Shown one piece after another: positions 1 to 32,956 of a stretch of DNA of 32,956 nt (the stretch's first letter is position 1; every line of letters begins with the position of its first letter). Below the pieces are notes generated by a model. The model was not told the origin of the DNA. It ran no database searches and saw only the letters and a list, made by a program, of their open reading frames with translations. Position numbers and translations under genes: made by a program. The stretch lies in assembly GCA_030700065.1 (NCBI GenBank), contig JAUYKH010000009.1, positions 1 through 32,956 of the forward strand, given 5' to 3'. This DNA is from a bacterium. Its GTDB lineage: Bacteria; Patescibacteriota; Doudnabacteria; UBA920; 2-01-FULL-46-14.

Positions 1-78
1 AACCGCGTAAAACGCCGCGACCCCGAGCAAGCCCAAGACGACATGGGAGGCCAATAAAAATTTTAACAGCGTTGTCAT
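1..78 (-). CDS. N-terminal fragment of a membrane protein (partial, runs off window edge)
   Basis: Minus-strand ATG at 76-78 overlaps the stop of the next gene upstream; reads MTTLLKFLLASHVVLGLLGVAAFYAV, hydrophobic, open to the window edge. Confidence 0.5.
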   Translation of the reverse strand, partial: MTTLLKFLLASHVVLGLLGVAAFYAV

Positions 79-542
79 ACTTTTGCGTCCAACGACTTAC
101 GAATCAAATGCTCAAGGAACGCGACCGCGAGTATTGCCACCGCGTACCATGCGATGATCTCCAAATATCCGGCGTGCAAGCCACGCCACGTGCCCAAAAT
201 TAGGGCCGCGTACCAGGAAGTCAGGGAAACGGCACTACCGACCGCAATCGGCAGTCTGTGAACCTGCAACAGCAGCGCGTTTATCAGGATAATCAGGGTG
301 ATGGTCAGTTTTGCCCAGAGCCGCGGACTGTAAATATACTGCTCCTGCCCGGAAAACCGCAAAAGCAAAAGGTAGCCAAATCCCGATAACAGCAAAATAA
401 TCATCCCGACGCGCATAACAGTATAGGCAACCGATCCGTTTTTGTCCCCTTTCAGATAAAAAATTTCCGCGAATGTCGCGCCACCGACCCCAAGAACCGT
501 GCCGACGATGTGCGAGATCGTAACGAAAATTTCCCAAGTCAT
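75..542 (-). CDS. integral membrane protein, unknown function
   Basis: 155-aa ORF with about four hydrophobic segments; overlaps neighbours by a few nt, as in an operon. Confidence 0.75.
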   Translation of the reverse strand: MTWEIFVTISHIVGTVLGVGGATFAEIFYLKGDKNGSVAYTVMRVGMIILLLSGFGYLLLLRFSGQEQYIYSPRLWAKLTITLIILINALLLQVHRLPIAVGSAVSLTSWYAALILGTWRGLHAGYLEIIAWYAVAILAVAFLEHLIRKSLDAKV

Positions 543-1207
543 GTTATTTTCTTGTTAAGAATATGGCAGAGATTGCAGTGCTCACAGCCGCAATTTAGAA
601 TATGCGCCATGGTCGCCAGGCGCGTCCCCAAAATTTTTGCCACTTTTTTATCGCCTTCGGAAAGCTCCCGATTGCCACGAGTCACGTAAACCGCGCCATA
701 AGGGCTCCCGGCGTCAAAGTTCGGCCCTTCTCCCTGGATTGGATAAGGAATCCCGATTGGGATCATGCCGAGGTTGAGAAGCGGAATCATCATGGACAGC
801 AGGGTCATCTCTTCGCCGCCATGGGTCGAGCCGGCGGCGCAGAAAAGAGCCGCTGGTTTATTGACCAGCTTCCCTTTGAGCCACTCACCCGAAAGCTGGT
901 CCAGAAACTGCTTGAATTGCGAGGCAAAGCTGCCGAAATGGGTTGGCGAGCCAAAGGCCACGCCATCCGCGCTGATAAGGTCATCGGCAGTCGCAACCTC
1001 AAACTTCGCGGCAAGCTCGTCACGAGTTTTTTTGAGTTTCGGCTTGTCCGCAAAAAATTCGGGCGCGAGTATTTCCGGCACCCGCTTAACCGCGACTTCC
1101 GTGTCAGCCACTACTTTCGCGCCGCCCGCTATCGCTTCGGCGAGTTTGGCTGTTGTGCCCGTAAAACTATAGAAGAGGATCAGGATATTTATTGGTTTTT
1201 TCGTCAT
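539..1207 (-). CDS. flavodoxin-like / WrbA-type NAD(P)H:quinone oxidoreductase with a Cys-rich C-terminal tail
   Basis: ILILFYSFTGTTAKLAEAIAGGAK start, GSPTHFGSFASQFKQFLDQ and AALFCAAGSTHGGEE motifs of WrbA-like flavoproteins; tail CGCEHCNLC. Confidence 0.85.
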   Translation of the reverse strand: MTKKPINILILFYSFTGTTAKLAEAIAGGAKVVADTEVAVKRVPEILAPEFFADKPKLKKTRDELAAKFEVATADDLISADGVAFGSPTHFGSFASQFKQFLDQLSGEWLKGKLVNKPAALFCAAGSTHGGEEMTLLSMMIPLLNLGMIPIGIPYPIQGEGPNFDAGSPYGAVYVTRGNRELSEGDKKVAKILGTRLATMAHILNCGCEHCNLCHILNKKIT

Positions 1208-1209
1208 TT

Positions 1210-1371
1210 TTATTTCTTAATCTGCCGCCACAGCCAAATGATCAGCATTATCCCCACGACTGACCAGATGAGCCATATAAGCGACATCCCCAAATAATGC
1301 CAAACACCCCAGCCGTAAGCGCCATTCATCATCCCGTCCCAACCCGAATAAAGCAAGTTGTTTCCCATCAT
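1210..1371 (-). CDS. 53-aa small membrane protein (not in the supplied ORF track)
   Basis: Translates to MMGNNLLYSGWDGMMNGAYGWGVWHYLGMSLIWLIWSVVGIMLIIWLWRQIKK*; fits exactly between csoR stop (1389) and the flavodoxin start (1207). Confidence 0.7.
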   Translation of the reverse strand: MMGNNLLYSGWDGMMNGAYGWGVWHYLGMSLIWLIWSVVGIMLIIWLWRQIKK

Positions 1372-1388
1372 AAAAATTTCACCCCTTC

Positions 1389-1664
1389 CTATTTCTTTCT
1401 GGATAATTTATAAATTGCCAGATACTCTTTGAGGGCGCGGCCTTTTTGCCCGGATTTGACCTGCTCCAGAACATGCGTTGACAAGTGATTTTCCAAAACC
1501 ACATCCTCCACCCCCGACAGAGCCTGTTTGATCGCCAAAGATTGATTTATGATGTCCAGGCAGTACTTGTCATCCTGAACCATCTTTTGCAAGCCCCGAA
1601 CCTGCCCTTCGAGAATCCGGAGTCGCCTCAAAGCCCTTTGTTTGATTTCCTTTCTCATACTCAT
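1389..1664 (-). CDS. csoR: CsoR/DUF156-family metal-sensing repressor
   Basis: RLRILEGQVRGLQKMVQDDKYCLDIINQ...ENHLSTHVLEQV; C-x24-H-x3-H spacing equals the C-H-C/H ligand set of CsoR proteins. Start placed at MSMRKE, since the longer ORF runs through the promoter. Confidence 0.88.
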   Translation of the reverse strand: MSMRKEIKQRALRRLRILEGQVRGLQKMVQDDKYCLDIINQSLAIKQALSGVEDVVLENHLSTHVLEQVKSGQKGRALKEYLAIYKLSRKK

Positions 1665-1693
1665 ATTATACCCCCTGGGGGTATTTTTGTCAA
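1665..1693 (-). promoter_or_regulatory. sigma70-type promoter with an embedded CsoR-type operator
   Basis: Minus strand TTGACA (1693-1688), 17-nt spacer, TATAAT (1670-1665); palindrome ATACCCCCAGGGGGTAT fills the spacer and overlaps the -10. Confidence 0.85.
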
Positions 1694-1763
1694 CCCCGTT
1701 AGAAATAAGCCGCCCCAGGCGGTTGCCGCCGTGCCTTTTGGCAGGGCGGATTTCTAACGGGGT
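1693..1763. repeat. long imperfect inverted repeat, probable terminator/repeat element
   Basis: ACCCCGTTAGAAAT (1693-1706) pairs perfectly with ATTTCTAACGGGGT (1750-1763); inner CCGCCC/GGGCGG continues the stem. Confidence 0.75.
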
Positions 1764-1769
1764 CAAGGC

Positions 1770-2138
1770 CTAACAGCAGTTTTTCAGCTTTTCTTCCAGT
1801 TGCTTTGTCTTTTCATAATGGGGGGATTTGGCTCGGGGGGCGACAAAGAACACATAACCGGCCACGGTCAGCAGAACCAACTCAATCCCGAACACTGTCC
1901 ACGAGAGATGACTTAAAAACCAATAGGCCAGCCCGAAACCAATGAGGAGTGTGAGGGGACGGACGGTTCCACGGGTTTGATACGAAATCCCAACGACGGT
2001 TCCGCCCATGAGAAGCGCAATGATCGGCTGGAATTCGGCAAATTCCAGAAAGCCCGTAAGTACCCCGAAACTCAACAGAATCCAGGAACCGCTCGTACCG
2101 AAGCAAATCGGACAAATTTTAATTTTAGATTTGGTCAT
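1770..2138 (-). CDS. small four-TM-like membrane protein with CPIC and terminal CC motifs
   Basis: 122 aa, begins MTKSKIKICPICFG, ends KLKNCC; hydrophobic middle. Confidence 0.7.
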   Translation of the reverse strand: MTKSKIKICPICFGTSGSWILLSFGVLTGFLEFAEFQPIIALLMGGTVVGISYQTRGTVRPLTLLIGFGLAYWFLSHLSWTVFGIELVLLTVAGYVFFVAPRAKSPHYEKTKQLEEKLKNCC

Positions 2139-2144
2139 TTTGAG

Positions 2145-2939
2145 TTAGAAGAAGAAGATAATTATTCCCAAAATAATCATGGCCACTCCCCCGCCGATCT
2201 TCATCAGCCGCCGTTCTCTCCGCTGCCAGGATTTTACTTTTTCGACGAGCTGGACGTTCGTAGACAGAAACAGGATTAGCACCAGGGGCAGGATGAATAT
2301 CAAATTGTACAGCAGAAGGTAGACTAATCCGCGCATATACGTGCCGGAATCGTGCAGAAGTCCCAAAACCATCAGATACGGCCCGCCGGTGCACGGAAAC
2401 TCACAGAGCCCCACCAAGCCGCCTAAGGCAAACGCCGCGGGCAGAGAACTTTTTTCCATCAGTTCGGCCATTTTGTGATGCGCAAAGTTTGGTAGGCGCA
2501 ATTTGATCGGAAACCGCGGAAAAAATTCATTGATTAGACTGATGACCCCAAGAGTGACGAGAAGCACGGCTCCCACGTTGGCCATAAAATGCGGGGCGTT
2601 GAACAAATGCAGGACTTGCAGAATTCCCAAACCGATCAGAACATAGACTACGAACAATCCGGCGATGTAAAAGCCGCCGATGAGAAGCACTTTTGAGTGC
2701 TGCTGTCCGAGACTGAAGAGAAACGCAATGGTCAGCAAAAGAATTGAAAAAGCGCACGGATTGATGCTGTCTAGGAGCGCCGCCACCGCCACCAGCGGCA
2801 AAAGCCATTGCCCGCCCCGGCTTGCTTGCCAGAGATATTCTGCGCCCCCTTCGCTAAACCTGAAAAGCAGAATAACCCCCAGAAAGACCGCGGCGATGGC
2901 GACCCAAATTTTGATTTTTGTATTTTTAATTTCCATCAC
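2145..2939 (-). CDS. CcdA/DsbD-type thiol-disulfide transmembrane protein
   Basis: LLDSINPCAFSILLLTIAFLFSLG and CEFPCTGGPY: the paired conserved Cys regions of the CcdA family; multiple TM segments. Confidence 0.85.
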   Translation of the reverse strand: MMEIKNTKIKIWVAIAAVFLGVILLFRFSEGGAEYLWQASRGGQWLLPLVAVAALLDSINPCAFSILLLTIAFLFSLGQQHSKVLLIGGFYIAGLFVVYVLIGLGILQVLHLFNAPHFMANVGAVLLVTLGVISLINEFFPRFPIKLRLPNFAHHKMAELMEKSSLPAAFALGGLVGLCEFPCTGGPYLMVLGLLHDSGTYMRGLVYLLLYNLIFILPLVLILFLSTNVQLVEKVKSWQRRERRLMKIGGGVAMIILGIIIFFF

Positions 2940-3433
2940 GGGATTACCTCCGCCGAGAAGTGCATTTCCAGCACCCCGTCGTCGCTCTCGAGTATGACAC
3001 TGCGTTCGATCGGCCCCACGCCGGCCGGCCCGTGCGCCGATGGATCAAATATCGCTTCGACAACTGCCTCCTCGCCGCCCGCCAAGACTTCTTTAAGTTT
3101 TGGGACCGTGCCATGTCCGGGCATGCTGAAAGGCCCGCGCCTAACGCCGCTGCTGCTGCGGAAAAAGGCCTCGGTGCACATGCAGGAAGTGGAAAGCGTA
3201 TCCAGCGAAATCGTTTTTCCCGAAATATTTTTTATTTTGAATTCATGACTGACTCGACCTTCGGCCATGGACACCCGACCGAAATTATAATGCTGCTCAC
3301 TGGTAGTGAGCGTGGCTGAAGGATTGGATCTGCTCTCCAGGGAATTTCCTCCCCTGGCCAGCAACACCACGCCACCCACCAGGATGCCAGCAACGGCAAG
3401 TCCGAAGATGATATTTTTTGATTGGTTGTGCAT
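2936..3433 (-). CDS. DUF1573-type exported protein
   Basis: N-terminal TM/signal then HYNFGRVSMAEGRVSHEFKIKNISGKTISLDTLSTSCMCTEA, typical of DUF1573; start at MHNQSKN. Confidence 0.75.
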   Translation of the reverse strand: MHNQSKNIIFGLAVAGILVGGVVLLARGGNSLESRSNPSATLTTSEQHYNFGRVSMAEGRVSHEFKIKNISGKTISLDTLSTSCMCTEAFFRSSSGVRRGPFSMPGHGTVPKLKEVLAGGEEAVVEAIFDPSAHGPAGVGPIERSVILESDDGVLEMHFSAEVIP

Positions 3434-3500
3434 AAATTTGAAAATTAAACATAATAAAACCGGCCCCAAAAAAGTTTCTTGTCCTTCTGACAAAAGAAAC

Positions 3501-3896
3501 CTAGATTATGGAAACGGTATCGCCGCGCTTCTCGTGAAGCTTAAGCCAACTAATGAACTCTTCTCTTAAAGGGCAGGCGTCAGCCGTTGCAAAAAAATAT
3601 TGTCTAAAATAGGCGGAATGATTTGGGTCCGCGCGCTTCACTGCCCATACGACAAAGGCGATCACCAGAAAGACAATCGCCAAAAGATAAGCCGCGGAAA
3701 AGGTTTTGAATATGTTCAAATGAAAGACTGCAAAAATAGTAGCCGTTTCACCGTTCGGACACGCCGCTCGGCTGGCCAGATTCGCCAGGCATCCGCCGTG
3801 ATCACCGGCTCCGTGCCGGCTGCCCATAAACGCCGCGCCCAATCCGGCTACGGCCAAAACACTCCCAATTAAGATAAAGGCCAAAAGAAACTTCAT
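3501..3896 (-). CDS. membrane protein with conserved-looking cysteines, unknown function
   Basis: 131 aa; MKFLLAFILIGSVLAVAGLG signal/TM, GGCLANLASRAACPNGE loop, second TM. Confidence 0.65.
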   Translation of the reverse strand: MKFLLAFILIGSVLAVAGLGAAFMGSRHGAGDHGGCLANLASRAACPNGETATIFAVFHLNIFKTFSAAYLLAIVFLVIAFVVWAVKRADPNHSAYFRQYFFATADACPLREEFISWLKLHEKRGDTVSII

Positions 3897-3967
3897 GCCT
3901 TAACCATACTGTTACTGCTGGTTTGTGTCAATCTGAATTCAATCACCGCGAAGCGATCAAAACAATT

Positions 3968-4411
3968 TTATTCTTTGCTTCTCTTCAAGCCGTCCAACTT
4001 CCGGGAGATTTCCCGGACCTCGTTCTTTATGTCGGCTATCGCCTGGGCTTCGGTCTTCACTTCTTTCTCGGTTTTTTCGGAGAGTTTCTTTTCCCCTCCC
4101 AGGCCGGTGATAATCATTTCATTGCCAATAAAATCCGAGACGAACAGCCCGGTCAAAAGTAGCAACACTGTTCCGATCAGAAAGGAAACCGGCCCATCCC
4201 ACCAAACCGCGTTGGAGAGATTGATACTCAACTGATCGTAATTTGTCGAATTGCTCAGCATCATGAAATAATCGGCCGTGTGCCAAACTCCCCGCCAGAA
4301 CAGCACGATGCCGACACCGCCGATAAACGCGTAGATTATCGGGTAGTGGCTTAGGCTGCCCCGGATCCTATCCTCCAGTTTATCAAAAAATCTGTAGATA
4401 AACTTGAACAT
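3968..4411 (-). CDS. membrane protein, unknown function
   Basis: 147-aa ORF with TM segments followed by a charged helical tail. Confidence 0.65.
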   Translation of the reverse strand: MFKFIYRFFDKLEDRIRGSLSHYPIIYAFIGGVGIVLFWRGVWHTADYFMMLSNSTNYDQLSINLSNAVWWDGPVSFLIGTVLLLLTGLFVSDFIGNEMIITGLGGEKKLSEKTEKEVKTEAQAIADIKNEVREISRKLDGLKRSKE

Positions 4412-4486
4412 TTTAAAATATATTCATTTTTTGGATTTCCTCGCCATTTGAGTATTTAAATACTGATATATATCATGATATCACAA

Positions 4487-4510
4487 AACGCCTTCGCGGC
4501 GATTTTATTT
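4487..4510 (-). terminator. probable rho-independent terminator of the efflux operon
   Basis: Minus strand CGCCGCGAAGGCGTTTTG downstream of the 4612 stop. Confidence 0.5.
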
Positions 4511-4611
4511 TTGATGGCTCCGGTTAATAGATGCGTTTAGAGAGATTTCTAGTCAAATTGTAGATGGTTTTATAATCGTAAATCAAGTCTAGCCATAATA
4601 GTGCGCTCATT

Positions 4612-5076
4612 TTATCGGATTTGGATATTCTGTGCTGACATACTTCCGTCGCTATTGGTAGCGCCGTTCACCGAAACATTTTTACCGACTTCAAGATCAT
4701 TCAGTGTGCCACTGGCTGATTTTGCGACTTCGGTAGAATCGGAGAAGAAAACAATTTTCGAGCCCCCATCCGCAAGTTTGATGGTTATTGATTTGTCGTC
4801 TTTGGAGATGATTTCTCCGGCAACGAATCCGCTACCGCCTCTCTGACCCCCCTGACCTCCAGAACCGCCGAAAATAACACGTCCGCCCGCGTTCACTCCG
4901 AGTTCCTGCAACCTCTGTTGCCTTTCTTCGGGTGACAGATTTTGCAGATTCTGGAAATCCGCTTGTGAAGCGCGACCCCGAGGACTTTTACTTTCGGCAT
5001 ATTTCATGCCGCCAAAGAAAGCTCCTCCACCGACCACCACTGCTGTTGCGATAACGATTGCGATTAATTTATTCAT
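4612..5076 (-). CDS. DUF5666-like exported protein
   Basis: Signal anchor, Gly-rich linker, GEIISKDDKSITIKLADGGSKIVFFSDSTEV...LEVGKNVSVNGATNSDGSMSAQNIQIR. Confidence 0.7.
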   Translation of the reverse strand: MNKLIAIVIATAVVVGGGAFFGGMKYAESKSPRGRASQADFQNLQNLSPEERQQRLQELGVNAGGRVIFGGSGGQGGQRGGSGFVAGEIISKDDKSITIKLADGGSKIVFFSDSTEVAKSASGTLNDLEVGKNVSVNGATNSDGSMSAQNIQIR

Positions 5077-5130
5077 ACGACTTTTAATTTGGTTATTATT
5101 AAGATCGTTCGACCAAAACGACCCATTTTA

Positions 5131-6348
5131 TTATTCATATCTTAACGCTTCAATGGGATTAAGTGATGCCGCTCGTCTTGCCGGGTAATAACCAAAGATA
5201 ATTCCGATTGCGGCTGATACACCAAAGGCCAGGAGTATCGTAGAAAAGGAGACACTCGTTGCTATCCCAGCAAAACTGGAAACAAGAATCGATAAAATCC
5301 ATCCGAGAGCAACGCCGATCCCTCCGCCAAGAAAGGTAAGCATGACTGCTTCGGCAAGAAACTGCATGGAAATATCTTTTTTCTTCGCGCCGATGGATTT
5401 GCGAAGCCCGATCTCCCGCGTTCGTTCGGTAACGGTGGTTAGCATCATATTCATAATCCCGATACCGCCCACGATCAAAGAGATACCGGCGACCGCTGCA
5501 AGAAAAATAGTGAAAGTATCCGTGACTTGCGTGAGCGTCCCCAATATATCCGCCTGCGAGATGATTGAAAAATCGGGATTCATCGGGTCAACGCGATGCA
5601 ATTGAGCAAGCAAGAAAGTCGCTTCTTCTTGAACGATGGGCATAAGATTTTTTTCGTAAACACTTATGGCAATAGTGGAGAGGTGCTCACCGCCGGCAAG
5701 GATTTTTTGCATGGTAGTTAAAGGAACAAAGAGTGTGTCGTCTGGATTAAAAAATCCCGCGCTACCTTTGGTTTGGGTCACGCCGATAACTTTAAAATTG
5801 AGCCGATTAATGCGGATGGTTTTGCCGACGGGATCATTGCCTTCCCCAAAAAGGTCTTGCGCTACTGTGGGACCAAGCACCGCGACTCTTGCAACGCTTC
5901 TGATGTTTGCGTCCGTGATAAAAGAACCGTCGGCCAAACCAATGTTGCGCGCCTGCTCATAATCCGGAAGAATTCCGATAACCGTAGTATTGGTGTTATT
6001 TCCTGAATAAACGACCTGAAAACGGCTTTGGCGTTCGGGCGAAATATATGCGACTCCAGAGATTTGCCGCAAAGCTTCAGCGTCGCTTGTAACAAGCGTC
6101 TGCCCCGTCCCTCTTCCTGAAGAGACGATGCCGCTACCCGGCTGGATAGTCCCGGGCATAACCGTTAAAAGATTTGAGCCGAGGCCCTCGATGCTCGCTG
6201 TAATCGTCCCCGATGCGCCCTGTCCAATGGAAACCATGGCGATAACCGAACCGATGCCGATGACAATGCCAAGAATCGTGAGGCCAGACCTCGCTTTGTT
6301 CGCCGAAAGGGCGGTGTATGTTTCTTGTAGAATATCTTGAACTTTCAT
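5131..6348 (-). CDS. MacB-like ABC transporter permease
   Basis: ARSGLTILGIVIGIGSVIAMVSIGQGA, TERTREIGLRKSIGAKKKDI, C-terminal PARRAASLNPIEALRYE: FtsX/MacB family hallmarks. Confidence 0.93.
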   Translation of the reverse strand: MKVQDILQETYTALSANKARSGLTILGIVIGIGSVIAMVSIGQGASGTITASIEGLGSNLLTVMPGTIQPGSGIVSSGRGTGQTLVTSDAEALRQISGVAYISPERQSRFQVVYSGNNTNTTVIGILPDYEQARNIGLADGSFITDANIRSVARVAVLGPTVAQDLFGEGNDPVGKTIRINRLNFKVIGVTQTKGSAGFFNPDDTLFVPLTTMQKILAGGEHLSTIAISVYEKNLMPIVQEEATFLLAQLHRVDPMNPDFSIISQADILGTLTQVTDTFTIFLAAVAGISLIVGGIGIMNMMLTTVTERTREIGLRKSIGAKKKDISMQFLAEAVMLTFLGGGIGVALGWILSILVSSFAGIATSVSFSTILLAFGVSAAIGIIFGYYPARRAASLNPIEALRYE

Positions 6349-7067
6349 TTTGCGTTGTGATTATGATTATTGATGACGCGTCGATTTTTTACTTTACCAT
6401 CTTCCACGATGTCCCCATCGCGGATACGAATGACGCGTTCGGCGTGTTCAGCGACATACGGCTCGTGGGTGATCAAAACAATCGTTCGGCCTTGTTCTTG
6501 GTGAAGCCGCTGAAAAGTCTCTAGCACCATTTCGCCCGTCTTTGTGTCCAAGTTTCCTGTCGGCTCGTCAGCAAGAATCAGCGTCGGGTTGTTGACGAGG
6601 GCACGGGCAATGGCGACTCGTTGCATCATTCCTCCGGAAAGTTGGTTCGAATAATGATTCCAAAAATTTTCCGGAAATGCCGATCCTTGCAAGGCCTCTT
6701 TTGCCCGATTTTCTCTTTCTTCTTTTGAGACGCCGGCATAGACCAAGGGAAGCATTACATTACGAAGCACGGTTGCGCGGGGGAGAAGATTATATGCTTG
6801 AAACACAAAACCGATTTTTTGCACACGGATATCGGCCAGTTCGTCATCGGTGAGTTTCGACACATCTTTATCGTCAAGAAGGTATTCTCCGCTTGTTGGC
6901 GTATCCAAACATCCGATGATATGCATCAGCGTTGATTTGCCCGAACCAGAAGGCCCCATAATGGCCACGAATTCTCCTTTATTAATGATAAATGAGACGT
7001 CTTTTAACGCCTCCGTCTCTATCTCCCCACTTTTGTATGTTTTGCTGATACGTTTGCATTCAATCAT
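6345..7067 (-). CDS. MacB/LolD-type ABC transporter ATP-binding protein
   Basis: Walker [10 protein letters not shown], signature [15 protein letters not shown], Walker [13 protein letters not shown]. Confidence 0.95.
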
Positions 7068-7072
7068 AGTAG

Positions 7073-8902
7073 TTAACGGCCAAATCCGCCTCCGCTGCGG
7101 GAACCGCCACCGCCAGAAAGGCCGGGAATACGCAAACCTCCTTGCTGAGATTGAGTTTGCGTTTGTGTTGTGTTGGGCTGGATAGTTCTGGTAACGACTA
7201 TTTCGCCCTCTTGAAGTCCGCTCCTAACCTCGGTGAATTCGTCATTAGAAAAACCAATCTCTACCGCCCTGCGGCTCGGCGGACTTTCCAGCACAACGCC
7301 CGCCGCGCTGTTTGCGTTCCCCGTATTCGCGCCAGCGACAGCCGAACCTTCCGGAATTTCGACATAATTGGTCTGGGCCTCCTGCTTCAACGCGGAATTA
7401 GGGACAAGCAGCACGTCGGGTCTGGCCTCGATGACAATGGCGGCGGAGACGCTCATGCCCGGCTTGACCCGTTCCTCCTGCGTATCAAACACGATCTTCA
7501 CGACATAAGTGACGACTCCCTGCGAAACTGTCCCAACGGCGTCAATCTCTGCGACAGAACCAGTTATCGTAAGATCAGGAATCGCGTCAAAAGCAAGCGT
7601 GGCTTTCTGGCCGGCCTTGATTTTGGCGACATCAACTTCGTTGAGCGCCACCTCGGCTATCTTTTGTTCGGTTATCAGCGTAGCGACGGCGGTGCCTGCC
7701 GACGCGGAATCTCCCTTTTTGGCATTCACTTTGGCGATAACTCCGCCAAATGGCGCGCGGACATAGTGATCAGAGAGAGCCTGTCTTGCGGTGACGAGCG
7801 CGTCCTCTCTTTGTTGGATGGTTATTTTCTTGGCGCGAATATCAAGATCGTCCGGCCCTTCTTTTGTTTTTGCGAGAGACAGCTCGCGTTCTTTGATAGT
7901 AGTGTCCGCGTCTACGACAGCTTCCCGCGAATCTTTAAGAGAGCGTTGTATGGAAAGCAAGCTCACCACTATACTATTGGTCTTGCCGGTGTATGAGCTG
8001 ATGTTGGACTGGTGGGTCGAGACGGTTGAGGGGATAGTGAGATGACGCAACTCCATCGCATCTTGAACAAAATCAATATAGTTATCCGTTGTCTTAATCG
8101 CATCTGCAATAAGTTGGCCTGTGTTGTATGTTTCTGATATCAGGGCCTCAACGACTTCTTTATCAGAACTTCGTGAGGCGGCCTTGTAAGAGTCAAAATT
8201 CGCAGTATAGGCGATACGCGCTTTGTTGTACGCGGTATAAACATCATCTCGATACCTAATAGCTTTATCGCGTTGTTCGATAGGAGTTTGATTCACATAC
8301 CAAGTGATATTGTCTCCGAACACAGAACGAGGATCGATTGTATTGGCAAATAACAAATTTTCTAATCCGGCCATAATGCCGGGGAGATCAAGAAACGCGC
8401 TTGAAACGGAATTGAAGCCGTCCTCGTATGCTTTTTTGATGTTATCCTCCGCTTTTTGCTTTGACTTCTTGGCTTGATCCAGAGAATTTTCGGCCTGAAG
8501 CAGGGTGAGTTCATCGAGCGGCTTAAGCATTTTGTCCAGCTCCAATTTAGAGGTTTCAAGTGCGGTTTCGGCATCGCGTACAGCTCGTTCGGCATCACGC
8601 GAATCAATAGCTGCCAAAATCGCGCCAGCACCGACCTCTTGTCCTAACTTTGCGTACACGGCGGTTATTTCTCCGCTTGCTTTTGGTTTGACATCAACTT
8701 GGTTGGAAGCCGACACTTGGCCGCTTCCAGAAATGGAGACGATAAGAGTGCCCTTTTGAACTTGCGCGGTGGCGTAGCGAATTGCGCCATCGTTGCTGAA
8801 TATCTTTCCGTAACCGAAATAACCAATGCCGACAATTAAAATTAGGGCGATACCTGCGGTAAATTTACGCTTTATCAATTGTGCGAATAGTTTTGAAATC
8901 AT
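7073..8902 (-). CDS. MacA/HlyD-type periplasmic adaptor (membrane fusion protein)
   Basis: VSGSGQVSASNQVDVKPKASGEITAVYAKLGQEVGAGAILAAIDSRD lipoyl half-motif, long coiled coil, APFGGVIAKVNAKKGDSASAGT second half; just upstream of the ABC genes. Confidence 0.92.
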   Translation of the reverse strand: MISKLFAQLIKRKFTAGIALILIVGIGYFGYGKIFSNDGAIRYATAQVQKGTLIVSISGSGQVSASNQVDVKPKASGEITAVYAKLGQEVGAGAILAAIDSRDAERAVRDAETALETSKLELDKMLKPLDELTLLQAENSLDQAKKSKQKAEDNIKKAYEDGFNSVSSAFLDLPGIMAGLENLLFANTIDPRSVFGDNITWYVNQTPIEQRDKAIRYRDDVYTAYNKARIAYTANFDSYKAASRSSDKEVVEALISETYNTGQLIADAIKTTDNYIDFVQDAMELRHLTIPSTVSTHQSNISSYTGKTNSIVVSLLSIQRSLKDSREAVVDADTTIKERELSLAKTKEGPDDLDIRAKKITIQQREDALVTARQALSDHYVRAPFGGVIAKVNAKKGDSASAGTAVATLITEQKIAEVALNEVDVAKIKAGQKATLAFDAIPDLTITGSVAEIDAVGTVSQGVVTYVVKIVFDTQEERVKPGMSVSAAIVIEARPDVLLVPNSALKQEAQTNYVEIPEGSAVAGANTGNANSAAGVVLESPPSRRAVEIGFSNDEFTEVRSGLQEGEIVVTRTIQPNTTQTQTQSQQGGLRIPGLSGGGGSRSGGGFGR

Positions 8903-8908
8903 AGTGAG

Positions 8909-9424
8909 TTAAAAGAAGGGAATCGGACGAGATCTGAGCGGAAGCCGCTTCGGGTCGTTTTCGCTGAATACGCGAATTAGTTTAGCCTCGATTTGTCCTT
9001 CTTCGTTAGGAGAGCCGATAATAACGACATTGTCGCCAACCTTCATCCCGTCTTTGATTGTTTCTCGACCCTTTGTAATTGTAGTGTTTTCATCGGTAAC
9101 GATCACTTTTTCCACATTCTCGCGTCCTTTTATTACGAAACCGTCGTCTTTCATTTCAATGATTTCTCCGAACGCGCCGTGGCCGCTGATAAAATCTCCG
9201 GCCGGGATCCTCTGCCAATCGCCCAAGAATCCGCCTCTGGGGCCTGCAAAGTTTTTGTGATAGTTATCCGCCCAGCGATAAGAGTATCTGGCTTTAAGCG
9301 TGCCGACCTTAACGCCTGCGCCGAAAACCAAGAGAAACACCACAAACCCGGCAAGCCCTACAATGACCCATTTAAGAATGTCGCGATTCTGAAAGAATTT
9401 TTTTATTGTTTTTTCTTCGTTCAT
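8909..9424 (-). CDS. exported protein with DUF5666-like repeat
   Basis: TM anchor then GEIIEMKDDGFVIKGRENVEKVIVTDENTTITKG...KVGDNVVIIGSPNEEGQIEAKLIRV. Confidence 0.7.
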   Translation of the reverse strand: MNEEKTIKKFFQNRDILKWVIVGLAGFVVFLLVFGAGVKVGTLKARYSYRWADNYHKNFAGPRGGFLGDWQRIPAGDFISGHGAFGEIIEMKDDGFVIKGRENVEKVIVTDENTTITKGRETIKDGMKVGDNVVIIGSPNEEGQIEAKLIRVFSENDPKRLPLRSRPIPFF

Positions 9425-9428
9425 ATTT

Positions 9429-9854
9429 TTAAGCTAATTGTCCTGCATGAAAGAGATAGCCGACCAGCAATCTCTTTTTGTATAGAAACAGACGCAGGGT
9501 AAAAACCGCTAAAATCATATTTATGGTAAATAAGACAATGCCCGTAACCGGCAATGACTCGGCAATAGCCATGACAGAATCAGGCCATACTGAAAGGAAA
9601 GTTCCGAAATCGCTTGTCGCGATTGACATAAACTGGAGAACTCCCGATTCGGCCATTTGCCCAGAAAACGATGTCCAAGAGAACGGTGCGGCGATAAGCG
9701 AAACCGCCAAAAGGGCCAGAAATCCGAATGCCAATCGTTTGGTGTTACGCAATTCCTGCTCACGCTTGATGGCGAGGATTATTCGGTCAAAAAGCCCGGC
9801 TGGCGGCTCGGGCGGTTCAAGATGGGTAAATAGTTTTTCGTAATCTTTTCTCAT
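9429..9854 (-). CDS. putative anti-sigma factor-like membrane protein
   Basis: 141 aa, two TM segments, directly downstream of the ECF sigma gene; N-terminus PPEPPAGLFDRIILAIKREQELR. Confidence 0.55.
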   Translation of the reverse strand: MRKDYEKLFTHLEPPEPPAGLFDRIILAIKREQELRNTKRLAFGFLALLAVSLIAAPFSWTSFSGQMAESGVLQFMSIATSDFGTFLSVWPDSVMAIAESLPVTGIVLFTINMILAVFTLRLFLYKKRLLVGYLFHAGQLA

Positions 9855-9870
9855 ACCTGAATACTAATAC

Positions 9871-9903
9871 GACAAAGGGATGCATTTTTGTGCATCCTTT
9901 GTT
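9871..9903 (-). promoter_or_regulatory. intercistronic hairpin between sigma and anti-sigma-like genes
   Basis: ACAAAGGGATGCA-TTTTT-GTGCATCCTTTGT pairs with one bulge. Confidence 0.5.
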
Positions 9904-9932
9904 TACTACGATAAAGTAGCGAATTCTGACTT

Positions 9933-10490
9933 TTATTCCGTGAGGATTTTTTTGAGTTGAATCAACGCTCGGCGATGGCGCGATGTTATGGTGTGAAGCG
10001 GCTCTCCAAGAGATTCGGCGATTTCTCGAAAGTTGAAATGGTCGTTATAACGGAGAAAGAGAACCGTGCGATATTTTGGAGACAGCTTTTCCATCGCCGA
10101 ATTGAGTATATGCGCCATACCGGCTTTTTCTAAAAGCTCTTGGGGGAGAGGAGAAGGATCAGCAAGTGTCTCGGTTATCATATTTTCACCTTCCTCGTTT
10201 TCAAATTCAGAGAATGGGATAGTTTTTTTCTTTTTTAGAAAATCAATCGCGGTATTTTTAGCAATCGAAAAAATCCAAGTTTTGAAGCTCTTGTTTTGGT
10301 CGAATCTTTTGATATGGCGCCATATCTTTACGAACGCCTCTTGCGTCACATCTTCCGCATCCTGTCCGCCGCCTACATATCTGTAAGTAAAGCTGTAGAT
10401 TGGCTTTAAGTAGCGGCCGTAGAGAATCTCGAGCGATTTTTCGTCGCCGGCGAGATAATTAGCGATAAGTTGCGAATCAGGGCGATTCAT
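9933..10490 (-). CDS. ECF-type RNA polymerase sigma-70 factor
   Basis: YRYVGGGQDAEDVTQEAFVKIWRHIKRFDQNKSFKTWIFSIAKNTAIDFLKKKK plus region 4 HNFREIAESLGEPLHTITSRHRRALIQLK. Confidence 0.93.
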   Translation of the reverse strand: MNRPDSQLIANYLAGDEKSLEILYGRYLKPIYSFTYRYVGGGQDAEDVTQEAFVKIWRHIKRFDQNKSFKTWIFSIAKNTAIDFLKKKKTIPFSEFENEEGENMITETLADPSPLPQELLEKAGMAHILNSAMEKLSPKYRTVLFLRYNDHFNFREIAESLGEPLHTITSRHRRALIQLKKILTE

Positions 10491-10619
10491 ACCACTAAGA
10501 TATCATGAATTTAGCGAAAAATCCAGCGGGTTGCCCCGTATTTGCCCCCGTGGCGAGCGACTGACCCCTGGCCAGAGCTTTGTTTGTGCACCATTGGCGC
10601 CAGATTGACCCAGCGTAGG

Positions 10620-10931
10620 TTACTCTTTTTTACTCTCCGCCGTGATAATAATATCGGAATGCTTTTTCCGAAATTTTTTAAAATCTTCTTCTGTGCCAAT
10701 AAATTTTAAAATTGCTTCGTGTAGTGACTTTGGCGCCTTTTCTTTATCGGCCGGATCGATTCCAATTTCACGGCATTTTTTCATTAAATCTGGCTAGTCA
10801 TATTCCAAAGCCCTAGCAATCAAAGACCCGGCCTTTATGCTATTAATTGGCATCAGCTGGGCATTTTTAAAAAAGGGGTGTAGCCCCTTAAACCACTGGC
10901 CTTCCTGCAAACTGTCATAGTAAATATCCAC
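10620..10931 (-). pseudogene. decayed ORF with internal in-frame TAG, unknown parent family
   Basis: Minus frame reads VDIYYDSLQEGQWFKGLHPFFKNAQLMPINSIKAGSLIARALEYD*PDLMKKCREIGIDPADKEKAPKSLHEAILKFIGTEEDFKKFRKKHSDIIITAESKKE*; coding-like on both sides of the stop. Confidence 0.55.
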
Positions 10932-11054
10932 GGCTTAAAGTTATCAGAAACGACCCGGCATATAAACGCAAGCAAACAAAAAAACCAAGCGGTATCTTGG
11001 TGTTTTGTTTTGTGCGGTGCCTGATGGGGGCGGGTCGGATGGCACCAGAAATAT

Positions 11055-11129
11055 TGGCTCCGGGGGTGGGATTCGGACCCACGACCAAGGGATTAACAGT
11101 CCCCTGCTCTACCGCTGAGCTACCCCGGA
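11055..11129 (-). tRNA. tRNA-Asn (GTT), CCA encoded
   Basis: Minus strand TCCGGGG TA GCTC AGCGGTA GAGC A GGGGA CTGTTAA TCCCT TGGTC GTGGG TTCGAAT CCCAC CCCCGGA G CCA; cloverleaf closes. Confidence 0.95.
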
Positions 11130-11135
11130 ATGGAT
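11101..11135. repeat. 35-bp direct repeat copy 1 (5' half of tRNA-Asn)
   Basis: CCCCTGCTCTACCGCTGAGCTACCCCGGAATGGAT, repeated at 11371-11425 (20-bp insertion in the second copy). Confidence 0.93.
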
Positions 11136-11359
11136 TTTAGAAATTCCTTCCCATAACCGCTTTTTAACACTTTTTCGCGGATACGGGCCTCGGCTCTCGT
11201 TTTGTAATCTTCTTTGTATAACAAGTGCCACGGTCTGTACCCTTTTGTTGAAAAAACTAATCCGGAATTGTGGTATTTCAATCTTTGCTCTAAATTTGCA
11301 CTGAGCCCCACATACACTCTTCCATCCCTACCACTTTTTATCGCATAGACTGTGTACAT
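11120..11359 (-). CDS. GIY-YIG domain endonuclease-like protein (short, UPF0213/YhbQ-like)
   Basis: MYTVYAIKSGRDGRVYVGLSANLEQRLKYHNSGLVFSTKGYRPWHLLYKEDYKTRAEARIREKVLKSGYGKEFLKSIPG; stop codon lies inside the tRNA gene. Confidence 0.88.
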   Translation of the reverse strand: MYTVYAIKSGRDGRVYVGLSANLEQRLKYHNSGLVFSTKGYRPWHLLYKEDYKTRAEARIREKVLKSGYGKEFLKSIPG

Positions 11360-11370
11360 ATTTTTACACC

Positions 11371-11425
11371 CCCCTGCTCCCTGCCTGCCGGCAGGCAGGT
11401 ACCGCTGAGCTACCCCGGAATGGAT
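11371..11425. repeat. 35-bp direct repeat copy 2 (truncated tRNA-Asn 5' half) split by a 20-bp palindrome
   Basis: CCCCTGCTC + CCTGCCTGCCGGCAGGCAGG + TACCGCTGAGCTACCCCGGAATGGAT. Confidence 0.93.
11380..11399. repeat. perfect 20-bp palindrome CCTGCCTGCCGGCAGGCAGG
   Basis: Self-reverse-complementary; absent from the otherwise matching copy at 11101-11135. Confidence 0.9.
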
Positions 11426-11538
11426 AGAGAATCAAAAAAAGCTTAGCAAAAAATCGGCCTTCTGTAAACTAATTGGAACTTCGCTTCAAATAATATATAA
11501 TGATACAGTACCATTCTAATAAATTTTAAAATAGATTC

Positions 11539-12408
11539 ATGAAAAAAGCTCTGATTACGATTTTACTTCTCATTGCCGGGGCGGCGATTGTCCTCGCAGG
11601 ATTGTCATACTACAGCTCGAAAAAGACGGATCAGAATGATAATAATAATCAAAACAATCCCCCGACTTCGCAGGAACCCCACGCGCCAAGCGCGGACGAT
11701 TTGAGACTGGCGACCCCCAAGCCCAATGATATAGTCTCAAGTCCGCTCGAAATCGCAGGCGAGGTTTGCTGCGGGTGGTATTTCGAAGCCCAATTTCCTG
11801 TCCGCATAGAAGATCAGAATGGAAACATGCTCGGCCAGACTGCGGCGACTGCCATAGGAGATTGGATGACATCCGACTATGTCCCCTTCCAGGCAACGCT
11901 CGAATTCAATCAGGGCAACGCGACGGCCGGATTTTTGGTTTTGTCAAAAGACAACGCTTCGGGTCTGCCGGAAAATGATTTCAGCGTGAAAATTCCGGTA
12001 CGATTCGAGTCCGCTCCGACGACTCGGCTCAAGGTCTTTTTCGCGAACAGCCAAATGGATCCGGAAATGCAGGATTGCACAAAAGCATATGCCGTCAATA
12101 GGACCATCCCAAAAACCCTTACCCCAGCCCGCGCCTCGCTTGAGGAACTACTCCGAGGTCCGACTGTCGCCGAAAAACAGCTAGGCTACATTACGTCAAT
12201 AAATTCCGGCGTCAAGATCCAAAAACTAACCATCGAAAATGGGGTAGCAAAGGTTGATTTCGACAAGCAACTGGAGACAGGCGTCGGCGGCTCCTGCCGC
12301 GTGGCCAACATCCGCGCGCAGATCACCGAAACGCTGAAACAATTCGCCACGGTTAGCGAAGTAATTATTTCCATCGACGACCGGACCGAAGACATCCTCC
12401 AGCCATAG
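11539..12408 (+). CDS. exported protein with Gmad2 and GerMN domains
   Basis: N-terminal TM; ATPKPNDIVSSPLEIAGEVCCGWYFEAQFPVRIEDQNG (Gmad2) and LEELLRGPTVAEKQLG...INSGVKIQKLTIENGVAKVDFDKQL (GerMN). Confidence 0.85.
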   Translation: MKKALITILLLIAGAAIVLAGLSYYSSKKTDQNDNNNQNNPPTSQEPHAPSADDLRLATPKPNDIVSSPLEIAGEVCCGWYFEAQFPVRIEDQNGNMLGQTAATAIGDWMTSDYVPFQATLEFNQGNATAGFLVLSKDNASGLPENDFSVKIPVRFESAPTTRLKVFFANSQMDPEMQDCTKAYAVNRTIPKTLTPARASLEELLRGPTVAEKQLGYITSINSGVKIQKLTIENGVAKVDFDKQLETGVGGSCRVANIRAQITETLKQFATVSEVIISIDDRTEDILQP

Positions 12409-12452
12409 ACTGCAAAAGTCAACCCATTGAGCTTGGCTGGGCACCACCCGCC

Positions 12453-12484
12453 TCATTAAACAATTCCATGGAATTGTTTAATGA
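12453..12484. repeat. 32-bp perfect palindrome at the 3' end of the ArsR-type gene
   Basis: TCATTAAACAATTCCATGGAATTGTTTAATGA equals its own reverse complement. Confidence 0.9.
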
Positions 12485-12744
12485 AGAAAAAGGTTAACTG
12501 CGTTTTTGAAATAGCGCGGCATATCGGGATTAATAGAATAAAAAACGTGCCCCGCTCGCCCCTCGACATCCAGCACGTCGAGTTTCTGAAGCATTATGAG
12601 ATGATTGGAAGTCGCCGTGAAAGAGATTTTGAGCGATGCCGATATGTCCCCGACATTCATTTTGTTGCCGTCCGACAGAAGCTCGATGATCTTGAGCCTA
12701 TTTATGTTGGCAAGGGCCTTGAATACCACAGTCCACTTTTTCAT
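12478..12744 (-). CDS. ArsR-type winged-helix transcriptional regulator
   Basis: VVFKALANINRLKIIELLSDGNKMNVGDISASLKISFTATSNHLIMLQKLDVLDVEGRAGHVFYSINP. Confidence 0.88.
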   Translation of the reverse strand: MKKWTVVFKALANINRLKIIELLSDGNKMNVGDISASLKISFTATSNHLIMLQKLDVLDVEGRAGHVFYSINPDMPRYFKNAVNLFLH

Positions 12745-12787
12745 ACTTTTCCTTTATTAATTTATAATCTCTACATTACCACATTAC

Positions 12788-12821
12788 CACATTCAACAAT
12801 TCCATGGAATTGTTGAATGTG
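12788..12821. repeat. 34-bp perfect palindrome upstream of the ArsR-type gene (candidate operator)
   Basis: CACATTCAACAATTCCATGGAATTGTTGAATGTG equals its own reverse complement; shares an 18-bp core with 12453-12484. Confidence 0.9.
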
Positions 12822-12867
12822 TGGAAAGGAACGGCTCTACGGTTGGTTGAGCCATCTGGCATAAAGA

Positions 12868-13263
12868 CTATTTCCCGTTCTGGGCGAGTACGTCTTTTAC
12901 CTTATTCAAAATTTCTTCAGTGGTAAAATATGCCTTGACGAGATAGCCCTGGATCTTGAGATCCTGGGCTTTGAGAATGTCTTTGTTGCTCCAAAGGTTG
13001 CTCAAAATAATCACAGGCGTATTGGCAATCTTCGCATCCGAATTCTTTCGGATGTTTTTGAGCACGTCAAATCCATCCATCTCCGGCATGATCAAATCCA
13101 AAAGCACGAGATCAGGTTTGCCCTTGAGCCAAATCTCGAGCGCCTGCTTCCCGTCGTAAGCGGCCATCACATCAAAACCGGCTGATGACAGCTTCCTCAC
13201 CACAATCTCGCTCATCATCGCCTCATCCTCGGCGACTAGAATTTTGGTTTGTTTCTCGGCCAT
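12868..13263 (-). CDS. CheY-like response regulator (receiver domain only)
   Basis: KILVAEDEAMMSEIVVRKLSSAGFDV...PDLVLLDLIMPEMDGFDVL...TPVIILSNL...GYLVKAYFT; start placed at MAEKQTK. Confidence 0.9.
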   Translation of the reverse strand: MAEKQTKILVAEDEAMMSEIVVRKLSSAGFDVMAAYDGKQALEIWLKGKPDLVLLDLIMPEMDGFDVLKNIRKNSDAKIANTPVIILSNLWSNKDILKAQDLKIQGYLVKAYFTTEEILNKVKDVLAQNGK

Positions 13264-13316
13264 ATTTTTAGGCCACCAGTATTTTAAAAATTGTCTACTA
13301 TAAATTGTAGCAAATA

Positions 13317-13345
13317 TTGATTTTTTGCACAAATTTAGGTATAAT
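13317..13345 (+). promoter_or_regulatory. sigma70-type promoter of the plus-strand operon
   Basis: TTGATT (13317-13322), 17-nt spacer, TATAAT (13340-13345). Confidence 0.65.
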
Positions 13346-13352
13346 AAAAACT

Positions 13353-13403
13353 ATGAAGTTTACGTCTCCGAAACAAAAATATATCACTGGTTCAGCGAGG
13401 TAA
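13353..13403 (+). CDS. possible 16-aa leader peptide
   Basis: ATG...TAA reads MKFTSPKQKYITGSAR*; ATG is 7 nt after the -10; the next gene starts (GTG) at 13417. Confidence 0.35.
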   Translation: MKFTSPKQKYITGSAR

Positions 13404-13416
13404 GGAAAACAAAAAA

Positions 13417-14499
13417 GTGTTTAATTACGCAAAATTGCCTGAATTCGACAATCATGAGACGGTTATTTCTTTATCAGACGGCCAAACCGGATTGAGGGGC
13501 TTTATTGCCATCCACAACACGAACCTTGGACCGGCTCTCGGGGGAACTCGAATCACCTCTTTCTATCCAAACGAAGAAGCGGCCATCAAAGATGCCCTTC
13601 GGCTGTCGCGAGCAATGACGTATAAATGTGCAATAGCAGATCTGCCGTTTGGGGGCGGCAAAGGCGTAATCATCGCTGATCCTGAAGACCCGCAATTGAA
13701 TGATTTGCTTCAACAATACGCCCGAAAGGTTTCCACTTTGGAAGGGCAATTCTACACAGGTGAGGATGTCGGTTTGACGGAAGAAAATGTGCAGTTCATG
13801 TTGAAATTCAGTCCCTACTTCATAGGGAAAACGGGGTTGGCGGGAGATCCTTCCCGCTACGCAGCGTACAGCACGTTCCTCGCCATACAAACCGCTTTGG
13901 AGTTTTTGGGTAAGGCTGGTTTGGCCGGGAAAAAATTCGTTATCAAAGGTCTTGGAAAAACCGGCAGTGAATTGGCTCGGTTGCTCATTGAAGCAAAATC
14001 AAAAGTGATTGCTTCCGACGCAGACGAATCAAAGATAAGGGAGTTCAAAAGCAAATATCCCAATACCGAATTCGTTCCAGTCAAAAATATCGAAGAGGTC
14101 AGAGCTGACGTGTTTTGCCCTTGCTCTTTGGGTAACGACATCACCGAAGGAAACATAGGTAGGGTAAAATTCTCCGTCATTGCCGGTACGGCGAATAATC
14201 AGCTAGAAGCAGACGAAATTGGTGACAAACTTTTTAATTCCGGAATTTTGTATGTTCCAGATTATGTTTCAAATGCAGGCGGACTGATCAATGTTGCGGA
14301 TGAGCTATTGCCGGGGGGATATAATCGGGACCGGGTTATGGACGGCATCAATAGAATTCAGCTAACCTTGCGCGAAATTCTGGTACGGTCGCAATTATTG
14401 GCGATCAGTCCGAATAAAATTGCCGATGCCATGGCGCGAAGCGTATTTGATAAAGTTTCGCTGCCCCTACAAAATAAAAATGGCAATACCACCTTTTGA
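13417..14499 (+). CDS. Glu/Leu/Phe/Val dehydrogenase family (leucine dehydrogenase-like)
   Basis: GPALGGTRI, MTYKCAIADLPFGGGKGVI, GKKFVIKGLGKTGSELARLL, YVPDYVSNAGGLINVADE. Confidence 0.92.
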   Translation: MFNYAKLPEFDNHETVISLSDGQTGLRGFIAIHNTNLGPALGGTRITSFYPNEEAAIKDALRLSRAMTYKCAIADLPFGGGKGVIIADPEDPQLNDLLQQYARKVSTLEGQFYTGEDVGLTEENVQFMLKFSPYFIGKTGLAGDPSRYAAYSTFLAIQTALEFLGKAGLAGKKFVIKGLGKTGSELARLLIEAKSKVIASDADESKIREFKSKYPNTEFVPVKNIEEVRADVFCPCSLGNDITEGNIGRVKFSVIAGTANNQLEADEIGDKLFNSGILYVPDYVSNAGGLINVADELLPGGYNRDRVMDGINRIQLTLREILVRSQLLAISPNKIADAMARSVFDKVSLPLQNKNGNTTF

Positions 14500-15973
14500 T
14501 AAGCTGAACGAAAAGCAATTGTTGGCTTCGTATTCAACGAAATCAGAGGCTTTTTGGATGCAGCAACAGGAAATCAGATCGCTAAAATTATTTCAAGAAA
14601 TGGTTCACAAAGTTCCCGCTTATAAGAAATTCCTCGGCCAACATGGAATTCGCCCAGGGTCTGTAAAAACCGCGGCTTGGTTGGCTGAAATACCTGCTAT
14701 AAACAAAAAAAATTATTTCTCCCAATTTCCCGTTTCTGAAACATTTTGGCCAAAATCAAAGCAGGAGCCCTTGGTCGTAACTTCGACCTCCGGCTCCACG
14801 GGCCAACCCGCATATTTTCTACGCAATGAAAAAATCGATTGGCAATACTCCGTTTTGGCAGAATTTTTTTTAAAGAATGGCCCCAAGGGATCGACCCTGC
14901 TTATCAATTGTTTTGGCATGGGGGTTTGGATCGGAGGACTCATCACCTATCAGGCTTTCCGTTATGCCGCATTGCGGGGTTATCCGTTGAGTATTGTTAC
15001 GCCTGGAATCAATAAAACCGAAATTTTTCATTGTCTGGGGAGGTTGGCGCCAAACTTTGAAAATATTATTTTCGCGGGATATCCCCCCTTCATTAAAGAT
15101 GTGATCGATGAAGCGCTTGAGGAAAAAATTAATTTATCCAAACTTAAAATTCGACTACTTTTCGCCGCCGAGAGTTTTACGGAAACTTTTCGCGATTACG
15201 TCGCCCGAAAAGCGAACGTCCGCAATATTTATCTCGATACTTTAAATATTTACGGCAGCGCCGAATTGGGGGCAATGGCATTTGAAACCCCCGGCTCAAT
15301 CTTTATCAGAAGACAATCCTTAAAACACCCCCGAATCTACGAGCAATTATTCATTAAAGGGCGCCTTCCAACACTCGCGCAGTACAATCCGATGTTTGTC
15401 AGTTTTGAAGAAAAAAATGGCGAGATTCTAATTAATGCGGATGGGGCAATGCCCATCTTCAAATATAGCATCGGCGATCGCGGCGGAACCTTAACGCTAG
15501 GCAAAATAGAAAAAATATTCGCAGGTGAAGGAATCAATCTCCGAAGGTTGGTTGCAAAAAACCATATTAGTTTCCAAAATCTGCCCTTTGTTTATATCTA
15601 TGAACGGGCCGATTTTTCCACTAAACTATATGGCGCAACCATATATCCCGAACCAATCAAAGAGGTGGCACAGCGCGGGCCACTCGCCGAATATCTCACA
15701 GGCAAATTCACAATGCAGACTAAATTCAATCGAAAACAAAATCAAACTTTGGAAATAAATTTTGAACTAAAAAGAGAAACGAAACCCACAAAAAAACTGC
15801 GATTCGCGGTACAAAAGGCAGTGATCGCGGAACTGGTCAAAAAAAACGCGGAGTACAAAAACAACTATTCAGTGGTTCCCCATAAAGTACTGCCCAAAAT
15901 AGTGCTTTGGCCGCATAGCAGCACACTTTATTTCAAACCCGGCATAAAACAGAAATGGATAAAAAAGGCATGA
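14480..15973 (+). CDS. PaaK/CoF390-synthetase-like adenylate-forming enzyme
   Basis: VVTSTSGSTGQPAYFLRN P-loop-like motif, LLFAAESFTETFRDYVARKANV, DTLNIYGSAELGAMAFE, YSIGDRGG; start at MAIPPFDKLN. Confidence 0.85.
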   Translation: MAIPPFDKLNEKQLLASYSTKSEAFWMQQQEIRSLKLFQEMVHKVPAYKKFLGQHGIRPGSVKTAAWLAEIPAINKKNYFSQFPVSETFWPKSKQEPLVVTSTSGSTGQPAYFLRNEKIDWQYSVLAEFFLKNGPKGSTLLINCFGMGVWIGGLITYQAFRYAALRGYPLSIVTPGINKTEIFHCLGRLAPNFENIIFAGYPPFIKDVIDEALEEKINLSKLKIRLLFAAESFTETFRDYVARKANVRNIYLDTLNIYGSAELGAMAFETPGSIFIRRQSLKHPRIYEQLFIKGRLPTLAQYNPMFVSFEEKNGEILINADGAMPIFKYSIGDRGGTLTLGKIEKIFAGEGINLRRLVAKNHISFQNLPFVYIYERADFSTKLYGATIYPEPIKEVAQRGPLAEYLTGKFTMQTKFNRKQNQTLEINFELKRETKPTKKLRFAVQKAVIAELVKKNAEYKNNYSVVPHKVLPKIVLWPHSSTLYFKPGIKQKWIKKA

Positions 15974-17163
15974 CAAAATTGGAACGTGCGTTAAAAAGAA
16001 AGGCTTCCGTAAAAATCGGGTTTCGCCCCAGAATCTTTGACCTTTCATCGGACAAACAACGCAAAACGCTCCTCGGCCTGTTTTCCAAAAATTCGATAAG
16101 GCAAGTTATTGATGATTACGAGGAACAATTGCGTGAATTATTCGCAATAGAAAACCCGTCCAGGGTCTATCTCGACAACTTTGATCAAGAATTTCAATCC
16201 TATCTGGCGCAATTGAAAAAACGAAGCCCACTTTATCAGCAAGGACGGTGGATTTACTATCCCTGGCTCCTTACGGTTGTTCATCTTTTGAAGGATCGCG
16301 ACTTCCAGAGAGTCCGAACAGCCAGAAACCGAAATTTAATCAACGAAGGTGAGCAAAAAAACTTCTACAATGCTGTCGTGGGAATCGGCGGCCTCAGCGT
16401 CGGCAACAGCGTGACTCTGGCCATTGTTTTGCAGGGCGGGGCCAGCCACATCCGGATCGCTGACCACGATCGTTTGGCTCTTTCTAATCTCAATCGAATC
16501 CGTGCAGGAGTAGAAAATTTGGGGCAACAGAAAGCAGAGATAACTGCCAAGCAAATCTACGCCTTAAATCCCTACGCAAAGATTGAAATTTTCCCCGATG
16601 GGCTAAACACCAAAAATGTAAAAAAATTCTTCGCCGGGCCGCCAAAACTGGATATAGTGGTCGATGAATTGGACAATATCGCCGTTAAATTTTTAATCCG
16701 CGAACAGGCCAAACGCAATAAGATCGCCGTGGTGATGGGGGCAGACAACGGGGATAACGCGGTGATAGACATTGAGAGGTATGATCTGAATCCAAAAACT
16801 AAATTTTTCCATGGTCGGCTTGGAAACGTTTCTTACAAACAACTCTCGCGGTTGGATAAATTCGGGATAGGGAAGACGATCACCAAATATATCGGCCCCG
16901 AAAATGTGACAGAGCGGATGCAAAAATCACTGTTGGAAATGGGAAAAACAATCGTTTCGTGGCCGCAATTGGGCGGCGCGGCCTTAATTAATGGCTCAGC
17001 CGTGGCCTACTGCGTGAGAAAAATTTTAAATAACCAACCACTGGAACGCAATCGTTCTTTGATTTCTCTAGACGAAAAACTCACTCCAGATTATTATTCC
17101 CCAGCGCAAAGAAGCAAACGAAAAAAAGTCGCAAAGAATTTTAAAAAAATATTTGGCCTATGA
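15955..17163 (+). CDS. E1/ThiF-like protein (resembles ThiF half of Rv1355c-family proteins)
   Basis: AVVGIGGLSVGNSVTLAIVLQGGASHIRIADHDRLALSNLNRIRAGVENLGQQKAEITAKQI; DIERYDLNPKTKFFHGRLG. Confidence 0.85.
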   Translation: MDKKGMTKLERALKRKASVKIGFRPRIFDLSSDKQRKTLLGLFSKNSIRQVIDDYEEQLRELFAIENPSRVYLDNFDQEFQSYLAQLKKRSPLYQQGRWIYYPWLLTVVHLLKDRDFQRVRTARNRNLINEGEQKNFYNAVVGIGGLSVGNSVTLAIVLQGGASHIRIADHDRLALSNLNRIRAGVENLGQQKAEITAKQIYALNPYAKIEIFPDGLNTKNVKKFFAGPPKLDIVVDELDNIAVKFLIREQAKRNKIAVVMGADNGDNAVIDIERYDLNPKTKFFHGRLGNVSYKQLSRLDKFGIGKTITKYIGPENVTERMQKSLLEMGKTIVSWPQLGGAALINGSAVAYCVRKILNNQPLERNRSLISLDEKLTPDYYSPAQRSKRKKVAKNFKKIFGL

Positions 17164-18215
17164 CAGACGCAATTCGCAAAATATTAGAAATAGCCGTTCA
17201 TGCTCCATCAGGCGAAAACACGCAACCATGGCGGTTTGCTGCCAAAGGCAATCAAATTTATCAATACAACATCCCCGAAAGGGATAATTCTTTATACAAT
17301 TTCGATCAAAAGGGCTCGTTGACGGCCCATGGGACAGTCATAGAAAATATTGTAATCGCCTCTCCCAAATTCGGGTATAAGGCATCTGTAACATTGTTTC
17401 CTGACAGAAATAACCAAAATTTGATCGCAATGCTAACTCTGTACCCAACAACCGAACAGGAAGACCCTCTTTATTCTTATATCCTAAAAAGGAACACCAA
17501 TAGAAAACCATATAAGCCAATTTCGCTCACCAAGGAGCAGCTCGATTATCTGGCAAATTTATCGAAAATCGTGAGCAATGGAGAAATTCGTTTTGTATCC
17601 GATCCACAAAAAATGCAAATCATCGCTGAGGCTGGAAGTATCAATGAACGGGTGATGTTTAACAATCGTCTTTTGCATGGTTTCTTCTTTTCTCATCTTA
17701 ACTGGACCCAAGAAGAAGAAGAAACCAAGAGAACCGGCTTTTACATTAAAACACTTGAATTGCCGCCGCCTGCCCAAATAGGGATGAAGCTATTCAAATA
17801 CTGGCCGGTCATGAAATCTTTGAATTTCCTAGGTTTATCAAAATTAATTGCTATGGGTAATGCCAAAACCTATGCCTCCTCTTCCGCTATGGGGGCGGTT
17901 ATCATGCAAAACGAAAATCTCGGGGATTTTGTCAACGCGGGCAGAATATTGCAACGCATCTGGCTCGAGGCAACAAAAATGGGCCTAAGCATGCAGCCTA
18001 TTACAGGAGTATTATTTTTTGCACAAAAGCTGAAGGCAGGCGGGGCGGACGGATTTGCCAATTATCAAGTATCTCTCATACAAGGGGCTTACAAAAAAAT
18101 AAAAGAGGCGTATGGTATAAATGAGAAAAAAGTTATTGTTGTTTTTCGGATGGGTTACGGGGGCGATCCTAGTGCTCACTCTTTGAAACTTCCGCCAACT
18201 ATAATCGAGGAATAA
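17160..18215 (+). CDS. nitroreductase-like (Acg-type) flavoprotein
   Basis: IAVHAPSGENTQPWRF, YILKRNTNRKPYKPISL, AGRILQRIWLEATKMGLSMQPITG, VVFRMGYGGDP. Confidence 0.82.
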   Translation: MTDAIRKILEIAVHAPSGENTQPWRFAAKGNQIYQYNIPERDNSLYNFDQKGSLTAHGTVIENIVIASPKFGYKASVTLFPDRNNQNLIAMLTLYPTTEQEDPLYSYILKRNTNRKPYKPISLTKEQLDYLANLSKIVSNGEIRFVSDPQKMQIIAEAGSINERVMFNNRLLHGFFFSHLNWTQEEEETKRTGFYIKTLELPPPAQIGMKLFKYWPVMKSLNFLGLSKLIAMGNAKTYASSSAMGAVIMQNENLGDFVNAGRILQRIWLEATKMGLSMQPITGVLFFAQKLKAGGADGFANYQVSLIQGAYKKIKEAYGINEKKVIVVFRMGYGGDPSAHSLKLPPTIIEE

Positions 18216-18224
18216 GCGTTTGCT

Positions 18225-19898
18225 ATGACGGGTTTAATAAATTTTGATCTCCTTTCGGTCGGTATTGCGATAGCCAGCATAGGCATCCTGGGATTTGTTG
18301 TCTATTTTAACAACCCTAACAGCGATACAAACAAAACTTTTCTTGCGTTTGCAGCGGCAGCTATTTTTTGGAGTCTGGCGAATTATCTAAGCTACCAATT
18401 CGCCTCCCCTAGTTTGGTGTTGTGGCTGCTGCGGTTGGGCATCTTTTTTGCCGTATGGTATTGCTTCTATCTATTCCGGCTATTTTTCGTATTTCCAGAC
18501 GTACAATCCGCACTCCCGAAGAAACATAGATTTCTGGTTTTGCCCGCGGTCATTTTGACGTCACTGATTACATTAACGCCCCTCGTGTTTCCAAAAATTA
18601 AGGAAATGACCGGGCAGGGGAGCGTTTCGATCGTGTCGCCAGGACCAGGAATTTTCTTATTTGGCGGCGTGGTTATCGGTTTGATAATTGCCGCCATATT
18701 CTCCCTATTTAAAAAAATGAAAGCCGCGTCGGGACTGGGCAAAACACAGTTTAAATATGTGTTGGCTGGGGTGATCATAACTTTTACATTGCACATTACT
18801 TTCAATTTTATCCTGCCTGCCTTTTTCGACATCGTGCGCTTTATCCCAATGGGGGCAGTCTTTACTTTTCCGCTCGTGGCCTTCACAGCTTACGCTATTT
18901 TCAAACATCACCTTCTAAACGTCAAAGTCGTCGCCACAGAAATCCTAACGTTTATCCTTGCGGTCGTCACCCTCCTCGAGGTGATACTTTCGAATGATCT
19001 GGCAATCCTCATCTTTAGGGCCAGCGTATTTTTACTGGTCCTAAGTTTCGGGATTTTACTTATTAAAAGTGTCCTCAAGGAGGTGGAACAACGGGAAGAG
19101 CTACAGTTCTTATCCGCGCAACTCAAAAGGGCCAACATCAAACTCCAGGAGCTCGACCAGGCCCGGGCGGATTTCATTACCATGGCCTCTCACCAGCTGC
19201 GCACTCCCCCGTCCACGCTCAAATGGTATTTGGCGGCGATTCTTGCGGGTGATTACGGCCAGCCGAGTCCGGAGATAAAAACCGCTCTGCTGAAGATGCG
19301 GCTCTCAAACAATGCCATGATCTCTTTAATTGACGACATGCTCAATGCCTCGCGCATCGAACGGGGCAAGATTGAATTCAATTTTGAACCAACCGATGTT
19401 TTGGAAATTACCCAGTTCACCGTGGAACAGCTCCGCGCCCTGGCCGAGCCGAAACATCTCAAGCTTGCTTTTGTCAAACCGAAAACCGGACTGCCGAAAA
19501 TCATGGCTGACAAAGAAAAACTCCGCCAAGTCATCAACAACCTGATTGACAATGCCATCAAATACACCAAAAAGGGCGCCATCACGGTGAAACTGGAAAA
19601 AACCGGCAATAATATTGCTATCAAAGTCGCGGACACGGGCAAGGGCATTGCCAAAGAGGACCAAAAAAATCTTTTTGAAAAATACGCGCGCGCCCAGGAC
19701 TCGAGCAAATATACCGCGGGCCTGGGCCTCGGGCTATATCTGGCCAAGGTCATCGTGCAGCAGCACAAAGGCAAAATCTGGGCCGAAAGCGAAGGAGTTG
19801 ACCGCGGCTCGACATTCATCATCAGCCTGCCTATCAAAAGCGGCATCAAGGCTACGGCGACCTTTGATCTCGCGAAAGCAAATGGACAATCCAAATAA
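18225..19898 (+). CDS. histidine kinase with 7TM-type membrane sensor region
   Basis: About nine hydrophobic N-terminal segments; H-box ASHQLRTPPSTLKWYL, N-box RQVINNLIDNAIKYTKKG, G-boxes VADTGKGIAKEDQ and GLGLGLYLAKVIV. Confidence 0.93.
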   Translation: MTGLINFDLLSVGIAIASIGILGFVVYFNNPNSDTNKTFLAFAAAAIFWSLANYLSYQFASPSLVLWLLRLGIFFAVWYCFYLFRLFFVFPDVQSALPKKHRFLVLPAVILTSLITLTPLVFPKIKEMTGQGSVSIVSPGPGIFLFGGVVIGLIIAAIFSLFKKMKAASGLGKTQFKYVLAGVIITFTLHITFNFILPAFFDIVRFIPMGAVFTFPLVAFTAYAIFKHHLLNVKVVATEILTFILAVVTLLEVILSNDLAILIFRASVFLLVLSFGILLIKSVLKEVEQREELQFLSAQLKRANIKLQELDQARADFITMASHQLRTPPSTLKWYLAAILAGDYGQPSPEIKTALLKMRLSNNAMISLIDDMLNASRIERGKIEFNFEPTDVLEITQFTVEQLRALAEPKHLKLAFVKPKTGLPKIMADKEKLRQVINNLIDNAIKYTKKGAITVKLEKTGNNIAIKVADTGKGIAKEDQKNLFEKYARAQDSSKYTAGLGLGLYLAKVIVQQHKGKIWAESEGVDRGSTFIISLPIKSGIKATATFDLAKANGQSK

Positions 19899-20679
19899 GT
19901 TTCTAAAATTCGCAATGAGTACCGCGCGAAAAACAGGCCAAAAAATGGCCTACTATTTTCGTAAAAAAGAACCGGTGATTTCCGGCGCGCCGTCGGGTAT
20001 CAAAACCTTTTACGATGACATTGCCGATGACATGATCAAAAAACTTATCGAAAAACACTTCCCCACCCATTCTTATCTTACCGAAGAAACGGGAATGGTG
20101 GATAAAAAATCCGACTATCTATGGATCATCGATCCTTTGGATGGAACGAGCAATTTCGTAAATCACAATCCCTTCTTTTCAATCTCCATCGCCTTGTGGC
20201 ACAAAGGCGAACCACTCTTGGGCGTGATCGAAGTGCCAATTCTCCAGGAAACGTTCACGGCCTTTCGCGGCCACGGAGCTTTCCATTACGACGGGGGGCA
20301 AAAAAAACGAGCCCGAGTGTCCGCCATTTCCAGTTTGTCAAACTCCTATCTGATCTTCTGCGAAGGCGGCGAGAGAAACAAATCCCGGATAGTGAAAATC
20401 TTTCGCGATCTTTATCCGCGCACCCGGGAAATGCGAAAACTTGGCTCCGCCGCCATCGAGCTCTCCTGGGTTGCTTTGGGCCGAAGCGAGGCCTATGTGT
20501 CAACCCAAATCCACTTGTGGGACATCGCGGCCGGGGTACTGTTTGTCAAAGAGGCGGGCGGACACCTGCTCCACTTTGACGGTACGCCTTACCAATGGGC
20601 AGAATTTCTGAAATCAAAAAAATTTGATCTGGCCGCGACAAACAGCAAGATCAAACTGCCCCTTTTGCGCGGGGTTTAA
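19882..20679 (+). CDS. inositol monophosphatase family protein
   Basis: LTEETG, WIIDPLDGTSNFVN, LWDIAAGVLFVKEAGG; start at MDNPNKFLKF. Confidence 0.9.
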   Translation: MDNPNKFLKFAMSTARKTGQKMAYYFRKKEPVISGAPSGIKTFYDDIADDMIKKLIEKHFPTHSYLTEETGMVDKKSDYLWIIDPLDGTSNFVNHNPFFSISIALWHKGEPLLGVIEVPILQETFTAFRGHGAFHYDGGQKKRARVSAISSLSNSYLIFCEGGERNKSRIVKIFRDLYPRTREMRKLGSAAIELSWVALGRSEAYVSTQIHLWDIAAGVLFVKEAGGHLLHFDGTPYQWAEFLKSKKFDLAATNSKIKLPLLRGV

Positions 20680-21005
20680 CTATCCACCGGCAGTCCAGCG
20701 GCGCGCCAGCCATCTTTGCCGTTGTGATATTCCAAAAGATTGGTATACCCCAAAGCTTCCATGCGGCGGGTGGCCTTGGCCGAGGCGTGGCACTCGATGT
20801 CCCGGCAGTAGACGACAACAGTTTTATTTTTGTCCGGGACAGCTTTCTGAATTTCTTCCTCGAACGTGTCATCCACGGTCACGTTGATCGCCCCGGGCAG
20901 ATGAAATTCGGCAAAGGTCTCGGGCCCCAAAACTTCCACTAAAACAAAATCCTCTTTGTTATCCATTTTGGCCTTGAGATCACTGGTTTTTATAAATCCC
21001 GTCAT
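20676..21005 (-). CDS. rhodanese-like domain protein
   Basis: FVLVEVLGPETFAEFHLPGAINV...KTVVVYCRDIECHASAKATRRMEALGYTNLLEYHNGKDGWRAAGLPV. Confidence 0.9.
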   Translation of the reverse strand: MTGFIKTSDLKAKMDNKEDFVLVEVLGPETFAEFHLPGAINVTVDDTFEEEIQKAVPDKNKTVVVYCRDIECHASAKATRRMEALGYTNLLEYHNGKDGWRAAGLPVDS

Positions 21006-21045
21006 TTTGGCTTCTCCTTAATTAAATGTATACTGTGATTGTAGC

Positions 21046-23673
21046 ATGAACTCTGCTCAATCAGAAACCAAAATAAAAATTTCAGCCTTGCCCGCCTGGC
21101 ACGCCCTGGACATTGCCCGGACGATCAGGGATTTGAAAACCAATCCCGACAAAGGGCTGTCCGAGAAGGATATTTTGCAAAGACAACAGGTCTGGGGCAA
21201 AAACGAACTGCCGAAAGGGAAACGCACGACAGCCCTGCAGATGTTCGTGAGGCAATTCAAAAGCCCGCTCGTATATATACTGCTGGTCGCCGCGGTTCTA
21301 ACCTGGTGGATCGGCGAATATGCCGACATGATCGTCATCCTGGTAGTGGTACTCGCGAACGCGATAGTCGGTTTGTTTCAGGAGTATCGGGCCAATAAAA
21401 TTTTCGAAAAGCTCAAGGAAGCGATCCGCGTCAACGCGCTCGTGATCCGTGGCGACAAACTCACGGAAATTGACGCGGCCGAACTGGTGCCGGGGGATTT
21501 GATATTGCTCAAAGGGGGGAACAAAGTTCCCGCCGACGCGAGACTGGTTACGGCCTCGAACCTCGAAACAAATGAGGCCCTGCTCACCGGCGAATCGCGG
21601 GGCGCAAAGAAACAGGTCGAGACGGTTGACGCAAAGGCCATGATCGGCGATCGGAAAGACATGGTATTTATGGGAACCGTCGTGGAAAGAGGCGAGGGCC
21701 GCGCACTGGTCGCGGAAATCGGCGCGCGCACGGAAATCGGAAAAATTTCGGTTTTGACCCAAAACGCGGAAGAGGAGCCCTCCCCCCTTCAGCTGCGAAT
21801 GAAAAAATTGGGCCAGTTTTTGAGCGAATTGTTTCTGGTCATCTCTCTGGCAATATTCATTCTCGGGCTGGTCGAAGGCGATGACGTGGCCGAGATGATC
21901 AAAACGACTGTGGCGGTCGCCGTGGCGGCGATCCCCGAAGGATTGCCGGCCGCGATATCAATTATTCTTGCCGTGTCGAGCCAAAAAATCCTCAACCGCA
22001 AAGGCCTGGTGAGAAAATTGGTGGCCGCTGAAACATTGGGCTCCACCTCCGTGATCTGCACGGATAAAACCGGCACCCTGACCTACGGCCAAATGAAGGT
22101 GGAAAAAATCATCGGGGCCGACGAGCGGGAAATCATGCTGTCCCTCGCCCTAGCCAACGAAGCAATCATTGAAGAAAAGGACGGAAAAACAGTAAAAGGC
22201 GAGGCTACGGACAAAGCGAAATTGGAAAAATTTTTGGAAAAGGGCGATTTGCGCGCTGTTCTGCGCGACACGCCGCGCCTCGCTCTACTGCCTTTTGACG
22301 AGAATAGAAAATATCTGGCCTCCTTCCACCAAGACCAGGGTAGTCTTCGTATCTGGGCCAATGGCGCTCCGGAAACAATCATCTCCAAAAGCAATTTAAC
22401 GGAGATCCAAAAGGGCGAAATCCGCAACACTTACGAAAATTATGCCAAACAAGGTTACCGGTTGATAGCCGCGGCGACAAAAACAGAAATTTTTCCCGCG
22501 AACGAATTCCAATCAGACATCGAATCAATGGTCAACCGGGTCTCCGGTCTGACCTATCTGGGGTTGGTTGCCATCCGTGATCCGATCCGCGAAGACGTCA
22601 AGCAAACCATGGCTGACACGAGAAAAGCCGGAATCAAGGTCCTAATGGTTACCGGGGACCACATTTTGACCGCCAAAGCTATCGGGCTCGAGCTTGGGTT
22701 TTCCATTTCTGAAGGAGCCGTTATTCTGGGGGAAGAGCTGGACAGACTCTCTGATAAAGAACTGCTCCGGCGGATCAAAAATCTTGAAATCATCGCGCGG
22801 GTCACGCCGGCGCACAAGATGCGGATTATCGATGCCTGGCAAAAATTGGGCGCCGTGGTCGCCATGACCGGCGACGGCGTGAATGATGCCCCCGCGCTCA
22901 AAGCGGCGGATATCGGCATAGCCGTAGGAACCGGAACGGACGTGAGCAAAGAAGCCTCCGACCTGGTCCTCCTGGACGACGGTTTCAGCACGATCACGGC
23001 GGCTATTTCCGAAGGGCGGACCGGGTTTGCCAATATTCGCAAATCCACTCTCACGGTAATGTCCAATGCTTTTACCGAAATAATTCTTATTGCTTCGACT
23101 TTGATCTTTCATACGCCTTTTCCGATTACCGCCATCCAAATCCTCTGGGTAAATTTGGCGGAGGATTCCCTTCCTGTTCTGGCCATGGCGTTTGAACCCG
23201 CGGAAAAGGAGATTATGAAAAGCAAACCCACCTCGCCAAAAGAACCCATTCTGGACAAAGAAAGCAAATTTCTGATCTTCGCCGTAAGCATAGTGAGTGA
23301 CCTGACTTTGGTCGGGATTTTCCTCTATCTGCTTAAAGGGCTTGGCTGGGATCTGATCAAAATCCAGTCGTTCATTTTCGTGGCCACAGCGACTCCGACC
23401 CTTCTGAATGTGTTTGCTTTTAAATCCCTAAGGACCCCTCTGTATAAAATTAATATTTTTAACAACTGGTACCTTGTCGGGGCGGTTGTGTTCGGGCTTA
23501 CCCTGATCCTGGCCGCCGTATACGTCCCCTTCTTTAACGAATTCCTGAAAACCGTTCCGCTAGGGTTCGGCCCCGCCCTGGTCTGTTTCGCAATTTTCCC
23601 ATTGTTCAAGCTCATTCTAGTTGAACTCGTAAAATGGCGATTTAGAATCAATTCCAATTCCAATCAGGCGTGA
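21046..23673 (+). CDS. cation-transporting P-type ATPase (P2-type, PacL-like)
   Basis: LLTGESRGAKK, PEGLPAAISI, CTDKTGTLTYGQM, VMVTGDHILTAKAIG, AMTGDGVNDAPALKAADIGIAVG. Confidence 0.95.
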   Translation: MNSAQSETKIKISALPAWHALDIARTIRDLKTNPDKGLSEKDILQRQQVWGKNELPKGKRTTALQMFVRQFKSPLVYILLVAAVLTWWIGEYADMIVILVVVLANAIVGLFQEYRANKIFEKLKEAIRVNALVIRGDKLTEIDAAELVPGDLILLKGGNKVPADARLVTASNLETNEALLTGESRGAKKQVETVDAKAMIGDRKDMVFMGTVVERGEGRALVAEIGARTEIGKISVLTQNAEEEPSPLQLRMKKLGQFLSELFLVISLAIFILGLVEGDDVAEMIKTTVAVAVAAIPEGLPAAISIILAVSSQKILNRKGLVRKLVAAETLGSTSVICTDKTGTLTYGQMKVEKIIGADEREIMLSLALANEAIIEEKDGKTVKGEATDKAKLEKFLEKGDLRAVLRDTPRLALLPFDENRKYLASFHQDQGSLRIWANGAPETIISKSNLTEIQKGEIRNTYENYAKQGYRLIAAATKTEIFPANEFQSDIESMVNRVSGLTYLGLVAIRDPIREDVKQTMADTRKAGIKVLMVTGDHILTAKAIGLELGFSISEGAVILGEELDRLSDKELLRRIKNLEIIARVTPAHKMRIIDAWQKLGAVVAMTGDGVNDAPALKAADIGIAVGTGTDVSKEASDLVLLDDGFSTITAAISEGRTGFANIRKSTLTVMSNAFTEIILIASTLIFHTPFPITAIQILWVNLAEDSLPVLAMAFEPAEKEIMKSKPTSPKEPILDKESKFLIFAVSIVSDLTLVGIFLYLLKGLGWDLIKIQSFIFVATATPTLLNVFAFKSLRTPLYKINIFNNWYLVGAVVFGLTLILAAVYVPFFNEFLKTVPLGFGPALVCFAIFPLFKLILVELVKWRFRINSNSNQA

Positions 23674-23679
23674 ATACCA

Positions 23680-23708
23680 TTGCATATCGTGCGGAATTCT
23701 GGTACAAT
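23680..23708 (+). promoter_or_regulatory. sigma70-type promoter
   Basis: TTGCAT (23680-23685), 17-nt spacer, TACAAT (23703-23708). Confidence 0.6.
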
Positions 23709-23740
23709 ATATATAAGTTAATTTAGAAAGGGAGATAAAA

Positions 23741-23872
23741 ATGCCTGACGAAACAAAAAGCGATCAAGCGGAAGCAAGCAAGCAAGCCGGTTCTTCCAAA
23801 ACCGACGCCACAGACGTGAGCGACCACGCCAATCACAAAGAAAAAAAGGTCGAAGGCTGCGAATTCTGCTAA
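23741..23872 (+). CDS. 43-aa hydrophilic protein with C-terminal CEFC (not in the ORF track)
   Basis: MPDETKSDQAEASKQAGSSKTDATDVSDHANHKEKKVEGCEFC*; SD-like AAGGGAG 9 nt upstream; own promoter; stop abuts next ATG. Confidence 0.7.
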   Translation: MPDETKSDQAEASKQAGSSKTDATDVSDHANHKEKKVEGCEFC

Positions 23873-24646
23873 ATGGGGACCGAGGCTGGAATAATCTTCT
23901 GGACAAGTTTCATAGTTGGAGCTTTGCTGCTCTTTTCTCTTGTCAAACGAGAGAAAACCGAAGCAGTAAAGCTCTTTCTTTTTTGGGGAATGGTGATCCC
24001 CATTATATTCACGACTGTTTTTTTGGCGGCCATCACGGTGATCAAAAATCAGACTTCGGTGACAAAAGGGCCGGTGCATTGGCACGCTGATTACGAAATA
24101 TATGTTTGCAGCCAGGCAGTCAAAGACCAAACCTCGTATAACTACAGGTTTATTCCGGAAGCTAAAGCCCACGAAGGCGAAGAAGACGAAGAGCTGGATC
24201 TCGTGGATCCGGCCGGCTTTTCGAATCGCGTCGGCACCTCGGACTTCCACGAACACGGCGACGGCCGGATCCATGTGGAAGGCGTTGTCGAGCATTTGGA
24301 AGACGTGAGCCTTGGTAAATTCTTCGAGGCAATTGGCGGGCAACTTTCGCCTACTTTCATGCGCCTGCCGACCAATCACGGCGAGATGATTGTCCAAAAC
24401 GGGATGGGGTGCCCCGGCGGAACAAACGGGGCCTGGCAGATTTTTGTTTACAAAACCCAAAACAATATCGTCACCCAGGATAAAGTTACAAATTTTGTTG
24501 ATTATGTATTATCCCCATATTCCAACATTCCCCCCGGGGACTGCATCATCATGGAGTTTACATCCGAAATTAAAGACAAAACAGATAAAATCTGCAAATT
24601 TTACGAAGTCGCCCTGAATAAAGGAGAACTGATGTATGAAAGATAA
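23873..24646 (+). CDS. membrane-anchored protein with His-rich motifs, unknown function
   Basis: Two N-terminal TM segments, then GPVHWHADYEIYVCSQ and DFHEHGDGRIHVEGVVEHLEDVSLGKFFEAIGG. Confidence 0.8.
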   Translation: MGTEAGIIFWTSFIVGALLLFSLVKREKTEAVKLFLFWGMVIPIIFTTVFLAAITVIKNQTSVTKGPVHWHADYEIYVCSQAVKDQTSYNYRFIPEAKAHEGEEDEELDLVDPAGFSNRVGTSDFHEHGDGRIHVEGVVEHLEDVSLGKFFEAIGGQLSPTFMRLPTNHGEMIVQNGMGCPGGTNGAWQIFVYKTQNNIVTQDKVTNFVDYVLSPYSNIPPGDCIIMEFTSEIKDKTDKICKFYEVALNKGELMYER

Positions 24647-24650
24647 GGGC

Positions 24651-24676
24651 TCCCAAAAATGCTTGCATTTTTGGGA
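24651..24676. repeat. 26-bp near-zero-loop inverted repeat
   Basis: TCCCAAAAATGC-TT-GCATTTTTGGGA. Confidence 0.8.
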
Positions 24677-24750
24677 AAGAGGAGCAGCATGGATACCGCA
24701 GCAGCCCCGAGCGAAGCTCGTGGGATGCGAAGGTTATCCCAGATGCGACG

Positions 24751-25461
24751 ATGGGTATTGAATCCCAGCTACCGACAATCTTTGCGGTGTTCATCGCCGC
24801 GGCCGTGGACTCGATAAATCCCTGCGCCATTGGCGTGCTCATCCTAATGGTGTCCGTGGTCTTGGCAGGCGGCGGCTCGGTCCGAAGAATGCTATTTTTG
24901 GGCCTAGTGTATGTAGCTGCAATTTTTACGGTTTATCTGGCCGCTGGCCTGGGGTTGGTCTATTTCTTCACCCGAATTCCTCTCGTTTTAACCGAGTATC
25001 TATCAATCGGCGTGGCCCTGTTTGTCGTCTCCGCCGGAATTATTGAAATCAAGGATTATTTCTGGTACGGGCGCGGATTGTCGTTAGCAATCCCAGCCAG
25101 CATGGCGAAAAAGCTTCATAATTATGCCTCGCGAACAACAGTGCTGGGGATCGCCGCTCTCGGCGCGTTCGTCTCCGCTGTCGAACTCCCGTGCACCGGA
25201 GCGCCTTACTTGGCCATTATCACCATCTTGTCGCAATATTTTGACTTCACCGCTTTTCTGCTCCTGGTCTTCTACAACATCATTTTTATCTCGCCGCTTA
25301 TCATCATCCTGATTCTGGTCGCCTCCGGCAAAAAAATTCAGGAAATCAAAGGCTGGAAACAGGACAACCGCGGCTTTATGCGCCTCGCCATCGGCCTTCT
25401 GCTCGTCGGGCTGGCATGGTTGCTAATATTAATCGCCAACGGTACAATCAACTTAGGCTAA
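24751..25461 (+). CDS. second CcdA/DsbD-type thiol-disulfide transmembrane protein
   Basis: AAAVDSINPCAIGVLILMVSVVLAGG and VELPCTGAPYLAIITIL; multiple TM segments. Confidence 0.85.
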   Translation: MGIESQLPTIFAVFIAAAVDSINPCAIGVLILMVSVVLAGGGSVRRMLFLGLVYVAAIFTVYLAAGLGLVYFFTRIPLVLTEYLSIGVALFVVSAGIIEIKDYFWYGRGLSLAIPASMAKKLHNYASRTTVLGIAALGAFVSAVELPCTGAPYLAIITILSQYFDFTAFLLLVFYNIIFISPLIIILILVASGKKIQEIKGWKQDNRGFMRLAIGLLLVGLAWLLILIANGTINLG

Positions 25462-25499
25462 GTTCAAAATCATAGATCAAAAATTAAAATTAGAATGTC

Positions 25500-25742
25500 G
25501 TGACTAACCTGAACTGGAAGTGGATCTTTAAAGTCGTAAGTACAGTGGCAATAATTTTTGGGTTCGGATATTTACTTTTCCTCTACATCCCTATTCAGTA
25601 TACATTCGGTTTACGAGTTCCAAGAACCTTTGACGAATGTCTAAAACTAGGCGGTGAAGTATGGCACGAGACGTTTTCAGCGCGCTGCTCCTACGAGGGA
25701 CATATCTTTGAGGGTAATATTAATTTTCGGATCGATATTTAA
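25500..25742 (+). CDS. small membrane-anchored protein with two Cys in the exported part
   Basis: 80 aa, one TM, FDECLKLGGEVWHETFSARCSYEG; GTG start. Confidence 0.6.
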   Translation: MTNLNWKWIFKVVSTVAIIFGFGYLLFLYIPIQYTFGLRVPRTFDECLKLGGEVWHETFSARCSYEGHIFEGNINFRIDI

Positions 25743-25753
25743 TTTTGATTTCC

Positions 25754-26023
25754 ATGAGTCATATCGTCAAACGCAAGGGGCACACAGAGCCCTTTGATTC
25801 CAGAAAAATTTACGGATCCGCGTATTCCTCCTGCCGCAATGTCCATCTCTCGGAGATCCAGTCTGAAAAAATCGCCGAAGCCGTCGAGCTTCGGATGAAA
25901 AAATGGATTGAGAAACAGGAACAGGTCAGTTCCGAGGACATTTTCCAGGAAGTGATAAAAATATTGAAGGAGCTCGAACCCGACGCGGCCTTTATGTACG
26001 AAACTCATAGGGATATAGCATGA
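25754..26023 (+). CDS. standalone ATP-cone domain protein
   Basis: HIVKRKGHTEPFDSRKIYGSAYSSCRNVHLSEIQSEKIAEAVELRM...VSSEDIFQEVIKILKELEPDAAFMYETHRDIA. Confidence 0.82.
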   Translation: MSHIVKRKGHTEPFDSRKIYGSAYSSCRNVHLSEIQSEKIAEAVELRMKKWIEKQEQVSSEDIFQEVIKILKELEPDAAFMYETHRDIA

Positions 26024-26316
26024 ACCTACGAATCGCAATAGTATTACTCGCCGTAACTGTGGCGACAAGCATTCTTCCTTTTTCACTAGTCACTCTTGAT
26101 GCTGGATTATTACAAATATTCTACCAGGAAGTGAATGGGTATGGTGTTTGCATGGTTCAAGATATTAACTTTGGCTTTCCATTTAGAGTATACCAATATT
26201 ACAGCCCTGGTTGCCCGCCAAACCAATATATTTTTCTCTCTATAATCGGCCTTATCGCGAACATTTTAGTTTATACGGTACTTATTTATATTTATAAAAA
26301 TGCAAGGAAGCTATGA
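26020..26316 (+). CDS. small membrane protein, unknown function
   Basis: 98 aa, two TM segments; start overlaps preceding stop. Confidence 0.6.
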   Translation: MNLRIAIVLLAVTVATSILPFSLVTLDAGLLQIFYQEVNGYGVCMVQDINFGFPFRVYQYYSPGCPPNQYIFLSIIGLIANILVYTVLIYIYKNARKL

Positions 26317-26654
26317 ATTCTGGAGACTTAGCATCTAAAAAATGTGTCCCTTGTGAGGGTGGGGTGGATCCCATTAGTCTTGATCGCGCGCAGGAATACC
26401 TCAAACAGCTTCACCCTGACTGGAAGATTGTTGAAAACGGGAAAAAGATTCGCCGCGAGTTCAAATTCAAGAACTTTCAAAGCGCATTGGATTTTGTAAA
26501 CAAGATCGGCGAGATTGCCGAAAGCGAAGGCCACCACCCTGACATCCAGTTTGGCTGGGGATACGCCATCATCACACTCTGGACTCACGCAATTAATGGG
26601 CTATTTGAAAATGATTTTATCCTTGCCGCAAAAATCGATCAGCTGAACAACTAA
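26313..26654 (+). CDS. pterin-4a-carbinolamine dehydratase (PCD/DCoH)
   Basis: FKNFQSALDFVNKIGEIAESEGHHPDIQFGWGYAIITLWTHAINGLFENDFILAAKID. Confidence 0.93.
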   Translation: MNSGDLASKKCVPCEGGVDPISLDRAQEYLKQLHPDWKIVENGKKIRREFKFKNFQSALDFVNKIGEIAESEGHHPDIQFGWGYAIITLWTHAINGLFENDFILAAKIDQLNN

Positions 26655-26708
26655 ATACCTCTGTCTCTGCCAATTTTTAAGCTCAACATTAATAATAGCC
26701 TTAATCTA

Positions 26709-26758
26709 CCATTCTACATGGACATGCAAATGCATGTCCATGTAGAATGGATTTTTTG
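26709..26758 (+). terminator. terminator with 20-bp perfect stem and 2-nt nominal loop
   Basis: CCATTCTACATGGACATGCA-AA-TGCATGTCCATGTAGAATGG followed by ATTTTTTG; lies between convergent PCD and rpoD. Confidence 0.75.
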
Positions 26759-26798
26759 AATTTATTTAATTTATTTCTCGAGCCTATGAAATCTGTAT

Positions 26799-28019
26799 CT
26801 AATAGTCCCGCAGTTTCTGGATGCTCTTGTGTTCTTTGATGCGCTCGAGGGCCTTGGCCTCGATCTGCCGGATACGCTCGCGCGTAACGCCAAACTCCTT
26901 GCCGACCTCCTCGAGGGTATGAGTAACCCCGTCCTCGATGCCGAAACGCATCCGCAATATCTTCTGCTCGCGCGGATCCAAATCTTTCAATACTTCTGAA
27001 ACATATTCGGACAAAAGCTGGCGGCCGGCCGAGTCCGCCGGCATGGTCGTTTGCTCGTCCACGATAAAATCCCCGAGGCGGGAATCCTCTTCATCCCCCT
27101 CATCCCCGACGGCGGTATCGATGGACACCGTCTCCTGGGAGATTTTTTGCAGCTGGTGAACCTTGGACACCTCAATTCCCATCTCCGCGGCGATTTCTTC
27201 CGCGGTCGGCTCTCTTCCCAGTTCCTGCACGAGAGACCGCTCGGCTTGAGCGTATTTATTCAAAGTTTCCACCATGTGCACTGGAATCCTTATGGTCCTG
27301 GATTGGTCAGCCAATGCGCGAGTGATCGCCTGCCTGATCCACCAGGTCGCGTAGGTCGAAAATTTGTATCCTCTGGTCCAGTCGAATTTTTCCACCGCTC
27401 TAAACAAGCCAAGGTTTCCTTCTTGAATGAGATCCAGAAGCCCCAAGTTCCGGCCCATATATTTCTTCGCAATGGAAACTACGAGGCGGAGGTTTGCTTC
27501 GGCAAGTTTCTTTCGCGCGGCCACATCGCCTTTCCCAATTCTCTTGGCCAGTTCAACCTCTTCATCGCCTTTGAGCAAAGGAACTTTCCCAATTTCCCGC
27601 AAATACATTTGAATCGAGTCGTCATAAATGTCGCCCAAATCATAGCTTTCCGGCGTATCGGTAATGGATTTGCCCCTCGGCCGGTCGGGGGCATCCTTGC
27701 CTTGTTCCCACACTGACGCAATCTCCTGATCTATCACCTCGAGACCCAAAGCCTCCAGTTCGCTAAAAAGTTTTTCAACCGCGCCCAGATTGTCTTCCAA
27801 ATTCGGCATGGCGTGAATGATTTCCGCTTCGGTGACGAATCCCCGCCCTTTGCTTTTCTCCACGACGCTCTTAATGGCGTGATCCCAATCAAAAGGTGCC
27901 GCGGCCACGGCCCGTTTCTTGCCCGCAACGACTTTTTTCACCCGTTTCAATCTTCGAGCGGAACTTTTTCGGGTTATTTTTTTATTGCGTTTAAACTTTT
28001 TCTGCGCCATATTAGTCAC
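26799..28019 (-). CDS. rpoD: primary RNA polymerase sigma factor RpoD
   Basis: [58 protein letters not shown]; region 4 [26 protein letters not shown]. Confidence 0.97.
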
Positions 28020-29827
28020 CTCGCGTGATATTTGGCTAATTCACGAGTCAGATTGTTAAACTCTCCGGACAAAACTTTCGCCTCCTCCATGCGACCGACG
28101 TGCTCGGCCTGCTTGATACGCATAGAAATTCGGTTCATATGCTCCTTTAGTATTTCGAGTTTGAAGTTTCCCAAAAATTGCTGTTTCATGTCCTGCAGAC
28201 TCCAGTCGGGAAAAGCGTTCAATTCGTTGTCAACGGCGAACAACAACAGTTCGATTTCGGGAGCAAGTTTTGGGTTGTCGGTCAAAAAACTTTTCAATTC
28301 AAATTTTTCAGCATAGATACGTTCGCGCGCCGCGCGATAGATCTCCTGTAATCCCAATGTCGAAAAATGTTCAACTTGGACTTCTTTCCAGTCCTCGGCC
28401 AAATTTTCGCCAAATTTCAGGAGCAGTCCCAAAACGCGGCGCTCCAAAACTTCTCTTTTACTTTTTTTGTTTCCGGAAGGCGGAGTACCTTGCGGCTGTT
28501 TCGGCATTTCGGGAGACCGAAGCTTGCGGTTCAAAAGTTCCAGGAGGATCCTCTCGTCCACTCCGAGCGTCCCCGAAATTTGCTTCGTGTAATGAGAGCG
28601 GTCAATTGGATCAGGCAACAAAGACAAAAGCGGCAGTAAATCTGCCACAACTTGCTTTTTCTCCACGGCGGATTCTAAATCTATATTAGCAAAAATCGCG
28701 TCAAAATAAAAGTCCAGGAAGTTTTTGGCCGACCTTACCTGCTGCTCCCAAAGTCCGCGGTCCCGCCTGACAAGCTCATCCGGGTCTTTGGCCAGACTCT
28801 TCGGAATGGAGAGTATTCGCACATTAAAGCCCAGACTCAGCGCGAGCTCGACCGCGCGCCTCGTGGCGAGAAGCCCGGCTTCGTCAACATCAAAGGCGAA
28901 CACAAGATTTGGGGTAAACCGCTTCAAGGCTTCGAGTTGGGCTGTGGTGAAAGCGGTGCCGGAAGACCCGACGACATTGCCAAAACCAGTAGCCTGCCCG
29001 CCCGTTGGCGCGGCCTCGTGGCAGGTGATCACATCCATATTCCCCTCGACCACGATGACCTGCCCGGCTTTACGGATTTCGCTTTTGGCCAAGTGCAGGC
29101 CATAGACCAAGTGACTCTTGGAATAAATCGCAGTCTCGGGGCTGTTGATATATTTTGAGACACCCTCTGCGTCTTGTAAAATCCGGGCGGTGAAACCTAC
29201 AACTCGGCCATGAATATCAAACAGTGGGAACATCACCCTGCCACGAAACCGGTCAAAGTACTCGCCAGTCTCGTCCTTCCTGACCAGCAATCCCGCCTCG
29301 GCCGCTTCTTTTTTTTGAAAACCCTTGTTCACGATGAAATTCTCGAAAGTATGGAAATCATCCGGGGAATACCCAAGCTGCCATTTCTGAATGGTGTCCG
29401 GCCTCAAACCCCGTTTTGCCAGATAATCCCGCGCGCCTTTGGCACTTTGGCTCTCCTCCAGAACTTTGGCAAAATACCTGGCGGCTAGTTCGTTGATCGC
29501 ATACAAAGTTTTTTTCTGATCGGTTTCCTTTTGATATTCGACTGTGGGCTTCTTGAGCATGACTCCGGCGCGCGCAGCAAGCATATGCAAAGCCTCGGGA
29601 AATTCGACGCCTTCGATCTGCTTGATGAATTCAAAAATATCGCCGCCCAAACCGCAGCCGAAACAGTGCCAAATTTGTTTGGATGGGGAAACCAGGAACG
29701 AAGGCGTCTTTTCCTGATGGAACGGACAAACCGAACGAAAATTGACCCCGGCTTTCTTGAGCTGAACATACTCGCCGATTAGATCGACGATGTTAATCTT
29801 TTCCTTAATTTCTTCGGAAGGGTACAT
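28016..29827 (-). CDS. dnaG: DNA primase DnaG
   Basis: Zinc finger [34 protein letters not shown]; Toprim VVEGNMDVI and FAFDVDEAG; adjacent to rpoD. Confidence 0.97.
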
Positions 29828-29911
29828 GGCAGAAGGTCAAAACTCAAATGTCAAAAGTCAAAAGATAATGGCCGAGGGCGATCTCCGGAATCTAATAATA
29901 GTAGGGCATTA

Positions 29912-30769
29912 CTATTTAAAACTAGGGAACTGAGATTTCCAACGTTTCTTACCTAATGTATAACCCAACGTTGTGCCTAGAATAAACGTTACAACTAGTA
30001 ATACTATGTTAGCGGTCGAGCTTTTTTGCGGGGCCAATGTTTTATCATTGTTTTCCGTATCGTCTGCCGCAGCATAAACTATTATATTGGCTAAATTTGG
30101 CTCGGTGGCCGACTCCTCTTTGATACTCCTTACGATATTTGTATCGTAATACTTTATACCTTTAATAATACGCAAATCTTCTTTCACATACCCGCCTTCA
30201 AAGCAATCTCCTTTATTAGAAATCAGGATAGCCATCGCATCCGAATTGCGAATCATATATCCCTCAAAAATATGGGGTTGTTCATTGGCACATCCGCGGA
30301 AATCTACCTTAGCCACTTCTTTATTATCCTGAGTGAGAATAGCGCGAAATTCGCTCCAAAAGGTATAACCATCTTCAATATGTTCGGAGAGAAATTCAAC
30401 CTGAACATTAATATTATTCTTTTTCAAACTCACACTTCCAAGATAAGAGAGGTTTTGGTAAGTATCCGCAATAAATTGACTGTACTTTTGCATACCTTCT
30501 TCAGTATATGAAAATTCTTGTAGAAACTGGTCACAGGATTTGACCTCGGAATCCTCGAGAGTAATCATATTAACCTTATGAACAATTGGCGGACATCCCC
30601 GCCCGTCGTTAGCGTGGACGGTATAGTATACAGAATTATCCTGAATTTTAAAGGCAACAGAGGAAATATATGTCGGGCCGCCCACTGTAGCCAAAACTCT
30701 TTCGCCTGATATTAAAAGTGAGAGTATGGCCAAAACAAATATTAACAATTTATAGTTAGTTTTATTCAT
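29912..30769 (-). CDS. exported protein with C-terminal TM anchor, unknown function
   Basis: 285 aa; signal peptide-like start, C-terminal TM then KKRWKSQ. Confidence 0.65.
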   Translation of the reverse strand: MNKTNYKLLIFVLAILSLLISGERVLATVGGPTYISSVAFKIQDNSVYYTVHANDGRGCPPIVHKVNMITLEDSEVKSCDQFLQEFSYTEEGMQKYSQFIADTYQNLSYLGSVSLKKNNINVQVEFLSEHIEDGYTFWSEFRAILTQDNKEVAKVDFRGCANEQPHIFEGYMIRNSDAMAILISNKGDCFEGGYVKEDLRIIKGIKYYDTNIVRSIKEESATEPNLANIIVYAAADDTENNDKTLAPQKSSTANIVLLVVTFILGTTLGYTLGKKRWKSQFPSFK

Positions 30770-30813
30770 GTAAAAAGATAGCTCATTTAATCTGGCGGAG
30801 GCGATGAGATTCG

Positions 30814-30848
30814 CCCCAGTAGTAGAACCTTAGGGTTCACTACGGGGT
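30814..30848 (-). terminator. hairpin downstream of tRNA-Ser
   Basis: CCCAGTAGTAGAACC-TTAG-GGTTCACTACGGGG pairs with one bulge and one mismatch. Confidence 0.5.
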
Positions 30849-30864
30849 AAAAACTCACGAGTGC

Positions 30865-30951
30865 TGGCGGAGAGGACAGGATTCGAACCTGCGAGGGATT
30901 GCTCCCACACGCTTTCCAAGCGTGCGCCTTAAACCGCTCGGCCACCTCTCC
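30865..30951 (-). tRNA. tRNA-Ser (GGA), CCA encoded
   Basis: Minus strand GGAGAGGTGGCCGAGCGGTTTAAGGCGCACGCTTGGAAAGCGTGTGGGAGCAATCCCTCGCAGGTTCGAATCCTGTCCTCTCCGCCA; long variable arm. Confidence 0.95.
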
Positions 30952-31072
30952 TCTTTAATATCCTAAATTTATCTGAATTTATTATGAACCTAGTCTTTAT
31001 AATACCAAATTATTAGTGTTTTCAGCAACAATTGAACTATTCATCCCAAATCTCCAGTCTTCATTTAGCTTT

Positions 31073-31107
31073 GCGTAAAATTCGTCCGGCCGGAGCTATT
31101 TTACACA
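31073..31107. repeat. 35-bp imperfect palindrome copy 1 (3' of PaaX-like gene)
   Basis: GCGTAAAATTCGTCCGGCCGGAGCTATTTTACACA; 29/35 identical to 31677-31711. Confidence 0.85.
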
Positions 31108-31110
31108 TTT

Positions 31111-31641
31111 TTATTTTAACCCAAATACCCGCTTAAGCAGGGGTTCGCCATCAATCTCGCTCACCGTTAGATACCGAAAATATTTACGCAAATTCCATTC
31201 CTTCAAAAGCTGGTCCAGCTCCCCCGTCACTGGATACGGCGCAATATAGACACTTTCTTGCAGGGCGTAAAATCCGAGGGCGCGAAGCTCATTTCGAAGA
31301 TAATGCCGCCATTTGCTGATTGTCTCGGGTATATCGAAGACAATTACCCGCCAATGCCTGTCCCATTTTTTCATTTTTAAACGTTTGAGGTTGAGATATC
31401 GCACCGCTCGCAATTTACCCTTGGGCGTAAGATGAAAAAATGATTGATTATTTTTCTCCTTTTTTTGTACATAGCCCGAACGTTTAAGATTGTAGAGCTT
31501 CAAAAATATATTGCGATGATCCCAGGGAATTTCTTTTTTCATGTACATGGCCGTAAAATCGTAAAGGGACAAAGCCCCCGCTTCCCGCATAACATTTAAA
31601 ACCCTCAAACTCTCTTCATTTAGTTTTCTGCCTCTTTTCAT
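31111..31641 (-). CDS. PaaX-like regulator with Cas2-fold-like C-terminal domain
   Basis: N-terminal winged-helix-like region (KKEKNNQSFFHLTPKGKLRAVRYL) then WRVIVFDIPETISKWRHYLRNELRALGFYALQESVYIAPYP. Confidence 0.8.
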   Translation of the reverse strand: MKRGRKLNEESLRVLNVMREAGALSLYDFTAMYMKKEIPWDHRNIFLKLYNLKRSGYVQKKEKNNQSFFHLTPKGKLRAVRYLNLKRLKMKKWDRHWRVIVFDIPETISKWRHYLRNELRALGFYALQESVYIAPYPVTGELDQLLKEWNLRKYFRYLTVSEIDGEPLLKRVFGLK

Positions 31642-31676
31642 AGCATTTTTCGTAAAGATAACGTTTTAATTCCGAT

Positions 31677-31711
31677 GTGTAGAATTCATCCGGCCGGAAC
31701 ATTTTTACACA
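31677..31711. repeat. 35-bp imperfect palindrome copy 2 (5' of PaaX-like gene)
   Basis: GTGTAGAATTCATCCGGCCGGAACATTTTTACACA. Confidence 0.85.
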
Positions 31712-31721
31712 CTCTGATTTG

Positions 31722-31751
31722 ATTTTAGATGCAAAGTGGATTTCTAGTCAA
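31722..31751 (-). promoter_or_regulatory. sigma70-type promoter of the PaaX-like gene
   Basis: Minus strand TTGACT, 18-nt spacer, TAAAAT; palindrome 31677-31711 lies where transcription would start. Confidence 0.55.
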
Positions 31752-31768
31752 GGCCTTGAAAAAAATAA

Positions 31769-31798
31769 ATTTGCCGAACCCTCGGGGGCTCGGCAAAT
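31769..31798 (-). terminator. rho-independent terminator
   Basis: ATTTGCCGAgcccccgagggtTCGGCAAAT on the minus strand followed by TTATTTTTTT. Confidence 0.75.
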
Positions 31799-31818
31799 GC
31801 GAACATACTGATGAGAAA

Positions 31819-32109
31819 CTAGACTGACACTGCGGCGGCTTTGGGTTTCCTAAGCGACCGGACGAGTTTGTTGGGATTGGTCACGCCGAAACGATAAATC
31901 TTCGTCCTCTTTTTTCCATTCCCCTCGATGCTAGTGCTAAGCAGTTTTACACCGCAAACGCAAACGCTTCGAGGGTCAAATCCGTTGCGAGCACCGAGGC
32001 TCACGCTGAGGATAAAAATTTTCGGAGTGGCCCTCAATCCAAAATCACCATGCCCTAGCTCGCGACTAATTACCTCTCTCAAGCACTTCTCTTTACTCTT
32101 GATCCTCAT
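31819..32109 (-). CDS. small basic protein, unknown function
   Basis: 96 aa; SD-like GAAGAGGAGG upstream of ATG and a terminator just downstream. Confidence 0.6.
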   Translation of the reverse strand: MRIKSKEKCLREVISRELGHGDFGLRATPKIFILSVSLGARNGFDPRSVCVCGVKLLSTSIEGNGKKRTKIYRFGVTNPNKLVRSLRKPKAAAVSV

Positions 32110-32224
32110 TCATCCTCCTCTTCAACTTGTGTTGGTGGTTACATCCGCCCTATAACGATGACCCGATACTGTGAATTGACTCTAAATTAAAGCAAATTAA
32201 ACGAGATGTCAAATGTTTTATCCA

Positions 32225-32956
32225 CTAAAACAGGGCTTTTTGCGCGGCCGTCTGTTGCGCAAATTCTTTTCTTTCTTCTTCGCTGAATACTTTAATTATT
32301 CCGTAAACCCCGTCATAGCCGGGAGTTTTGTGGACTTTTTCTTCCCGAACGCGGCGCACTGCCTCGGCCACAATCTCACCACCGATTTTTGCCACTTCGG
32401 GAATTGGCAAATCGAGAATCACGGCAAATTCGCTGCCGGCTCGTTCGATGAGCTTCCAATAGACATTCTGCACGGTTTTAGTTTTGGGACCTAGATCAAA
32501 ACAATCGGCCAAAACTTCTTCAAGCGGAACTAAGTGTCTTTGGGGTATTGCATTCTTCGGGACAAACCCTTCTTCCCTATCGGCCAAATCTTGAACGCGG
32601 GACAGCACGCCAACGGTCAACTTTTTGCCGCACACTGGGCACTCGCCGTGGTTTTTTCTCGTCTCTTGGGGTTCCATCGAAACTTTGCAATTCGTATGCC
32701 CATCCAAATGATATTTCCCTTCTTCCGGAAAATATTCGATCGTAAATTTGAACCGCTCTCGGTCTTTTTCTTTGATTATTCTGGTAAATTCATTGTAATC
32801 AAATTTTCCCTCCGGGATCTCCATCACATTCGCTTCACGGCCAATCCGCGGCAGGGAATGCGCGTCCGAGGAAGATAATATTGCTAACCGATCGTTCTTT
32901 GAAATTCGCCAGTTCATGGCCGCGTCAGAGGATAGCCCGGTTTCAATCGCGTAAAT
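32225..32956 (-). CDS. Endonuclease Q-like protein (5' end outside the window)
   Basis: Frame open to the edge: IYAIETGLSSDAAMNWRISKNDRLAILSSSDAHSLPRIGREANV...FTIEYFPEEGKYHLDGHTNCKVSMEPQE...CPVCGKKLTVGVLSRVQDLADREEGF. Confidence 0.85.
   Translation of the reverse strand: MYAIETGLSSDAAMNWRISKNDRLAILSSSDAHSLPRIGREANVMEIPEGKFDYNEFTRIIKEKDRERFKFTIEYFPEEGKYHLDGHTNCKVSMEPQETRKNHGECPVCGKKLTVGVLSRVQDLADREEGFVPKNAIPQRHLVPLEEVLADCFDLGPKTKTVQNVYWKLIERAGSEFAVILDLPIPEVAKIGGEIVAEAVRRVREEKVHKTPGYDGVYGIIKVFSEEERKEFAQQTAAQKALF

Follow-up and report, generated by a model that had tools for sequence, protein, structure and literature searches.

The closest described relatives of the locus considered here are pathways to acylated oxazolones. 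In Mycobacterium tuberculosis and related species, TrzAS (Rv1356c-Rv1355c) comprises the TrzA acyltransferase and TrzS, a fusion of a ThiF-like cyclase and a nitroreductase-fold desaturase, and in 2025 TrzS (Rv1355c) was shown to convert N-acyl-tryptophan into an oxazolone, N-acyl tryptazolone, by ring closure followed by desaturation (PMC12856293). The TyzACB and OxzAB pathways to tyrazolones and phenazolones also use a cyclase and a flavin desaturase, separate or fused, which act on N-acyl aromatic amino acids; the acyl group comes from fatty acyl-CoA via an acyltransferase with a FeeM/LuxI-like fold (PMC10404671). As to physiological role, the authors of the papers describing bacterial oxazolones suspect signalling and report no receptor.

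The window, which is the whole 32,956-nucleotide stretch that was analysed, belongs to a Patescibacterium with a genome of about 0.8 Mb, in a family of Candidatus Doudnabacteria. It carries, on a single strand and in this order, genes for an amino acid dehydrogenase (13417..14499, +), a PaaK-like ligase (14480..15973, +), an E1/ThiF-type adenylating enzyme (15955..17163, +), a nitroreductase-fold flavoprotein (17160..18215, +), a 7TM sensor histidine kinase (18225..19898, +) and an inositol-monophosphatase-family protein (19882-20679, +). The first four genes overlap successively by 20, 19 and 4 nt, a 9 nt gap precedes the kinase, and the last gene overlaps the kinase 3' end by 17 nt. A CheY-like single-domain response regulator (12868..13263, -; PF00072, E=5e-24) is divergent from the first gene. 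This layout, regulator included, had been given in the first-pass annotation, whose title leaves out the inositol-monophosphatase-family gene although its coordinates take that gene in, and it is reproduced in full from the sequence. The dehydrogenase, E1, nitroreductase, kinase and receiver have Pfam matches above curated cut-offs. A promoter had also been placed before the first gene, and a promoter-like site (TTGATT-17-TATAAT, 13317..13345, +) with 10/12 consensus matches is indeed present; however, although it is the best of 13 such sites found, shuffled sequences are expected to yield 12.0, so the scan gives no evidence for a promoter.

The reading preferred here, with a probability of about 0.5, is that the operon makes an acyl-oxazolone (azlactone)-type small molecule and detects it, with a sensor kinase and a CheY-like regulator of its own. 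Amino acids are probably the building blocks of this small, ring-shaped product. Homology gives good support to the putative synthesis half; that the kinase senses the product is something we infer.

The E1-like protein is the proposed oxazolone cyclase. It matches the Rv1355c family model NF005901 over nearly its full length (324 bits, E=2e-96), with the second-best family at E=1e-17; the curated cut-off of that model, 476 bits, is set for the whole cyclase-desaturase fusion. Nucleotide-site residues are invariant in 46 of 46 sequences, the E1 motifs are common to Rv1355c-family proteins, and D240 of the window protein aligns with their nucleotide-site aspartate. The neighboring flavoprotein, the proposed desaturase, is of the Acg/FDO type (NF011424, E=9e-67), matches the C-terminal half of NF005901 (E=5e-54), and belongs to a family with an APSGxNxQPW motif and 24 invariant columns (19 sequences). 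Its identity to the counterparts in Rv1355c-family proteins is only about 20%, and a shorter nitroreductase type substitutes at a sizeable share of loci. The two proteins are collinear with the corresponding halves of the TrzS fusion, whereas in the window operon and most of its relatives the cyclase and desaturase are two genes; in one relative (L048) E1 and nitroreductase are fused. The pair had initially been regarded as undescribed, but it matches the Rv1355c/TrzS type of oxazolone cyclase-desaturase (NF005901; PMC12856293), and the proper comparison is therefore oxazolone synthesis and not the azoline dehydrogenases of TOMM pathways.

Of the features of the described pathways, the operon appears to have an Rv1355c/OxzB/TyzB-type cyclase and an adjacent desaturase of the nitroreductase superfamily, but not the N-acyltransferase. 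No GNAT/FeeM-type N-acyltransferase was found among the operon proteins, and the FeeM and Acetyltransf_5 models (PF21926, PF13444) have no match in the genome; a TrzA-like acyltransferase missed by these two models may be encoded elsewhere in it. In a Streptomyces homologue, a GNAT gene adjoins the ThiF gene. Instead of TrzA, the window operon has the PaaK-like ligase and the dehydrogenase or, in relatives, a lyase, and it has a dedicated 7TM kinase and receiver where only neighboring c-di-GMP genes are reported for TrzAS (PMC12856293). TyzACB and OxzAB differ from the window operon in the same points.

The PaaK-type adenylate-forming ligase, proposed for amino acid N-acylation, was assigned from its predicted fold and conserved motifs. 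It has no Pfam match, and NCBIfam matches are weak (best TIGR02155, E=3e-12), with 46 bits against the PaaK model, far under the cut-off of 646, and E=5e-5 against the FlxY model. The AlphaFold model (pLDDT 90.8) has PaaK1 (2y27) as its best Foldseek match (E=6e-23, TM-score by target 0.78) and also matches NatL2 (6siy, E=4e-18) and ClxA. Residues S104, G105, G108, D333 and K490 are invariant in 40 sequences, conserving the SGSTG loop, D333 and the C-terminal lysine. As modelled, the protein is predicted to have the adenylate-forming fold and catalytic motifs of the PaaK aryl-CoA ligases. NatL2, from nataxazole synthesis, is the closest CoA-independent PaaK-type enzyme; it couples two acids without CoA, and its product is an ester made from hydroxybenzoates and not an amide (PMC7204872). 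The window ligase may use an amine or CoA. The top fold matches are CoA ligases, which counts against direct ligation; the ligase could form a CoA thioester, and an acyltransferase that escaped recognition could then be encoded elsewhere.

The dehydrogenase is a member of the ELFV family and resembles tryptophan and leucine dehydrogenases (PF02812, E=2e-23). It matches the ScyB model NF035922 at E=4e-81, under that model's cut-off, and PDB 5b37 at E=3e-68, with the TYK, GGGK and NAGG motifs kept. It had been taken as a constant member of the operon, which the relatives contradict: the position upstream of the ligase is occupied by an ELFV dehydrogenase at 15 loci and by an aromatic ammonia-lyase at 8. 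The top model for these lyases is FlxA, the flexirubin tyrosine ammonia-lyase, and the combination of an aromatic ammonia-lyase with a PaaK-type ligase recurs in flexirubin synthesis as FlxA and FlxY. In flexirubin synthesis the acid goes into an aryl polyene pigment, and neither an E1 nor a sensor kinase is known to belong to the pathway. A close dehydrogenase homologue (E<1e-56) adjoins the ligase and E1 in 16 of the 17 genomes that have one, and in one relative (L040) dehydrogenase and ligase are fused in a protein of 847 aa. The ligase tree splits exactly by first-slot enzyme, with a single change (shuffled mean 6.9; 0/500 as low), while the E1 tree needs 3 changes.

Forty-five E1 loci were obtained from 380 genomes of relatives (about one in eight). 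Within the same-strand run of the E1, a PaaK-like ligase is present at 38 of the 45, a histidine kinase at 37, spread over many families, and a nitroreductase at 31. The whole genome of the window has 4 HisKA matches in all, and given that number the clustering of the kinase is far above chance. The ligase, E1, nitroreductase and kinase thus stay together across the phylum, and the adjacency of the kinase extends well beyond a single genome. The inositol-monophosphatase-family gene was rejected as a member because it was not found at the relatives' loci, though it lies inside the operon coordinates in the window. At some loci a methyltransferase or an alpha/beta hydrolase is inserted between nitroreductase and kinase. 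Literature searches on oxazolones in Patescibacteria, and on ThiF, nitroreductase and kinase combined, returned nothing relevant, and no assay on an enzyme of this phylum turned up for any of the operon's activities.

The kinase, with its 7TM domain at the N terminus, matches HisKA_7TM, HisKA and HATPase_c above cut-off and has the H-box SHQLRTP. In its AlphaFold model (pLDDT 81.5) the first 280 residues form long helices; Foldseek returned kinase cores only, and nothing informative for the membrane domain. The receiver has the phospho-site and lysine motifs (LLDLIMPEMDGF and LVKAYFT), and a regulator of the same kind adjoins the operon at related loci. Judged by their domains, the two-component parts appear complete, with predicted phospho-acceptor and ATPase domains in the kinase, plus a receiver. 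In acyl-homoserine lactone and CAI-1 quorum sensing the synthase is likewise encoded with its receptor, and the CAI-1 receptor is a membrane sensor kinase; a receptor-like gene beside a putative synthase is what the 37 kinase-bearing loci display. The chemistry of those pairs differs from that proposed for the window operon, whose likeness to them is one of gene arrangement.

What the kinase responds to is less firmly indicated. It is possible, though we consider it doubtful, that an oxazolone or N-acyl dehydro-amino acid is made while the kinase answers another cue, such as redox state, aromatic acids or membrane stress, and controls operon expression only. The general HisKA_7TM architecture is shared by nearly all the operon kinases that were inspected, most of the longer ones among them, and in some it is supplemented by a GAF domain; proteobacterial oxazolone production is induced by sub-inhibitory antibiotics (PMC12856293), which makes stress regulation plausible. 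The linkage of kinase and enzymes over so many families argues against this, as does the finding that the membrane domain diverges in step with E1 (partial r=0.46, p=5e-4) more than the kinase domain proper does (0.15, p=0.05), and more closely than with that kinase domain itself. The coupling of membrane domain and E1 drops to r=0.25 (p=0.04) when a subset of 17 loci is used, and to 0.19 (p=0.10) with the nitroreductase controlled. Once E1 is controlled there is no link between membrane domain and ligase; ligase type is not tracked, a point in favor of an unrelated cue, and a product-sensing kinase would therefore need to recognise the ring or the part derived from the amino acid.

Under the preferred reading of oxazolone synthesis and sensing, the dehydrogenase (or the ammonia-lyase of relatives) would convert an amino acid to a 2-oxo or arylacrylic acid, which the PaaK-like ligase would adenylate and couple to a second amino acid, replacing the N-acyltransferase of known pathways. 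These two steps are proposed because of gene fusion and co-divergence. The E1-like enzyme would then adenylate the carboxylate of the N-acyl amino acid, leading to oxazolone ring closure, and the flavin nitroreductase would add the alpha,beta double bond, both steps being proposed from homology to characterised enzymes. Detection of the product by the 7TM kinase, with phosphorylation of the divergent regulator, is suggested by conserved linkage and co-divergence only. A point against this reading is oxygen: the known desaturases of the nitroreductase kind depend on O2, which is probably scarce for many Patescibacteria. The original proposal is partly supported: its core withstands both refuting conditions set with it, ligase, E1, nitroreductase and kinase being co-conserved and the kinase adjacent in many genomes; the undescribed pair and the fixed dehydrogenase do not stand.

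The product of the E1 and nitroreductase may instead be some other compound derived from amino acids, such as a dehydrodipeptide, a diketopiperazine or an N-acyl dehydro-amino acid, with the oxazolone a reactive intermediate or never formed. The stieleriacine, kyonggic acid and thalassotalic acid clusters pair ThiF and nitroreductase genes with dehydro-tyrosine products and no observed oxazolone (PMC12479983), and the methyltransferase or hydrolase at some loci could alkylate or open an azlactone. However, for TrzS, the closest characterised homologue, the oxazolone was detected directly when acid quenching was avoided (PMC12856293), and this alternative is judged distinctly unlikely. A ubiquitin-like or anti-phage system, in which the E1 activates a protein C-terminus, is nearly refuted: matches to the PADLOC E1-E2 models are weak (<=34 bits) against 324 bits for the Rv1355c family, the 46 E1s have no conserved cysteine (no alignment column has >10 Cys), and the operon has no E2, JAB or ubiquitin-like gene. 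A TOMM-like azoline or azole peptide pathway is equally implausible, for although TOMM clusters also contain nitroreductase-fold and E1-like proteins, the two found here have their match in the Rv1355c family, none of the operon proteins has a YcaO domain, as had already been remarked, and the overlapping or nearly touching genes leave no space for a precursor peptide.

The association of oxazolone-type enzymes with a sensor kinase across many Patescibacteria provides a testable receptor candidate, and the ligase suggests a proposed new route to N-acyl amino acids, in which a PaaK-type enzyme is fed by amino acid deamination. It also suggests that very small genomes retain a dedicated small-molecule synthesis-and-sensing circuit, the kinase here being one of the few HisKA matches in its genome. 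More tentatively, these operons may represent a new class of signalling in the Patescibacteria, between cells or to self, based on azlactone/oxazolone autoinducers whose synthesis needs no acyltransferase and whose acyl groups, derived from amino acids, can be exchanged; every such autoinducer would have a 7TM histidine kinase dedicated to it. If true, this would suggest a function for the mycobacterial and proteobacterial oxazolones.

The genes and overlaps described in the first-pass annotation were all confirmed in the window, which spans an entire contig (C6) of a 798,033-base genome that is 93% complete. On the basis of profile matches, the plus-strand operon encodes an ELFV amino acid dehydrogenase (13417-14499), a PaaK-type ligase (14480-15973), a ThiF/E1 protein (15955-17163), a nitroreductase-fold protein (17160-18215) and a HisKA_7TM histidine kinase (18225-19898), with a CheY-like receiver (12868-13263, minus strand) divergent from it. 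The inositol-monophosphatase gene closing the originally proposed range (19882-20679) was not detected at the relatives' loci.

The decisive hit for the predicted identity of the E1 and the nitroreductase is to a single NCBIfam family, NF005901 (Rv1355c), whose curated score of 476 bits is set for the entire fusion protein and is reached by neither protein alone: the E1 matches positions 10-351 (E=2e-96, with the second-best family at only E=1e-17) and the nitroreductase positions 375-713 (E=5e-54). Rv1355c is TrzS, and this family cyclises N-acyl-tryptophan with ATP, followed by O2 desaturation to an N-acyl oxazolone (PMC12856293); TyzB/TyzC and OxzB carry out equivalent chemistry on tyrosine and phenylalanine derivatives (PMC10404671). 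In an alignment of 46 Patescibacteria E1s and plasmid-borne Rv1355c-family proteins, the nucleotide-site residues are invariant across the 46, including D240 in the window, which by motif is the probable counterpart of TrzS D217. These 46 E1s share no conserved cysteine, and a ubiquitin-type thioester mechanism is therefore not expected. The nitroreductase retains the APSGxNxQPW motif. Its identity with the Rv1355c-family domain is only about 20%, and a considerable fraction of the loci have a shorter nitroreductase type. A 633-residue fusion of nitroreductase and alpha/beta hydrolase occurs at one locus (L068, 3631-5532), and in two Streptomyces plasmids (L078, 6917-8715; L079, 6170-9084) a related ThiF gene has a GNAT gene as its neighbour on one plasmid, whereas on the other plasmid the neighbour is a beta-ketoacyl-ACP synthase gene.

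The operon is real and widespread in the phylum. Among 380 genomes sampled from across the phylum, E1s alignable beyond the ThiF core were found at 46 loci, including that of the window, and genes were called in the DNA around the other 45; the unit counted was the unbroken run of same-strand genes that includes the E1. These runs contain the ligase (38/45), a histidine kinase (37/45), a nitroreductase (31/45), a dehydrogenase (15/45) and an aromatic ammonia-lyase (8/45), and a receiver is found nearby at 16/45 loci, all minimum values, as several runs end at contig ends. The whole window genome has only four HisKA matches. At some loci a methyltransferase or alpha/beta hydrolase is inserted between the E1/nitroreductase and the kinase. 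A PaaK-like ligase also adjoins a more divergent E1 that shares about 30% identity in the core (G026:C12:77596-79900), which suggests that the ligase-E1 partnership is wider than this set. Four loci (L056, L065, L070, L072) have tyrosyl- and arginyl-tRNA-synthetase-type genes upstream, accompanied at three of them by a VKOR-like gene, and bactofilin and diacylglycerol-kinase-like genes downstream; the tyrosyl-tRNA synthetase may be a clue to which amino acid serves as substrate.

The gene preceding the ligase often encodes a dehydrogenase or an MIO-type aromatic ammonia-lyase. Close homologues of the window dehydrogenase were detected in 17 genomes, 16 of which carry the gene next to those for the ligase and the E1, and in L040 (6322-8865) dehydrogenase and ligase are fused into a single protein of 847 residues. 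The top model for the lyases is the flexirubin tyrosine ammonia-lyase, with scores under its cut-off, and the L039 lyase has NQD in place of the QED of the matched histidine-ammonia-lyase-type chain. The partner varies even inside a single genus (dehydrogenase in G140, lyase in G329). In the ligase tree a single change separates the two partner types (support 99; 6.9 changes in shuffles); in the E1 tree three are required, with the types mixed inside a supported clade. Two ligases (L054, L068) fall in the dehydrogenase-type clade and have an aminotransferase-family gene as neighbour instead. The simplest reading is that this first enzyme makes the acid activated by the ligase.

In characterised oxazolone pathways, the amino acid is acylated by a dedicated acyltransferase (PMC12856293, PMC10404671). 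What is missing here (ACYLTRANSFERASE) is any such dedicated enzyme inside the operon, and a profile search of the window genome gave no FeeM or Acetyltransf_5 matches; the PaaK-type ligase is therefore proposed as the enzyme that would N-acylate the amino acid. The best structural matches to its AlphaFold model (pLDDT 90.8) are PaaK1 and an acyl-CoA ligase from Bacteroides, followed by NatL2, AjiA1 and ClxA. The PaaK-family enzyme NatL2 joins two acids into an ester independently of CoA (PMC7204872). Alternatively, the ligase could be a CoA ligase paired with an acyltransferase that escaped recognition.

Kinase and receiver both keep their catalytic motifs. In Mantel tests over 26 loci, which leave shared ancestry in the correlations, divergence of the kinase membrane domain tracks that of the E1 with the kinase domain controlled (partial r=0.46, p=5e-4; r 0.43 with log distances and two controls), the kinase domain itself shows a weak correlation with the E1 (0.15, p=0.05), and once the E1 is controlled no correlation remains between the membrane domain and the ligase. 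Among 17 loci with the long nitroreductase, the membrane domain-E1 correlation is 0.25 (p=0.04), or 0.19 (p=0.10) with the nitroreductase also controlled. This pattern fits, and does not prove, a kinase that would sense the cyclised product.

In two loci from the same family as the window host, a P-type cation ATPase gene (L003, 6730-9357; L051, 12968-15643) directly overlaps the end of the kinase gene. The ATPase gene may be part of the regulon; in the window (21046-23673) it is separated from the kinase gene by the inositol-phosphatase gene and by a rhodanese gene on the opposite strand. The window also contains genes for a MacB-type permease, an ATPase and an HlyD membrane-fusion protein (5131-8902), a possible exporter, and encodes an ECF-sized protein with Sigma-70 region 2/4 (9933-10490) and a PaaX central (Cas2-like) domain protein (31111-31641).

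In the papers searched, no report was found of a link between oxazolone-type enzymes and a dedicated sensor kinase. Compared with OxzAB, TyzACB and TrzAS, the operon has the cyclase and the desaturase but not the acyltransferase, and it is thus a variant of their kind, to which oxazolone-type chemistry can be assigned with fair confidence.
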